Assembly (NCBI GenBank): GCA_001942415.1
Contig: MKJX01000011.1
Coordinates: 1 to 64,000, forward strand
Source of the DNA: Pseudonocardia sp. CNS-139
GTDB lineage: Bacteria; Actinomycetota; Actinomycetes; Mycobacteriales; Pseudonocardiaceae
Direction of reading: 5' to 3'
Length of the DNA: 64,000 nt
The position numbers and the translations under genes are program-made. This document shows, piece by piece, positions 1-64,000 of the stretch. Each line of letters opens with the position of its first letter. Position 1 is the first letter of the stretch. The notes below the pieces were generated by a model, which worked only from the letters and a program-made list of their open reading frames with translations, was not told where the DNA came from and ran no database searches.

Positions 1-1
1 G

Positions 2-52
2 TTCACGGTCGCCCCCCAGCTCACCGACCAGATCACCGACCGGCGCGCGTAG
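2..52 (+). CDS. 3' end of an unidentified gene (partial)
   Basis: An open frame enters from the left edge and reads FTVAPQLTDQITDRRA before a TAG stop. It is too short to identify. It is followed by 360 bases without a gene, which fits the end of an upstream transcription unit. It could equally be a chance open frame. Confidence 0.3.
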   Translation, partial: FTVAPQLTDQITDRRA

Positions 53-251
53 GTGCGGGAAGCTCCGCCACGTCCTGCGGGCCGGGTGGTACCGGGCCCA
101 CCTGCACACGATCGGCTGTGACGGCCTGACGTGACACGGCTCCGGACGGCATGTCGAGCGCTGTTGGCCGGCAGCTGGTCCGATCGAGCCCGGCCGGCCA
201 GCGGCCGGGAACCCCGCCCGGAGGCCCCGTCGGTGCCTGTCGGGGCTGTGC

Positions 252-280
252 TTGACTTCACAAGTGAGGCTGACTAGCAT
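252..280 (+). promoter_or_regulatory. Sigma70-like promoter of the ferredoxin/P450 operon
   Basis: TTGACT, a 17-base spacer and TAGCAT give a near-consensus vegetative promoter about 135 bases upstream of the ferredoxin start. The regulatory element at 288-307 lies at the expected transcription start, which suits repression. No experimental support. Confidence 0.6.
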
Positions 281-287
281 CCAAAAC

Positions 288-307
288 TGAACACAGAATC
301 GCATGCA
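288..307 (+). promoter_or_regulatory. Operator-like element 1 (P450 operon)
   Basis: TGAACACAGAATCGCATGCA matches the recurrent consensus TGTAGRCARAACTGCAYACA, including the near-invariant C7, G14, A16, Y17, R18 and C19. A second, weaker overlapping match lies at 276-295. It sits just downstream of the -10 box. Confidence 0.55.
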
Positions 308-412
308 GATCGGGCGGTCAGGTCCCGCAGGCTGTGGCTGCGGGGCGAGTGTGGGGCGTCCAGTCGCCGACCGCTGCATCCTGCGGGCCGCACGAGGCGC
401 GAAAGGCTGTCA

Positions 413-610
413 ATGTTCCGAGTGGCCATAGATTCCTCCCGATGTGAGGGTCATGCGAAGTGCGTGATGGACAGCCCCGAGGTGTTCGACTTCGACGACC
501 AGGGGTTCGGAGTGGTGAAGATCGAGGTCGGGGCGGAGGAACATCGCGAATCCGTGCGGCGCGCGGTCGCCGGATGTCCCGAGTTCGCCATCAGCCTCGA
601 GGAACAATGA
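413..610 (+). CDS. Ferredoxin, CxxHxxC type, P450 redox partner
   Basis: A 65-residue ferredoxin that would pass single electrons to the P450 encoded two genes downstream. Cluster ligands are C11, C17 and C55 (followed by Pro). The position that is normally a middle Cys is His14 (CEGHAKC), the pattern of actinobacterial P450-linked ferredoxins holding a [3Fe-4S] or His-ligated [4Fe-4S] cluster. It is first in an operon with SDR, P450 and aldehyde dehydrogenase and lies 40 bases before the SDR. The ATG start gives a normal N-terminus (MFRVAIDSSRC). A ferredoxin reductase gene is not adjacent; one lies far away at 54.3-55.6 kb. Confidence 0.9.
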   Translation: MFRVAIDSSRCEGHAKCVMDSPEVFDFDDQGFGVVKIEVGAEEHRESVRRAVAGCPEFAISLEEQ

Positions 611-649
611 GTTCTGGGCCACGCAAGCGGACGATCAGGAGCGGTGGGA

Positions 650-1474
650 ATGCCTGGACAGCTCGAGAAGAAGGTGGCCTTCATCACGGGAGTCGCGCGC
701 GGACAGGGTCGTTCGCACGCAGTCCGACTCGCCGAGGAGGGTGCGGACATCATCGGTCTGGACATCTGCCGGCAGATCGACACGGTGTTCTACCCGATGC
801 CCGGCCCGGCCGATCTCGACGAGACCAAGCGGCTCGTGGAGAAGGCGGGCGGCCGCATCCACGCCGATATCGCGGATGTCCGGGATCTCGAAGCCGTGCA
901 GGCCGTGTACCGGGCGGGCGTCGCCGAGTTCGGTGATGTCGACATCGCCGTCGCCAATGCCGGGATCATGCCGATCATCGAGCAGGGCGCCGCCCGGCAG
1001 GCATGGCACGACGCGATCGGCACCATGCTGACCGGCGCTTGGCACGTGCTCGAGACCGTGACGCCCCGCTTGGTCGAGCGTGGACAGGGCGGATCGATCG
1101 TCATCACGAGCTCTTCGGCCGGGCTGAGCGGCCTCGGCGTCAATGTGCTTCCGGGTTCCGCGGCCTACAGCGCGGCGAAGCACGGCGTCATCGGACTGAT
1201 GCGCCTCTATGCCTCGCGGCTGGCGCGGCACAACATCCGGGTGAACACGGTCCATCCGACGGGGGTGGACACCCCGATGGCGCACAACGACGAGTTCGAT
1301 CGATTCGCGGTCGCCAACCCGGACGCGGTCAAGGGCTTCTACAACGCGCTTCCGGTCAACTACATCGAGGCCGTCGATATCAGCAATGCGATCGTGTACT
1401 TGGTGTCGGAATCCGGACGGTACGTCACGGGGACCACGCTCACTGTCGACGCCGGATATCTCGTCAGGCCTTGA
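650..1474 (+). CDS. Mycofactocin-coupled-type short-chain dehydrogenase/reductase
   Basis: A 274-residue SDR, probably oxidising an alcohol made by the neighbouring P450. The N-terminal signature VAFITGVARGQGRSHAVRLA followed by GADIIGLDIC is typical of SDRs coupled to the redox cofactor mycofactocin, which hold tightly bound NAD. The Rossmann glycine motif is at residues 13-20, NAG near 103 and the catalytic YxxxK (YSAAK) near 172. The ATG at 650 is chosen because AGGAG lies 8 bases upstream; an in-frame GTG at 644 is too close to it. The mycofactocin link rests on family resemblance; no mft biosynthesis gene is in the window. Confidence 0.85.
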   Translation: MPGQLEKKVAFITGVARGQGRSHAVRLAEEGADIIGLDICRQIDTVFYPMPGPADLDETKRLVEKAGGRIHADIADVRDLEAVQAVYRAGVAEFGDVDIAVANAGIMPIIEQGAARQAWHDAIGTMLTGAWHVLETVTPRLVERGQGGSIVITSSSAGLSGLGVNVLPGSAAYSAAKHGVIGLMRLYASRLARHNIRVNTVHPTGVDTPMAHNDEFDRFAVANPDAVKGFYNALPVNYIEAVDISNAIVYLVSESGRYVTGTTLTVDAGYLVRP

Positions 1475-1503
1475 CGTCCACAAGTCCGCCAGGAGGAAAC
1501 GCT

Positions 1504-2718
1504 ATGGCCGAGGAACTCACCGTCGAGTCCCCCGCCCCAGGCTCGCAGGCCGCGGCATGGGGAGATCTGCAGTACGACCACCGGTCGTCGAAGGTCAAGG
1601 TCGCTCCGTTCGACCTGTGGACGAGCCTGCGGCGCGAGTGCCCGGTGCTGCACAGCGACCGGTACGGCGGATTCTGGTTCGTCGGCCGATACGAGGACGT
1701 CAAGCGCGTCATGACCGAGTACGAGAACTTCTCGGTGACGAATGGGGTCACCCTTCCCCGCGAGCCGATGTTGATGCTGCCGCTCGAGGTCGACCCGCCG
1801 CTGCAGCGGCAGTACCGGGCCGTCCTCAACCCGCACCTCACTCCGTCCGAGGTGCTGAAGTACGAGGACTTCGCCCGTGATCTCGCCCGGACGATGCTGC
1901 CCCGCGAAATCAGGAACGGGCGTATCGATCTCGCGCATTTCGGCGAGACCTTCGCGCACACCGTGACGATGAGGGCCCTGGGTTTCGAGGGTGCTGACCT
2001 CGACAGGCTCGACGTGTGGTGCGGCATCCTCTTCGGGCCGGAACGCGACGGTGACGCGGGCCACCGGGCCGGCGCGGAGTTGATGGAGTTCATCGGCCTC
2101 GCCCTCGACCAGCGGACGGGGCAGGCCGGGCCGGACGATCTGCTGCGCGCCATCGCGAACGGCGAGGTCGACGGGCGCCCGCTCGACCGTGGCGAGCAGC
2201 TGAGTCTCGTCGTCCTGCTCGTGTTCGGTGGCATTCACACCACCGGCGCCGCGCTCACCAGCGCGCTCGTGTGGCTCGCCGACCATCCCGGCGACGCGCG
2301 GAGGCTGCGCGCGCAGCCCGATCTGATGCCGACGGCCGTCGAGGAGTTCGTCCGGTACGCCAGCCCGGTGTCGCACATGCGCCGCACCACGACCCGTGAC
2401 GTCGAGATCGGCGGCTGCCCGATCGGCGAGGGAGAGGCCGTCCAGTTCGGGATCGCGTCGGCCAACCACGACGAGACCGAGTTCGAGGCGCCCGACCAGG
2501 TGATTCTCGACCGACGCCCGAACCGGCACCTGGGCTTCGGCAGCGGCCCCCACCGCTGCGTCGGATCACATCTCGGCAAGCTCGCAGTGCGCGTCGGACT
2601 GCAGGAGTTCCTCGCCGCGGTCAGCAGCTTCGAGATCGAGGACCACGAGTCGATGACCTACTTCTCTTCCGAGGGCCGGGCGATCACACACGCACCCGCC
2701 TTCGTCGTGCTCGCCTGA
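1504..2718 (+). CDS. Cytochrome P450 monooxygenase
   Basis: A 404-residue soluble bacterial P450, intact. The ExxR motif is in VEEFVRYASP (about residue 279) and the heme-ligand loop FGSGPHRCVG places the Cys near residue 352. The oxygen-binding I-helix reads FGGIHTTG (about 241-248): the Thr is kept, but the usual acid before it is His, which is unusual. The ATG at 1504 follows an AGGAGGAAA Shine-Dalgarno. It lies between a mycofactocin-type SDR and an aldehyde dehydrogenase, so a hydroxylation, alcohol to aldehyde, acid sequence is likely. The substrate is unknown. Confidence 0.92.
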   Translation: MAEELTVESPAPGSQAAAWGDLQYDHRSSKVKVAPFDLWTSLRRECPVLHSDRYGGFWFVGRYEDVKRVMTEYENFSVTNGVTLPREPMLMLPLEVDPPLQRQYRAVLNPHLTPSEVLKYEDFARDLARTMLPREIRNGRIDLAHFGETFAHTVTMRALGFEGADLDRLDVWCGILFGPERDGDAGHRAGAELMEFIGLALDQRTGQAGPDDLLRAIANGEVDGRPLDRGEQLSLVVLLVFGGIHTTGAALTSALVWLADHPGDARRLRAQPDLMPTAVEEFVRYASPVSHMRRTTTRDVEIGGCPIGEGEAVQFGIASANHDETEFEAPDQVILDRRPNRHLGFGSGPHRCVGSHLGKLAVRVGLQEFLAAVSSFEIEDHESMTYFSSEGRAITHAPAFVVLA

Positions 2719-2729
2719 AGGGATCCCCG

Positions 2730-4131
2730 GTGTCCTCAACACGGGCTGAATACGCCACCGAGAAGCGGGTTTACCGTACGGTCAATCCGGCGACCGGCGA
2801 GGTCGTTCGCGAGTATCCGCCGCTGGCCGACGACGAGGCCGAGGCGCTGCTCGCTCGCGGGCACGCGGCCTTCCTCCGGTGGCGGGAGGTGGCTCCGGCC
2901 GAGCGGGTTCAGCTGTTCCGCCGTTTCGCCGAGCTGATCGAGCGTGATCAGGACAGGCTGGCCCGCCAGGCGACGCTGGAGATGGGCAAGGCCTTGTCCC
3001 AGTCGGTGGCGGAGGCGGGTGTCGCCGCCCAGATGTTCCGCTACTACGCCGACAACGGTGCCGACCTGCTGAAGGACGAGCTCGTCGACGTCCAGGGCCT
3101 GCGAAGGACGATCGTGCGGCGGGAGCGATCGGGGTGGTGCTGGGAATCGAGCCGTGGAACGGGCCGCTGTACCAGGCGATGCGGGCGACCGCGCCGAACC
3201 TCATGCTCGGCAACACGGTGTTGCTGAAGCCGGCCGAGCAGTGCCCCGGCACGACGTTGCTGCTCGACGAGCTGTTCGCCGAGGCGGGATTCCCGGCCGA
3301 CGTCTACCAGACCGCGTTGGTGTCCGTTGACCAGGTCTCCGCGTACGTGGCCGACCCGCGCGTCCGCGCGATCACCTTCACCGGTTCCGACCGGACGGGA
3401 GCGATCATCGGCGCGCAGGCCGGTGCTCACGTGAAGCCGGTTGTGCTCGAGCTCGGCGGTTCGGACGCGTTCATCGTCCTCGACTCGGCCGACGTCTCCA
3501 AGGCCGCCGCGGTGGCCGCCGCGTGCCGGATCTTCATGGGCGGTCAGGTGTGTGTGTCGCCGAAGCGGGTCATCGTGACCGACGCTGTCGCCGACGCGTT
3601 CATCGATCAGTTCGCGGCGGCGTTCGGCAACCAGAAGATCGGTGACCCCTTCGACCCGGAGACGACGTGGGTCCGCTGGCCAGCATCGGTGCTGCGGACC
3701 GGATCCAGGAGCAGCTGCAGGACGCCGTCGACAAGGGGGCGACGGTCATCGTGCCCGGCGGGCGCATGCCCGGCCCGGGTGCGTTCTTCGCGCCCGCGGC
3801 GATCACGGATCTCACCCCGGAGATGCGCGTGTACTCGGAGGAGGTGTTCGGGCCGGTCGCGATGATCTACCGGGTCCCGGATGCCGACGCCGCCGTCGAG
3901 CTTGCCAACAGCTCGAAGTACGGGCTCGGCGGAACGGTGTTCGGGGAGGATCTCGACGAAGCCCGCCGGGTCGCAGGCCGGCTCGACACCGGCGGGGTCG
4001 GGATCAATTCCTACCTCGGTGCGCCGGTCGAGATCCCGTTCGGCGGGACGAAGGGCTCCGGCACCGGCCGCGAGCTGGGCCGGTCCGGAATGGACCAGTT
4101 CGCGAACATCAAGACCTACGGCTTCGGCTGA
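2730..4131 (+). CDS. Aldehyde dehydrogenase (two frame breaks)
   Basis: NAD(P)-dependent aldehyde dehydrogenase of about 467 residues, nearest in style to succinate-semialdehyde dehydrogenases. The GTG start lies 11 bases after the P450 stop. The N-terminal third (NPATGEVV) is in one frame, the cofactor domain (IEPWNGPLYQ; general-base Glu in LELGG; nucleophile Cys in GGQVCVSPKR) in a second, and the C-terminus (EEVFGPVA; IPFGGTKGSGTGRELG) in a third. Breaks near 3115 and 3665 each fit one lost base. All catalytic residues remain, so sequencing error is more likely than decay. It probably oxidises the aldehyde from the P450/SDR steps. Confidence 0.85.
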
Positions 4132-4666
4132 CCGGCGCGCGCAGCCGTTGTCGGCTCGCACCCGGGGAGCGTGCTTCGGCACCGCACGACTCGCTGGGAA
4201 CAAGGCTGCCTCGTGACGTCTGCCCGGTCGACTTCCACGGCCGGGCAGACCACGTGCAGAGGCGGAGGAGTTCCGCACGATCGGCGCCGGCTCCAGGGGA
4301 AACGGTGCCGGTCGGCATTTCATGCCACTTCAACGGGCTGAGTCCGGTGCGTCGGATACGGTGAATTCCGCGCACCCGGCCCGGTGACAGCCGATCCGGC
4401 AACGTGCGCCACTTTCGGTGGTGACTCCCCTGCGGTGACCGGGCGTCTCCTCCAGGGGACGGCCCGCCGGCCCACAGCGCCGGCCGCCTGCCCGTCGCGG
4501 ATCGGCGCAGGTCCGGGCTCGCACACCGCGGTGCCGCCCGTTCGGACGTGCTCCGGACCGTGAGCGTCGGGTCCGTCGTGTTCCGTCAGGTCGGGTAGCC
4601 TGGGCGTACGGTCTTCTGCCGGTTTGCGAGCAGGAACGGACCGACCGCGACAGGATCGAGGGGCAG
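4132..4666. other. Intergenic region, 535 bases
   Basis: No convincing gene. A hairpin at 4218-4250 could end the P450 operon. No copy of the 20-bp operator element and no clear promoter was found before the GntR gene. Confidence 0.5.
4218..4250 (+). terminator. Hairpin, probable terminator of the P450 operon
   Basis: GTCTGCCCGG and CCGGGCAGAC form a perfect 10-bp stem around a 13-base loop, 87 bases after the aldehyde dehydrogenase stop. There is no T-tract, as is common in actinobacteria. Confidence 0.45.
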
Positions 4667-5341
4667 TTGGCATCGAGGGAAGGGCTGGTTGAGCCGGCCG
4701 CCGAGCCAATTCAGCTCGCGGGCGAAGCGGCTGACAAGCTGCGGGAGCTCATCGAGGCCCGACGTCTGCTGCCCGGGGAGAAGATCCGCCAGGTCGAGAT
4801 CGCACAGCGACTCGGAGTATCCCGGAGTCCGCTGCGCGAAGCGCTTCGGACTCTGGAGTCCGAAGGCGTTGTCTCGTACGAGGCGAATCGTGGCTATGTG
4901 GTCACGAAGCTCGAGATGATCGACCTTGCGCAAATCTATCGGCTGCGCGCTCTCATCGAGGACGAGCTGCTCCGCAGTATCGGCCCGCCCACGCCTGAAG
5001 TGGTCTCCCAGGTCGAGCACTGGGTCGAGGAGTTCGCCACGGGCGTGGCGGAGAACGACAGCACGCGGATGATCCGGGCGCATCGCGAGTTCCAGTTCGC
5101 GATCTTCCAACTCTCCGACCGTGCGGTTTTCCGCCGGGAGCTGGATCGGCTCTGGAACCAGTCGATAGCCTATCGTGCCGCGTATCGATGGCAGCCGGCG
5201 ACGATGGCTCGTCTGGTCAAGGGCCATCGACAGGCGATAGACGCACTCCGCGGCTACGATCGGAAGCGGCTGCTGTCGATCTTCGCCCGCCTGCGTTCGT
5301 ACAATGTCGAGACCGTGGTCGGGCTGCCGACCCTCGACTGA
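4667..5341 (+). CDS. GntR-family regulator, FCD type (paralogue 1)
   Basis: A 224-residue ligand-sensing repressor or activator. The winged helix (about 15-85) contains LPGEKIRQVEIAQRLGVSRS and PLREALRTLESEGVVSYE; the helical FCD effector domain follows. The start is TTG at 4667 after GAGGGG; no better start is visible. It closely resembles two other regulators at 6846 and 38802, especially in the DNA-binding domain, but its C-terminus diverges. It converges on the aldolase gene at 5397. It is a candidate for binding the recurrent 20-bp element, but none is found in front of it. Confidence 0.85.
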   Translation: MASREGLVEPAAEPIQLAGEAADKLRELIEARRLLPGEKIRQVEIAQRLGVSRSPLREALRTLESEGVVSYEANRGYVVTKLEMIDLAQIYRLRALIEDELLRSIGPPTPEVVSQVEHWVEEFATGVAENDSTRMIRAHREFQFAIFQLSDRAVFRRELDRLWNQSIAYRAAYRWQPATMARLVKGHRQAIDALRGYDRKRLLSIFARLRSYNVETVVGLPTLD

Positions 5342-5396
5342 CCGGGCGTCTCGCCACCGCGGACGGCTCTCCGAGTTCGGGCCGGCGTTCCCGGGT

Positions 5397-6191
5397 TCAT
5401 GCGCGGCTGCCGCCGAGCTCGGAGGCCAGTGCTCGCGTCCGCGCGATCCCTGCGTCCACGAACTGCATGTCGGACGCGATCGCCAGCACTCGCGCTCCGC
5501 GTCCGGACCACTTGCGTGCCGATGGCTCGGTGCCCGCGAAAATCCCGAACGGGAACGCGTGCCGCTGACATGTCGCGAAGATCTGCTCGATCGCCTCCTC
5601 GGTTTCCGCGTTGTCCTGGTCGCGCAGGTGCCCCAAGGAGACGGCGAGATCCGCGGGGCCGACCAGAATGCCGTCCAGGCCCTCGGTGGCGAGGATGTCG
5701 TCCAGGGCCGTGACCGCATCACGGCTTTCGATCATCGCGAGCACCGCGATCTCGTCATCGGCCCGATCGATGTACGCCGCGCGACCTCCGTCGAGCCGGG
5801 CGGCCCGGCGGGGGCCGAACCCCCGCATCCCTTCCGGAGGGTACTTCGCGGCGGCGACCGCGGCGGCCGCCTCGGCAGGGCTCGCGATCCCCGGGACGAC
5901 GATTCCCTCCGCCCCGAGGTCCAGGATCTGTTTGATCAGGGTCGGATCGTTGGCCGCGGACCTGACGATCACGGTGGAGCCACCGCTGCGCAGCGCGATC
6001 AGCATGGTCTGGAGTTGGTTGACCGTGATGGGGGAGTGCTCGGTGTCGATGAGCACGAAGTCGAAGTCCGCGGCGCCGACCACTTCGGCGACGAAGGGGT
6101 CGGTGATCGTCAGCGATACGCCGAAGAGGGGCGGGCCACCGCCGGTCAGGCTCCGTTTGATCTTGTTGTCTCGCACGCCTCGAACTCTCAT
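5397..6191 (-). CDS. HpcH/HpaI-family aldolase
   Basis: Class II, metal-dependent pyruvate-type aldolase of 264 residues, intact. It would cleave a 4-hydroxy-2-oxo acid to pyruvate plus an aldehyde. Family features are DFVLIDTEHSP near residue 45, VRSAANDP, VVPGIASPAEA, a metal-ligand Glu in AMIESRDAV and GLDGILVGPADLAVSLG near 190. It is second in an operon behind the CMD-like gene, 70 bases apart. A second, frame-broken member of the family lies at 21941-22699. The real substrate is not evident. Confidence 0.88.
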   Translation of the reverse strand: MRVRGVRDNKIKRSLTGGGPPLFGVSLTITDPFVAEVVGAADFDFVLIDTEHSPITVNQLQTMLIALRSGGSTVIVRSAANDPTLIKQILDLGAEGIVVPGIASPAEAAAAVAAAKYPPEGMRGFGPRRAARLDGGRAAYIDRADDEIAVLAMIESRDAVTALDDILATEGLDGILVGPADLAVSLGHLRDQDNAETEEAIEQIFATCQRHAFPFGIFAGTEPSARKWSGRGARVLAIASDMQFVDAGIARTRALASELGGSRA

Positions 6192-6261
6192 GAGAGGTCA
6201 CGGACAGCGGTGATCGGGTTCGCATGCCTCGCTCTCGTCCCCGAGCCCGCATCGGGCAGGT

Positions 6262-6633
6262 TCAGCTCGCCAGCCGCTGTCGCGCAGGGAACCGCCGGAC
6301 GGGCTGGCTGAGTGCGGCGCGAGCGACCCGGAACGACTGGTGGACGACGTCCCGGCTGCTGTGCGTCCCCGCCTGGAGGAGCGTCTCCTGGATCTCCTCG
6401 ACGGTGCACCCGCTGGTGACGGCGCCACGCACGTGGGTGCGCAGCTCGTCGAACCGGGCCTGGGCGGCGAGGACGGCGATGCTCACGAGGCTCCGATCCC
6501 GAGCACCGAGCCCGGGACGGGCCCACAGTTCGCCCCAGCACCTCATCCCCTCGAAGTCGTCGAGCGGTCGCATGAAGTCATCGCCGTCGTCGGCGGACTT
6601 GCCGGTTCCCGACGAGTGCCAGTCCTCGTGCAT
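6262..6633 (-). CDS. Carboxymuconolactone decarboxylase-like (AhpD fold) protein
   Basis: A 123-residue all-helical protein of the CMD family: a core GARDRSLVSIAVLAAQARFDE followed by LRTHVRGAVTSGCTVEEIQETLLQ. Members are decarboxylases or peroxidase-like proteins; the C-terminal Cys usual in some subgroups is absent (AGTHSSRD). The ATG at 6633 follows GGAG at 5 bases and is preferred to an upstream frame extension. It is the first gene of an operon with the aldolase, transcribed from a region holding operator-like element 2 and divergent from a GntR gene. Confidence 0.75.
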   Translation of the reverse strand: MHEDWHSSGTGKSADDGDDFMRPLDDFEGMRCWGELWARPGLGARDRSLVSIAVLAAQARFDELRTHVRGAVTSGCTVEEIQETLLQAGTHSSRDVVHQSFRVARAALSQPVRRFPARQRLAS

Positions 6634-6676
6634 GTCTGCTCCACGGTGAGGTCGGTACACGCTGCGAAGGCAATTA

Positions 6677-6696
6677 TGTGTGCACTTTTGCCGCCA
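6677..6696 (-). promoter_or_regulatory. Operator-like element 2 (CMD-aldolase / GntR divergent promoter)
   Basis: On the minus strand TGGCGGCAAAAGTGCACACA matches the consensus TGTAGRCARAACTGCAYACA. It sits 44 bases upstream of the CMD gene and about 150 bases before the divergent GntR gene, in a low-GC patch that also holds TAATCT-type -10 candidates. Confidence 0.55.
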
Positions 6697-6845
6697 GTAA
6701 TGGTAATCTAGCTCACAGTGCGTCGCTCGGTCAAGCGGACCGACGGCCAGCGCCGGCGGCAGAAGGACCGTCGCGGGACGGCCGGCTCGGCGTGGGCCGG
6801 GTGATCGCCGGTCCCCTGCGCCGGGCGAGCAGGAAGGGGGATGCG

Positions 6846-7536
6846 ATGAGTACTGAGATGCGTAGCGGTGGGTCGGCGAAGCCTCTGAACGACGGCGAGC
6901 CCGCCCAACTCACGCGCAGGCGGCGGACCACATACGAGACCTGATCGTGCGTCGCGAGTTGCTGCCCGGCGAGAAGATCGGGCAGGTCGACCTGGCGAGA
7001 AGAGTCGGGGTTTCGCGGAGCCCGTTGCGCGAGGCCCTTCGCACGCTCGAGTCCGAGGGAATCGTCACGTACGAGAACAACCGGGGCTACGTCGTGGCCC
7101 GGCTCGATGCGGACGACTTGGCACAGGTGTACCGCCTGCGGGAGATCATCGAGGCCGAGTTGCTCCGCAGCATCCAGCGGCCGACCGCCGGGCAACTGGC
7201 CGAGTTGGACGCGCTCAACGCCGAGATGGTGGCTGCCATGGCGCCGGCGACGTCACGAAGCTGCTCAGGAGCAACCGGGGGTTCCACTTCGCGATCTTCG
7301 ATCTCTCCCCGCTGAGTCTCTTCCGGCGTGAGGTGCAGCGCCTCTGGCATCTCTCCGAGGGCTACCGGGCGACCTATCTGTGGTTGCCCGAGACGCGGCG
7401 ACGGATCGTCGACGAGCACGCCGCGATCATCGCGGCACTGCGCGTCTTCGATCTGGACGCGGTGGTCCGGCTCTGCGCCGAGCACCGTTCCGCGAGCGAG
7501 GAGGTGGTGATCGGACTGCTTGCCGCGCCGCACTGA
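6846..7536 (+). CDS. GntR-family regulator, FCD type (paralogue 2, two frame breaks)
   Basis: About 230 residues after repair. The first 25 residues read from ATG 6846 behind GGAAGGGGG. The frame then shifts near 6925 into AADHIRDLIVRRELLPGEK, the winged helix and the first FCD helices, and again near 7250 into FHFAIFDLSPL and WHLSEGYRATYLWLPETRRR. Both breaks fit a lost base. By eye it matches paralogue 3 (38802) at most positions. It is divergent from the CMD-aldolase operon with an operator-like element between, so control of that operon and of itself is likely. Confidence 0.82.
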
Positions 7537-7565
7537 CCACCTCGCCGTCCGTCGTACGGGTCCGG

Positions 7566-8765
7566 CTACAGGTAGGCGGCGCCGTCGGCCGTGCGCCGCG
7601 GCGCCGGCGGGGAGGCGAGCCACCGCCGGATGTCGTCTCCCATCTCGTCGAGCTCGGGCGGCCGGCCGGTTGGCCGCGGTGGCGTCAAGCTCATCGACAT
7701 CGGAGCGCGCACGTGGTCGACGTCGCTGATCGTCCAGGTCGGCGCGAGTCCCAGGGCGTGCGCCAGCTCCAACGCCCCGGCCATGTCGTTGACCGGCCCG
7801 GCCGGCACGCCCGCCTCCCTGAGCAGGGCGACGGCGTGCTTCGACGTGATGCGGGACAGCGCGGCCAGGAGGATCTGGCGCATCTCTTCGCGATGGGCGA
7901 TGCGCTGGGAGTTCGTCGCGAACCGCGGGTCCGTGGCGACTTCGTCGATGCCCAGACACCGACACAACCGAGCGAACTGCGGCTCGGTGCCGGCGGCGAC
8001 GACGATGCTGCCGTCGGCGGTCTCGAACGTCTCGTACGGAGCCACGCTGGGATGGGCGTTCCCCGTGCGGCCCGGCACCACCCCGCCCATGAGGTACGCG
8101 GCCGACTGGTTCGTCAGCGCGGACAGTGCGCTGGTCAGCAGGTTCACCTCGACGAGTTGGCCCCGGCCGAGCCGCTCGCGCGCGGTGAGCGCCGCGAGGA
8201 TGCCGAGCCCTGCGTGCAGGCCGCAGAGCACGTCGACCAGTGCCACGCCGACCTTCGTCGGCGGGCCGTCGCTCTGTCCGGTCACCGACATGAGGCCACC
8301 GACCGCCTGCGCGACCAGGTCGAAGCCCGGCAGGTCGGCGGCGCCGGGCTGCGAGCCGAACCCCGTCAGCGAGCAGTAGACGATCCCCGGGTTCGTGGCG
8401 GAGACCGTCTGGTAGCTCAGGCCGAACGCTTCCATCCGCCCGGGCAGGAAGTTCTCGATGAGGATGTCGGCCCGTCTCGCGAGCTCGGCCGCGAGAGCGC
8501 GGTCCCCGGCGTCGCGCAGATCCAGGACCACGGATCGCTTGTTGCGGTTGACCGCCTGGAAGTAGGTGCTGCGCCCGTCGCGCCACGGCGGCCCCCAGTG
8601 CCGGGTCTGGTCACCCTCGGCGCTCTCGACCTTGATCACGGTGGCGCCGAGGTCGCCGAGCAGCATCGTGAGATACGGCCCGGCGAGCACCCGGGAGAAG
8701 TCGGCTATCAGCAGTCCGTCGAGGGCCCGGGCGGGTGGTGTGGACGACGCGGATGGCTGGAGCAT
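7566..8765 (-). CDS. CaiB/BaiF family III CoA-transferase
   Basis: Moves CoA between carboxylic acids. It is 399 residues, the normal length, and intact. It opens with GLLIADFSRVLAGPYLTMLL (family signature), has RNKRSVVLDLRD near 80 and the catalytic Asp in LPGFDLVAQA near 150. The C-terminal dimer region contains REAGVPAGPVND. It is downstream of a dienelactone hydrolase on the same strand and convergent with the GntR gene at 6846. It probably activates an acid intermediate of the local pathway; formyl-, succinyl- or acetyl-CoA as donor cannot be told apart. Confidence 0.88.
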   Translation of the reverse strand: MLQPSASSTPPARALDGLLIADFSRVLAGPYLTMLLGDLGATVIKVESAEGDQTRHWGPPWRDGRSTYFQAVNRNKRSVVLDLRDAGDRALAAELARRADILIENFLPGRMEAFGLSYQTVSATNPGIVYCSLTGFGSQPGAADLPGFDLVAQAVGGLMSVTGQSDGPPTKVGVALVDVLCGLHAGLGILAALTARERLGRGQLVEVNLLTSALSALTNQSAAYLMGGVVPGRTGNAHPSVAPYETFETADGSIVVAAGTEPQFARLCRCLGIDEVATDPRFATNSQRIAHREEMRQILLAALSRITSKHAVALLREAGVPAGPVNDMAGALELAHALGLAPTWTISDVDHVRAPMSMSLTPPRPTGRPPELDEMGDDIRRWLASPPAPRRTADGAAYL

Positions 8766-8844
8766 CAGCCGCTTACCTCCAAGTCACGAGCGCAGGACGA
8801 CGTCCGAACCAGGACTGCGCGACTGCGGCGGATCGAGGGCGCAC

Positions 8845-9593
8845 CTACCCGAGGTGCTGACGGAAGAACCGGTCGACCAGCTGCCAGCCCGCGACCGCGG
8901 CATCGGGTCGGTACGACGGCCGGTCGACGGCGAAGAACGCATGCCCGGCACCGTCGAACGTGTGGAACTCGATGTCCTTGCCGAGCCCGGCGAGCACTGC
9001 TTCCAGCTCGTCGACCTCTGCCTTCGGTGGATACACGTCATCGGCGCCGAACAGCCCGAGCACGGGAGCGGAGAGCTTGGGCGCCGGTGGATGAGGGGCG
9101 GGATCGTCAGGCCGGTCGCGCGGGCGGGGTGCCGATGACGAAAGGGCCGTAGCAGTCCGCGACGCGCGACGTCGAGTTCACAGCCGGCCAGGAACGCCTG
9201 CCGTCCCCCGGAGCAGTACCCGATCACGCCGACCTTGCCGTTGCTCCCCGCAAGGTCCCTGAGATGGGCCGCGGCCCCGGCGACGTCGCCGACGAGGCGC
9301 TCGTCCGGCACCGTGCCCGCGGCTCGCGACGCGGCCGCCGCCTCCTCCGGACCGGCGCCCGGAGCGTCACGATGGTGCAGGTTCGGACAGATCGCTGCGA
9401 ACCCGAGTGCGGCGAACCGCCTGGTGATCTCCTTGGTGGCCGGGTCGAAGCCCGGCATGTGGTGGATGACCACGACGGAGCCGCGTGCGTCGGCACCGGC
9501 CGGAGTGGCGAGGTACGCGGGAATCTCGTCCCCTGCGTGCCCTGTGATCGTGACCATTCCGGCCGTCAGTGCTTCCGGCAGCACGTTGGTCAT
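8845..9593 (-). CDS. Dienelactone hydrolase family protein (frame-broken)
   Basis: An alpha/beta hydrolase of about 245 residues that would open a dienelactone or similar ester. The N-terminus from ATG 9593 reads VVVIHHMPGFDPATKEITRR and GVIGYCSGGRQA, where Cys is the nucleophile typical of the family. The frame breaks near 9170 and 9100. The C-terminus then reads LGLFGADDVYPPKAEVDELEAVL and FDGAGHAFFAV, supplying the catalytic Asp and His. All three catalytic residues survive the breaks. It leads an operon with the CoA-transferase; operator-like element 3 is about 195 bases upstream. Confidence 0.82.
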
Positions 9594-9786
9594 GGTCGGG
9601 TCCTCTCGTGTGAAGCGGATGTGGGGACGGGATGTCGCGGCGGACGTCCGGCCGGCACGTCAACCACGCCCTGACACGCCGGCCGAGCCATCTGTCTGCA
9701 GCCGTGCCGGCACCCGCCACGCAGGTCGGCCCCGGCGTCCACGCGGGGGTGGGGTGCCGGCATCGAGTCCTCACTGACGGATGATT

Positions 9787-9806
9787 TGTATGCATTTTAG
9801 ACTACA
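9787..9806 (-). promoter_or_regulatory. Operator-like element 3 (hydrolase-CoA transferase / DoxX divergent promoter)
   Basis: Minus-strand TGTAGTCTAAAATGCATACA agrees with the consensus at nearly every conserved position and is a near-palindrome (TGTAGTC / GCATACA). It lies between the divergent hydrolase and DoxX genes, 51 bases before the DoxX start. Confidence 0.6.
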
Positions 9807-9856
9807 CTAGAGCATGCGAACAGCCACTCAGGGTGCTGCGGAAGGGAGCGACCGGG

Positions 9857-10372
9857 ATGGATCGGGTCGACGCTGCGATGTTGCTACTGCGACTCGTGGT
9901 CGGAGGGGTCATGGTCGTGCACGGGCTCAACCACGCCTTCGGCGGCGGGCGGCTCGCCGGTGCGGCCCGCTGGTTCGAGAGCCTCGGGCTGCGACACGGG
10001 CTGCTGCAGGCGGCGATGAGTGCGACCGTCGAGGTCGTTGCCGGTGTCGGGCTCGTCCTCGGGCTGTTCACGCCGTTCTCGGCGGCGGCCGTCGTCGGCG
10101 TCATGCTGGTGGCGGGGGTGGTCGCCCACCGGCGCAACGGCTTCTTCGTCTTCCGCGACGGCTACGAGTACGTGCTGGTCCTCGCCCTCGCGGCCGTGGT
10201 CGTGGCACTGGCCGGACCCGGAGCCCTGTCGGTCGATGCCGCGCTGGGGATCGTCGTCGCCGGCAGCTGGGGCGTCCTCATCGCCTGCGGGCTCGGGCTG
10301 GTCGGTGTGGTGGCTCTCCTCGGCGTCACGTACCGGCCCGAGCCGGCCGAACCTACGGCCGCAGGGCGTTGA
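9857..10372 (+). CDS. DoxX-family membrane protein
   Basis: A 171-residue integral membrane protein with four predicted hydrophobic helices (AAMLLLRLVVGGVMVVHGL; VEVVAGVGLVLGLFTPF; VLVLALAAVVVALAG; VLIACGLGLVGVVALLG). DoxX proteins are found with oxidoreductases and catabolic clusters; a precise role is not established. The ATG at 9857 is chosen because GGAAGGGAG lies 8 bases upstream; an in-frame ATG at 9833 lacks this. Its stop overlaps the -35 box of the next promoter. Confidence 0.8.
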   Translation: MDRVDAAMLLLRLVVGGVMVVHGLNHAFGGGRLAGAARWFESLGLRHGLLQAAMSATVEVVAGVGLVLGLFTPFSAAAVVGVMLVAGVVAHRRNGFFVFRDGYEYVLVLALAAVVVALAGPGALSVDAALGIVVAGSWGVLIACGLGLVGVVALLGVTYRPEPAEPTAAGR

Positions 10373-10397
10373 GTCTGTAGGCAAAAACGCATACAGT
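10369..10397 (+). promoter_or_regulatory. Promoter with embedded operator-like element 4
   Basis: TTGAGT, a 17-base spacer and TACAGT form a good promoter 81 bases upstream of the ABM gene. The 20-bp element TGTAGGCAAAAACGCATACA occupies 10376-10395, that is the spacer and part of the -10 box, which fits repression by occlusion. Confidence 0.65.
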
Positions 10398-10477
10398 CTG
10401 TGGCGAATCGTGGGAGATCGGATCCGCATCCCGGTCGTCACCGCCGAAGATCGTTCGTGCCGAGAGGACTCGCCGCC

Positions 10478-10794
10478 GTGCCGCAGATTGCGCAGTTCGC
10501 CCGCTTCGCCGCGAAGCCGGGACAGGGGGACAAGGTGTTCGCAGCGCTCGAGGACGCCGCGGCCGCGGCCGCAACGGAGGAGGGCACGCTGGTATACGCC
10601 ATCCACGTCGCGCAGGACGACCCCGACACGATCTGGATGTACGAGCTGTACGCGAGCCCCGAGGCGCAGGCGGCGCACTCGGGGAGCGAGGCGACTGCGC
10701 GGCTTCGCGCGGCCGTCGGCGATCTGCTCGTCGAGCCGCTCACCGTCTCGCGGGGGGTGCCGACCAAGGCCTTCGGGCTCCCGGACGCCAGTAG
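10478..10794 (+). CDS. Antibiotic biosynthesis monooxygenase (ABM) domain protein
   Basis: A small ferredoxin-like-fold protein of about 100 residues: IAQFARFAAKPGQGDKVFAAL, then GTLVYAIHVAQDDPDTIWMYEL and YASPEAQAAH, the usual ABM pattern of quinol-type or heme-type monooxygenases. GTG 10478 follows GAGAGGA. As written the frame runs on into the next gene without a stop. One missing base anywhere between about 10750 and 10790 would end it at TAG 10792, which I take as the likely end. A true fusion to the serine hydrolase is the alternative. Confidence 0.65.
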
Positions 10795-10816
10795 CCCGAC
10801 GACAGGGGGAACCGCC

Positions 10817-11978
10817 ATGGACAAGCTCACCGACGAGCGGGTCGAGGCAGCGATGGACCAGGCCCGGGCCGCGGGTGAGGAAGGGCTGGGGGTCGCGGCC
10901 TACCTCGGCGACGAGCTGGTCATCAACACCTGGGCAGGGCTGGCCGACTCCGACGCAGGTCGGCCGGTCGACGGGTCGACCCTGTTCCAGGTCTTCTCCG
11001 TGACCAAGGCGCTGACCGCGACCGCGCTGCACGTGCTCGCGGACCGCGGCTTCGTCGACTACGAGCTGCCGATCGCCCGCTACTGCCCGAGTTCGCGCGC
11101 GGGGCAAGCACCGGATCACGGTCCGTGACGCGTTGTGCCACCGGGCCGGAGTTCCGCAGATGCCGGTCGGAGTCACGCCGGAACTGATGTACGACTGGGA
11201 CTGGATGATCAGTCGCATCGAGCAGCACCGTCCGTGGTTCCCGGCCGGCAGCACCAACGCCTACCACGTGCTCGTCTGGGGCTGGCTGATCGGTGAGGTG
11301 ATCCGGCGGGCGGACCCGGAGGGGCGCTCGGTCGCGCAGTTCGTCGCGGACGAGGTGTGCGCACCGCTCGGAATCGCCGACTTCCACCTGCCGCTGCCCA
11401 AGCAGCACGCCCCGCGGGTCACCGTGCTGAAGGCCGACTGGCAGCCCGTCACGGATCCCGACCACCTGCGGGACGCGGCTCAGCCCGTCGCGGTCGCGGC
11501 TGCGCCCGAGGTGCACAACCGGGAGGACACGTGGTTCGCATGCCTTCCCGGCGCCGGGGCGATCGCGAACGCGGAGTCCGTGGCGCGGCTGTTCGCGATG
11601 CTCGCCCAGCGCGGGACCTTCCGCGGGGTTCGCCTGCTGTCGAGCGAGCGGGTCGAGTCCTTCCGGATCCCGCGTGACGACACGCGCGCCGACGACATGA
11701 TCTTCGAGGCGCCGGCGTGGATCGGGCAGGGCGGGTACTGGCTCGGCGGCGATCTGCGCCGCCGCATCCCGGACGACGGCAGCCACCCCGTCGTGCTCAA
11801 CCAGCCCGGTGCGGGCGGGTCGACCGGCTGGGCCGAGCTCGACACCGGGCTGGCGGTGTCGATCTGCCACAACCGGCAGTTCGTCGTCGACCGCAAGGAT
11901 CCGAACTTCGTCGCGCGGATCACGCCGATCGCCGATGCGGTGCGCGAGGTCGCGCGGGAACGCGGCGCTCGTGGGTGA
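10817..11978 (+). CDS. Serine hydrolase, class C beta-lactamase/esterase family (frame-broken)
   Basis: An esterase or lactonase of the beta-lactamase fold, about 387 residues. ATG 10817 follows AGGGGGA. The nucleophile motif SxxK is SVTK in LFQVFSVTKALTATAL near residue 60. Two closely spaced base losses near 11090 interrupt the expected WPEFARGGKHRITVRDAL stretch, after which CHRAGVP, the YxN-like region (NAYHVLVWGWLIGEV) and GGSTGWAELDTGLAVSICHN follow in one frame. Family members hydrolyse esters, lactones or beta-lactams. In this catabolic setting ester or lactone hydrolysis is more likely than drug resistance. Confidence 0.78.
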
Positions 11979-12372
11979 GACGGCGCGCGGCGACGCCGTG
12001 GCAGGAGAGCGGAACGCGCGGGCGCTCTTCGGGGACGAGCGCTACCGGCGCACCCGCGTCGACGCGGCGCCCAGCCGGCGGCGCGATCTCCTCGGGTTCG
12101 CCGACGAGGTCGTGTTCGGACGGGTCTACGCCCGCGACGGGCTGAGCCCGCAACAGCGCTCGCTCTGCACGATCGCCGCGCTGACGGTCCTCGGCCATCC
12201 CGCCCAGCTGCGGGCGCACATCGGTGGCGCCCTCAACGTCGGTGTCAGCCCGGAGGAGATCGTCGAGGTGATCACGCAGATGGCGATGTACGGCGGCTTC
12301 CCCCCGGCGCTCAACGCCATGGAGATCGCCGACGAGTGCCTGCGCGACCACGGCTGCGGCGGTGACGCATGA
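11971..12372 (+). CDS. Carboxymuconolactone decarboxylase family protein
   Basis: 133 residues of the CMD/AhpD fold. SPQQRSLCTIAALTVLGHP and LRAHIGGALNVGVSPEEIVEVI are family signatures, and MYGGFPPALNAMEIA is the C-terminal helix where many relatives carry a Cys. It starts at GTG 11971, overlapping the end of the serine hydrolase by 8 bases, and its stop overlaps the start of the next gene (ATGA). The tight packing means one operon. Exact chemistry unknown. Confidence 0.8.
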   Translation: MGETARGDAVAGERNARALFGDERYRRTRVDAAPSRRRDLLGFADEVVFGRVYARDGLSPQQRSLCTIAALTVLGHPAQLRAHIGGALNVGVSPEEIVEVITQMAMYGGFPPALNAMEIADECLRDHGCGGDA

Positions 12373-13291
12373 CGACGGGGTCGCTGCACGTCGGGTTCGT
12401 CGGGCTCGGCAACATGGGATCGGCTCTTGCGCACCGGCTGGCCGCTGCCGATGGTGTCGTCCTCACCGTCTTCGACCTGGACGACGCGCGCTGTCGCGAG
12501 CTCGCCGCGGCCGGGTCGGCTGTGGCGGAGTCGCCGCGCGACCTCGCGAAGACCTCGAAGGTGATCCTCACCTGCCTGCCCACGTCGGAGCACGTGCAGG
12601 CGGTGGTGTTCGACCCGCTCGGGTTGGCGGACGGTCTCGCCGAGGGCTCGTTGCTCGTCGACTGCACGAGCGGCGATCCCCGCATCACCCGGCGGATCGG
12701 GGACCGGCTCGCCGAGCGCGGTGTCGGGCTGGTCGATGCTCCGGTGAGCGGCGGCCCGCAGGGCGCTGCGGCAGGCACGATCGCGCTGCTCGCGGGAGGT
12801 CCGGCGGAGGATGTGGCGCGGGCCCGCCAGGTCCTCGGACTGATCTCGCCGAACGTGCGCCACGTCGGACCGCTCGGTGCCGGACACACCGTCAAGCTGC
12901 TCAACAACGTTCTCGCGGCGGGGCACCGGATGCTGGCGTTCGAGACCGCCGCGGTCGCCGCGGCGAACGGTGTGGATCCGCGCACGTTCATCGAGGCCGT
13001 CAACATCTCCTCGGGGCGTAGCTACGCCACCGAGGTGACCATGCCCCGGCACGTGTTCGGCGAGCGGCTCGAACAGGGTTTCTCGCTCGGGCTGATGGCG
13101 AAGGACGTCGATCTCGGTCGCAGCCTGGTCGGTCCGGGCTTCGACGGCCTCTCGCTCGCGCGCGAGGTGGCGAGGCGGCTGGCCGACGCCCTCGCGGCGC
13201 TCGGCGCCGACGCGACATCAACCGGACGCTGGAGCTCTACGAGCGGGCTGCGGACCGGACGGTCGCGACGTCCGAGCGAACCGGAGCCTGA
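12369..13291 (+). CDS. NAD-binding beta-hydroxyacid dehydrogenase (HIBADH/GlxR-like, one frame break)
   Basis: A 3-hydroxyisobutyrate or tartronate-semialdehyde reductase-type dehydrogenase of about 307 residues. The Rossmann motif is GFVGLGNMGSALAHRL (residues 9-24); the substrate-binding DAPVSGGPQGAAAGT follows near 125, and the catalytic Lys is in GHTVKLLNNVLAAG near 175. The frame breaks near 13210 and the tail then reads DINRTLELYERAADRT to TGA 13289-13291. It is downstream of a CMD gene (ATGA overlap) and directly upstream of an SMP-30 gene. It would reversibly oxidise a branched hydroxy acid. Confidence 0.85.
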
Positions 13292-13292
13292 C

Positions 13293-14238
13293 GTGGGTGC
13301 CGGCCGAGCGGTCGAGGGCGCGTCGGCCGCGGCACCGGCGGAGGCCGAGCCGTTCGCGGCGCTGCCGCCGTCGCTGCGGAGGGGCGACCGGCGCTCGGTG
13401 TGGGCCGAGGCCGTGCTCGGGGTCGAGCACGTGGACTCGTTCCTCGAGGGACCGTGCTTCGGCCGGGACGCACGCTCTACGTCTCCGATCTCGCGCACGG
13501 CCGGATCCTCACGATCTCGCCGGAGGGCGCCGTCGCGGTGCTCGTCGAGACCGAGGGCGAGCCGAACGGGCTGGCCGTGCACCGCGACGGGAGCCTCTGG
13601 GTGGCCGACTACCGTCGCGGCATCCTCGCCGTCGACCCGCGGACGGCCGAGGTCCGCATCGTCGTGGACCGGTACCGCTTCGAGGCGCTGCGGGGGGTGA
13701 GCGACCTCGTGTTCGGCGCAGACGGCAGCCTCTACTTCTCGGATCAGGGCCAGTCCGATCTGGCGAACCCCACCGGGCGGGTGTTCCGCTACCGCGACAC
13801 CGACGGGCTCACGCTGCTCATGGACGGTCTCGCAAGTCCCAACGGGATGGCGCTGGGCCGCGCGGAGACGTCCTCTATGTGGCAGTGACCAGGGCGAACA
13901 GCGTGTACCGCATTCCGTTGCGGGCCGACGGGCGGGTGGGCAAGACCGGCGTGCACCTGCACCTGTCCGGCGGGTCCGGTGGGCCGGACGGGTTGGCCAC
14001 CGACGCGCTCGGGGGTCTCGCCGTCGCACATTACGGGCTCGGGCGGGTCTGGCTGTTCGACGCGTTCGGCCTGCCGGCCGGACACGTGCACGTCCCGCAG
14101 GGGCTCGGGACGACCAACGTCGCGTTCGGGGGTCCGGACGGGCGCACCCTCTACATCACAGAGGCATCAAGCAGCACGGTTGTGCGCGCTCCCGTCCCGG
14201 TGCCCGGCCTGCGGCTGTTCTCGCACGCCGGCGAGTGA
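13293..14238 (+). CDS. SMP-30/gluconolactonase-type beta-propeller lactonase (two frame breaks)
   Basis: A calcium-dependent lactonase-type propeller of about 315 residues. GTG 13293 follows the previous stop by one base. It is split over three frames: VWAEAVLGVEHVDSFLEGPC; then TLYVSDLAHGRILTI, GEPNGLAVHRDGSLWVADY and GVSDLVFGADGSLYFSDQG; then LYVAVTRANSVYRIPL, GGPDGLATDALGGLAVAHY and RTLYITEASSSTVV. Breaks near 13465 and 13855 each fit one lost base. The metal-site Glu, Asn and Asp motifs (EGP, PNG, PDG) are all visible. It would hydrolyse a lactone made by the dehydrogenase or a monooxygenase. Confidence 0.83.
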
Positions 14239-14329
14239 CGGCGGGACGGCGACACGGCGTGGAACGTTGCCCGGCCGGCCGGACGCCGGCCGTATCAGGA
14301 ACTCCGGTGAGTCACCACGGGGAGAGACC

Positions 14330-14977
14330 ATGGTTCGCGCACGCAAGGTGCTGGGCGTCCGGGAGCAGTACGGCGTCGCCGGCGCGGCCGGCAGCCACCC
14401 GCGGCTCTGCAGCATGTTCCCGACAACGCTCGTGGAGACCGGCGGGGTGGTCGAGATTCCCGGGGAGGACTGCGCGGTCGTGGCGGCCGGCCACCTCGTC
14501 GTCGTCGTGGGTGAGCGGATCCCCCGCTTCACGATCCGGGCGGACATGGCGTCGGCGGCCGTCGACGTCACGGCCGGCCTCTCCTTGTGCGAGCCGGAAT
14601 GGTACGGCGAGAGCCGGAGCACACAGCGCCCGTCACGGCTGGTGGCCACGGCCGTCGACTCGTGGGCGGTGCTGGGGAAGCCGCTGGTTCCCGGATCGGC
14701 CGGCTCGGTCCGGCGGGTGCGGACCTGGCACGGCGGGCGGCTCGTGGCGGACGTCGGGACGGACGCGATGCGGCTGCCGGTCCTCGACCTGCTCACCTAC
14801 CTCAGCGACTACATGACCCTCGAGCCCGGTGACGTGCTGTTCACCGGCGGTGTCGACACGCTCCCGCTCCACCCCGGCGACCGGCTCGCCGTCGAGGTCG
14901 ACGGCCTCGCGCGGGCCGAGGCCGACGTCGTGCCGCTCTCCCTGGACGGGCTCCAGCTCGCGGGCGGTCGGTCGTGA
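14330..14977 (+). CDS. FAH-fold protein, possibly non-catalytic partner
   Basis: 215 residues, intact, starting at ATG 14330 after GGGGAGAG. The C-terminal half (PVLDLLTYLSDYMTLEPGDVLFTGG and HPGDRLAVEVDGLA) is clearly fumarylacetoacetate hydrolase/2-oxopent-4-enoate hydratase fold. In the part that normally holds the metal ligands (E-x-E and a later Asp) I see EDCAVVAAG and LSLCEPEW instead, so the metal site looks degenerate. It overlaps a second FAH gene by 4 bases (GTGA), which keeps the ligands. A hetero-oligomer with one active subunit is a reasonable guess. Confidence 0.7.
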   Translation: MVRARKVLGVREQYGVAGAAGSHPRLCSMFPTTLVETGGVVEIPGEDCAVVAAGHLVVVVGERIPRFTIRADMASAAVDVTAGLSLCEPEWYGESRSTQRPSRLVATAVDSWAVLGKPLVPGSAGSVRRVRTWHGGRLVADVGTDAMRLPVLDLLTYLSDYMTLEPGDVLFTGGVDTLPLHPGDRLAVEVDGLARAEADVVPLSLDGLQLAGGRS

Positions 14978-15821
14978 CGGCGTTCGTGCGGTTCCGGTCG
15001 CGGCCGGGGACGTCCGTTTCGGCCACCTGGTGGACGGCCGGGTCCACGAGCTCGACGGCGACATCCTGGACGATCCGGCCGAGACGGGGCGGGCGTTCGC
15101 CCTCGCGGACATCGAGCTTCTCGTCCCGCTCGATCCGGACCGGGTCGGAAAGGTCGTCGGTGTCGCCAGCAACTACAACGACCCGGCGGCCCCGCGCGGT
15201 CCGGCGCCGCATCCCCGGTGGTTCGCCAAGCAGGCGTCGGCGCTCGCCGTGCACGACGCGACCGTCGAGCTGCCCAGGCACGCGGGGAATCTCAACCACG
15301 AGGGTGAGCTCGTCGTCATCGTCGGCAGGGGCGGGCGGCGTATCCCGCTCGCTCGCGCAGCTGACCACATCCTGGGTGTGACGGTCGGTAACGACTGGAG
15401 CGAGAACACCTGGTACGTCGAGGTGAACGGCGAGGACGATCCCTCGCGGGTCGTGTCGAAGGCCGTCGACGGCTGGGCGGTGCTCCATCCGGTGGTGCAC
15501 CGCGGCCTCGACTTCGCCGACCTGGGCATCGAGATCCGGGTCAACGGCGACGTCGTCGCCTTCGGGCGCACCAGCCAGATGGTGAACGACCCGCTGTACC
15601 TCATCCACTACCTGAGCTACTACGTGACGTTGGCACCGGGCGACGTCATCTTCACGGGGACGGTGGCGCCGCCGGTGCAACCCGGCCACCATCGGGACGT
15701 CTTCGACGGCGACGTCGTCGAGGTCGAGATCGAGAACATCGGCGTGCTCCGGAACCGGGTCGTGCTGGCCTCGACGGCCGGCGCGACGCACCTGCCCGTC
15801 CGGCACACCCGGGCGCCCTGA
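14974..15821 (+). CDS. Fumarylacetoacetate hydrolase family protein (one frame break)
   Basis: A metal-dependent hydrolase, decarboxylase or isomerase acting on 2,4-diketo acids, about 282 residues. It starts at GTG 14974 (VTAFVRF) and the frame shifts near 14995 into VAAGDVRFGHLVDGRVHELD. Then come VGKVVGVASNYNDPA, the metal ligands in NHEGELVVIVGRGG, VTVGNDWSENTWYVE, RTSQMVNDP and LAPGDVIFTGT, all normal for the family. It is the last gene of a nine-step transcription unit and ends inside a strong hairpin shared with the convergent transporter operon. Confidence 0.85.
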
Positions 15822-15846
15822 CGGCTCCCGAAGCGAGCCGTCAGGG
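15816..15846. terminator. Bidirectional terminator between FAH and LivF genes
   Basis: CCCTGACGGCTC and GAGCCGTCAGGG pair perfectly over 12 bp around a 7-base loop. It begins in the FAH stop codon and ends 20 bases from the stop of the convergent transporter gene, the ideal place for a two-way terminator. Confidence 0.8.
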
Positions 15847-15865
15847 CCGACCGTGCCGCAGGGCG

Positions 15866-16593
15866 CTAATCGCCGCCGATCGGGTCCGCCGTCGCGCCGA
15901 GGTACCCGGACTCGATCCTCTCGACCTGATCGGCCATGTCCCGCGCGGTCCCGACGCGACGACCCGGCCGTGACCGAGGATCGACGCCTCGTCGGCGATC
16001 TCGAGGGCCATGTGCACGTGCTGCTCGACGAGCAGCACACCGATGCCGAGCTCGTCGGCGATCTGCCGCACGACGCCCAGCAGCCTGGTCACGACGATCG
16101 GCGCCAGCCCCATGCTGAGCTCGTCGATGACCAGCAGTCTCGGCCGGGACAGGAGCCCGCGACCGACCGCGAGCATCTGCTGCTCTCCTCCGGAGAGGAC
16201 CCCCGCCTGGCGGCCCAACAACGGCTGGAGCTCGGGCAGGTACTTCATGACGAGGGAGATGTCGGCGCCGGATCGCCGCGCGGCGAGCTGGAGGTTCCGC
16301 CCTGCGGTCAAGCTCCGGAACAGACACCGGTCATCGGGGACGTAGGCCAGCCCGCGACGAGCGGTCAGATGCGGGCGGCGCACCGACGGCGCTGCGCCCA
16401 GCACCTCCACCTCGCCACCGAGTGCGGGCAGGATCCCGGCAAGCGTCCGCAGCACGGTCGTCTTCCCGGCGCCGTTGGGCCCGAGCAGGACGACCACCTG
16501 GCCCGCCGCCACCGTCAGGTCGACGTCCCGGACGACGGCCATCCGCCCGTACCCGCTGACCAGGCCGGAGATCCGCAGTACCCGATCGCTCAC
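15866..16593 (-). CDS. livF: Branched-chain-type ABC transporter ATP-binding protein (LivF)
   Basis: About 242 residues. Walker A is [16 protein letters not shown] near residue 37, the ABC signature [17 protein letters not shown] and Walker [12 protein letters not shown]. It energises uptake together with the fused permease/ATPase just upstream. GTG 16593 overlaps that gene by 4 bases. Near 15945 the frame shifts; the normal C-terminus reads [17 protein letters not shown] to TAG 15866. The transported solute is unknown: Liv-type systems in degraders also carry aromatic and small organic acids. Confidence 0.87.
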
Positions 16594-19332
16594 GTCCGCT
16601 GCCTCTCGACGTCGCCGCGGACGGTCGCCGCAGCCGTGCCCACGTATGCGCTCCGGACCCGAGGTGCGTGCCGCACGTCCTCGGGTGGGCCCGAGGCGAT
16701 CAGCCGGCCGCGGTCGAGGACGTCCACCCGGTCGCAGACCGCCATCACGAGGCTCAGGTCGTGGTCGACGAGCAGGATGGTCACGCCGTGATCCAGCAGA
16801 CCGCGGAGCCGCCCTCCCAGCTGGCGGCTCTCGTAGCTGGTCAGCCCGGCCGCGGGCTCGTCCAGCAGCAGCAGCTGGGGGGCGCCGTGCAACGCGCGGG
16901 CGAGGGTGGCCAGCTTCTGCTCGCCGGTGGACAGCTCGCCGGGGAACGCGTCGCCGCGCCCGGGCAGACCGACCAGCTCGAACAGCTCGCCGATCGACAG
17001 CGCGTCGAGGTCGCTGGACATCCCCGGCCGGTTCGGCGGGTGGCCACGCCTGTGGACAAGCAGGTTCTCCCGCAGCGTCAGGTCGTTGAACAGCTCGGCG
17101 CTCTGGAACGTCCGGCGCAGGCCCGCCCGCGCCCGCTGGTAGGCCGGCAGCCGTTCGACGGGCCGGCCGTCGACGGCGATGCTGCCGGTGCAGCCGACGA
17201 ACCCGCAGATGGCGTCGATGAAGGTCGTCTTCCCGGCGCCGTTCGGCCCGATCAGCCCGACCAGCGAGCCACGCGGAACCGTCATGCTCACGTCGTCGAC
17301 GGCGACGACTCCGGAGTACTGCACGCGCAGGTGCCCGACCTCCAGAAGAGCCGGCTGCGGCGCACCGTCGGGCAGTCCCTGCACGACCGGAGCCGATCGC
17401 GCAGGTGTGGCGACCGGTGGCCGAGGTGGCGGAGCGGCAGTGGCGGCAGCCGGAGCCGGTGCCGGGCCCAGCCGTGCGCGGAGCCGCCGGAGCTGATCGC
17501 CGACGTAGGGTGCCACGCCGTCGGGGTTGGCGATCGCCGTGACCACGACGCCGAGCCCGGCGATGAGCAGCTGGTAGCGATCGACCAGCGGATCGGACGA
17601 GAGCAGGTTGAACAGCGGTCCGCCGGCCGCGATCATGCCGGCGACGATGGCGCCCCCGATACTGCCGATACCGCCGATGTAGGCGACCGCGACGAACGAC
17701 ACCGAGGCCAGCGGGGAGAAGCGGTCGAACGAGATGCTCCCGTACAGGTAGGCCAGAGCGGCGCCGGCCACCCCGGCGAGCAGCGCGGCAATGGCGAACG
17801 CGGTCAGCTTCGTGCCGACGATGTTGACGCCCTCGGCCGCGGCGGCCCGCTCGTTGTCGCGGATCGCGAGCATCGTCAGGCCGAGCGGGCTGCGGCGGAG
17901 CCAGGCCACGGCGCCGATGCACAGGAGAAGGATCGCCAGCGCCACCATCGCGTAGCGGAACGGATGGATGATGCCGTCGAACTCGATCCCGAAGATCTCC
18001 GGGGGCGGCACCTTGGCGCCGTTGTGTCCCCCGGTCAGCAACGAGTCGTTGAAGAGCAGGGCGTCGACCGCCACCGCGGCGCAGTGTGACGACGGCGAGG
18101 TTGACGCCGCGAACCTTGAGCGCCGGGAGCGCGAGCAGCACCCCGAAGGGGACCACCGTGACCGCGCTCAGCCCGATCGATATCGGGAACGGGACGTTCA
18201 TGCGGTCGGCGTACAGCGAGCAGAAGTAGGCGCCGAGCCCGGCGAACGTCATCTGGGCGAGTGAGATCTGCCCGACGTACCCGGTCAGCACCACGAGCGA
18301 GAGCGCCACGACGGCGGAGAGGAGGCCGATGGTGACGGCCGTCTGGTACGACGCCGACATGAAGTAGACGACCACGACGCTCGCCACCACCGCGGCGACG
18401 AGGACGACCGGCCGGCCGCGTGCCGGGGTCGCCGTGGGTGGGCGCCCGATCGCGAGCGACGCCCGTCCCGGTATCGCGCGGCCCCTGGCGACCATCACGA
18501 TGATGATCAACACGAACGGCAGGGCCTGCTGGACACCCTCGATGGTCGGCGACTCGAGACTCCAGAAGCTCGCCACGAGCGACTGGCCGACACCCAGGAG
18601 GAGCCCGGCAACCGTCGCGACCCAGTACGAGGAGAACTGGGCCAGCAGCGAGACCGCCAGTGCCGGGATGATGAGCAGCACCATCGTCACGATGTCCAGG
18701 GCGGTGAGCGGCGCGAGGATGATCCCGGCGAAGCCCGCGAGGAGCGAGCCGAGCACCCAGGTCGCCGAGGAGACCGCATTCAGCGAGTAGCCCAGGAGGG
18801 TCACGCCCTCCTCGGAGTCGGCCGCACCCTGCAGCAGCGCGCCGAAGGTCGTCCGATGCGCGACGAGGCTCAGCACCAGTGCGAGGACGAGCGCCACGCC
18901 GAGGAGGATCACCCGATCAAGCCCGAACGTGACGCCGAGCATCGAGACCGTGCCGACCGGCAGCAGCGGTGGAACGTTCCGCAGGTCACCGCCGAAGATC
19001 AGGCTGGCGCTCGCCTGCAGGACGAGCATCAGGCCGAGCGTCGCGACGAGCTTCGCGAGCAGCGGTGCCCGGCTCAGCGGACGCATGACGAGCCGCTGGA
19101 CCACCCAGCCCAGGATCGCCGCGACGACCAGCGCGACCAGAGCCGCGACCACCGGGTCGAGGCCGCCGTTCGCGAAGCCGACGTACACGTACGCGGCGAT
19201 CATGGCCATCGCGCCCTGTGCGAAGTTGACGACCCCGGTACCCCGATGGATCAGGATCTGTCCCTGCGCGATGAGCGCGTACGCGGCTCCGGCCCCGAGC
19301 CCGAGCGCCGTGTAGAGGAGGAACTGGCTCAC
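16590..19332 (-). CDS. Fused LivH-LivM-LivG: two permeases and an ATPase in one polypeptide (one frame break)
   Basis: About 914 residues. Residues 1-290 are a LivH-type permease ([21 protein letters not shown]). From about 310 follows a LivM-type permease ([55 protein letters not shown]). After a Pro/Ala linker comes a LivG ATPase ([47 protein letters not shown]). One frame break near 18085, where an extra C would explain it, lies inside LivM. No stop or start separates the three modules, so the fusion is real even if the break is an error. Neighbours are the binding protein and LivF. Confidence 0.85.
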
Positions 19333-19389
19333 GGACGCGCTCCTCCTGGTCGATGCGCCGCGCCGGGAACATGGGTGCCCATCGGGTCG

Positions 19390-20599
19390 TCAGGCCGGGT
19401 TGACCGAGTAGTAGCCGGTGCCGGCCGCGTCGAAGCCCGTGCCGTTCCACGAGTAGAGGAACGCGCCCGTGTGGAATGCGGTCGGGAACCCGGGCAGGTG
19501 CACCGACGTGTCGACCTCGGGGCCCATGAACTGCTTGTACCGGCCGGCCTCGCTGAGCGTTCTGGCGAGCTCGCCGCGGACGAACCTGTCGCCGCCCACC
19601 CGGTCTCCGATCTGCTTCAACGTCATGAGCGTGGAGAACGTCGTCACGACGTTGTTGTCGATCCGCGTGGTCGGCGCGAGCCGCTGCATCACGCTGTTGA
19701 ACAGGGCGACATCGGAGTCGTCGGACTGCGTCCAGAGCTTGTTGTCGAACCAGAACGTCATGCCGACCGAACGCCGGCCGAGCACCTCGAAGAAGTCGGC
19801 CTGCGCCGTTCCTCCGGAGAACACCCAGTCGGGGGTGAAGCCGATGCTGTCCGCGGCCTGGACCAGGCGGAGGTTCGTCTGCTTGCCGCTGACGGAGTAG
19901 ACGAGCTGGGGGGCGCTGCGCGGCCCGGCTGACGTACTGGGCGACGTCGGTGGCGGTGGTCGGCATGCTGATCGGCTCGACGTCGGTGATGCCCACGGCC
20001 CGGGCCGCGGGGGCGAAGTTGTCGACGCACGCGGCCTTCAGCACCGCCGTGTCCGGATAGACGCAGACCGCGCGGGTCACGCCGTTCGCGGCTGCGAACT
20101 GCGCGACCGCGCTGCCGCCGGTCAGGGTGGAGCCGGCCATCGGGAATGCCGTGGCGCCGGCGAACTCGGCATGACTGAGCGGCACGGTCTGGTTCACGAT
20201 GTCCGCCCGCTCCATGATCGAGACGCCGTTCTCGCCCCACAGCGTGTCGAGCCCCACGACGGAGACGACCCCCTCGTTCACGAAGGTCGTCGCACACTGC
20301 ACGTTGCTCTCGGGATTGTTCTTCCCGTTGCACTGGATGATGCTGACCTGGCGGCCGCCGATCCCGCCGTTCTCGTTGATGTACTGCCCGGCCGCGACGG
20401 CGGCGTCGCGGATCTCCGGAGAGACGGCGAGCGGGTTGTCATCGGTGTAGAGGACGCCGATCTTGATCGGGTCGTCCGCCCCGGCGCCGCCTGTCGCACC
20501 GTTGCCGCACGCTGCGGCACCGACGGCGGCGACTGCCAGCGCCGCCGCCATCGCCACGAGCTTGCCCGTACTGCGTTGCCGACGTGCCAGGTGCATCAT
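19390..20599 (-). CDS. ABC transporter substrate-binding lipoprotein, Liv type (one frame break)
   Basis: An extracellular solute receptor of about 402 residues. The N-terminal signal ends in a lipobox (AAVGAAACG), so Cys near residue 32 is lipid-anchored. The periplasmic-binding fold reads IKIGVLYTDDNPLAVSPE, INENGGIGGRQVSIIQCNGK and VVSVVGLDTLWGEN. Near 19915 the frame shifts within a C-run and continues as VFSGGTAQADFFEVLG, MTFWFDNKLWTQ and FMGPEVDTSVHLPGF. It is the first gene of the transporter operon. Its promoter holds an operator-like element exactly filling the spacer, so uptake appears co-regulated with the pathway. Confidence 0.87.
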
Positions 20600-20637
20600 T
20601 GCGCCCTCCGTTGCGGGGGAGTCCCGAGTGATGTGGG

Positions 20638-20666
20638 ATGATATGGCCTCAAATATGCATGCACAA
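20638..20666 (-). promoter_or_regulatory. Promoter of the transporter operon with operator-like element 5
   Basis: On the minus strand TTGTGC (20666-20661), a 17-base spacer and TATCAT (20643-20638) form a promoter 39 bases before the lipoprotein start. The consensus element, read on the plus strand as TGGCCTCAAATATGCATGCA (20644-20663), coincides with the spacer. Confidence 0.62.
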
Positions 20667-20806
20667 GTGTGTACCGATGTTGGGCCAGATGATGCCGCCG
20701 AACAGCCGTACTGCTTGCATCGCTCGGACCTGATCGCGACCCGACGGAGGGCGCCGTGGCCGGTCTGAGCAGCGCGGACGAGTGCGCGAGAGACTGCCGG
20801 CAGGGC

Positions 20807-21848
20807 TCAGGACGAGCCGGTCAGGCTGATGATCGTCTTTCCGACGTTCCCGCCTCGCATCATGTCGAGCAGCGCCGGAACCGCGGAGGGGAAGCCGCGG
20901 TGCTCGGTCTCGAGGGCAAGGACGGCGCCGGCCCGGATCCAGTGCTCCAGCTGCGCGATCGCGCCGGGGTGGAACTCGGTGAACAGCGCGGGGTTGAAAC
21001 CCTCGAAGCGCAGGCCGTTGCGGTGGATGGGGCGGATGTCGACCAGCCATCCGCCGTCGGCGTCGTCGTAGGTGGCGATCTGCCCGCACTCGATCACCCT
21101 CGCCGGCCGGCGCATGGTCGACATCACCGTCTGCCCGAGCCTGCCCCCGACTTGTCGAAGTAGATGTCCGGCCCGTTCGGCATGAGATCGCGCAGCTCGT
21201 CCACGAGGTCGGGCGAGCGGTAGTCGAGGGCGGCGTCGAACCCGAGCTTGCGGACGAGGACGTCCCGCTTCTCCGCGGTGCTGGTCATCCCGTACACCCG
21301 GGCGCCGCGGAGCTTGGCGATCTGGCCGGCGACGGTGCCGACCCCGCCGGCGGCACTGGAGAGCAGGAACGTCTCGCCGGGCTGTGGACAGGCCACGGCG
21401 AGCACGCCGAAGAACGCGGTGATCCCGGTCGTCCCGAGTGCGCCCAGGTGATGGGAGGGCGCGATCGTGCTCCGCTCGATTCGGCGGAGCGCGCCACCCG
21501 GTCGTCGGGTGGCCCCCTCCGCGGGGTGCCACACGGACACCGGCGACCATTCCAGGGAGCCGACGACCAGATCGTCCTCGGCGAACTCGGGGTTGCGGGA
21601 CTCGCGTACGCGGCCGATGCCGACGGAGTGCAGCGGGCGCGCGAGGTCGAACTGGGGAAGGTAGTAGTTGTCGAGCCCGGTCATGCATCCGCGCATGTAG
21701 GGGTCGACGGAGAGGTACCGGGTCTCGAGCAGGACGCCGCCGTCCGGGACGGGCGGTAGCGTCCGTGACCGGACCGAGAAGCTCTCCTCGGTCAGTCGGC
21801 CGCCGAGCGCGTACTCGTTCAGGTAGATGGCCTGCTGGTCCGGTTCCA
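20807..21848 (-). CDS. MDR-family NADP-dependent oxidoreductase, CurA-like (one frame break)
   Basis: A zinc-independent medium-chain reductase of about 347 residues that would reduce an activated C=C bond. GTG 21848 follows AGGAG. YLSVDPYMRGCM near residue 45, the cofactor motif LLSSAAGGVGTVAGQIAK near 155 and YFDKSGA are typical of the prostaglandin reductase/CurA group. Near 21140 the frame shifts and the C-terminus reads ARVIECGQIATYDDADGG, LRFEGFNPAL and GGNVGKTIISL. It is separated from the upstream aldolase by a strong hairpin, so it may be expressed less than the genes before it. Confidence 0.84.
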
Positions 21849-21879
21849 CTGAATGCTCCTGTCGCGAACCAGGGTGCGG

Positions 21880-21918
21880 ACACTCCCTGTCTGCCGGTGC
21901 GCCGGCAGACAGGGAGTG
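21880..21918 (-). terminator. Strong hairpin between aldolase and MDR genes
   Basis: CACTCCCTGTCTGCCGG and CCGGCAGACAGGGAGTG form a perfect 17-bp stem with a 5-base loop, 23 bases past the aldolase stop and 32 bases before the MDR start. No T-tract. It probably terminates or attenuates the amidohydrolase operon. Confidence 0.65.
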
Positions 21919-21940
21919 CCCGGACAACGGCGGTGGCTCG

Positions 21941-22699
21941 CTACACCCGCAGAACCGACAGTTCCGCCGCGAACCCGGTCCGGATGACGGTGGAGTCCGT
22001 CGTCACGGTCACCATTCGGTAGCCTTCGTCGACCATGCGCTTGGCATCGGCGCCGGAATGGCACTGGATTCCGACGACGAGCCCGTGTGCGTTGCATCGA
22101 TCGCGAACGTGGGCAATGGCCTCGGCGTGCGGGCCCGGCTGGTGGGCGAGGCCGGGGGCGGAGCCCCAGGGTCAGCGCGAGGTCGCCGGGACCGATGTAG
22201 ACGCCGTCGATTCCGGGTACCGAGCAGATGGCGTCGACGTTCTCCACGCCCCGCATGGACTCGATCATGACGATGCAGGTGACCTGCTTGTTCACCTCGT
22301 CGACAGGGCCTGCAGGGAGTACCCGCCGCGGATCGAGCCGACGCTGCGCCGGCCGTCCGGGTAGTAGCGGCAGGCCTTCGCGACAGCGGCGGCCTCGTCG
22401 GGCGTCTCGACGAGCGGGACCACCACGACCTCGGCCCCGGCGTCCAGGACCCGCCCGATCATTCCGCTCTCGTGTGACGGCACCCGCACGACCGGCGACG
22501 CGCCGGTTCCCGCGAGCGCGAACAGCGACCGGACCACGGCCTCGTATCCGACCAGGCCGTGTTGCATGTCCAGACAGACGTAGTCGTAGCCGGCGCGTGC
22601 GATGGCCTCCGCGATGTAGGGCGACCCGGTCATGCACCAGCCGCCGAGGCAGACGCCTCCGGCGTCCCAGCTCCTGCGGACGTGACTGCCGGTTGTCAT
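21941..22699 (-). CDS. HpcH/HpaI-family aldolase (second copy, frame-broken)
   Basis: About 252 residues, a pyruvate-type aldolase. ATG 22699 overlaps the cupin stop (ATGA). The first frame gives GVCLGGWCMTGSPYIAEAI, YDYVCLDMQHGLVGYE and VVVPLVETPDEAAAVAKACR. A shift near 22310 leads to MIESMRGVENVDAICSVPG and IDGVYIGPGDLALTLG; a second near 22165, fitting one extra base, leads to the tail ending EGYRMVTVTTDS and AELSVLRV. Metal ligands (Glu in MIES and Asp in GPGDL) are present. It differs clearly from the copy at 5397, so it is not a recent duplicate. Confidence 0.8.
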
Positions 22700-23559
22700 C
22701 GGACCGGGTCCGGAGTCGCGGTCGTCGACGGGACACGTCCGCCACTGCCGGGCCCGACGGCCTTCGCCGGCAGCGGGAACCCGATCCGCAGCATCTCCGT
22801 CCCGGGCCTTCCCGTGACTCGGTCGTCGTGTCCGAAATCCGAGAACGCGGCAGTTCCCGGGCCACGGGGGACGCCGTCGATCTCCACCTCGCCGGCGGCG
22901 ACGAACAGCAGCGACGTGCGATCCGCGGACAGGTCGAGCACACCGTCACCGGTCCACCGCACGACGTCGATCAGGAGGTCGTCGTGGCCGAACCGACCGA
23001 CCTGCTTGCGCTCGAGGTGCGGTTCCTCGCCGGGCCCCCACGCGAACGCGTGTGTGTCCATGAGGACCATCTGCGCGTAGCGGCGGGGCGGGATCTCCAG
23101 GGGACGCCCGAAGACCTCCTCCCAGATGGCCTGCAGCGAGTCGACGCGATGGACGTCGCCACCGGCGTCGACGTACCGGTAGACGCCGTCGCGGAACTCG
23201 CCGCGCTCCTTCAGCCGGAGGATCGCGGCGTCGTTCTCGGTCTTGGAGACGAACGTGGGCCCCCACTGGATGAGCAGCTGCTCGGCGTCCTCGATGTACT
23301 CCGGGCCGTACTCGGTTCCGGCCGGGAAGTAGCCGACCGATCCGGCCCCGCTCTCGAAACCCTCGCCGAAGCTCTGCTTCCCGGCGAGGCAGTAGCGGAT
23401 CTGCTCGAAGTCGTGCTGGTGGCGGGGTGCCTGGAAAGGACCTTCCTCGTTCGTGAACTTCGTCATCCTGATGTAGTAGCCGACCCCGGGGAGGACTTCT
23501 CCCTCCCTGATCAGCTTGCGGTAGACCTTGCCCTCCCGACTGCTGAGCGTCGCTCCCAC
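22696..23559 (-). CDS. Cupin-domain protein
   Basis: 287 residues, intact. The N-terminal half holds a cupin motif with metal-type ligands in PRHQHDFEQIRYCLAGKQSF followed by VGYFPAGTEYGPE; the C-terminal half holds a second barrel-like stretch (LLFVAAGEVEIDGVPRGPG and DRVTGRPGTEMLRIGF), so a bicupin is likely. Bicupins here could be ring-cleaving dioxygenases, isomerases or sensors; no specific assignment is justified. It sits between PhyH (19-base gap) and an aldolase (4-base overlap) in one operon. Confidence 0.7.
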   Translation of the reverse strand: MGATLSSREGKVYRKLIREGEVLPGVGYYIRMTKFTNEEGPFQAPRHQHDFEQIRYCLAGKQSFGEGFESGAGSVGYFPAGTEYGPEYIEDAEQLLIQWGPTFVSKTENDAAILRLKERGEFRDGVYRYVDAGGDVHRVDSLQAIWEEVFGRPLEIPPRRYAQMVLMDTHAFAWGPGEEPHLERKQVGRFGHDDLLIDVVRWTGDGVLDLSADRTSLLFVAAGEVEIDGVPRGPGTAAFSDFGHDDRVTGRPGTEMLRIGFPLPAKAVGPGSGGRVPSTTATPDPVR

Positions 23560-23578
23560 TCCATCGCGGATGTGTCGG

Positions 23579-24510
23579 TCACGTGCATGGTTCGCCCTCC
23601 TCGTCCCGGGCGATCTCGCCGTCGTGACCGACCAGGGGGAAGGCGGCGTTCTCGCCGAGCGCCTGGCCGATCTGCAGCCCCAGCGTGTCGTAGTGCGGGT
23701 GACCGATCCCGTTGTAGATCACGTCGCGCCGGTGAAGCGGGTCAGGTACGCCTCGCGCACCACGTCGGTGGCGTTGGGCCCGGCGCCGTGCACGGTCAGG
23801 TCCCAGTGCACCTGCGCGTCGCCGGCCTTCAGCGCCCGGCCGGCCACGACCTTCGCGTCGGCGAGGTGCGGATAGGTGGAGCGGATGTCGAGCTTGCCGG
23901 CCAGGCCGAGGGGCCCCTCCCGGTGCGAGTCCTCCAGATAGGCGAGAGGACCCATGTCCTCCGACACGTCGACCAGCGCGATCCAGATGGTGATCGCCCC
24001 CTTCCGGTCGAACGGCCAGCTCGCGTAGTCCTGGTGCATCGCCGTCGGGCTGCCCCCTCCGCCGGGCTTGAAGAACGAGATGTCCTGGATGAAGACCGCG
24101 CGGTCCCGGCGCATCAGCTGCACCGCGGCGCCGGCGACACGGCGTGAGGTGCCGACGCGACGGAAGAACGGGTTCCGCCACGCCATGCCCTCGTGGTTCT
24201 GGTTGTGCTTGGAGTCGAGCTCGTGGTCGAGGAACTTCACGGGCTCGCTGTCGGTGTCCGCCGCCGTGTTCCCGCCCAGCTTTCGGTAGCTCTTGCCCAG
24301 AGCGTCGAGCGGGCGCAGCGGCTCGTCCGCGAGTCGCCTCCGCAACTCGGCCACGACCTCGGCGTTCAGCAGCCCCGGCAGGCGAGCCCAGCCGTGCTCG
24401 TGCAGATTCGCGATCTCCGCGTCCGGCACGGTGTACGCGCTGTCGAGGAAGGCGAGATCCCGTTCCTGCTCGTTGCGGACTTCCCGGGTTGCGCCCGAAA
24501 CCGGCGTCAC
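23579..24510 (-). CDS. Phytanoyl-CoA dioxygenase (PhyH) family oxygenase (one frame break)
   Basis: A non-heme Fe(II)/2-oxoglutarate oxygenase of about 310 residues. GTG 24510 follows GAGGAGA. The 2-His-1-Asp site is visible as HQD in SPTAMHQDYASWP near 165 and a distal His in DLTVHGAGPNATD near 245. The frame shifts near 23730 and ends GHPHYDTLGLQIGQALG and GHDGEIARDEEGEPCT. The family hydroxylates a carbon next to a carboxyl or ether function. It follows an amidohydrolase in the operon. Confidence 0.85.
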
Positions 24511-24637
24511 GATTGTCTCCTCATCCTGTCGGGCGACAGAGGTTGCGTCGCCACGGTCGGCGCCGTCGGGACGTCCGGCGCCGTACGGCGAGACCCGCTC
24601 GCCGGATGGGCGAGCGGGTGGCCGTTCTAGTGCCCCA

Positions 24638-25973
24638 CTAGTCGTCGCCGTCCCAGTAGTCCGGGATGTCCGCCTCGGCCGGGGCCGTGGCGAGATCCTC
24701 CATGGTCGGGGCGTTGATCCGGGCCGCAACCTTCTCCAGTGCGGGGAGGTCCATGCCGTAGATCGTCGCGGCGGTCTCGCCGGCGATGCGCCGCACGGCT
24801 CGTTCGCCCGTCCCGGAGAAGATGTAGGCGAGGGACGTGCGGATCGTCGAGGTCCCGTCCCCGTGCTCGACCAGCGCGCCTTCGGTGTGGGGGTAGTCCG
24901 AGCCCCAGAGCACGTTGCGGTCCCAGCCACCGCGCTGCGCCTTCCACGGCTCGTCCGGAGCCCGGTGCAGGAAGCTCGCGCCGAGGAACACGTTGTCGCG
25001 CATGTACTCCGACGGCGGGCGCGGGCACAGCTCCTCGACCTGCCAGCGCCGCTTCTTCCAGATGTGGTCGTACTCCTGGGTGGCTCCGGGCCACCACATC
25101 GACGGCTGCGCCGCCTGCTCGGTGTAGACGATGCGGAGGTCGGGATGCCTCTCGAACACGCCGCCGTAGATGAGGCGGTGGAGGCCCTTCACGACGTTGA
25201 AGCCGGTGGCCTCCAGCTGGGACAGCACGCCGGAGATGGGCCCGGCCCACTCCGCCGGGTTGCCGACGCCGGCATGCGTCGTCAGCGGCATGCCGAACTC
25301 CTCGCAGGCGCTCCAGAACGGGTCCCAGGCGGGATCGTCGAAATTCCGGACGCCCGCGCGCGGAGCCGGGAAGTTCACTCCCCGCAAGCCGTGCTCGTGA
25401 CCCCAGCGGAGCTCTTCGAGAGCGGCATCGAGGTCCCACATCGGCAGGTGGACCAGCCTTGCGTGCGCTCCGGCTCGATCGAGCACGCGTCCGAGAGCCA
25501 GTGGTTGTAGATCCGGAGGCCGACCTTGACCTTCTCGAGGCTCTCCCGGCTCATCTCGATCTCGTCGGGGCCGCCGGTCCGGAAGAGACGGGTGCCGACG
25601 GAGTCGAGGAAGGGCAGCGGTTCCAGGTTCTGGCTGCCGTGGAAGACCACCGAGCCGGCGACGCCGTCGCGGTTCATGTCCGCGATCCGGGCGTCATGTC
25701 GTGGTGTCCGGGCACGTCGTTGAGACGCAGGCGCGCCACCCGGCCGGGGTTGCCCGCGTGCCGGTGGTCGTAGGCGCTGTCCTTGCCCGCCTCCGTCACC
25801 GCGGCCAGCCAGGCGTCGTACTCGTCCAGCAGCGCCTTCGGGCAGTACTGCCGGAGGTCCTCCGTGGCACGGGGGCCGACGTGGCTGTCCGCCGAGACGA
25901 ACACCACGGGCTTCAACGGGCTGCTTGTCTCTCCCTGCGGAGCCGGTCCACGTTCGGCCACCACCGACACCAT
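24638..25973 (-). CDS. Amidohydrolase family 2 (ACMSD-like) protein (two frame breaks)
   Basis: A metal-dependent TIM-barrel hydrolase or decarboxylase of about 445 residues. ATG 25973 follows AGGAAGGGG. The metal motif DSH (VVFVSADSHVGPRATEDL) is near residue 30, then MNRDGVAGSVVFHGSQNLEP after a shift near 25690, and after another near 25480 PLTTHAGVGNP, the FERHPDLRIVYTEQ strand and the C-terminal Asp motif LWGSDYPHTEG. All metal ligands are kept. It is first in the operon amidohydrolase-PhyH-cupin-aldolase, transcribed away from a second amidohydrolase at 26330. Confidence 0.85.
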
Positions 25974-26103
25974 CGTCAGAACCCCTTCCTGCAGTTGAGC
26001 GCACGGTGCGGGCGAACGCACCGGCCGCCGGGGGCGGGACGTCGGGTCCCGCCGTGCAGCCGATCGGTCGCCCGCTCTCCCGCCGGGGTGATCACCGCGC
26101 GTG

Positions 26104-26147
26104 CTCAGGCAATTTTGCATACGTTCTTGTGTGCAAGAACGCTACGA
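26104..26147. promoter_or_regulatory. Paired operator-like elements 6a and 6b
   Basis: Element 6a (plus strand, 26104-26123) is CTCAGGCAATTTTGCATACG. Element 6b (minus strand, 26147-26128) is TCGTAGCGTTCTTGCACACA. Their right halves together form the near-perfect palindrome TTGCATAC-N6-GTGTGCAA at 26115-26136. Both lie 131-175 bases upstream of the leftward amidohydrolase. Confidence 0.6.
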
Positions 26148-26237
26148 CTGGCTCGTCGAGGTGTCAACCCGGGCCACGGTGATCGTCCGAGGAGGACGGC
26201 GTTGACGAGCGGCAGGGGTCTGCCTACAGTACCTTCT

Positions 26238-26257
26238 TGTAGACAGAACTGCACACA
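26238..26257 (+). promoter_or_regulatory. Operator-like element 7 (rightward amidohydrolase operon)
   Basis: TGTAGACAGAACTGCACACA is the copy closest to the overall consensus. It lies 73 bases before the ATG at 26330, in the position expected for a promoter-overlapping operator. Confidence 0.6.
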
Positions 26258-26329
26258 TTTACTCCCGCGCGCGTCGACTGCGCCCCGGGAGAGCGCAGTA
26301 CTGCGTCGAGCCCACATGGAGGCATCGCC

Positions 26330-27636
26330 ATGGCAGAGCAGCTAGCGGGCGACCATCACTACGTCGTGATCTCTTCGGACAACCACGCCGGCGCCGACCT
26401 TCTGGGGTACAAGCCCTTCCTGGCGGAGAAGTGGCACGAGGAGTTCGACGCGTGGGCGGCCAGCTACACGAACCCGTGGGAGTTCGTCGACCCCCGGCTC
26501 AAGCGGGACGACTTCAGCATCGACAAGACCGAGCTGCTCGCCGGCGCGGCCTCCTGGCACAGCCCGCTGAACTGGGACAGCAACCGCCGGCTCGAGCACA
26601 TGGATCTCGACGGCGTCGCCGGGGAGGTGATCTTCCCCAACACGGCGCCGCCGTTCATGCCGGGCTCGGTGCTGTCCGGCAAGGGGCCCGCGAGTCGTGC
26701 GGAGTACGAGAAGCGGTGGGCCGGCCTGCAGGCGCACAACCGCTGGCTGGCGGACTTCTGTGACAAGGCGCCGGTGCGCCGCGCCGGCATCGCCCAGGTC
26801 CTGCTCGACGACGTCGACGACGCCGTGGCGGAGGTCCGCGCGATCCACGGGATGGGGCTGCGCGGCGGAATCCTGCTGCCGATGGACGGGCCGCTCGGCG
26901 GCACCGTGCCGCTGCACCACTCCTCCCTGGAGCCGCTCTGGGAGGTCTGCGAGGAGCTCGACGTCGCGATTCACAAGCACTCCTCGGCGCCGCCGGAGCA
27001 GCCCAACGGCACACCGGGCGGGCCGGGCGAGATCGCCATCGGGTTCGCCGAGCGGCAGTTCTTCAACCACCGCTGCGTCGCGCAGCTCATCTTCTCCGGG
27101 GTCCTGGAGCGCCACCCGGGCCTGAAGGTCGTGCTCTCCGAGAGCGGCTCGGCCTGGGTGCCGAACCACCTGCGCAACCTCGACTCGCTCTACCACAGCG
27201 GAAGCGACGAAACCGGCCTGCTCGCCTTTCTCACGCCGGGCATGCGCATGCTGTCGATGCCGCCGAGCGGCTACTTCAAGCGCAACTTCTTCCTCGGCTC
27301 CAGCCTGTTCCTGCCCTCGGAAGCGGAGAAGCGGCACGAGATCGGGGTCGACAAGATCATGTGGGCGGTCGACTACCCGCATTCGGAGGGCACGTTCCCG
27401 TACTCGCGGGACGCCATCGCCTACACCTTCCCGGGAGTTCCGCCGGAGGAGATCGCCGACATGCTCGGGCTCAACGCGATGAAGTCTTCCGCTTCGACCC
27501 GGTCGCGATCAAGGAGATCGCCGACCGCGTGGGTCCGACCGTCGACGAGATCAAGCGGCTGCCGAGCTCGCTGCCGGAGGTGCCGGCCGAGAGCCTCAGC
27601 CCGGTCTTCGCCAAGATGGCGATCGGGGACCGGTGA
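26330..27636 (+). CDS. Amidohydrolase family 2 (ACMSD-like) protein (one frame break near the C-terminus)
   Basis: About 435 residues. ATG 26330 follows GGAGG. The N-terminal metal motif is DNH (VVISSDNHAGADLLGYKP, near residue 15) where many relatives have DxH. LEHMDLDGVAGEVIFPNTAP, AIHKHSSAPPEQ, the LERHPGLKVVLSESGSAW strand and the conserved Asp in MWAVDYPHSEGTFPYS follow. Near 27480 one base loss shifts the frame; the tail reads EVFRFDPVAIKEIADRVGP. Decarboxylation or hydrolysis of a ring or dienoic acid is the usual chemistry. It heads an operon with an SDR and an MFS transporter. Confidence 0.87.
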
Positions 27637-27667
27637 CGGCGGCGAACGCGGCACGAGGAGGTCGGCC

Positions 27668-28467
27668 GTGGGCGTAGCCGTGGTCACGGGCTCCGCATCC
27701 GGGATCGGCGCCGCGATCGCCGGCCGTCTCCGCCGCGCCCACACGGTGATCGGTGTCGACCTGGCCGGCGCCGACGTGGAGGTCGACCTGGGAACTCCGG
27801 CCGGGCGGGCCTCGGCCGTCCGCGAGGTGGAGCGGCTCGCCGGCGGGGAGCTCGACGTCGTCGTGGCCGCGGCCGGGGTCGGGCCGACGAACCGCAGCCC
27901 GTCCCGGCTGATCTCGGTGAACCACTTCGGCACGGTGGGAGTCCTCGCGGGACTGCGCCCGCTGCTGAGCAGGGGCCGCAGCCCGGCCGCCCTGGCGATC
28001 TGCTCGAACACCGTGTCCTGCCATCCGAACCCGGTGCCCGAGCACCTGGTCCGGCTCTGCCTCGAGGGCGAGGAGGAGAAGGCCGGGGAAGCTGCCGACG
28101 CGGAGCTGAGCTCCACGGTGGCTATCCGGTGTCCAAGATCGCTCAGATGCGCTGGGTGCGCTCCCGTGCGGTGGAGCCGGACTGGATCGGCGCAGGAATC
28201 CGCCTCAACGGGCTCGCGCCCGGCAACACCGACACGGCGATGCTCGCCGAGCGCTTCACGGATCCGGCCCTCGCGGACGGCGCCGCGGCGACCGTGGCCG
28301 CGGTCCCGGCCGGGCGCACGTTCGCGCCCGACGAGGTGGCCGCAGTGGCGACCTTTCTCGTCGGGCCGGACGCGGCGCCCTTCGTCGGATCGGTCGTGAT
28401 CTGCGACGGCGGTTACGACGCACTCCTCAACCCGCAGTCGCCGGGCCCGCTGCTCAACGCACCGTGA
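27668..28467 (+). CDS. Short-chain dehydrogenase/reductase (one frame break)
   Basis: About 266 residues. GTG 27668 follows GAGGAGG. The cofactor motif is VVTGSASGIGAAIA near residue 6 and VVAAAGVG stands where NAG is usual. The catalytic Tyr-Lys is recovered by a one-base shift near 28115, giving GYPVSKIAQMRWVR, i.e. YxxxK. The remainder (GIRLNGLAPGNTDTAML; VAAVATFLVGPDAAPFVGS; VICDGGYDALL) is standard. The layout resembles 3-alpha-hydroxysteroid dehydrogenase/carbonyl reductases, but the substrate is unknown. GTGA overlap with the next gene. Confidence 0.82.
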
Positions 28468-30002
28468 GCGGTGGATCCCGTCAGGGATCCCGACGCACGG
28501 CGCGCAGTGCGGCGGGGGCGCGCCGCCGACGTGATCCGGAGGTGAGCTACGCCTGGCGGGTGCTCTCGGCGACGACACCGGGAATCGCGCTCGCCGGGCT
28601 CAACACCTCCACCATGGACGTCGCGCTGCCGTCCGTCGCCCGTCACTTCGACGCGAGCCCGACGGAGGCGTCCTGGATCCTGCTCTCGTACCTCCTGGTG
28701 AACACGGCATTCATCCTCGTGCTGGGCCGGCTCGCGGACATCGTCGGCCGGCGGGTGCTGTACCTGTCGGGGTTGGTGCTGTTCGCGGTCGCCGGGCTTC
28801 TCTGCGGGCTCGCGCCGAGCGCAGGGTGGTTGATCGCCCTGCGGGCCGTGCAGGCGGTGGGTGCGGCCGCGGTGATCACGAACGTGATCGCGCTGCTCGC
28901 CGACACGTTCCCGCCCCGGTTGCTGAGCACGGCGCTGGGCATCAACACGACCGCGGTGTCGACCACCCAGCTGGTCGGGCCGCTCGTCGGGGGCGCGCTC
29001 GTGGAGACCTTCGGCTGGCGGGCGGCGTTCTGGTTCAACGTGCCCGTGGCGGCGGCAGGCGTGTTATGGGCGGCCCGGATCCTGCGACGCGCACCGCCGC
29101 GGAGCGGGCCGCGCGAGCCGTTCGACCTGGCAGGTGCCGCACTGTCCACGCTGGCGCTGGCCGCTCTGGTGCTCGCGTTGTCGCTCGGCCCGAGCAGCGG
29201 GTGGCTCAGCGCGCCCGTCCTCGTCCCGGGCGCCGGGTTCGTGGTGCTCATGGTGGTGTTCGTCCTCGCCGAACGGCGGCCGTACCCGTTGTTGGACCTG
29301 CGGCTACTGGCCGACCGTGAACGGTCGCTGGCCTTCGTCGCCGCCTTCCTCACGGCCGCGAGCAGGTTCTCGGTGGTGCTGCTCATGGCGCTGTACCTGC
29401 AGGCGGCGGGCTCGCACAACGCCCTCGAGGCGGCCCTGCAGGTCACGCCGGCCGCGGTGGGGCTCGCCGGAGCGTCGCTCGTGAGCGGGCACCTGGCGAG
29501 ACGTCTCGGAGCGCGGGTCCTCGCCAGCGCCGGGCTGTTCACGATCATGGTCGGACTGTGCGCGCTCGCCCTGTTCACCGATCCCGGGTTCACCGGTCTC
29601 CCGCTCGCCGGCTGCCTGCTCGCGATCGGGATCGGCACCGGGCTCTTCCTCACGCCGAACACCAGCGCGATCATGGTGAGCGTCCGGCCGGACCAGCGGG
29701 GTGTGGCGAACGGGCTCCGCTCCGCCCTGCAGAACAGCGGCTTCGTGGTCGGCACGGCGTTGTCGCTGGCCATCGTCACGAGCTGGCTCTCACAAGAGGA
29801 GAAGCGCGCGGCGTACGCGGGGACCCTGTCCCGGCTGACGGGCGACAGCCTCGCCGGACTCACGACCGGGTACCGGGTGGCGTTCGCGACGATGGCGGCC
29901 GTGTGCGCGCTGGCGCTGGTGGCGTCGTTGCTGCGCAACCCACCACCCGCAGGCGGGGAGCGGCCGCGGGCGGCGGATGGAGGGCATCGGGCGGTTGCAT
30001 AA
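28464..30002 (+). CDS. MFS transporter, DHA2 (EmrB/QacA) type, 14 helices
   Basis: 512 residues, intact. After a basic N-terminus, about fourteen hydrophobic segments follow. Motif A-like LGRLADIVGRRVLY lies after helix 2 and the antiporter motif C-like ALGINTTAVSTTQLVGPLVGG near residue 160. MDVALPSVARHFDASPTEASW near residue 50 is typical of DHA2 exporters. It is co-transcribed with an SDR and an amidohydrolase, so it may export a toxic intermediate or import substrate. It ends immediately before the FMO promoter. Confidence 0.9.
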   Translation: MSGGSRQGSRRTARSAAGARRRRDPEVSYAWRVLSATTPGIALAGLNTSTMDVALPSVARHFDASPTEASWILLSYLLVNTAFILVLGRLADIVGRRVLYLSGLVLFAVAGLLCGLAPSAGWLIALRAVQAVGAAAVITNVIALLADTFPPRLLSTALGINTTAVSTTQLVGPLVGGALVETFGWRAAFWFNVPVAAAGVLWAARILRRAPPRSGPREPFDLAGAALSTLALAALVLALSLGPSSGWLSAPVLVPGAGFVVLMVVFVLAERRPYPLLDLRLLADRERSLAFVAAFLTAASRFSVVLLMALYLQAAGSHNALEAALQVTPAAVGLAGASLVSGHLARRLGARVLASAGLFTIMVGLCALALFTDPGFTGLPLAGCLLAIGIGTGLFLTPNTSAIMVSVRPDQRGVANGLRSALQNSGFVVGTALSLAIVTSWLSQEEKRAAYAGTLSRLTGDSLAGLTTGYRVAFATMAAVCALALVASLLRNPPPAGGERPRAADGGHRAVA

Positions 30003-30024
30003 TTTATGCATTAACGCATACACT
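29995..30024 (+). promoter_or_regulatory. Promoter with operator-like element 8 (FMO operon)
   Basis: TTGCAT, an 18-base spacer and TACACT form a promoter 103 bases before the FMO start and overlapping the end of the MFS gene. The element TTTATGCATTAACGCATACA (30003-30022) fills the spacer and enters the -10 box. Confidence 0.62.
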
Positions 30025-30126
30025 TCTGTGAACGCTGGGCTCGCGGCCCGGCGGGGGGATGCGGTCCGCGGGATGGGTGGCGGTCCCGGAGCGAGGCAAT
30101 GTCGCCGGCCGGTTCGGAGGAACGGG

Positions 30127-31994
30127 ATGAGCATGGCGGACACGACGGCGGACCCCGACGCGCGTGCGGGTCGCGAGCCGCGGACCCGGACCCGGGCGAG
30201 CGGGCAGCACGGTGGATCGCCGCGGTCGGGGCGGCGTTCGCCGGCGCGGACCACGACGCGGTCGCCGAGCTCCTCGTCGCGGACGGCGCCTGGCGCGACC
30301 TCCTCGCGCTGACCTGGGGCCTGCACACCTACTACGGCACGGATCAGGTCCGGTCCATGCTCAAGGAGACCCTGCCCACGGCCCGCGTCACGGACGTCGA
30401 GCTCGACGACAGCGTGGCTCCCCGTCCGGTCCGCCGCGGCGGCGTTCCGGCGATCGAGGCGTTGTTCCGGTTCTCGACCGACGCCGGGCACGGGCGTGGT
30501 GTGGTGCGGATCGACCCCGGGTCCGGGCTGGCGCTCACCGTGATGACGTCGTTGCAGGAACTGCACGGGTTCCCGGACTCCCGACGTGCCACATCCGACC
30601 ACTCGACGCGTTTCGGCGGGCCGAACTGGCTCGATCGACGCGAAGCGGCCGCTGGGTACGCGGACACGGATCCGGTCGTGCTCGTCGTCGGGGGTGGGCA
30701 GGCGGGTCTTGCGCTCGCCGCGCGCCTGGGCCGGCTCGACGTCGACACGCTCGTCGTCGACCGCATGAACAGGGTCGGGGACAACTGGCGCAGGCGTTAC
30801 CACTCCCTGACGCTGCACAACGAGGTCTGGGTGAACCATCTGCCCTTCCTCCCCTTTCCGGACCACTGGCCCACCTACGTCCCCAAGGACAAGCTGGCCG
30901 GCTGGTTCGAGGCCTACGTCGAGGCGATGGAGATCAACTTCTGGCCCTCGACGGAGTTCCTCGGCGGTGCCTACGACCCGGCGGAGCAGCGCTGGACCGT
31001 CCGAGTCCGACGTGACGGCGCCGAGCGCGTGCTCCGCCCGCGTCACGTCGTGCTCGCGACCGGGGTCAGTGGCATTCCGAATCTGCCGGCCGTGCCGGGG
31101 CTGGACGACTTCGCCGGTCCTGTCGTGCATTCCGGCGCGTTCGTCGACGGCACGGCGTACGCCGGCAAGCGGGTGACCGTGCTCGGCTCGGGCAACAGCG
31201 GGCACGACGTCGCGCAGGAGCTGCACGCCTGTGGAGCCGCGGTGACGATGGTCCAACGCAGCCCGACGACGGTCGTCAGCGTCGGCCCGGACGCCGCAGG
31301 CCGGGTCTACGCCCTCTACGGCGAGGGTCCCTCCACCGCGGACTGCGACCTGATCACGACGTCGGTGCCGTACTCGCTGTTGCGCCGCTCCTACCAGATC
31401 GTCACCCGTCAGCTGGCCGAGCTGGACAGGGGTCTGCACGATCGGCTGAGGGCCGCGGGCTTCAGGATCGACCACGGCACCGACGGCACCGGATTCCAGA
31501 TGAAGTACCTGCGCCGCGGCGGGGGCTACTACCTCGACGTCGGGTGTTCGGGGCTCATCGCCGACGGCGGGATCGAGCTCCTGCAGAGCGCTGCGATCGA
31601 CCGGTTCGTCGCCGGCGGTGTGCGGCTGACGGACAACACCGAGAGGCCGGCCGATGCGGTCGTGCTCGCGACGGGATACAAGCCGCAACAGGAGCTCGTG
31701 CGCGTGCTGTTCGGCGACGAGCTCGCCGATCGGGTCGGCCCGGTCTGGGGCTACGACGACGAGGGCGAGCTGCGCAACATGTGGCGGCGCACCGGGCAGG
31801 AGGGGCTGTGGTTCACCGCAGGCAGCCTGGCCCAGTGCCGCATCTACTCCCGGTTCCTCGCCCTGCAGATCAAGGCGTGCGAGACGGCGCTGATCCCGCG
31901 CTCCGACGACGGCCGGGCGCCCCGCGGCGAGCTGCGCCCGCAGGACGTCGTCGACCTGCCGGACGCCCTGCTCGGCGAGGAGGCGACCGCATGA
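30127..31994 (+). CDS. Flavin-containing monooxygenase with N-terminal NTF2-like domain (one frame break)
   Basis: About 623 residues. ATG 30127 follows GGAGGAACGGG; the frame shifts near 30195 into ARWIAAVGAAFAGADHDAVA. Residues about 25-170 resemble an NTF2/SnoaL-like domain (WRDLLALTWGLHTYYGTDQV). The FAD motif VLVVGGGQAGLALAARLG is near residue 185; RVGDNWRRRYHSLTLHN follows, then the NADP motif VTVLGSGNSGHDVAQEL near 355 and VVLATGYKP near the C-terminus. It should oxygenate a ketone, amine or sulfur group. It leads an operon with an aldehyde dehydrogenase and an acyl-CoA dehydrogenase. Confidence 0.86.
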
Positions 31995-33435
31995 CGACGA
32001 CGGCGCCGCCGCAGGAGGTCCCCCACCTCATCGACGGTGAGTGGGTGGGCAGTGGAACCGCGGAGAGGTACAACCCTGCTCGGCCCGACGAGCTCGTGTC
32101 GGTGACCGCGAGCGGTGACGGCTCGACGGTCGGCGTTGCTGTGGCGGCCGCGCGAGCGGCACAGCCGCAGTGGTGGGCCCGCACCGGTCCGGGTCGTGCC
32201 GCCGTGCTCACACGGGCGGCGGAGCTGCTCGCGCCCGAGCCGAGCGCGTGGCCGTCGACCTCGTGCGTGAGGAGGGCAAGACGCTGGCCGAGGCGGCCGG
32301 CGAGGTGCAGCGCGCCGCGGACGTGCTGAGGTTCTTCGGCGCGGCATGCTGGAGGGCGGACGGTGAGACGCTGCCCTCGGCGACCCCGCACACCGCCGTC
32401 CACACGCGGCGCGAACCTCTCGGCGTCGTCGGCGTCATCACCCCGTGGAACTTCCCGATCGCCATCCCGTCCTGGAAGATCGCCCCGGCGCTCGCGGCCG
32501 GCAACGCCGTCGTCGCCAAACCGGCGCAGCTCACCACCCTCTCGACCCGGCACCTCGCCGAGTGCCTCGCCGAGGCCGGGCTTCCCCGCGGGGTCCTGAA
32601 CCTCGTGCACGGCTCGGGCTCCGTGGTCGGCGAGGCGCTCGTCGCGCACCCGGACGTCGCCGCGGTCAGCTTCACCGGGTCCGGTCCGGTCGGGCGCCGC
32701 ATCCACGCCGCGGCGTCGGACCGGATGGCGCGGGTCCAGCTGGAGATGGGCGGCAAGAACCCGCTCGTCGTGCTGGACGACGCCGACCCGGTACGAGCCG
32801 CGACCATCGCCGCTGCCGGCGGGTTCGGGCTCACGGGACAGGCGTGCACCGCCACCAGCCGGTTGATCGCCACGCCGCGGGTGCACGACGCGCTCGTCGA
32901 GGAGCTGGCGGCCATCGCCGGCCGGTACCGTCCGGGCAACGGCCTCGATCCCGCAACCGGGATGGGCCCGGTGGTGAGCGACGACCAGCTGGCCTCCAAC
33001 CTCCGCTATCTCGATGTCGCGAGGGCCGAGGGCGGCGACGTGGTGTCGGGAGCCGGGCCCGTCGACGGCCTGCTCCAAGCGCCGGTGATCGTCACCGGGG
33101 TGACTCAGGAGCACACGATCGCCCGGGAAGAGGTGTTCGGTCCCGTCGTGGCGGTGCTGACGGTCGCCGACCTCGACGAGGCGATCGCGGTGGCGAACGA
33201 CGTGCCGTTCGGACTCTCCGCGGGCGTGGTCACCAACGACCTGCGGGCCGCGCACCGGTTCGCCGCGGAGGTCGCGGCAGGGGTGGTGAAGGTCAACCGG
33301 CCGACGAGCGGGCTCGACCTGAACGCACCCTTCGGTGGCGTCAAGGAGTCCTCCACGAACACCTACCGCGAACAAGGCGACGGCGCGCTCGACTTCTACA
33401 GCTGGACGAAGTCGGTCTACCTCGGCATCGACTGA
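31991..33435 (+). CDS. Aldehyde dehydrogenase (one frame break)
   Basis: About 481 residues. ATG 31991 overlaps the FMO stop (ATGA). The first 80 residues (HLIDGEWVGSGTAERYNPA) are in one frame. After a shift near 32235 follow VDLVREEGKTLAEAAGEV, VVGVITPWNFPIAIPSWKI, the general base in LEMGGKNPLVV, the nucleophile Cys in GLTGQACTATSR and REEVFGPVVAVL. This is a different subgroup from the P450-linked enzyme: it has the classic TPWNFP motif. It probably oxidises the aldehyde released after FMO action. Confidence 0.87.
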
Positions 33436-33447
33436 AGGAGCTCCTCG

Positions 33448-34636
33448 ATGGTGGACGTCCTGGTGAACCTGGACGACGATCAGCTGGCGCTGCGTGAGAC
33501 CGTGGCGAAGCTCGCCGCCGACAGGTACGCACCGCACGCTCGGGACTGGGACGCCGCCCGTGCCCCCCTCGCCGGCAACCGAGCGCAAGCGGCTCGCCGA
33601 CCTCGGCCTGCTCGGCATCACGCTGCCGGAGGAGTACGGCGGCGAGGGCCGGCCGCTCCTGGACGCGCTGATCGTGCTGGAGGAGCTGGCCAAGGCGTCG
33701 CCGGTCGCGGCCTGGCCCGTCTTCGAGGCCTGCACCGGGCCGCGAGGGTGATCGACCTCTTCGGTACCGCGGAGCAGAAGGCGCGGCTGCTGCCTCCGAT
33801 CATCGCCGGGAGCCGCACTCTCGCCGTCTCGATCTCGGAGCCCGACGCCGGGACGGCCGCAACGGACATGACCACGCGAGGACGTGTGGTGGGCGACGAG
33901 ATCGTCCTCAACGGGGTGAAGCGCTGGTGCTCCGGCGCCGGGCACTCCGAGCAGTTCCTGCTGTACGCGCGCCTGGACGACCGGCACGGGGCGAAGGGGA
34001 TCGGCGCGGTCGTCGTCGATGCGGACACCCCGGGCGTGACGCTGGGCCCACAGGAGCGGCTGATGGGGTTCCACGCATCTGCTCGGCCGACATCGTGCTC
34101 GACGACGTCCGGGTGCCGCCTCGACAACGGTGATCCGTGCCCGCCGGGCGGATTCGGCAGGTTGTTCCACCGCCTTCTCGATCGAGCGGCTCGGCAACGC
34201 CACCAGTGTCGGCTACGCCGTCGCAGGCGGCTCCTCGGACCGCACAGCACGACACATCGGCGAGCGCGAACAGTTCGGCCGCCGCATCGCCGAGTTCCAG
34301 CTCGTGCAGGGCGCGCTCGCGGACATGGTGATGCGCGTCGAGGCGGCGCGGCTGCTGATCTACGCCGCGGCCTCGGGCGCGGGCCGGGGCGCCCCGAGCC
34401 CGCTCGCGGCCTCGATCGCGAAGTGCTCCGCGAACGAGATGGCCAAGTCCGTGTCGGACCTGGCGATCCAGCTGCACGGCGGGTACGGCTACTCGGAGGA
34501 GTACGAGGTCGAACGCCTGCACCGCGACGCCCACGGGTGGTCCCTCGCCGGCGGCACCCTCAACATCCAGCGGGTTCGTATCGCCTCGGAGTACCTGGGG
34601 ATGCGGTTCGACCAGCGGTCGCCGCGTCCGGCGTGA
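33448..34636 (+). CDS. Acyl-CoA dehydrogenase (at least four frame breaks)
   Basis: A flavin enzyme that introduces an alpha,beta double bond into an acyl-CoA, about 396 residues when repaired. Pieces in order: DDQLALRETVAKLAADRYAP; ERKRLADLGLLGITLPEEYG; VIDLFGTAEQKARLLPPIIA and LAVSISEPDAGTAATDM (FAD/substrate motif); SADIVLDDVRVPP; REQFGRRIAEFQLVQGALAD; SDLAIQLHGGYGYSEEYEVE and LHRD. Shifts near 33570, 33735, 34080 and 34140 make this the most interrupted gene of the window. Every domain is still present and in order, which argues against decay. GTG or ATG starts are equally possible near 33448; ATG is used. Confidence 0.75.
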
Positions 34637-34643
34637 GCACGGC

Positions 34644-35596
34644 GTGGACACTGTCGCAGTGAGCGGTCGACAGCCACCGCCGGGCATGGTCCGGGTGCCG
34701 GGCGGCTCGTTCCTCATGGGGTCCGAGCTGCCCGACTATCCCGAGGAGGGGCCGCCGCGCGAGGTGTCGGTCGACGGCTTCTGGATGGACGAGACACCGG
34801 TGACGGTCGCCCGGTTCGGCGAGTTCGTCCGCGCGACCGGATACGTCACGGTGGCGGAACGCAGACCCGACCCTGCGGACTACCCGAACGTCCCGCGGTC
34901 GCGGCTCGTGGCCGGATCCCTCGTGTTCACCCCGGCGGAACGACCGGTCGACCTGACGCACATGGCGAACTGGTGGCGCTACGTTCCGGGCGCCGACTGG
35001 TCGCATCCCGAGGGGCGTCGCTCGGGCGTGCGAGGACGTGAGCAGCACCCCGTCACCCATGTCGCTTGGGAGGACGTCACCGCCTATGCGGCGTGGGCCG
35101 GCAAGGACCTGCCCACCGAGGCGGAGTGGGAACGGGCGGCGTGCGGTGGGCTGCACGGCGCCCTCTACGCGTGGGGTGACGAGCTGATGCCCGGGGGACG
35201 GCCGATGGCCAACCACTGGCTCGGCGAGTTCCCCTGGCACAGCCGCAAGCCGGCCAGCCGGCTGCGCACCAGTGCGGTGCGCAGCTTCCCGCCAACGGCT
35301 ACGGGCTGTTCGACATGATCGGCAACACCTGGGAGTGGACCAGCGACTTCTACCGGGCACAGCGGCCGGCGAACCCGGGCTGCTGCACGCCGCACAACCC
35401 TCGTGTCGACGGCCCCGAGGGCAGCTACGACGAGCACGAACCCGGGGGTGCGCACGTCCCGAGGCGGGTGATCAAGGGAGGGTCGCACCTCTGCGCCGAG
35501 AACTACTGCCGGCGGTACCGGCCTGCGGCCCGCCAACCCCAGCAGGTCGAGTCGTCCATGTCGCACATCGGATTCCGCTGCATCCGGCGTTCGTGA
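34644..35596 (+). CDS. Formylglycine-generating enzyme family protein (SUMF1/FGE, one frame break)
   Basis: About 317 residues. The fold signature MVRVPGGSFLMGSELPDYPE, YPEEGPPREVSVDGFWMDET and HVAWEDVTAYAAWAGKDLPT is followed by LPTEAEWERAACGG. After a break near 35290 comes ANGYGLFDMIGNTWEWTSDF and then KGGSHLCAENYCRRYRPAAR, where the two Cys separated by four residues match the copper-binding catalytic pair of genuine FGEs. FGEs convert a Cys of sulfatases to formylglycine. No sulfatase is in the window. The start could be GTG 34644 or GTG 34659. It is the last gene of the FMO operon. Confidence 0.82.
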
Positions 35597-35623
35597 CGAC
35601 TCCACGGAGCTCGTGACGAATCA

Positions 35624-36169
35624 TCAGGCTTGTCCTGCACTCGTGATGCGGAACAGCTCGTAACGAGCATCGTCGCGATCTCGGCAACCAGCGTGGTAAG
35701 CGCTGTGCGCCACGATCGCAGCAGCTTCAACCTGATAGCTCCAGTCCACCACGAGCCTGCGCCGGGCGATGCGCCATTCGCCGCGCTGCTCGAAGCGGTC
35801 GAGGTAGCGGCCGCCCAGCACCTCGACGATCCGCCGGCCGTCGACATCCCGCACCTGGGTGGCGAGGACGTAGGACTGCACGGCGGCGGATGTTCCGTCG
35901 ACCTCGATCTCGATGTTGGAGAGCTGGTGGCTGCTGGCGGTCACCCGCTCGCGCAGCGCCGTGACGGCGAAGTCCAGGAACTGCGTGACCGGGCCGTCGA
36001 AGACGCCGTGCTCGTCATGGGCGTCCGCGTGGTAGGCGGATGCGATCAGCTCCCGATCGACCCGATCGACGCCGTTGCAGTAGCGATACAGCGCCGCCGT
36101 GATCTCACGTTCTGCCCGCGACTCGTCGACGCGCTGCTCGGCGGCCGGGTCGTGAACGGGGCCGGGCAT
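35624..36169 (-). CDS. NTF2/SnoaL-like protein
   Basis: 181 residues, intact. REITAALYRYCNGVDRVDRELIASAYHADAHDEHG and EVLGGRYLDRFEQRGEWRIARRRLVVDW are the usual pattern of SnoaL-like cone-shaped proteins, which include isomerases, dehydratases and the beta subunits of ring-hydroxylating oxygenases. The ATG at 36169 is directly adjacent to the stop of the SMP-30-like gene, so the two form an operon. It is related in pattern to the protein at 39589. Function unknown. Confidence 0.75.
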   Translation of the reverse strand: MPGPVHDPAAEQRVDESRAEREITAALYRYCNGVDRVDRELIASAYHADAHDEHGVFDGPVTQFLDFAVTALRERVTASSHQLSNIEIEVDGTSAAVQSYVLATQVRDVDGRRIVEVLGGRYLDRFEQRGEWRIARRRLVVDWSYQVEAAAIVAHSAYHAGCRDRDDARYELFRITSAGQA

Positions 36170-37210
36170 CTACGCGCCGCCACCGTTCGACTGGCCTCCT
36201 CCGGGAGCGAGGCTCGTGAACGTGTAGACGTAGCCACCGCCGCGGCCACCCGTGACGAGGTAGCCGTCCGTCGTGCCCGGCTTGATCGCGAGGTTGGTCG
36301 TGAGATCCAGCCCGCGTTCGGCTGCGTCCGGGATCACGATCCGGGCTGCGAGGGTTCCGTCCGGTCGCAGCACGAGCACCTTTCCGCCACCCCAGACCGC
36401 CACGTAGATGTTTCCCTCGCTGTCGACGGCGGTCGAGTCGAGCCGGGCGTCGCCCGTGTCGATCTGCATGCCGATGTGTGCGGACGAGACGCGTCCGTCC
36501 GCTGTCATGTGGAGGTGGTCCACGCGACCGCCGGTGTGCTCGCTGATCCAGAGCCCCTCGTGGGCCGGGTCGAACGCGATGCCGTTGGGCGCGGCCAGAC
36601 CGTCCATGAGCAGGACCGGGTCCTGTCCGTCCGGCCCGAAGCGCAGGACCCGCCCGGTCGGCGCCCACGGGGTGCCACGCATGTCGGTCACGTAGAAGTT
36701 CCCGGCCTCGTCGAATGCCAGGTCGTCGTACACGACAGGGGCGCCGAGGACGTCGCCGGACACGATGGTGGTGACGTCGGTGCCGTCCGGCTTCATCCGG
36801 ATGACGGTGCCGGCGAAATCGGTGACGTAGAGCAGACCGTTCGTCGGGCTGAACTGCGTGGACGAGAACGTGCTCGTGGAGTCCGTGAAGACGGTCCGGA
36901 CGTCGAGCGTGTCGAGGTCGAGTGCAACCACCTTCGGCCGGCCCGCCTCCGCCGTGGCGCGCACGAAGTAGAGATCGCCGTCGGGACCGAACGCGCCGCC
37001 CTCGAGAACCGTCCCGAAGTCGCCCGTCGGTCTTGGCGGATCGACCGGGGCGACCTGTACGAGCTCGGTCGCCTCGATGGTCGTCGGCGCTCCTGCAACC
37101 GAGGCGGCGGCCTCGAACGCCGGCGCCGCCGCAGCGATGACCGCGGTGGCGATGCCGGTGGCAGCAAGTCGCAGCGCCCCACGGGTTCGTGGTCTCCCAC
37201 TGGCAGTCAA
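36170..37210 (-). CDS. Exported SMP-30/NHL-type beta-propeller lactonase
   Basis: About 346 residues, intact. A hydrophobic export-type segment (LRLAATGIATAVIAAAAPAFEAA) follows a basic start, so it is probably secreted or periplasm-side. Propeller repeats include GGAFGPDGDLYFVRATA, NGLLYVTDFAGTVIRM, DDLAFDEAGNFYVTDM, LAAPNGIAFDPAHEGLWISE and DSTAVDSEGNIYVAVWGG, with the metal-site PNG. TTG 37210 is preferred because GAGGAG lies just upstream; the longer ATG at 37267 would overlap the operator-like element at 37263-37282. It would hydrolyse a lactone outside the cytoplasm. Confidence 0.78.
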   Translation of the reverse strand: MTASGRPRTRGALRLAATGIATAVIAAAAPAFEAAASVAGAPTTIEATELVQVAPVDPPRPTGDFGTVLEGGAFGPDGDLYFVRATAEAGRPKVVALDLDTLDVRTVFTDSTSTFSSTQFSPTNGLLYVTDFAGTVIRMKPDGTDVTTIVSGDVLGAPVVYDDLAFDEAGNFYVTDMRGTPWAPTGRVLRFGPDGQDPVLLMDGLAAPNGIAFDPAHEGLWISEHTGGRVDHLHMTADGRVSSAHIGMQIDTGDARLDSTAVDSEGNIYVAVWGGGKVLVLRPDGTLAARIVIPDAAERGLDLTTNLAIKPGTTDGYLVTGGRGGGYVYTFTSLAPGGGQSNGGGA

Positions 37211-37262
37211 GAGCCGCTCCTCGTCGAGGTCCCGACCTGGCGCTGAAGTGTGACGCCAATAA

Positions 37263-37282
37263 TGCATTCAGTTTTGTCGTAC
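37263..37282 (-). promoter_or_regulatory. Operator-like element 9 (lactonase promoter)
   Basis: Minus-strand GTACGACAAAACTGAATGCA matches the right two thirds of the consensus well and the left end less well. A minus-strand TTGACA lies 10 bases upstream. The match is moderate. Confidence 0.45.
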
Positions 37283-37383
37283 ACTACCCGATGTCAAGGG
37301 GGCGGTGGGGCGTGAGGGCGGGTGTCGGGGTGTTGTCGATCGGAAGCTTGACGGCAACCACGCCTGGGTCTAGCCTGCAAGAC

Positions 37384-37403
37384 TGTCGGCAGAAGTTTAT
37401 GCA
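37384..37403 (+). promoter_or_regulatory. Operator-like element 10 (kinase-like gene promoter), weak
   Basis: TGTCGGCAGAAGTTTATGCA matches 13 of 20 consensus positions but lacks the usual G14. It follows the TTGACG-N17-TAGCCT promoter by about seven bases, a plausible operator position. Confidence 0.35.
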
Positions 37404-37558
37404 TATCGCGCGGTCGGAGTGGACGGCAACCGGTGGGGCGCCGACCCGATGACGTTGTGCCACCGGCGGCGTGAGCTGCGGCTCGGGCGGCGGTGCCGGC
37501 CTCGGCGGGTGGGAACGAGCTCGAGTCCGGCCCTCGCGCAGCGCGTGAGGAGACTGAC

Positions 37559-38686
37559 ATGACCGAGACGGACCAGGGACAGCTCGTGGGAGACGGCCCC
37601 ATGGTCGAGAGCTGGTGGTTGCCCGACGTCATGGGGCTGGAGATCGGGCTGCGGCGCTGGGTGGCGCGAAGGTTCGGCGACGGCGTGGGAATCCGCTGCT
37701 GCCGGTTTCCCGAGTCCGATCTCGCGGGTATGAACGTCTCCTTCGATCTCGACGGACGCGACCGCCGGGGCTGCGACGTGACGGGCCGATACGTAGCCCG
37801 GTCGGCGCCGCGGCACACCGTCTTCCCGATGTTGCCGCCGGTCCACCTCGGCCGGCAGAAGTCGTGTACGGAGCTCGTGACCGCGGCGAGCAAGGCTCCG
37901 GTTCCGGCGATCAGATGGCACGAGATGAACCCGGAGTGGCTCGGCGCCGAGTTCGTCGTCATGAGCCGGTCGGCGGGCCGGCCGTGGCCGAGCAATCCGC
38001 CCTATACCTGCTCCGGCTGGGTTCTCGACTCGTCCGCGCAGGATCGCGCCGTGATGCAGGAGGCCGTCCTGGCTGCGGTGGCCGAGCTGCACCGGATCTC
38101 CGAGGAGCGTGCCGACCTCACGTTCCTCGACCGGCCACGGTTCGGCGCCGCACCTCTCGACCAGCACGTGGGCTTCCTGCGCTGGTTCTACGACTGGGCG
38201 CGCGAAGGGCGGTCGTACCCGATCGTGGAGAGTGCGATCAGGTGGCTCGACCGACACCGGCCGGCCGGCACCGGGCCGATGGTCCTGAACTGGGGCGACG
38301 CCCGACCGGGAAACATGTTGTTCGACGGCACCCGGGTCGTGGCCGTGCTGGACTGGAACATGGCCGCGGTGGGCCCTCGTGAGGTGGATCTCGGATCGCT
38401 GGTGCTCTTTCACCGCTACTTCCAGGCACATGCCGCCGACGCCGGGTCGGCCGGACTCCCCGGGTTGTTCCGCCATGGTGACGTCGTCGAGGGCTACGCC
38501 CTGCTCGCGGCGCACCAGGCCACCGATCTGCGGTGGTTCGAACTGCTCGCGGCGACCCGGATTGCGATCCAGCAGGTCCGGCAGATCGGTCGAGCGGTGT
38601 TCCTGGGGCGTTTGCCGGTCGGCGAGGCGGCCGACGACGTGCGGATCGCGTCCCGCCGCCTGATCGAGGAGCTCCTGGACGGCTAG
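37559..38686 (+). CDS. APH-fold phosphotransferase (aminoglycoside phosphotransferase/ACAD10-like family)
   Basis: 375 residues, intact, ATG after GAGGAG. The kinase catalytic loop reads VLNWGDARPGNMLF near residue 245, where the usual HGD is WGD; Asp and Asn are kept. The metal loop reads VVAVLDWNMAAVGPREVDLG, where DWE is DWN. Relatives near acyl-CoA dehydrogenases phosphorylate 4-hydroxyacyl-CoAs during degradation; others inactivate antibiotics. The catabolic setting favours the former. It stands alone downstream of its own promoter and before a GntR gene. Confidence 0.78.
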   Translation: MTETDQGQLVGDGPMVESWWLPDVMGLEIGLRRWVARRFGDGVGIRCCRFPESDLAGMNVSFDLDGRDRRGCDVTGRYVARSAPRHTVFPMLPPVHLGRQKSCTELVTAASKAPVPAIRWHEMNPEWLGAEFVVMSRSAGRPWPSNPPYTCSGWVLDSSAQDRAVMQEAVLAAVAELHRISEERADLTFLDRPRFGAAPLDQHVGFLRWFYDWAREGRSYPIVESAIRWLDRHRPAGTGPMVLNWGDARPGNMLFDGTRVVAVLDWNMAAVGPREVDLGSLVLFHRYFQAHAADAGSAGLPGLFRHGDVVEGYALLAAHQATDLRWFELLAATRIAIQQVRQIGRAVFLGRLPVGEAADDVRIASRRLIEELLDG

Positions 38687-38801
38687 GCCGTGTCGCGGCG
38701 GCAAGGTGTCGTCAGACTTGAGTGCTAAACTGTCGACGTTCTGCATGGCCGTTGCGGTGTTGCCTCGAGCCGTGGTGGCGCACGCCAGGAGCGTGCTTCT
38801 G

Positions 38802-39518
38802 ATGGGTTCGGAGGCCAGGTTCGTGATCGCGGTAGCCGGGTACGGTGCACGGCAGACTTCGAGCGGCGCCCGTCAGAGCCCGACCCACCTCACTCAGCAC
38901 GCTGCGGACCGCGTCCGTGATCTGATCGTCCGCCGGGAACTGCTCCCCGGCGAGAAGCTCGGGCAGGTCGAGCTCGCCAAGCGGGTCGGTGTGTCGCGCA
39001 GCCCGCTCCGTGAGGCGTTGCGCACCCTGGAATCGGAAGGCATCGTCTCCTACGAGAACAACCGCGGGTACGTTGTGGCACGCCTCGATGCCGTTGACCT
39101 CTCGCAGATCTACCGACTGCGGACGCTCATCGAAACGGAGTTGCTGCGCAGTCTTCCGCGGCCGACCGGCCAGCAGATCGCCGAGCTCGAATCACTCAAC
39201 GACGCCATGGCCGGGGCGATGGCGGCCAGGAACGTCTCCGAGATGCTGCGGTACAACCGAGAGTTTCATTTCGCGATCTTCGAGCTCTCGCCGCTGGGCC
39301 TGTACCAGCGCGAGGTGCGTCGGCTGTGGCACATGTCGGAGGGCTATCGCGCGACGTATCTCTGGTTGCCCGAGACGCGCCAGCGCATTGTCGACGAGCA
39401 CGCGGCAATTATCGCCGCGCTGCGGGAGTTCGACGTGGAGCGAGTGGTCGCGCTGAGCACGGCACACCGCACCGCGAGCGAGAATGCCGTGATCGGGTTT
39501 CTTGCCGTGCCCCACTGA
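38802..39518 (+). CDS. GntR-family regulator, FCD type (paralogue 3)
   Basis: 238 residues, intact. The winged helix contains LLPGEKLGQVELAKRVGVSR and PLREALRTLESEGIVSYENN; the FCD domain ends with SEGYRATYLWLPETRQRIVD and DEHAAIIAALREFD. ATG 38802 has AGGAG ten bases upstream; the frame is open further upstream to GTG 38706, but that stretch does not resemble the paralogues. It matches paralogue 2 (6846) at most positions along its length. With paralogues 1 and 2 it is a prime candidate to read the recurrent 20-bp element. Confidence 0.85.
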   Translation: MGSEARFVIAVAGYGARQTSSGARQSPTHLTQHAADRVRDLIVRRELLPGEKLGQVELAKRVGVSRSPLREALRTLESEGIVSYENNRGYVVARLDAVDLSQIYRLRTLIETELLRSLPRPTGQQIAELESLNDAMAGAMAARNVSEMLRYNREFHFAIFELSPLGLYQREVRRLWHMSEGYRATYLWLPETRQRIVDEHAAIIAALREFDVERVVALSTAHRTASENAVIGFLAVPH

Positions 39519-39588
39519 GGGGTGGGCGGCGGGCTGCCGGCCTGCTCGCCCATGGTGCAGTCGTTCAGGCCGGCAGTGCGCCTGTTCC

Positions 39589-40053
39589 TCAGGCGGTCGA
39601 CGGTCGGGTCTCGGTCCAGTCGACCATGAGCTTGCGTTCCGCGAAGAGCCACGCGCCGTCCTGCTTCTCGAACGTGTCGAGGTACCGGATCGAGGCGACC
39701 ATCAGCGTGCGCCGGCCGTCGGAGTCGAACAGGTGGTGGGCGAGGCAGTAGGTCTCGCCGGTGGCGCGGGGACCGTCCACGGCGATCACGCTCTGCCCGT
39801 TGAAGTGGGTGGTGACGTCGTAGGTGTTCAGGTTGTCGAAGACCGGTGCGAGGTCTTCGCGGCTGTGCAGCTCCTGCGTGGGCTGCTCGGACGTGCTGTC
39901 CATGAACACGACGAAATGCGTGTCCTTGGTGAACAGCGCCATCTGCCCGGAGGCGTCGCGCCGGTCGGCGCAGTGCGCGTAGGCGTCGATCAGCTCGCGG
40001 ATCGCGAGGCGATCAGCGGACTCCTCGGGGGACACGGTCGTGTGCGTGCTCAC
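39589..40053 (-). CDS. NTF2/SnoaL-like protein
   Basis: 154 residues, intact. ADRLAIRELIDAYAHCADRR, GQMALFTKDTHFVVFMD and VASIRYLDTFEKQDGAWLFA are the SnoaL-like family pattern; ERKLMVDWTETR closes it. It is convergent with the GntR regulator and is transcribed alone. A possible role is in hydration, isomerisation or ring hydroxylation chemistry, but nothing decides among them. Confidence 0.75.
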   Translation of the reverse strand: MSTHTTVSPEESADRLAIRELIDAYAHCADRRDASGQMALFTKDTHFVVFMDSTSEQPTQELHSREDLAPVFDNLNTYDVTTHFNGQSVIAVDGPRATGETYCLAHHLFDSDGRRTLMVASIRYLDTFEKQDGAWLFAERKLMVDWTETRPSTA

Positions 40054-40458
40054 ATTGACTCCTCAATCGGGGCGAGGAAGCGCCTTGTTGCCGTTCGAGA
40101 TGCGCCGGACGAGCGGCGGATCGGATCGGAGATCATGCGCGGTGCCATCCTCGGTGGGACCTGTCTCATGGTAGTCGGGCGGTGGCTGCGGGAAACTCCA
40201 CGGTCGGTTGATGAATGGGGCGGGAAGCGGTGGGTCCGGCCGGCCGACGGCCGCCCTGCCCGGCACCGGCCGAGGTCGACCGGCACCTGGGTAATGTGCG
40301 CCGACTCCGCGGGGTCGGCGCTTCGCCGCCCTGTTCCGGTCGGCCAGGGAGCAGCCGACCGGAACAGGATCGGTCGCATTACCTCACGACGAAGCCGTGC
40401 CTTATCCGTGCCTTGTCCGGGTCGTTCTCCAGGATCGATCTCATGCCGATCCTCTCCG
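40054..40458. other. Intergenic region, 405 bases
   Basis: No gene supported. It contains a strong hairpin (40330-40368) that would end the CGNR gene, and no recognisable copy of the three operator motifs discussed. Confidence 0.5.
40330..40368 (-). terminator. Hairpin, probable terminator of the CGNR gene
   Basis: CCTGTTCCGGTCGGC and GCCGACCGGAACAGG form a perfect 15-bp stem with a 9-base loop, about 90 bases past the CGNR stop on the minus strand. No T-tract. Confidence 0.55.
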
Positions 40459-41008
40459 TCAGGCCCGATGCGTACGTGCGTAGTACCGAGCGGCCTTCGC
40501 CCGGTTTCCGCAACCGGCCATCGAGCACCACCGGCGGTTCGCCTTCGGGCTGGTGTCGTAGAAGTAGAGGATGCAGTCGCCGTGGTCGCACTTGCGATCC
40601 GGCTCGCGTCCCGGCGGAGCAGGTCCATGTAGTCGATCGCGGCGCTCCAGCCCGCGACGTGGGCAGGATCGTCCAGCCGGGCGCGTACGCCCCATCCGTC
40701 GGTGGTCACGGACGGCCGCGCATGACCCCAGGCAAGGATCTTGTCGAGCGCCGCACAGGCCTCGGCCGAGGACGGGTCCGCAGCGTGCGCACGCAGCGCG
40801 CCGCGGGCTTCGACGAGCGCGGCCCGCACGGACTCGCTCACGTCTTGGTCGTACAGGTCGGCCAGGCCGACCTCGTCCAGCCATTCGCGGGTGCGTCGAC
40901 GTCGGCGAGCCGGTCACCGGGGTGACGCCCGGCCCTGAGGGTGTTGATCAGGGCCATGCTGAGCGGCTCGTCGGGAGTCGGCGGCTGACGAGGGCTGGCT
41001 GCGTCCAC
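40459..41008 (-). CDS. CGNR zinc-finger / ABATE-domain regulator (two frame breaks)
   Basis: About 184 residues. GTG 41008 begins DAASPRQPPTPDEPLSMALI, the stress-sensing ABATE N-terminus (MALINTLRAGRHP). The frame shifts near 40900 into DEVGLADLYDQDVSESVRAA and again near 40620 into the treble-clef zinc finger CDHGDCILYFYDTS plus RRWCSMAGCGNRAKAARYY, with four Cys and the CGNR signature. Such proteins are thought to bind DNA and control nearby genes. It is divergent from the VOC-PPOx pair, its likely target. Confidence 0.82.
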
Positions 41009-41035
41009 GCCGAAATCCTAACCCATGGTGGCCGA

Positions 41036-41065
41036 TTGACAGGTTCAACGCTAACCCCAGATACT
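41036..41065 (+). promoter_or_regulatory. Promoter of the VOC-PPOx operon
   Basis: TTGACA, an 18-base spacer and GATACT lie 50 bases upstream of the VOC start, between it and the divergent CGNR gene. Confidence 0.55.
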
Positions 41066-41114
41066 GCCTCGGCCGGTTAGAGGAGGCGCGTCGCGCCGTG
41101 ATCGAGGAGTGCAC

Positions 41115-41581
41115 ATGACGGGAGTCGCCCCGCCCTTGTCGACACTGATGACGGGACATGTCGGCCTGAACGTCACCGATCTGGAGCGTTCGAAGGCCTT
41201 CTACCAGCAGGTGTTCGGGCTTCAGGTGCACGCGGAACAGGCCGAGGGCGAGCGGAGGTACGCGTTCCTGGCTCGTGACGGGCGCTGGTGCTGACGCTCT
41301 GGCAGCAGTCCGAGGGTGACTTCCCCGTCTCCCGCCCGGGGTTGCACCACCTGTCCTTCGAGGTCGCCTCGATCGAGGACGTGCGGTCGGCGGAGACCGT
41401 GCTGCGCGAGATCGGTGCCGCGTTCCGCTACGACGGCGTCGTCCCGCACCAGGAGGGCGCCGACTCGTGCGGGATCTTCTTCACCGATCCCGACGGGGTC
41501 CGTCTCGAGATCTACACCGCACAGGGGGTCGCTGCCGGGGTCGCTCCCTCGGGAGAGGCCCCGACCTGCGGCTTCTTCTGA
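41115..41581 (+). CDS. VOC-family (glyoxalase/bleomycin resistance fold) protein (one frame break)
   Basis: About 156 residues. ATG 41115 follows GAGGAG. GHVGLNVTDLERSKAFYQQV carries the first metal ligand (His). After a shift near 41285 come LTLWQQSEGDFPVSRPGLHH, LHHLSFEVASIEDVRSA and the C-terminal ligand Glu in DPDGVRLEIYTAQG. One VOC module of this size dimerises. It could be a glyoxalase, epimerase, resistance protein or dioxygenase. It is 27 bases before the PPOx gene. Confidence 0.78.
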
Positions 41582-41608
41582 CGCCCCGCTCCCGAGGACG
41601 GAGCCCTG

Positions 41609-42517
41609 ATGGACCGCACCGTGGCGTACCACGAGGGGGAGCGCGCTGCGCAGTCGAAGGCGGGGGTGCACGAGGAGGCGGAGCGACGGCTGCCGAGTGT
41701 GCGTGCGCGGGTCCCGGACGTCGGCGCGGCGTTCCTCGCGGCGCAGACCGCTGCGGTGCTGGGTGCTGCGTGGGACGACGGGACGCTGTGGGCATCGTTG
41801 TTGACCGGCCCGCCCGGATTCATCACCGCATCCGAGCACCGGGTCGACTTCGCCGCCCGCCCCCTCACGACCGATCCGCTGGCCGCGGTGCTGGCAGCAC
41901 CTGCCGAGCTCGGGATGATCGCGGTGGACTTCGCCCGCCGTCGCCGCATGCGCGTCAACGGGAGGGCCACGCCCACCGCCGACGGTCTGCAGGTGGAGGT
42001 CGTGCAGGCGTACTCGAACTGTCCGAAGTACATCCAGGCGCGGTCGGCGCAGCCGGCCCCGAGCAGGGTGCCGGACCCGAGCCCCGCGTTCGCATCGGGG
42101 TTGAGTGCAGCCCAGCAGGACCTGGTCGCGACGGCGGACACGTTCTTCATCGCGTCGGCGTCCGCCACCGGGGAGTGCGACGCCTCCCACCGCGGAGGCA
42201 ACCCGGGATTCGTCGACGTCCTGTCCGCGACGAGGTTGCGCTGGCCGGACTACAAGGGCAACGCCATGATGATGACGTTGGGCAACCTGGAGGAGAACCC
42301 CGCTGCGGGGCTCTTGTTCCTGGACTGGGTAGCCGGTGACCTGCTGCAGGTGACGGGCAGGGCGCGGGTGGACTGGTCGCCCGCCGCGGCTGCTGCAGCC
42401 GAGGGTGCGCAGCGCGTGGTCGAGTTCGAGGTCGAGGCGGTACAGGCGACGGCCGGGGCGGTTCCGTGGACCTGGAGCCTGCCCGACTACTCGCCCGCCA
42501 ATCCGCCCGTGCGGTAG
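41609..42517 (+). CDS. Pyridoxamine 5'-phosphate oxidase-like FMN-binding split-barrel protein
   Basis: 302 residues, intact. An N-terminal module (DVGAAFLAAQTAAVLGAAWDD) precedes a second split-barrel half with GECDASHRGGNPGFVDVLSA and NAMMMTLGNLEENPAAGLLF, a pattern of flavin-binding oxidoreductases of the PPOx-like group. Relatives use FMN or F420. The electron donor and substrate are unknown. It is second in an operon with the VOC protein under a divergent CGNR regulator, suggesting a detoxification pair. Confidence 0.8.
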   Translation: MDRTVAYHEGERAAQSKAGVHEEAERRLPSVRARVPDVGAAFLAAQTAAVLGAAWDDGTLWASLLTGPPGFITASEHRVDFAARPLTTDPLAAVLAAPAELGMIAVDFARRRRMRVNGRATPTADGLQVEVVQAYSNCPKYIQARSAQPAPSRVPDPSPAFASGLSAAQQDLVATADTFFIASASATGECDASHRGGNPGFVDVLSATRLRWPDYKGNAMMMTLGNLEENPAAGLLFLDWVAGDLLQVTGRARVDWSPAAAAAAEGAQRVVEFEVEAVQATAGAVPWTWSLPDYSPANPPVR

Positions 42518-42940
42518 GGGCGATCCGCCGCACCGACCCGACACCGACTCCACCGCAGCCGTTTGGGCGATTCGCTGCCTTTGACCGAAAACATGATCAG
42601 TCAAGGGCCCTGCATTCATGATCGATCGGTTCCAGATCAAGCTCAATGATCATTGTGTCGGTGGGTAGATCGCCTGCCCCGGGGCCGCGGCCGGGATCCT
42701 CGGAGTTTTCCGTTGCCCCCGCCGCACCCCCCGTGTAACCTTCCATACGAGTGAGACACAACTTGTGGCTGACCGGTCGCCAGTTGTGATCGCAAACTCG
42801 GATCTGCTGGATCAGCGTCACTCGGCGATCAGGATCGACGGAGGCCCCGTCGGACGAGTGGGTTTCAACCGCTCAGCGCCGAGACGGACACCGGGTGATT
42901 GATCCGGTGGGGGAGTTCCCAACAACGGTAGGAGATTGAC
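42518..42940. other. Intergenic region upstream of the nitrilase
   Basis: No gene supported; an open frame at 42597-42821 on the minus strand has no plausible start context. The segment 42580-42800 is less GC-rich than its surroundings and contains the palindrome CACAACTTGTG at the centre of a longer operator-like element (42751-42773). Confidence 0.5.
42751..42773. promoter_or_regulatory. Operator-like palindrome upstream of the nitrilase
   Basis: The 11-bp perfect palindrome CACAACTTGTG (42757-42767) sits in a 23-bp window sharing 14 positions with the palindrome before glcD (46138-46160): AG-N3-CAACTTGT-N2-CT in both. A second half, AGTTGTG, lies at 42782-42788. Confidence 0.5.
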
Positions 42941-43936
42941 ATGGCAGTCGAGTACCCGTCGTTCAAGGCCGCTGCAGTTCAGTCCGAGCCGGCGTACCTC
43001 GATATCGACGCCACCCTGGACAAGGCGTGCGACTTCATCGCCGAGGCAGCTCGAAACGGTGCGCGGCTGGTCGCGTTCCCGGAAGCATACCTTCCCGGGT
43101 ACCCGATCTTTGCCTTCATGGGCGACACCAACTACGTCCAGCGGCACTACCACGAGCTGTACAAGAACTCGGTGGAGGTCCCGAGCGAAGCGATCCGCCG
43201 GCTGAGCCTGGCGGCCCGTCAGAACGACGTGCACCTGTGCATGTCCTGTGACGAGAAGGACGGCGGATCGCTCTACCTCACACAGTTCTGGTTCAGCCCG
43301 ACCGGCGACCTGATGGGGAAGCACCGGAAGCTGCGGCCCTCCGGCGCCGAGCGCCTGATCTGGGGCGAGGGATCAGGGGCCCTCATGCCCGTGTTCCAGA
43401 CCGAGATCGGCAACCTCGGCGGCCTGCAGTGCTGGGAGCATTACGTCCCGCTCGACCTCGGCGCCATGAACGGCCAGAACGAACAGGTGCACGTCGCGTC
43501 CTGGCCCGGCTCGGACCTCTTCCCGCACGATGTCGAGATCGGCAGCCGTTACTACGCGATGTCGACCCAGACCTACGTGCTCATGACCTCCAACGTGTAC
43601 GGCCCGGTCACTGCCGCGAAGGTCTGTGAGACCCCTGAGCAGGAGAAGTTCTATCACGAGCTCTCCCGTTGCCAGACCGCCATCTACGGACCCGACGGCG
43701 TCGCCATCAGCGAGGTCATCCCCGTCGGCGAGGAAGGCATCGCGTACGGGGACATCGACCTCAGCAAGATCATCGACCAGAAGTACTACATGGACCCGGC
43801 CGGCCACTACTCCAACCGGGACCTCACCATGACGCTCGATCGACGACGCCAGCCCACTGTCGGCATCATCGGAAACGAGCAGGACAACTCGATCTCCTTC
43901 GACGTGCTCAACCCGCTCGTCAACGTCGAGGCCTGA
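42941..43936 (+). CDS. Nitrilase
   Basis: 331 residues, intact, ATG after AGGAGA. It hydrolyses a nitrile to the carboxylic acid and ammonia. The catalytic triad is visible: Glu in VAFPEAYLPGYPIF near residue 48, Lys in GKHRKLRPSGAERLIWGEG near 130 and Cys in GGLQCWEHYVPLDLGAMNGQ near 165. The length and CWEH motif are those of true nitrilases, not amidases. No aldoxime dehydratase or nitrile hydratase accompanies it. Because its upstream palindrome resembles that of the glc operon, a hydroxynitrile such as glycolonitrile, giving glycolate, is an attractive but unproven substrate. Confidence 0.92.
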   Translation: MAVEYPSFKAAAVQSEPAYLDIDATLDKACDFIAEAARNGARLVAFPEAYLPGYPIFAFMGDTNYVQRHYHELYKNSVEVPSEAIRRLSLAARQNDVHLCMSCDEKDGGSLYLTQFWFSPTGDLMGKHRKLRPSGAERLIWGEGSGALMPVFQTEIGNLGGLQCWEHYVPLDLGAMNGQNEQVHVASWPGSDLFPHDVEIGSRYYAMSTQTYVLMTSNVYGPVTAAKVCETPEQEKFYHELSRCQTAIYGPDGVAISEVIPVGEEGIAYGDIDLSKIIDQKYYMDPAGHYSNRDLTMTLDRRRQPTVGIIGNEQDNSISFDVLNPLVNVEA

Positions 43937-44315
43937 GAGACCGAAGGCTGACCCGCACCGTGCGCGGCCGGACAGCCGTCCGCGCGCACGGCTGATGTTC
44001 GGGCACTGGGCACGTTTTCCAGCCAGCGGCGATCGTGTGAGTCGAATGGCGTCCGTAGCGTGATGCCAGCCGATCCGATCGCGGCCGGGTGGGGCCTCGA
44101 TTGCCGCTCCCGGAGGCACCCGCCCGGCATCCGCAGCATTACCCGTATCACGATCCGGGTAATGCTGCGGATGGAACTTCATCGCGGCACCGCGGTCATC
44201 CCGGTTTCGCGCCGGCGAACGTCACTGCTTCCAGGCCGGTGCCGGATCGACCGATGACGGTCACGTGCCGGAGGCCGCGGAATCGATGGTTCGGCTCCAA
44301 AGGAGGAGGATCGGG
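43937..44315. other. Intergenic region with a perfect inverted repeat
   Basis: No gene supported. An 18-bp perfect inverted repeat (44128-44173) lies 190 bases after the nitrilase stop. The DUF1097 gene begins after a strong Shine-Dalgarno at the right end. Confidence 0.5.
44128..44173. repeat. Perfect 18-bp inverted repeat (hairpin)
   Basis: CATCCGCAGCATTACCCG and CGGGTAATGCTGCGGATG pair completely around the 10-base loop TATCACGATC. It could be the nitrilase terminator, although 190 bases after the stop is far and there is no T-tract, or a large dyad operator before the DUF1097 gene. Confidence 0.7.
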
Positions 44316-44842
44316 ATGAGTGAGCGGACGGCGCTGACGGTAAGTGTGGGAGTGTGGGGGCACTCGCGACATGGTTGACGGCCACCGTGCTGCCCGTGCC
44401 GGTCTGGGTTGTCTTCCTGGCGTGGGCGTGTTCATTCCTCGTCGGAAATGGGGCCGGAGCAGTGATGCGGTCGGTGGCGGCGAATCTCACCGGCGTCGTG
44501 GTGGCGACCGCCACGCTTCTCGTCGTGACCGTCGGAGGCGGCGGGGAGCTCCTTCTCGGTTTCGCGGTGGGCCTCGGAAGTGCGTTGATGATAGCGCTCT
44601 CCCGGTTCCAGGTCGTCGCCGCCGCACCGGCGATCGTGCTGGGCTTCGCGTGCACGGTCGGTACTGTTGCGGTCCTTGACGTACCGGTCACGGATCTGTC
44701 GGTTTCCGGTCCGGCCTTGGTCGCTGCGTTCGCCGTCGTCGTCGGTGGTGTCTTCGGATTCCTGAGCGGCCGTACCGCGACGCTGCTGACCCGTCGCCGG
44801 AACAACGGCGAGGATCCAGCGGTGGGTGGTGCCACCGCGTAG
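44316..44842 (+). CDS. DUF1097 membrane protein (one frame break)
   Basis: About 176 residues. ATG 44316 follows AGGAGGA; MSERTALTVSVGV is followed by a one-base shift near 44350 into GALATWLTATVLPVPVWVVF. About five hydrophobic helices follow (FLAWACSFLVGNGAGAVMRS; GVVVATATLLVVTVGGGGE; PAIVLGFACTVGTVAVLDV; AAFAVVVGGVFGFLSG). DUF1097 proteins have no assigned biochemical role; a small-molecule transport function is often supposed. It lies between the nitrilase and the glycolate regulator and may serve one of them. Confidence 0.75.
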
Positions 44843-45160
44843 CTCGCGCGGAGTGAAGGACGTGTCGCGGAGCTCTGCGTTCGGATTCGACCGGAGCGCC
44901 TTCGCCGGATGCGTGGGTCAGGTGAGGCGCCGGCGGTCTCGGGTCTGCAGGTCTGCACGAGATCGTGCGCCGCACCGGGATGCGGGCGCGGCGCACGATC
45001 ACCCGTGTCCCGGCTGGACGGCCCGCCGGCGCCGGGGCGGGCAGCGGCCCGGTCGGTGAACCGCTCCGACCAGCCTCCCGGGCGGCGGCCCTCACGCAGT
45101 CGAGGTCCGACGTTTACCATCCATCCAAGTCGTATTCCAGATGGATCGGAGTGTTGGGGG
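44843..45160. other. Intergenic region, 318 bases
   Basis: No gene. Near its right end lies an operator-like element (45118-45140) just before the GntR start. Otherwise nothing recognisable. Confidence 0.45.
45118..45146. promoter_or_regulatory. Operator-like element upstream of the glycolate GntR regulator
   Basis: The window 45118-45140 contains CCAAGTCGTAT at its centre and shares 13 of 23 positions with the glcD palindrome. It overlaps a 7-bp inverted repeat ATCCATC-N14-GATGGAT (45119-45146). It ends 15 bases before the regulator ATG, so autoregulation is plausible. Confidence 0.4.
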
Positions 45161-45849
45161 ATGGCACCGAGCGCGCGTCAGGGTCAGGGGGGAGGGCCCG
45201 CCAAGGACCGGGCGCTGGACTACGTGAAGCGCCGGATTCTCAGCGGGGCGTTCATGGGGGCGATCTGATCACCGAGGGCGAGGTGGCCAAGGCCCTCGAC
45301 ATGTCGAGAACGCCCGTTCGCGAGGCCTTCCTGCGGCTGGAGGCCGACGGCCTGCTCCGCCTGTATCCGCAGAGGGGCGCTCTCGTGGTTCCCGTCTCGC
45401 CGGCGGAGGTCCGCGAGGTGATGGAGTCGCGGTTGCTGGTGGAGCAGTTCGCGGCGCAGAAGGTTCTCGCGCACGACGACGCGGAGCGGGCGCGGATCGT
45501 GCAGGCCATGCGTGATCAGCTGGAGCAGCAGCGGCAGGCGGCTGCGGCCGGGCGACTGCCGGACTTTCTCGAGGCGGACAGGGCCTTCCACACGGTGCTG
45601 CTGGAGAACGCGCGGAACCAGATCATCTTCGCGCTCTACGGGTCGCTGCGGGACCGACAGATCCGCATGATCGGCGAGTCCGCCGTTCGCGACCCCGGCC
45701 GCATGTCGGCGATCCTCGACGAGCACGAGGAGATCGCCGCGGCGCTCGCGGCGGGCGACACGGTGATGGCGACGGAAGCGATCCGCAACCACCTCACCGG
45801 CACCGCGCTGGCTCTGGGGCTCTCACTGCAAGCCGGCATCGCCAGGTAG
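45161..45849 (+). CDS. GntR-family FCD regulator, probable glycolate/glyoxylate regulator (one frame break)
   Basis: About 229 residues. ATG 45161 begins MAPSARQGQGGGPAKDRALD and YVKRRILSGAF. A one-base loss near 45258 shifts to ITEGEVAKALDMSRTPVREA, the recognition helix region, then LYPQRGALVVPVSPAEVREV and an FCD domain with FLEADRAFHTVLLENARNQI. It is not close to the three island paralogues. Position directly before the glc operon, on the same strand, and the related palindromes in front of both argue that it controls glycolate use. Confidence 0.82.
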
Positions 45850-46189
45850 CGACCGTGGCGCTGGTCGGGTGCCGGCGTCATGAGCGGTGCCGGCTGCGCC
45901 GGGTCGCCGTGATCGGCCGGCGCCCCATGTCCGGTGCCGCCAGGGATCAGGGACGGTTCTGAGCCTGCTCCGGGGCGGGCGTACGCGCAGCCGGCGGTAC
46001 GCGTGCGTGGCCCGACGTCGGCTTCCGCATCGATCGCCCTGAGCGGGGCGGTCCTTGCTCGTCACGCCGGCCGGATGGCCGGCATGTGTGGCGCGCGTCA
46101 CATACACCTGGGCGGCCGATACCCATCTCGCTACCGTCTTAGGTGCAACTTGTATCTAAGTAGTAGCTATCAGGCTGGGGAGGGTGACG
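45850..46189. other. Intergenic region before the glycolate operon
   Basis: No gene. It carries a 23-bp palindrome (46138-46160) 29 bases before the glcD start. The rest is GC-rich without clear signals. Confidence 0.5.
46138..46160. promoter_or_regulatory. Palindromic operator of the glycolate operon
   Basis: CTTAGGTGCAA-C-TTGTATCTAAG is a 23-bp dyad in which 9 of 11 positions per arm are symmetric. Its AG-N3-CAACTTGT-N2-CT core recurs before the nitrilase. It is well placed to control glcD transcription. Confidence 0.6.
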
Positions 46190-47641
46190 GTGGATCTTGC
46201 GCGACTCCGCGACGAGTTGGTCGACGCTCTCGGTACGGACGGTGTGATCGATGACCCCATGAGGCTGCGGACGTACGAGTGTGACGGGCTGACGGGCTAC
46301 CGAGTCGTTCCCGCGCTCGTGCTGCTGCCTCGATCGGCGGTCGAGGTGGCGGTGGCGGTTCGGGCCTGTGCTCGCGCCGGTGTCCCGTTCGTCGCGCGCG
46401 GCGCCGGCACCGGACTGTCGGGCGGTGCCCTCCCGGTGGCCGGTGGAGTCGTCATCTCCTTGCAGCGGCTGCGTTCGATCACGGACATCGATCCGGTCAA
46501 TCGCCGGGCCACCGTCGAGCCGGGAGTCACCAACCTCGACATCACCAGGGCGGCGGCCGGGCACGGCTTGTATTTCGCTCCGGATCCCTCGAGCCAGCTC
46601 GTCTGTACCGTCGGCGGGAACGTGGCGGAGAACTCCGGCGGCGCGCACTGCCTGAAGTACGGTTTCACGGTCCACCACATCCACTCGATCGACGTCGTGC
46701 TTCCCGACGGGAGTGCCACGACCCTTGGCGGAGACTCGAATCTCGCGGCGGGATACGACCTGTTGGGGGCCTTCATAGGGTCCGAAGGCACACTGGGCAT
46801 CGTCACATCGATCACGGTGAATCTTCTGCCGTGCCCCGCCGCGGTTCAGACGCTGGTCGCCGACTTCGACTCGGTGGAGCAGGCCGGTGACACGGTGACC
46901 GCGATCATCGCGGCAGGAATCGTGCCGGCCGCGGTCGAGATGATGGACGCGCTGGCGGTCGAGGCGGTGGAGGCGGCGGTCGCCGCAGGTTACAACCGAG
47001 ATGCCGCGGCGACACTCATCGTCGAGCTCGACGGTCCGGCCGACGACGTGGCCTCCGACCTTGCCGAGGTCGAACAGCTCTGCCGGCGACACAGCAGCAT
47101 CGCGGTGCGGGTGGCCGGCTCCGCCGCCGAGCGGGCCACGGTCTGGAAGGGACGCAAGGCGGCATTCGCGGCGATGGGCCGGATCAGCCCGAGCTACTTC
47201 GTTCAGGACGGAGTTGTGCCCCGCACCCGGCTCGCCGAAGCATTGGCGCGCATCGGCGCGCTCGCGGACGAGGCGGGACTGCGGGTGGCAAACGTCTTCC
47301 ACGCCGGGGACGGCAACCTGCACCCGCTGGTGCTCTACAGCGATGCGCGTGGTGAGCACGACACCGCCGAGCAACTCTCAACCGCGATCGCCGAGTTGTG
47401 TGTCGAACTCGGCGGATCGCTTTCCGGCGAGCACGGTATCGGCACGGACAAGGTGTGCTCGATGCCGCGCCAGTTCACGGACGACGATCTCGCAACCATG
47501 AGCCGGCTGCGTCGCGCATTCGACCCGCGAGGGCTGTGCAATCCGGGAAAACTGCTTCCGACCCCGCGGCTCTGTGGGGAACGCCCCGGGCCGCACCGGC
47601 CGCACCCGCTCGAGACAGCGGGCCTGATCGAACGGATGTGA
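46190..47641 (+). CDS. glcD: Glycolate oxidase FAD subunit GlcD
   Basis: 483 residues, intact. The FAD-linked subunit oxidises glycolate to glyoxylate. The PCMH-type FAD domain shows VARGAGTGLSGGALPVAGGV near residue 70, FAPDPSSQLVCTVGGNVAEN near 130 and GSEGTLGIVTSITVNLLP near 195; the C-terminus has NVFHAGDGNLHPLVL and GSLSGEHGIGTDKV with the active-site His residues. GTG 46190 is preferred since GGGGAGG lies six bases upstream; GTG 46184 is too close. It leads the glcDEF-hyi-glxR-gcl operon and overlaps glcE by 4 bases. Confidence 0.93.
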   Translation: MDLARLRDELVDALGTDGVIDDPMRLRTYECDGLTGYRVVPALVLLPRSAVEVAVAVRACARAGVPFVARGAGTGLSGGALPVAGGVVISLQRLRSITDIDPVNRRATVEPGVTNLDITRAAAGHGLYFAPDPSSQLVCTVGGNVAENSGGAHCLKYGFTVHHIHSIDVVLPDGSATTLGGDSNLAAGYDLLGAFIGSEGTLGIVTSITVNLLPCPAAVQTLVADFDSVEQAGDTVTAIIAAGIVPAAVEMMDALAVEAVEAAVAAGYNRDAAATLIVELDGPADDVASDLAEVEQLCRRHSSIAVRVAGSAAERATVWKGRKAAFAAMGRISPSYFVQDGVVPRTRLAEALARIGALADEAGLRVANVFHAGDGNLHPLVLYSDARGEHDTAEQLSTAIAELCVELGGSLSGEHGIGTDKVCSMPRQFTDDDLATMSRLRRAFDPRGLCNPGKLLPTPRLCGERPGPHRPHPLETAGLIERM

Positions 47642-48914
47642 CGGTCACGGTGATCCCCATCGAACTGGGCGCCTGCCCACAGAAGCAGGACGCGCTGGCG
47701 GTCCTGCGCCCCACCACCACCCGAGAGCTGCGAGACGCGCTCCTCGACACGACCACCAGCCATCCCAGGGTGGGCATCCGGGGGGCCGGCACCGCGGACG
47801 GATGGGCGGGCTGGCCGGTTGCGACCGACGCCACGGTGGACACCCGCGCGTTGAGCGGAGTGATCCACTACAACCCCGCCGACATGACGGTCGCCGTGCG
47901 GGCGGGAACCGAGTTGGTCGCGTTGCAGAACGAGGTGGGCCGGCACGGTCAGCGGCTGGCGTTCGACCCCGCACGAGGGTTCCACGGCGCGACCGTCGGC
48001 GGGCTGCTGGCGACGGCCGATGGCGGCCCCACGCGACAGTCCCACGGAACCCTGCGCGACCTGGTCATCGGCGTGACGGTCGTCCTCGCGGACGGGACGG
48101 TCGCACGTTCCGGTGGGCACGTCATCAAGAACGTCGCCGGCTACGACCTGGGAAAACTCTTCTGCGGTTCCTTCGGCACGCTCGGAGCCGTCTCCGAGGT
48201 CGTGCTCCGGCTGCATCCGACGCCGCGGACGTCGGCCACCGTGGCCATCGACGTTCCCCTGCACGAGGCATACGAGATCGGACACGCGCTCGGCGCCGCC
48301 GGCCTGGATCCCGCGGCGGTCGAGCTGGCCCACGGCGCGAGTGGTACCGCCGCGGCAGGTCGGTGCGGGGAGGGAACCGGGCGGCTGCTGGTCCGGTTCG
48401 ACGGCACCCCGCGCGGGGTCGCCGAGCGCGTCGGCGCCGTGGCCGGCCTCACGGTGCGACAGGTGGACCGCCTCGACGACGACCAGGCCGGGCAGGCGTG
48501 GGGGGCCGTGGCCGGACTCGTCGGCGAACGCGGAGACACGGTGTTGCGTGTCGGTTCTCTGCCTTCCGAGGGAATGCGGCTGGTGGAGTCGATCGCATCC
48601 GCCGCGCGGAGCCACGGCGTTCGGGTCGGCGGAACGAGCACGCTGATGGCCGGGGTCCACACGCTGCGCCTGTCCGAGGGACCGCCGCGCGCCCACGACG
48701 CGGTACTGCGCGCCGTGCACGATGCGGTCGGCTCGGCGTGCACCGTCCTGCGCCGCGACGGGCTCGATCCGGCCACGCCCGTCTGGGGCGCACCGCCCCC
48801 GGCGGCGGCTCTGATGCGGGCGATCAAGACGAGATTCGACCCGGGTGACCGTTTCGGCACCAGCGCCTGGCGCCATGGCTCGACCCGACCGTGGCACGGG
48901 AGGTGCCGGCATGA
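47638..48914 (+). CDS. glcE: Glycolate oxidase subunit GlcE (one frame break near the C-terminus)
   Basis: The second, shorter FAD-binding subunit, about 425 residues. GVIHYNPADMTVAVRAGTEL, FHGATVGGLLATADGGPTRQ and SGGHVIKNVAGYDLGKLFCG followed by GSFGTLGAVSEVVLRLHPTP identify it. GTG 47638 overlaps the glcD stop (GTGA). Near 48870 a lost base changes the frame; the normal ending PWLDPTVAREVPA then runs to TGA 48912-48914, overlapping glcF by 4 bases exactly as the other operon junctions do. Confidence 0.9.
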
Positions 48915-50242
48915 CCGACACGGTGACCCCGGCCGCCGGTACCGGGTCGTTCGACGAGCACCGTCCACCCGATCGGGAACTTCTGGACGACTGCGTGCAC
49001 TGCGGATTCTGTCTGCCGACCTGCCCCACCTACCAGGTGACCGGCGAGGAGATGGAATCGCCGCGCGGGCGCATCTACCTGATGGATCTCGCGACGCGCG
49101 GAGAGATTCCGCTCGACGAGGCATTCGGCGGGCACATGGACTCCTGTCTGGGCTGCCTGGCCTGCGTCAGCCACTGCCCATCGGGAGTCCGTTACGACAA
49201 GCTGATCGAAGCCGTCCGACCGCAGGTCGAGCGGCAGATCCCGCGTGCGACACCGGACGGGCTGTTCCGCCGACTCATCTTCTCCTTGTTCCCGTACTCG
49301 AACCGGCTCCGGCTGGCCGCTGTCGGCGGCCTCCTGTACCGGCGGCTGGGCGTCCGGGCCGTCTTGCACGTCCTGGGCATCATCGATCTGCTTCCTCCGC
49401 GGCTGCGGGCCCTGGAAGCGCTCCTGCCACCGGTCACGCTCCGCAGCCTGCTTCGCCGCAGCGCCCCGTTCACCGCGGCGGTCGGCCCGCCGCGGCTGCG
49501 CGTGGGTCTCATGCCCGGCTGCGCACAGCGGGTCTTCTTCGGCGATGTCAACGCCGCCACGGTGAGGGTCCTGGCTGCGGAGGGATGCGACGTCTACGTG
49601 CCGCAGGACCGGCGGTGCTGCGGTGCGCTCTCAACGCACGCAGGGCAGGAGGAGGACGGGATCGCGCATGCTCGCGCGACGATCGAGATGTTCGAACGTC
49701 ACGAGCTCGACGTGATCGTCGCCAACGTCGCGGGGTGTGGTTCCGCGCAGAAGCAGTTCGGTGACCTGCTCGGTGACGACCCCGACTTCGCCGGGCGGGC
49801 CGCAGCGTTCTCGGCGAAGGTCAAGGATGTCAACGAGCTGCTCGCGGAGATGCCGAGGCGGGCTCCGCGCCATCCGATCCCGATCACCGTCGCCTACCAC
49901 GACGCCTGCCACCTGGCCAACGCCCAGGGCATTCGGGCGCAGCCGCGCGAGGTGCTGCGTGGCATCCCGGGCCTGAAGATCTCCGAGATTGCCGAGGCGG
50001 AAATGTGCTGCGGGTCGGCCGGCATCTACAATCTCGTGCAACCGGAAAAGGCCGAGGAACTCGGCCGGCGCAAGGCTGACCACCTCACGGCGGTCCGGCC
50101 CGACGTGGTGGCCACTGCGAATGCGGGCTGCCTGCTGCAGATCCGCCGTTTCCTCGACGCCGGCATTCCCGTTGTCCATCCCATCCAACTCGTCGATGCC
50201 TCCATCCGCGGCGCCGACCTGCTCGAGGGAGCCGACGCATGA
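48911..50242 (+). CDS. glcF: Glycolate oxidase iron-sulfur subunit GlcF
   Basis: 443 residues, intact, ATG after GGGAGGT. It passes electrons from the flavin subunits toward the membrane quinone pool. Two [4Fe-4S] motifs are CVHCGFCLPTCPTY near residue 30 and CLGCLACVSHCPSG near 80. Two CCG-type domains follow (QDRRCCGALSTHAG; EAEMCCGSAGIYN), the second with YHDACHLANAQGIRAQPR. Length and architecture match GlcF. ATGA overlap with hyi. Confidence 0.93.
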   Translation: MTDTVTPAAGTGSFDEHRPPDRELLDDCVHCGFCLPTCPTYQVTGEEMESPRGRIYLMDLATRGEIPLDEAFGGHMDSCLGCLACVSHCPSGVRYDKLIEAVRPQVERQIPRATPDGLFRRLIFSLFPYSNRLRLAAVGGLLYRRLGVRAVLHVLGIIDLLPPRLRALEALLPPVTLRSLLRRSAPFTAAVGPPRLRVGLMPGCAQRVFFGDVNAATVRVLAAEGCDVYVPQDRRCCGALSTHAGQEEDGIAHARATIEMFERHELDVIVANVAGCGSAQKQFGDLLGDDPDFAGRAAAFSAKVKDVNELLAEMPRRAPRHPIPITVAYHDACHLANAQGIRAQPREVLRGIPGLKISEIAEAEMCCGSAGIYNLVQPEKAEELGRRKADHLTAVRPDVVATANAGCLLQIRRFLDAGIPVVHPIQLVDASIRGADLLEGADA

Positions 50243-51069
50243 CCCTCAGATTCGTCGTGAACTGCTCGATCCTGTTCACCGAGCGGCCGATCCTGGAACG
50301 GCCGGCGGCTGCGCGAGCGGCCGGCTTCGACGCCGTCGAGTTCTGGTGGCCCTTCCCCCGGGCCGTTCCCTCCGATCGCGAGATCGACACGTTCGAGCGC
50401 GCCGTCCGGGAGGCGGGGGTGGACCTGATCGGTCTCAACTTCTTCGCCGGAGACATGGCAGCCGGCGATCGCGGCATCCTGTCCTGGCCCGGGCGAGCGA
50501 CCGAGTTCCGGGACAACGTCGATGTCGCCGTCGGGCTCGGGGAACGGCTGCACATTCGGGTGTTCAACGCCCTGTACGGCAACCGGATCAGCGCGGCCGA
50601 TGCGCAGGCCCAGGACGAGCTGGCCGCGGAGAACCTCGGCGCGGCAGCCGCTGCGGCTGCCCGCATCGGCGCGACGGTGCTGGTCGAGGCGGTGAGCGGA
50701 GCCGACCGTTACCCCTTGCGCACCTCGGCGGACGTGGGTGCGCTCCTCGCCCACCTCGACCACCTCGGTGTCGCCGACGTCGGGTTTCTCGCCGACCTCT
50801 ACCACCTCGCCGTGAACGGTGACGACGTGGACGACGCCATCAGAACCCACCGGCAGCGCATCGCCCACGTCCAGATCGCCGACTCGCCCGGCCGCGGCGA
50901 ACCCGGCAGCGGCGAGCTTCCGCTTCAACGCTGGCTCGACGATCTCGACCATGGGGACTACCAGGGCTTCGTCGGTCTCGAGTACGTGCAGACCACCCCC
51001 GAGCCGTTCGGCTGGCTCGCGCGCAACAGCCGGTGGTCACGGGAACCGACCTCCAGGAGCGATGCATGA
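50239..51069 (+). CDS. hyi: Hydroxypyruvate isomerase
   Basis: 276 residues, intact. It interconverts hydroxypyruvate and tartronate semialdehyde in the glyoxylate-to-glycerate route. It opens LRFVVNCSILFTERPILERP and AARAAGFDAVEFWWPF, typical of this TIM barrel. Metal-ligand acids lie in VLVEAVSGADRYPL near 155, FLADLYHLAVNGDD near 185, HVQIADSPGRGEPGSGEL near 215 and FVGLEYVQTT near 245. Overlaps with glcF and glxR of 4 bases each show tight co-expression. Confidence 0.92.
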   Translation: MTLRFVVNCSILFTERPILERPAAARAAGFDAVEFWWPFPRAVPSDREIDTFERAVREAGVDLIGLNFFAGDMAAGDRGILSWPGRATEFRDNVDVAVGLGERLHIRVFNALYGNRISAADAQAQDELAAENLGAAAAAAARIGATVLVEAVSGADRYPLRTSADVGALLAHLDHLGVADVGFLADLYHLAVNGDDVDDAIRTHRQRIAHVQIADSPGRGEPGSGELPLQRWLDDLDHGDYQGFVGLEYVQTTPEPFGWLARNSRWSREPTSRSDA

Positions 51070-51973
51070 CCACGATCGGATTCATCGGACTCGGCATCAT
51101 GGGCGCCCCCATGGCAGCCAACCTCGTCGACGCCGGGTTCGACGTCGTCGGCTACAACCGGAGCCCCGACAAGGTCGACGCCCTCGTCGCCCACGGCGGG
51201 CGCGGCGCGGGGAGCGTGGCCGAGGCGGCCAAGGGAAGCGACGTCGTGGTCACGATGCTGCCCGACGCGCCGGACGTTCTCGAGGTGGTCACCGGCCGGG
51301 ACGGCGTGCTGGCCCACTCGCACCCCGGCCAGCTCCTCATCGACATGAGCACGATCGGCCCTGAGGCCTCGTGCGCGATCGCCGAGGCGGCCTCGCGGTT
51401 CGACGTCCGGGTCCTCGACGCACCGGTCAGCGGCGGTGAGGCAGGTGCCGTCGAGGGCCGGCTGTCGATCATGGTCGGCGGCGCGACCGTGGACTTCGAG
51501 GCCGCCCGGCACGTCTTCGTGGCCATGGGCACGACGATCGTCCACGTCGGCCCGCACGGCGCAGGGCAGACGGTCAAGGCGGCCAACCAGCTGATCGTGG
51601 CGGGAAACATCCAACTGCTCGCCGAGGCGATCGTCTTTCTCGAGCCTCCGGCGTGGACATCGGTGCCTCCCTCCTCGTCCTGGCGGGAGGTCTCGCCGGC
51701 AGCACGGTCATGGATCGCAAGGCCGAGAACATGGTCAACCGGGACTTCACCCCCGGCTTCCGGACTGCGCTGCACCACAAGGACCTGGGGATCGTCATGA
51801 GCGCCGCCCGCGAGGCCGGCGTCGTCCTCCCGCTCGGATCCGCGGTCACACAGCTCGTGTCCGCACTCGTGGCCCGGGGTGACGGGCACCTCGACCATTC
51901 GGGTCTGTACAAGCTCACGTCCGAACTCTCCCGCGGACTGCCGGCCGTTTCTGGCAGCAGCCACGGTCATTGA
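51066..51973 (+). CDS. glxR: 2-hydroxy-3-oxopropionate (tartronate semialdehyde) reductase (one frame break)
   Basis: About 302 residues. It reduces tartronate semialdehyde to glycerate. TTIGFIGLGIMGAPMAANLV is the Rossmann motif at the N-terminus; VLDAPVSGGEAGAVEGRLSI near 120 binds substrate; the catalytic Lys is in GAGQTVKAANQLIVAGNIQL near 170. A lost base near 51645 shifts the frame; the remainder reads VLAGGLAGSTVMDRKAENMV, DFTPGFRTALHHKDLGIVMS and DHSGLYKLTSEL. ATG 51066 overlaps the hyi stop. Confidence 0.9.
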
Positions 51974-51997
51974 CGACCCGGCAACCAGGAGGATCAC

Positions 51998-53780
51998 ATG
52001 GCGCGCATGACTGCCGCCGACGCAGCCGTCGCGGTGCTACGCAGAGAAGGCATCACGGATCTCTTCGGCTTACCCGGTGCTGCCATCAACCCGTTCTATG
52101 CGGCGGTCCGCCGCGACGGGCACCTGAGCCATACTCTGGCCCGCCATGTCGAAGGCGCGTCACACATGGCCGAAGGTTATACACGGGCCGCCCCGGGGAG
52201 GATCGGGGTCTGCGTGGGCACCTCGGGGCCCGCCGGGACGGACATGATCACGGGCCTGTACTCGGCCTCGGCCGACTCGATCCCGATCCTGGCCATCACG
52301 GGGCAGGCGCCGGTCGCCAGGCTCCACAAGGAGGACTTCCAGGCCGTTGACATCGCCGCGATCGCGGCGCGGTCACCAAATGGTCGGTCACCGTCATGGA
52401 GCCGGCCCAGGTTCCCGGCACGTTGCAGAAGGCGTTCTGGCTGATGCGAGCGGGCGACCCGGACCGGTACTGGTGGACCTTCCGCTGGACGTCCAGCTCG
52501 CGGAGATCGAGTTCGACCCGGAGTGCTACGAACCGCTGCCGGTCATGAATCCCGCAGCCACTCGAGCTCAGGCCGAGAAGGCGCTCGACCTGTTGGGCCG
52601 GGCGCAACGTCCGGTGATCGTCGCCGGCGGCGGCATCGTCAACGCCGACGCGGCGGATCTGCTGGTCGAGTTCGCCGAGCTGACCGGGATCCCGGTGGTC
52701 CCGACCCTGATGGGCTGGGGTGTCATCCCCGACGACCACCGGCTGATGGCGGGGATGGCGGGACTGCAGACCGCACACCGCAGTGGCAACGCGACACTGC
52801 TCGCCTCGGACCTCGTGATCGGTATCGGCAACCGGTGGGCCAACCGGCACACCGGCAACCTCGAGGTCTACCGCGACGGTCGGACGTTCATCCACATCGA
52901 CATCGAGCCGACGCAGATCGGCCGGGTCTTCGCGCCCGACTTCGGAATCGTGTCCGACGCCGCGCAGGCGTTGGCGAGGATGATCGAGGTCGGCCGAGAA
53001 CGGGCGGCGACCCGCCTGCTGCCCGATCGTTCGGCCTGGGCGGCGGAGTGCGTCGCGCGCCGCACCACCCTGGAGCGCCGCACGCACTTCGACCACATCC
53101 CGATCAAGCCGCAGCGGGTTTTCGAGGAGATGAACCGTGCATTCGGGCCCGAAACGCGCTACGTGTCCGCGATCGGGCTGTCCCAGATCGCCGCGGCGCA
53201 GTTCCTCCACGTCTACCGGCCCCGCCATTGGATCAACTGTGGCCAAGCCGGGCCGCTCGGGTGGACGGTGCCCGCGGCACTCGGAGTCTGCGTGGCTGAT
53301 CCCGACGCCACGGTCGTCGCCGTCACCGGTGACTACGACCTGCAGTTCATGATCGAGGAACTGGCGGTCGGGGCGCAGTTCAACCTGCCCTACATCCACG
53401 TGCTCCTGAACAACTCCTATCTGGGGCTGATACGGCAGGCGCAGCGCGCGTTCGACATGGACTACTGCGTGCAGCTCGGCTTCGACAACATCAACTCGCC
53501 GGAGACCGACGGTTACGGTGTGGATCACGTCAAGGTCGCCGAGGGACTGGGCTGCAAGGCGCTCCGGGTGCGCACCCCCGATGCGCTGCCCCAGGCCTTC
53601 GAGGACGCCAAGAAGCTCGCGGCGGAGTTCCGCGTGCCGGTGATCGTCGAAGTCATGACCGAGCGGGTCACGAACATCGCCATGAGTGGTACGGACATCG
53701 GGAACGTCGTCGAGTTCGAGGAGCTCGCCCTGACCGCCGAGGACGCGCCGACCGCCGTCTCGTTCGCCGCTGCCGACTGA
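51998..53780 (+). CDS. gcl: Glyoxylate carboligase (tartronate-semialdehyde synthase; two frame breaks)
   Basis: A ThDP and FAD enzyme of about 594 residues joining two glyoxylates to tartronate semialdehyde and CO2. [20 protein letters not shown] and [16 protein letters not shown] are diagnostic: Val stands where other ThDP enzymes have the catalytic Glu. [57 protein letters not shown] and [20 protein letters not shown] follow. Two lost bases near 52370 and 52460 interrupt the segment [20 protein letters not shown] and [16 protein letters not shown]. Confidence 0.93.
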
Positions 53781-53817
53781 CGGGCGTTCGCCCCGCCAGG
53801 TACCCGAGAGGAATGAC

Positions 53818-54285
53818 ATGACCAGTCCGGTTTCCGGCGACACGGCCCACATCCCTGACGCGGCCCACATCCCTGACGCGGCCCACATCCCGGGGGCGTC
53901 CACCGCTTCGCTCTACGAACGGCTCGGGGGTGCCTACGCCATTGCCACGGCGGCCGATCATCTCATCGACGCCCTGCACGCGAACGCGACGCTCAACCAG
54001 GCGAATGCCACGGTGAAGGACTTCCACGTCGAGCAGTACAAGGCGGGCTACAAGTTCATGGTCACCGCCTGGGCGATCGAGATGACCGGTGGACCGAAGT
54101 GCTATCCCGGTCGCGACATGGTGGCCTCGCACAGCCACCTGGGGCTCAGCGGGTACGAGTTCGACGTGACCGCACACGAGATTCGCAACACGCTCTACCG
54201 GCTGGGGGTCCCTCGCCGAGAAGTCGATGAGTTCATGGACATCATTGCCGCGCAGCGTGCCTCGATCGTCGTCGAGCCCGACTGA
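53818..54285 (+). CDS. Truncated hemoglobin, group 1 type, with N-terminal repeat
   Basis: 155 residues, intact, ATG after GAGAGGA, 37 bases after gcl. From residue 30 on, SLYERLGGAYAIATAADHLI, TVKDFHVEQYKAGYKFMVTA and GRDMVASHSHLGLSGYEFDV follow the 2-on-2 globin pattern, with the proximal His in ASHSHLGLS near 104. Preceding it is an Ala-rich leader containing three tandem copies of AHIPxA encoded by 18-bp DNA repeats. Globins of this size bind O2 or NO. Why one ends a glyoxylate operon is unclear: an oxygen or peroxide-linked role with glycolate oxidation is a guess. Confidence 0.83.
   Translation: MTSPVSGDTAHIPDAAHIPDAAHIPGASTASLYERLGGAYAIATAADHLIDALHANATLNQANATVKDFHVEQYKAGYKFMVTAWAIEMTGGPKCYPGRDMVASHSHLGLSGYEFDVTAHEIRNTLYRLGVPRREVDEFMDIIAAQRASIVVEPD
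53845..53898 (+). repeat. Three tandem 18-bp repeats inside the globin gene
   Basis: Two identical units GCCCACATCCCTGACGCG are followed by a third that differs in four positions near its end. They encode the peptide repeat AHIPDA-AHIPDA-AHIPGA at the N-terminus. Slippage could vary the copy number between strains. Confidence 0.85.
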
Positions 54286-54322
54286 TCTCCTGGTAAGGCG
54301 CCGTATCCGGGTCAGGGCGTGG

Positions 54323-55565
54323 TCAGCGGAGGAGGGGCGTCGGGCTGCCGGCCGGTGCCGGGGTGGCACGGCCGATGTCCCGAAATGGGACGGTGCCGTC
54401 GGCGAGCCGCTCGGGCTCGGGCACCGGTCCCGATCGGAGGACGCGCCGCGCGTGGGCGAACTCCTTGCCACGATCGATCGCGAGCACGGCGACAAGTCGC
54501 CCCTCCGGGTCCGAGCCAGGTCGCCGCGGGTGGACCGTCATCGTCGTACTCGCGCCAGATCAGCCTGTCGTCCGGGCCGTGGTGACCTGCGTACTGGCAG
54601 CGGTGCCCGAACTGGTCGCTCCAGAAGTACGGCACCGGGTCGTGCACGGGTAGGGGATCAGCGTCGTTCGCCAGCAGGACCTGGGCGGCGACGGCCGGCG
54701 CGGTGGCTGCCTCGTCCCAGTGCCCGAGGCAGAGCCGTTGCCGCCATCGTGGCGACCAGCGGTCGGCGACGTCACCGACCGCGAGGACGCCGGGGACCGA
54801 GGAACGCAGGTGCTCGTCGACCACCACCCCGCGATGAACCTGGACTCCGCTGCCCACCAGCCATTCCACGTTCGGACGAGCACCGATCCCGGTCACGACG
54901 ACGTCCGCCGGGATCTCGGTCCCGTCCGAGAGCACCACGTTCCCGTGGACGACCTCCCGTACCATGGCGCCGAGGCGCAGGTCGACGTGCGTCCACCAGG
55001 GCATCAGGAGTCTGCGGGCCGCTTCGTCGCCCAACGCCTGTGCGCAGGGCGAGGTGCCGGCCTCCACACAGGTGACGTGTGCACCCCGGGCGAGGGCGGC
55101 GGTGGCCACTTCGGCGCCGATCCAGCTCGCGCCGATCAGCACGACACGGACTCCGGCGGCCAGGCGGGTACGCAGGACTCGGGCGTCGTCGAGAGTTCGC
55201 AGCGTCAGCTGGTGACCACTTCCCGGCACTCGCACCGGCCGGGCACCGGTGGCGATGACGAGTGCGTCGAACTCGATCTCCGTGCCCGTGGTGCGCAGCG
55301 TGCGACGGTCGGCGTCCAGCCCGACAGCTGCGTCACCGAGGCGGGTGTCGACGGCGAGCGCGTCGGCGTCGAACGGGACGGCAACGGGGTCGCCGCCCGT
55401 CAGTACCGCCTTCGACAGCGGTGGCCGGTCGTACGGGGCCGTCCGCTCGTCCGAGACCAGCGTGACGGGGCCGGCGAAACCGCGTCGGCGGACCTCCTCG
55501 CAGACCCGGACGGCGGCCAGACCGCCGCCCGCGACGACGAGGTGCGCGTTGCTCTCCACGGCCAT
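54323..55565 (-). CDS. FAD-dependent NAD(P)H-ferredoxin reductase (one frame break)
   Basis: About 414 residues, a rhodocoxin/putidaredoxin reductase-like flavoprotein. LVVAGGGLAAVRVCEEVRRR near residue 8 binds FAD, YDRPPLSKAVLTGGD near 45 is a subgroup signature, VLIGASWIGAEVATAALARG near 150 binds NAD(P)H, and VLAVGDVADRWSPR near 270 is the second FAD motif. The frame shifts near 54510 and ends GRLVAVLAIDRGKEFAHARR to a stop at 54323. It is the only reductase of this type in the window and could serve the ferredoxin/P450 pair or a ring-hydroxylating dioxygenase. ATG 55565. Confidence 0.88.
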
Positions 55566-55593
55566 GAGCAAACCAGCGACGGTCGCCACGGCC

Positions 55594-55612
55594 GTTGTCG
55601 CAAGCCGACAAC
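55594..55612. promoter_or_regulatory. Perfect palindrome in the reductase/acyl-CoA dehydrogenase divergent region
   Basis: GTTGTCG-CAAGC-CGACAAC is a perfect 7-5-7 dyad. The form TTGTC-N6-CGACA recurs at 61778-61795 before the PucR-type regulator and the dioxygenase genes, pointing to one regulator for both regions. Confidence 0.55.
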
Positions 55613-55696
55613 GCTGTCCGATCTGTTGTGGGCTCGGGCCATCCTCTCGGCGCCGCTTCCCCGACAAGGTGGCAGGCGGAAGCAAGGAGGCTTGGT

Positions 55697-56902
55697 ATGG
55701 CAGCGAGTTTCGACCTCGACACCGCGACTGCGGAGTTGGCGGCGAGGACGGCGGAGTTCGTACGCAACGTCGTCGTCCCGGAGGAGACCCGCAGCGGCAT
55801 GTCGCTGCATCATGCCGATGAGCAGTTGCGGCACAACCTGGTCGCGTCCGCGAAGGCGGCCGGGGTGTACGGCCCGCACGTGCCGAAGGAGTTCGGCGGG
55901 CACGAACTGTCGCTGCGCCGGCTGGCCGCCGTGTTCGAGGAAGCCGGCCGCTCGCTGCTCGGGCCCTTGGCGATTCAGGCGCAAGCTCCGGACGAGGGCA
56001 ACATCAACCTGCTCGACAAGGTGGCCAACGCCGAGCAGCGGCAGCGCTACCTCGCGCCGCTGGCAACGGGGGAGATCCGGTCGTGCATCGTCATGACCGA
56101 ACCCGACGGCGCGGGTTCCGATCCGAACGCACTCGCCACGACCGCTCGGCGCACCGACCGGGGCTGGGTGATCAACGGCCGCAAGTGGTTCATCAGCGGG
56201 GCACACGGTGCGTCGTTCGGCATCGTGCTGGCTCGCACCAGCGGGAAGCCGGGCGCCGTGGCGGCGCCACGATGTTCCTCGTCGACTTCGACACGCCCGG
56301 ACTGAAGGAGGCGCGGGTGATCGACAGCCTCGACGAGGGGTACTTCGGCGGGCACAGCGAGTTGGTCTTCACCGACGTGGAGATCGGCGACGAGGCGGTG
56401 CTGGGTGAGGTCGACCTGGGGTTGCGGTACGCGCAGGTGCGCCTGGGACCTGCTCGCATGACGCACTGCATGCGCTGGCTCGGCGTTGCCCAGCGATCTC
56501 AGGAGATCGCGATCGAACGTGCGACCCGTCGCGAGATCTTCGGGTCGAAGCTCGCAGAGCTCGGGATGGTGCAGCAGCTGATCGCGGACAACGAGATCGA
56601 CTTGGAGGCGAGTCGCGCGTTGCTCTATCGCACCTGCGCGGAACTCGACAGCGGTGCCACCGCGACCCGGTCCACGTCGATCACCAAGACCTTCGTGTCC
56701 GAGGCGCTCGGTCGCGTGGTCGACCGAGCTGTGCAGATCTGCGGTGCGCTCCGGCATCTCGTACGACATCCCGCTGTCCAGGTTCTACCGGGAGCTTCGG
56801 CCCTTCCGCGTCTACGACGGACCGTCCGAAGTGCACCGCTGGGCGATCGCGCGGCGCGCGGTGGCCCGGTTCGAGGCCATGACGGCGGACGGTACTCGAT
56901 GA
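55697..56902 (+). CDS. Acyl-CoA dehydrogenase (two frame breaks)
   Basis: About 402 residues. ATG 55697 follows AAGGAGG. KAAGVYGPHVPKEFGGHELS, then SCIVMTEPDGAGSDPNALAT (flavin/substrate motif) and GRKWFISGAHGASFGIVLAR. After a shift near 56265, MFLVDFDTPGLKEARVIDSL and ERATRREIFGSKLAELGMVQ follow. After another near 56750, which fits one extra base, ISYDIPLSRFYRELRPFRVY and DGPSEVHRWAIARR complete it. The catalytic-base position falls in the last part. ATGA overlap with the acyl-CoA synthetase gene shows co-translation. Confidence 0.86.
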
Positions 56903-59014
56903 GCGGTGACGCGCGGTTGCTTCTGGACCGGCTCTTGCGGCCGCGCAGCATCGCTCTGATCGGGGCATCGGACAACCCGGTGAAGCTCACCGGACGGCCG
57001 ATCGAGTACTTGAAGCGGTTCGGCTACCAGGGCCGGATCATTCCGGTCAACCCCGCGCGGGAGACGGTTCAGGGGCTGCCCGCATTTCGCGACATCGCCG
57101 CGTCGACGGGCCGATCGATCTCGCGTTGATCGGCGTTGCCGCGGACCGGACCCCGGACGCGTTGCGTGCCTGTGCGGCCAAGGGCGTGCCGGTTGCGATC
57201 GCGTACGCCTCGGGCTTCGCCGAGATCGGGCCGCAGGGAGCGGCGCTGCAGACGGAGCTTGCCGAGATCTGCCGGGAGACCGGCATCCGCCTGCTGGGAC
57301 CGAACTGCCTGGGCCTCATCGCCGCGCGCGACGCCGTCACCGTGACGTTCTCCTCGTCCTTGGACGAAGGCGACTCATTGGCTTCCGGCCCAGTCGGATT
57401 CGTCAGTCAGAGCGGCGCCTTCGGCACCTCGATCATGAGCCGGTTGCGGGACGCCGGGATCGGCGTCAGCGCCTACGTCAACACCGGCAACGAGGCCGAC
57501 CTCGATGCTGCGGAGATCCTGACGGCCCTCACTCTGGACGACGACGTTTCGGTCCTCCTCGCCTATCTCGAGGGCGTCCGCGACGGTGACCGGTTCGTCC
57601 GGATGGCTCGACGGGCCGCTGAGGTCGGCAAGCCTCTGGTGGTGGTGAAGGTCGGCCGTTCGGCGGCCGGGGCACGAGCGGTCAGCTCGCACACCGGGTC
57701 ACTGGCCGGAGAGGACGCGGTCTTCGACTCGGTTGCCGGTCAGTTCGGTGTGCTGCGTGTGGACGGCGTGGAACCGATGCTGGACCTCGCCCAGCTTCTG
57801 GCCACCGGCCGGCGGATGCGTGGACCGAACCTGGCGGTTCTGAGCATCTCCGGTGGCGCCGGTGTCCTGACAACGGACGCCGCCGAGGCGAACGGGCTCG
57901 TGGTGGCACCGTGGGACGAGACGTGGCAGGCGCGGATGGCGGACGTCATTCCGCCATTCGGTTCACCGGTGAACCCGATCGATGTCACCGCGTCACTCAT
58001 CAGCGAGCCTGACCTGCTGGGACGTGCCCTCGACCTGGCGCTGGAGCATCCCGGCACCGATGCCATCGTCGTGGTGCTCACCAACGTGGAGAGGGGTTCG
58101 AACGCCGTCGTCGAGGCACTGCGCGAGGCGGCCGACCGCACGGCGAAGCCGCTCGTGGTGGTCTGGATCGGTGGTAGCGGACGTCCGGCACAGACGCTGA
58201 CCGCAGCCGGCGTGCCCACCTACCGGGACCCACAGCGTGCGGTCGCCGCACTTGCCGCGCTGTCGGGTTACCACGATCGGCCGCCGCTGCCGGCGACGCC
58301 GGAGTTCGACGACATCGATCCGGCCGCGGCTCGTGCCGTCATCGACAAGGCGCACGCCGCGGGGCGAGTACAGCTGGACGAACTCGAGTCTGCGCAGGTG
58401 CTGGCCGCCTACGGCATCCCCATGGCGGCGGCGCTTCCCGCGGACACGCCCGCCGGGGCGGCGGAGGCCGCCGCACGTCTCGGATTCCCCGTCGCGGTGA
58501 AGATTCTGTCGGCTGCTGTCGGTCACAAGAGCGAGCTCGGCGGGGTCCGGCTGAGTCTCACCGATGCCCCGGCAGTCGAGAACGCAACGCGCGAGGTCCT
58601 CGAGGCTGCGGCGGACGCAGGAGTGGACGATGCCCGCGTCCTGGTGCAGCGCATGGCTGCGGCGGGCCGGGAGATGGCGCTGGGGGCCAAGAACGACCCG
58701 ACGTTCGGCCCCGTCGTCCTGGCCGGATCGGGGGGAGTCCTGATCGAGCTGATCGAGGACCGCTCTCTCGCGCTCGCCCGGTTGACCCCCGGTCGGCCGA
58801 GCGGCTGATCTCGAGCCTGCGCGGAGCGCGACTGCTGGCGGGATATCGCGGCGGGCGTCCGCTCGACCGGTCGGCGCTGTCGGAGGCGCTCAGCCGGCTC
58901 TCGATCCTGGCGGCCGACCTCGCAGCCGAGATCGCGGAGATCGACATCAACCCGGTGTTCGTCCACGAGAACGGGGTGACCGGTGCCGACGCCCTCATCA
59001 CTCTCCTGAGGTGA
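56899..59014 (+). CDS. Acyl-CoA synthetase, NDP-forming (ACD) type, fused alpha-beta (two frame breaks)
   Basis: About 705 residues. It links a carboxylic acid and CoA with ATP or GTP via a phosphohistidine. RPRSIALIGASDNPVKLTGR near 15 is the CoA-binding domain. LLGPNCLGLIAARDAVTVTF and GFVSQSGAFGTSIMSRLRDA followed by HTGSLAGEDAVF (phospho-acceptor His region) form the alpha part. The ATP-grasp beta part has AVGHKSELGGVRLSL and the tail AEIAEIDINPVFVHENGV. Shifts near 57110 and 58790 each fit one lost base. Relatives activate acetate or larger acids, or work in pimeloyl/feruloyl-type pathways. Confidence 0.86.
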
Positions 59015-59020
59015 CCGACG

Positions 59021-60028
59021 GTGCGTACATGGGAGATCTGGCGGCTGTCGGACGAGCCCGCAGCGGCATTGCGTGTGGTGGACCTGCCGCCGGTGGCGCC
59101 TCCTGGGCCCGGGCAGGTGGCCGTCGACGTCGACGCGGTCGCTGTGGGGTTCCCCGACCTCCTGCTCAGCCAGGGGCAGTACCACGAGAAGCCGGAACTG
59201 CCGTTCGTCCCTGGTGGAGAAGGCGTCGGTACCGTCGTGGCGGTGGGGAAGGGGGTTCCCGCCGAGGTGCTGGGCCGGCGGCATGTCCTGACACGTTCCG
59301 GCGCGCTCCGGGGTCTGCTGAGCGAGCAGGTCACGCTGGACGCCGACGAGCTGCTGCCGGTCCCGGATGCCATGCCCGATGCCGTCGCGGCCTCGCTGTT
59401 CGTCGCCTACCAGACTGCGTACCTTGCGTTGTTCCGGCGACGTAAGGGTGATGTGCAGGCCGGGGAGACCCTGCTGGTCCACGGGGCGACGGGCGGCGTC
59501 GGCAGCGCCGCGGTCGAGCTGGGAAAAGCAGCCGGCGCCCGGGTCATCGCGGTCGTCCGCGGTGCTGCCAAAGTCGACCGAGCGCGGCGGCTCGGAGCGG
59601 ACGTGGTGATCGACAGCTCTGCGGAGACGATCGAGCATCGAGTCCTGCACGAGACCTGCGGACGCGGGGTGGACGTGGTGTTCGATCCGGTGGGCGGTCC
59701 GGCTTTCGAGGCATCGCGCCGTTGTATGGCCGTGGAGGGCCGGTTGCTGGTCATCGGGTTCGCAAGCGGCGAAAGAGCTGCGGCGCCGGTGAACCACGCA
59801 CTGGTGAAGAACTACTCCGTGATCGGATTCCGGACACGTCCCTTTCGGCTTGACCCGGCGTACCGCCGTGACGTGCACGACCGGCTGCTCGCCCACTACG
59901 AGCGCGGCGAGATCAGCCCGGTGGTCGAAACGGTTGGTTTCGAAGCCGTTCCCTCGGCGTTGTCCAGGCTCCGTGATCGGACAACGGTCGGCCGGATCGT
60001 GGTGGATGTACGGGGAGCCCGCCGTTGA
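59021..60028 (+). CDS. NADPH:quinone oxidoreductase-like MDR protein
   Basis: 335 residues, intact, no zinc ligands. GTG 59021 follows the synthetase stop by 6 bases. GFPDLLLSQGQYHEKPELPF and VPGGEGVGTVVAVGKGV near 55, the nucleotide motif LLVHGATGGVGSAAVELGKA near 145 and VVFDPVGGPAFEASRRCMAV near 215 are diagnostic of the zeta-crystallin/enoyl reductase group. It probably reduces an enone or enoyl intermediate of the acyl-CoA pathway. It converges on the PucR-type gene. Confidence 0.88.
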   Translation: MRTWEIWRLSDEPAAALRVVDLPPVAPPGPGQVAVDVDAVAVGFPDLLLSQGQYHEKPELPFVPGGEGVGTVVAVGKGVPAEVLGRRHVLTRSGALRGLLSEQVTLDADELLPVPDAMPDAVAASLFVAYQTAYLALFRRRKGDVQAGETLLVHGATGGVGSAAVELGKAAGARVIAVVRGAAKVDRARRLGADVVIDSSAETIEHRVLHETCGRGVDVVFDPVGGPAFEASRRCMAVEGRLLVIGFASGERAAAPVNHALVKNYSVIGFRTRPFRLDPAYRRDVHDRLLAHYERGEISPVVETVGFEAVPSALSRLRDRTTVGRIVVDVRGARR

Positions 60029-60065
60029 GCGCTCGGCCGCGGCGGCACCGCGGTGTGGCCGTTGC

Positions 60066-61700
60066 TCAGCTCGCCGCGGTCGCGTCGAGCAGTTCCAGCG
60101 TGCGCACGGCGAGCTCGACGGGGAAACGGCTGTCGGGGTTCTGCAGGTCGACTCCGAGAATGTGGGAGATGCGCTTCAGCCGATAACGCACGGTGTTCTC
60201 GTGCACGTACAGCGCGACCGCCGTCCGGGCGCGGTGCCGGTCGTTGGCCAGCCAGGTCCGCAGGGTCCGTAGATCGTCACGGTTGTGGGCGTCGTCGGCG
60301 TCCAGCAGCGGGCGGAGGATCCATTCCGCCCGCTCGCGCAGCGTGCCGGCATCGGAAGCCGGAGCCAGCAGCTGCCACATTTTGAGATCCGACGCCGTCA
60401 TGACCCGGCTCTGCCTGGCGCGAGCGATCTGGATGGCGAGCTCGGCGTCCGCACGGCTGCGCCGGTAGTCGGACGGCACCTCGCAGACGCGGCCGACCCC
60501 TGCGACGAGTGCCGCACCGCTGCGGGGACCGGATGCCTCGTCCAGCAGCGCCTCGATCGACGCCTCGGTCGCGTCGGTCGCGGGCACCAACGTCCAGACG
60601 TCGGCCTTGACCGGAATGATCGGTCCGGCTCCCGGGCGGCGCCGGATCGCGGCATCGAGGGCGCGGACGACCTCCACCGACAGCGGAGCGGCGGTCCCGG
60701 GCTCGGTCGCCAGGCCGATTCGTACGACCGCCCGCGGGGAGCGCAGGTCGAACCCGAGCAGGCCGGCGCGTTGGCTGAGCTCGGCGGGATCAGTGGTGTC
60801 GGACAGCAGTTCCACCACGAAGTCGGCCTGGAGTTGCAGCGCGGTGATCTCCCGCTCCCGTCGGCGTGCGAGGTCGAGTGCGAAGATGTTGGCGAACAAC
60901 TGCGCGGCTTCGTCGCTCAACCCTTCGCCCCGCACCTCGAAACGGCCCAGCGTCGAGTGTTCGGCCCGCAGGTCGAACCCACGGGACGGAGCGTCCCCAC
61001 GCGCTTCGTGCGCGGCCAGTTCCACACCCCCCTCTCCGCACACCCGGACCGCGCCGTCGATCATCCGCGCGACCCACGAGACCACCGGGCGAATGGCTTC
61101 GCCGGAAAGTAGCCGCTGAGTCAGCTGGGTGAGAATCTCGCGCGTGTTGGTGATCTGCTCGATCCCGTGACGGGCCAGCGCGCCGGCGATCACGGCAGCC
61201 GCGGTCGCCGCGAACCCCTCCGCGACCGGGAGGTCGTCCTCGCTGAAGCGACGCGTGGACCTGGAACCCCAGTAGAGCACCGCCGGCCGGGCGAGCGGGA
61301 GCGGTACGGCGATACCCGAGCGCAGCTTCTCGACGTCGACGATGCTCTTGAACCTCGGCGATCGACGAGGATCTCGACGGTAGTCGCGGATGATGGTGCT
61401 CTGGCCGGTGGCTGCGACCACTCCGCCGACGCCCGCTCCGAGTTCCTGGTGCCATTCGGTGGACAGCTGGGGAACCGCGAGGCCCGTCCAGCCGGCCATT
61501 CGCAGCGTTGTGGGGCTTTCGTCACTGGTCATCCCGATCCAGGACACCGGAACGTCGAACAACGCACACGCTGCGGCTGTCACGTGCCGGACGACCTCCT
61601 GCGGGTTGCTGCCGTGGGCGCCGAGCTGTCGAAGGACCCCCTGGATGACGCTGCGGGCGCTGGGGTCCAGTTGGACCGGAGTCCGGGCCTCATCAGTCAC
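60066..61700 (-). CDS. GAF-domain PucR/CdaR-type transcriptional regulator
   Basis: 544 residues, intact. An N-terminal GAF-like sensor (PQEVVRHVTAAACALFDVPV; TGQSTIIRDYRRDPRRSPRF) is followed by a central region and the C-terminal helix-turn-helix of the PucR family (LRTLRTWLANDRHRARTAVA; LYVHENTVRYRLKRISHILG). GTG 61700 is chosen because GGAGG lies 7 bases upstream; the frame remains open further. Such regulators activate aromatic or purine catabolism on binding a small molecule. It is divergent from the dioxygenase genes with a shared palindrome, its likely target. Confidence 0.86.
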   Translation of the reverse strand: MTDEARTPVQLDPSARSVIQGVLRQLGAHGSNPQEVVRHVTAAACALFDVPVSWIGMTSDESPTTLRMAGWTGLAVPQLSTEWHQELGAGVGGVVAATGQSTIIRDYRRDPRRSPRFKSIVDVEKLRSGIAVPLPLARPAVLYWGSRSTRRFSEDDLPVAEGFAATAAAVIAGALARHGIEQITNTREILTQLTQRLLSGEAIRPVVSWVARMIDGAVRVCGEGGVELAAHEARGDAPSRGFDLRAEHSTLGRFEVRGEGLSDEAAQLFANIFALDLARRREREITALQLQADFVVELLSDTTDPAELSQRAGLLGFDLRSPRAVVRIGLATEPGTAAPLSVEVVRALDAAIRRRPGAGPIIPVKADVWTLVPATDATEASIEALLDEASGPRSGAALVAGVGRVCEVPSDYRRSRADAELAIQIARARQSRVMTASDLKMWQLLAPASDAGTLRERAEWILRPLLDADDAHNRDDLRTLRTWLANDRHRARTAVALYVHENTVRYRLKRISHILGVDLQNPDSRFPVELAVRTLELLDATAAS

Positions 61701-61777
61701 GTCGGTCACCTCCACGGAGATCTTGCTTCCTCGTGGCTCGGTCGGGCTTGTCTGCATCCCACACTTCGGTGTCCGTC

Positions 61778-61795
61778 GTTGTCCAGTCGCGACAT
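61778..61795. promoter_or_regulatory. Operator-like element between PucR regulator and dioxygenase genes
   Basis: GTTGTCCAGTCGCGACAT shows the spacing TTGTC-N6-CGACA seen in the perfect palindrome at 55594-55612. It lies midway in the divergent region, 78 bases from the regulator start and 70 from the dehydrogenase start. Confidence 0.45.
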
Positions 61796-61864
61796 GGAAC
61801 GGCGGCCCGGGTACCGACACTGTTGACGTCCGCGGCGATTGCGTGGCGACGAGGAGGTGGGCAC

Positions 61865-62689
61865 GTGTCGTGGCTCGACGGGCAGGCGATCGTCATCACC
61901 GGCGGTGGGTCCGGGTTGGGCCGTGCTCTGGTGGAACGGTTCCTGCGGGAAGGCGCTCGGGTGGCCGTGCTGCAACGTTCGGCGGCGAAGGCGGACTCGT
62001 TGCGGACGGATTTCCCCGAGGTGCTCGTCGTCGAGGGTGACGTGCGGTCCTACGCCGACAACGCATCAGTCGTCGAACGGGCGACCGCGGTGTTCGGCAA
62101 GCTCGACTGCTTCATCGCCAATGCCGGACTGTGGGACTTCAAGCGCAGTCTGCGAGACCTGTCGCCGTCCGATCTCGACCGGGCATTCGACGAGGTGTTC
62201 GGCGTCAATGTCAAAGGCGCGCTGGCCGGGACCCGGGCGGCGGTGGACGCGCTCACCGAGAGCCGCGGCAGCGTCATCGTCTCCGGCTCGAACGCGAGTT
62301 TCTACCCCGGCGGCGGTGGGCCTCTTTACACGGCGTCGAAGCACGCTCTGATCGGCCTGGTCCGGCAGCTCGCGTACGAGTTGGCCCCCGAGATCCGGGT
62401 GAACGCGGTGGCCCCCGGATACCTGCCCTCGGATCTGCGCGGACCCGAGGCCCTGGGGCAGAACGGCCGCACGGTGCGTGAGGTCTACCCGTCCGGGGCG
62501 GAGGCGGCTCGACGCGCTCTGCTGGGGCGGGAGATCCATGCGCAGGACTACGCCGGCGCCTACGTCCTGTTGGCCTCGCGGCACAACTCGCCGACGGCGA
62601 CAGGAACGATCATCGATTTGTCCGGTGTGGGTGTTCGCGGGCGCCGGGACCGTCTTCCCGCTCCGATGTCGGGAAGGGAAGGTTCGTGA
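61865..62689 (+). CDS. Dihydrodiol dehydrogenase-type SDR (BphB/HcaB-like)
   Basis: 274 residues, intact. GTG 61865 follows GAGGAGG. The cofactor motif is IVITGGGSGLGRALVERFLR near residue 10; CFIANAGLWDF near 80 and SNASFYPGGGGPLYTASKHA near 145 carry Ser and YxxxK, and the GGGGPLY sequence is typical of cis-dihydrodiol dehydrogenases of aromatic degradation. It would rearomatise a cis-dihydrodiol to a catechol with NAD reduction. It overlaps the dioxygenase beta-subunit gene (TGATG), so the assignment agrees with its neighbours. Confidence 0.88.
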   Translation: MSWLDGQAIVITGGGSGLGRALVERFLREGARVAVLQRSAAKADSLRTDFPEVLVVEGDVRSYADNASVVERATAVFGKLDCFIANAGLWDFKRSLRDLSPSDLDRAFDEVFGVNVKGALAGTRAAVDALTESRGSVIVSGSNASFYPGGGGPLYTASKHALIGLVRQLAYELAPEIRVNAVAPGYLPSDLRGPEALGQNGRTVREVYPSGAEAARRALLGREIHAQDYAGAYVLLASRHNSPTATGTIIDLSGVGVRGRRDRLPAPMSGREGS

Positions 62690-63228
62690 TGACCGCGATG
62701 GCCGAGACCGTCCCGGACCAGGGCTTGCAATACGAGATCGAGCAGTTCCTCTACCGTGAGGCCCGGTTGCTCGACAGCTGGAAGTGGCTCGAGTGGCTGG
62801 AGTTGTTCGAGGATGACATCCGCTACTGGTGTCCACTGCGGACGAACCGCCCGCGGCGCGAGATCGCCAAGGAACGCGGCCGGTACGGGGAGCTCAGTCA
62901 CTTCGACGACGATCGGCAGTCCCTGCAGGTGCGGGTCGACCGGCTGGGCACCGGCATGGCCTGGGCCGAGGAACCACCCTCGCGAACCCGCCACCTGATC
63001 ACCAACGTGATGGTGGACGGTGTCCTCCCCGGTGTGCCGGCGGAGTTCGACGTGACATCGAACTTCCTGTTGTACCGAACCAATTCCGAGACCAGCACGG
63101 ACGTCTGGGCGGGGTGCCGGAGCGACCGGCTTCGGCGCCGTGAGAACGGTTCGCTGGGCATCGCCCGCCGGACGATCATCCTCGACCAGGCCGTGCTCAC
63201 CGGCAAGAACTTGAGCGTGATGTTCTGA
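62689..63228 (+). CDS. Aromatic-ring-hydroxylating dioxygenase, beta subunit
   Basis: 179 residues, intact, ATG after GGAAGGGAAGG. LQYEIEQFLYREARLLDSWK, WLELFEDDIRYWCPLRTNRP and VRVDRLGTGMAWAEEPPSRT followed by HLITNVMVDG, VTSNFLLYRTNSETSTDVWA and ARRTIILDQAVLTGKNLSVM are the small-subunit pattern of biphenyl/benzoate-type dioxygenases. The catalytic alpha subunit is not upstream in the window, so it should lie downstream of 64 kb or elsewhere. TGATG overlap with both neighbours. Confidence 0.92.
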   Translation: MTAMAETVPDQGLQYEIEQFLYREARLLDSWKWLEWLELFEDDIRYWCPLRTNRPRREIAKERGRYGELSHFDDDRQSLQVRVDRLGTGMAWAEEPPSRTRHLITNVMVDGVLPGVPAEFDVTSNFLLYRTNSETSTDVWAGCRSDRLRRRENGSLGIARRTIILDQAVLTGKNLSVMF

Positions 63229-64000
63229 TGACACAGGTACGTTCCCTCGCATATTTCGTCGTCCAGTCTCCGCACCTCGATGCGTGGGCGGAATTCGCTC
63301 GGGAGGTGGTCGGGGCGGAGGTGACCCGGACGGCCGACGGCGGGGTTCGGGTGCGTTTCGACTCTCGCCTCTGGCGGTGGGCGATCGATCCGGGGCCCGA
63401 CGATCGGCTGGTGGCGCTGGGCTGGGAGGTCGCGGCGGTCGGCGACCTGGATCTGCTCGCCTCGGAGATCGGCGCCGTGCGCCGGAGTTCCGAGCTGGCC
63501 GGCGAGCGGGCCGCCACCGCCCTCGCCGCGGTGACGGACGGTGCGGGCACCGTGCACGAGCTGGTGGCCGCGTCGCATCTGGATCCACGTCCTGTGACGG
63601 CGCCTACGGGTCTCGTTTCGTCGCGGACGACCTCGGCCTGGGGCACTCCGTCGTGGTCTCGCCCGACGTCGACGCGAGCCTCGCGTTCGCCACGGAGCGG
63701 CTGGGACTGCGCCTCACCGACACGATCACCCGCCCCAAGGGGGCCGTGACCTTCCTGCACTGCAATCCGCGTCACCACAGCCTGGCCCTCGTGCAGGGAC
63801 CGCCGGACGCGCCGCCGTCGCTGAACCACGTCATGGCCCAGGTCGACAGCATCGACGCCGTCGGACAGGTCCTTGAGCGGGCGGAGCTCGCCGGAGTGCT
63901 CAGTCGCACGCTCGGTCGTCACACCAACGACGGCATGCTCAGCTTCTACTGCTGGACGCCCTCGGGGTTCGAGCTCGAGTTCGGCACCGGTGCCCGGACC
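63228..64000 (+). CDS. Extradiol ring-cleavage dioxygenase, VOC fold (BphC-like; frame break; runs off the window)
   Basis: At least 257 residues are visible. The N-terminal VOC module (SLAYFVVQSPHLDAWAEFAR; GGVRVRFDSRLWRWAIDPGP) is followed by a break near 63590. The catalytic module then reads GAYGSRFVADDLGLGHSVVV, LRLTDTITRPKGAVTFLHCN and SLNHVMAQVDSID, ending in GFELEFGTG. The three Fe(II) ligands (His in LGHSVV, His in LNHVM, Glu in FELEF) are all present. It cleaves a catechol next to its hydroxyls. No stop occurs before the right edge. Confidence 0.86.

Follow-up and report, generated by a model that had tools for sequence, protein, structure and literature searches.

The closest described systems are the group I (N) truncated hemoglobins, such as 1dly, Mycobacterium tuberculosis HbN (1idr) and the Tetrahymena protein 3aq5. 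The globin analyzed here shares with them the 2-on-2 fold (by model and Foldseek), the double-Gly motifs and the proximal His. In contrast to them, its subfamily lacks Tyr B10 and Gln E11, carries extra residues in the CD-E region, and shows an invariant His70, Gly77 and Trp85 and a near-invariant Cys95; the identity in fold matches is 22-32%. OhrR repressors (2pfb/2pex, 1z91) offer a second comparison: at six related globin loci, a neighboring gene encodes a protein of this type, whereas the globin under study has no such neighbor. The usual partner gene of ohrR is ohr; at these six loci, the globin gene is found next door instead. Heme is also tied to glycolate, by name, in GlcG, a family of heme-domain proteins called after the Escherichia coli glc locus, but its fold differs from that of a globin. 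Finally, a peroxidase-like activity on protein hydroperoxides is reported for YjbI of Bacillus subtilis, a truncated hemoglobin of group II that relies on a Tyr residue (Y63; PMC9536834, where OhrR appears in the reference list only). This peroxide-removing role resembles the one proposed below, although YjbI belongs to another group and is Tyr-dependent; Tyr78 of the globin analyzed here may or may not be its counterpart.

The DNA stretch analyzed here, referred to as the window, comprises 64,000 nucleotides of Pseudonocardia sp. CNS-139 (assembly GCA_001942415.1, contig MKJX01000011.1, positions 1 to 64,000). The features relevant to the globin gene are as follows.

46184-50242, + strand: glcD, glcE-like gene and glcF, glycolate oxidase subunits (Pfam/NCBIfam; order as in the related genome G014)
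50239-51069, + strand: hyi, hydroxypyruvate isomerase-like (TIGR03234, 244.5 bits, under the cut-off of 353)
51069-51973, + strand: glxR, 2-hydroxy-3-oxopropionate reductase, with a frameshift at about 51640-51670 (TIGR01505 in two frames)
51998-53780, + strand: gcl, glyoxylate carboligase, with a frameshift at about 52370-52450 (TIGR01504 in two frames)
53781-53817, + strand: 37-base spacer from gcl to the globin gene, without the subfamily promoter motif (sequence and motif scan)
53806-53813, + strand: likely ribosome-binding site of the globin gene, GAGAGGAA, four bases before the ATG (read from the sequence)
53818-54285, + strand: truncated hemoglobin gene, ATG start, 155 amino acids plus stop (Pfam, PDB sequence matches, model)
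53845-53898, + strand: 18-bp unit in three copies, coding for AHIPDA-AHIPDA-AHIPGA within the N-terminal tail (Tandem Repeats Finder, sequence)
53908-54282, + strand: globin domain with Ile50, Val82 and His105 (alignment)

The preliminary description had placed a group-1-type globin gene 37 bases past gcl, and this was confirmed (gcl stop codon at 53778-53780, globin ATG at 53818). The Pfam model Bac_globin (PF01152) matched the product just above its cut-off (24.4 bits vs. 21), and no NCBIfam model matched it. Its PDB sequence matches were group I truncated hemoglobins, with the Chlamydomonas eugametos hemoglobin 1dly on top (phmmer, E 3.8e-09). An AlphaFold model built from four input sequences was of modest quality (pLDDT 64.4, pTM 0.56), with low confidence for residues 1-27 and 58-76. 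When this model was used for a Foldseek search, truncated hemoglobins ranked first (best E 1.7e-05), in line with a 2-on-2 globin fold. We regard the product as a genuine truncated hemoglobin that is probably functional and belongs to a rare, mobile subfamily resembling group I. On the other side of the gene, a reductase-like gene (54312-55685, - strand), by eye of the FAD/NAD-dependent ferredoxin reductase type, converges on it and could be a candidate electron donor for the globin.

The operon labels assigned earlier (glcD, glcF, hyi, glxR and gcl) agreed with the Pfam/NCBIfam profile matches. The frameshifts that split glxR and gcl in this assembly had gone unmentioned. In G014, gcl is intact (594-amino acid frame), and the order glcD-glcE-like-glcF-hyi-glxR-gcl is identical to that in the window, without a globin gene. 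A further frameshift was seen by eye at about 56290, in an acyl-CoA dehydrogenase-like gene downstream of the globin gene. Since the assembly consists of 250 contigs at 78.5% completeness and frameshifts continue downstream, those in glxR, gcl and the acyl-CoA dehydrogenase-like gene are probably assembly errors. The genome also harbors a second gcl (G000 contig C173:112761-114076; 72-76% identical), which is likewise in two pieces.

A weak scan of the gap between gcl and the globin gene revealed no promoter- or terminator-like site. Given this and the short distance of 37 bases, co-transcription is plausible, and as judged from sequence the globin gene may well be co-transcribed with gcl. The same arrangement on one strand would suit a globin that is a working part of the glycolate operon, supplying O2 or shielding the flavin and ThDP enzymes from NO or peroxide arising in glycolate oxidation; the preliminary description had tentatively put forward an association of this kind. 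Conservation of the gene pair was analyzed from both sides. No gcl, glxR, hyi or glcDEF orthologue occurred at any of the 49 related globin loci; weak matches to glycolate/glyoxylate genes (29-36% identity) were present at three of them. Conversely, the globin gene was missing from all 29 gcl loci of relatives (27 from the same genus and two from the same order), though glxR adjoined gcl in 28 of them. The 49 loci exclude L170 and L173, which repeat a place, and include six that are shorter than 9 kb each (L027, L164, L165, L169, L168 and L005); at two gcl loci, little sequence follows gcl (about 100 bases in L056 and about 430 in L069).

Co-occurrence in whole genomes pointed in the same direction. 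Among five genomes whose globins are closest to this one, four lack a real Gcl (best identity 32-36%), and in the fifth, gcl lies on another contig. On plasmids of Rhodococcus pseudokoreensis and Mycobacterium dioxanotrophicus, gcl is followed by annotated pyruvate kinase or glycerate kinase genes, and no globin is among the listed gcl neighbors in what is an incomplete gene table. In the literature searched, no paper joined truncated hemoglobins (in this spelling) with glyoxylate carboligase or with Pseudonocardia. With 0/49 and 0/29 linked loci, the conserved linkage expected of a glyoxylate operon component is lacking. The partnership with gcl was thus rejected: in the loci examined, the globin does not belong to the conserved components of the glyoxylate pathway, and a helper function in glycolate oxidation appears quite improbable despite the tight spacing and the gap without terminator- or promoter-like sites. 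The G014 operon, complete without a globin gene, also argues against it.

Where the gene came from was addressed by sequence comparison. The globin is 62-74% identical to homologues from Pseudomonadota, the closest being those of Salinisphaera-like genomes, Paraburkholderia oxyphila, Ferrovum and a conjugative Roseovarius plasmid. Its identity to nine subfamily members found among 60 relatives of its own order is 45-57%. In a phylogenetic tree, it grouped with the P. oxyphila globin (support 86/93) within a set of eight rows that is otherwise from Pseudomonadota (support 86/97), and the globins of its own genus were placed elsewhere; these supports are below the starred level of the tool (95/80). 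Composition was uninformative as a sign of transfer: the globin gene does not stand out in third-position GC content (0.852, against 0.823-0.922 for the operon genes). Because the globin groups, with moderate support, with Pseudomonadota homologues and not with its own genus, lateral acquisition, most likely from Pseudomonadota, is likely; the moderate supports and the unremarkable GC content leave it short of proof.

The distribution of the subfamily is patchy. In the family of Pseudonocardia sp. CNS-139, 30 of 390 genomes, its own included, contained a member at E 1e-20. A search of Pseudomonadota yielded 2/398 genomes, one of which was the centre genome and the other carried a match of merely 35% identity, and in the family of Paraburkholderia, the single hit among 398 genomes was the centre genome itself. 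The phylum search (31/396) used a profile that contained canonical rows, and this number is no subfamily count. Eight distant globin loci (L162-L169) are part of the 49 loci and lie outside the 42 rows of the subfamily alignment.

Several individual members deserve mention. The name of record L002, Endozoicomonas sp. G2_2, may be wrong: the record came up together with relatives of Salinisphaera japonica, and its globin falls into their group. In the S. japonica globin gene (L003, about 6974-7001), the start (MAEQTLYDR) seems to be in another frame than the core. The globin of an Azoarcus plasmid (L072, 5902-6369; 39% identical) has a signal-peptide-like N-terminus, which suggests a periplasmic cousin. 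A relative with 50% identity is encoded on a megaplasmid of the record Halomarina sp. PSR21, by name a haloarchaeon (NZ_CP119993.1, 875953-876330). Three genomes of a sister genus (G1301, G1312 and G1313) have two globin copies each.

We then compared the heme pocket in an alignment of the 42 subfamily rows and 12 outgroup rows, three of them canonical. Residues Ile50, Val82 and His105 of the globin occupy positions that we take to be B10, E11 and F8, respectively. The proximal His105 is conserved in 42/42 subfamily and 12/12 outgroup rows. At B10, Tyr was found in all three canonical rows and in none of the 41 subfamily rows with a letter in this column, which have Val (32), Ile (6), Gly (2) or Thr (1). 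At E11, the subfamily has Val (40) or Leu (2) and Gln in none of 42 rows, whereas all three canonical rows have Gln. The B10 pairing was confirmed by phmmer; that of E11 depends on the alignment, as phmmer puts the gap elsewhere, and its register is less sure. His70, Gly77, Phe80, Ala84 and Trp85 are invariant in the 42 rows, and Cys95 is present in 40 of them.

This pocket bears on the view that the protein is simply an HbN-like globin that binds O2 or acts as an NO dioxygenase and has nothing to do with glyoxylate or peroxide. Such a function would fit the fold, the sequence similarity, which is highest to group I truncated hemoglobins, and the universal proximal His. However, NO detoxification in group N is tied to strong O2 stabilization by distal residues of the Tyr B10/Gln E11 type, as stated in PMC4720485, and in the alignment both residues are replaced throughout the subfamily. 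We consider a function of the HbN kind unlikely.

A different hint came from the gene neighborhoods. Clustering of neighbor genes showed that a MarR-family regulator of the OhrR type adjoins the globin gene in six of the 49 loci, in two phyla. All six regulators contain PF01047 (MarR) and a QLCF motif with an N-terminal Cys, the sensor residue of OhrR, and for both of the regulators searched against the PDB, the best match was one of the OhrR structures mentioned above. In L022, the stop codon of the regulator gene overlaps the globin start (ATGA), and on the Roseovarius plasmid, the regulator gene is located 42 bases upstream of the globin gene on the same strand. The two genes are divergent in L141 and tail to tail in L021, L028 and L142. 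When 829,615 bases were searched, seven OhrR matches were obtained, six of them within 1 kb of a globin gene (binomial P 4e-5); the 29 gcl loci gave no match, and neither did 10 loci with other globins. The query was derived from these same loci, and an outside query, the OhrR of the CNS-139 genome itself, gave the identical seven matches. The remaining 43 loci have no adjoining OhrR. Since four of the six loci are from the genus of strain CNS-139, they are not six independent events. Among the recurring neighbor clusters listed, only the OhrR-type cluster includes a locus from Pseudomonadota. Other candidates for a conserved partner, dipeptide ABC transporter genes and an enoyl-CoA hydratase gene in one genus, were set aside as possible synteny; the transporter genes precede the globin gene in L023, L024, L026 and L143, all of the same genus.

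Many subfamily members also seem to have a promoter of their own. The motif TTGTGCRCNNTTGAC was detected with at most two mismatches within 220 bases upstream of the globin gene in 21 of 34 actinobacterial members, compared to a background rate of 0.1% in 1,856 sequence windows. In 20 genomes, the exact pattern occurred at 12 sites, 11 directly before a globin gene and one within a long frame of the opposite strand, and the reversed pattern did not occur. As these promoters served to define the pattern, the new information lies only in its absence elsewhere. The motif was found neither at the globin gene of the window, where the best upstream match has four mismatches and is at background level, nor at seven Pseudomonadota copies. 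By eye, it was not present before the ohrR genes, and a search for the regulator behind it found none. The preliminary description had named two observations that would speak against its view, independent transcription of the globin gene and a lack of conservation beside gcl. The second is what we observed; the first is indicated only in relatives, by the promoter-like motif. Judging from its promoters and regulator neighbors, the subfamily appears to serve in peroxide stress and to be regulated in its own right.

The N-terminal tail sets the globin apart from its relatives. Both earlier statements about it held up: it contains three AHIPxA units encoded by near-identical 18-bp repeats, and the stretch is foreign to usual truncated globins, as HIP is not encoded close to the start of the globin at any of the 49 homologous loci, whichever frame of the globin strand is read. 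Units 1 and 2 (53845-53862 and 53863-53880) are identical, and unit 3 (53881-53898) has three changes. Tandem Repeats Finder gave this array the highest score of 53 rows in the window (score 99, 2.9 copies, 97% matches). With up to three mismatches allowed, the 18-bp unit matched only its three array sites; in a shuffle control, the mean was 0.34 matches, and three matches were reached in 1 of 100 shuffles. Tail residues 1-27 are predicted to be disordered (pLDDT <50). In 41 of the 44 loci with a readable start, 4-9 residues precede the LYxRLGG motif; the other three have 14, 19 and 26 residues, the 19-residue tail (MKNSVPTDTAQKGEAASKT) being that of the Paraburkholderia globin. The CNS-139 tail has 31 residues and, after removal of two 18-bp units, also 19 (MTSPVSGDTAHIPGASTAS), with VxxDTA in register between the two. 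Because of this equal length and register, the tail itself seems to be of long standing in this branch, and the repeat of recent origin. The AHIPDA repeats look like a recent local in-frame duplication within a disordered tail; we found no sign of function for them, and they probably have no role of their own.

Such repeats could reflect relaxed selection on a recently acquired neutral passenger without present use. This would also account for the patchy distribution, the shifting neighbors, the restriction of the repeats to this copy and the lost or missing promoter motif. But the globin frame is unbroken although frameshifts are numerous in this assembly, and G77, F80, A84, W85 and H105, which are invariant in the other 41 rows, are all retained. 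We regard a mere passenger as rather unlikely.

Taken together, we favor, with a probability of roughly 0.42, a rare mobile globin that was acquired from Pseudomonadota, is read through from the glycolate operon and belongs to a subfamily whose job is peroxide protection. A subfamily gene would have moved from Pseudomonadota to the end of a conserved glycolate/glyoxylate operon. Behind gcl, it would have lost, or never had, the promoter typical of the subfamily and would now be expressed by read-through from the operon. Lacking Tyr B10 and Gln E11, which hold oxygen, the pocket may react with organic or other hydroperoxides in a peroxidase-like manner, and in several relatives, the adjoining OhrR-type repressor may switch the globin on. 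Among the roles proposed in the preliminary description, peroxide protection thus fits best, owing to the OhrR neighbors in other genomes and not to glyoxylate; the tie to glyoxylate did not stand. A more specific version can be offered only tentatively. It holds that the subfamily with the Tyr-free pocket is a dedicated hydroperoxide-responsive enzyme, with TTGTGCRCNNTTGAC as a near-private actinobacterial promoter/operator and with OhrR pairing in two phyla, and that the CNS-139 globin was rewired by lateral transfer from a peroxide to a carbon-source signal.

The locus illustrates that a single gene neighborhood is a poor basis for assigning a role in a pathway. It also draws attention to rare globins whose heme pocket is atypical, and whose own conserved promoter and peroxide-sensing neighbor suggest a testable function for some orphan truncated hemoglobins. 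If the favored reading is true, the window would be an example of a laterally moved globin put under the carbon-source signal of a glycolate operon.
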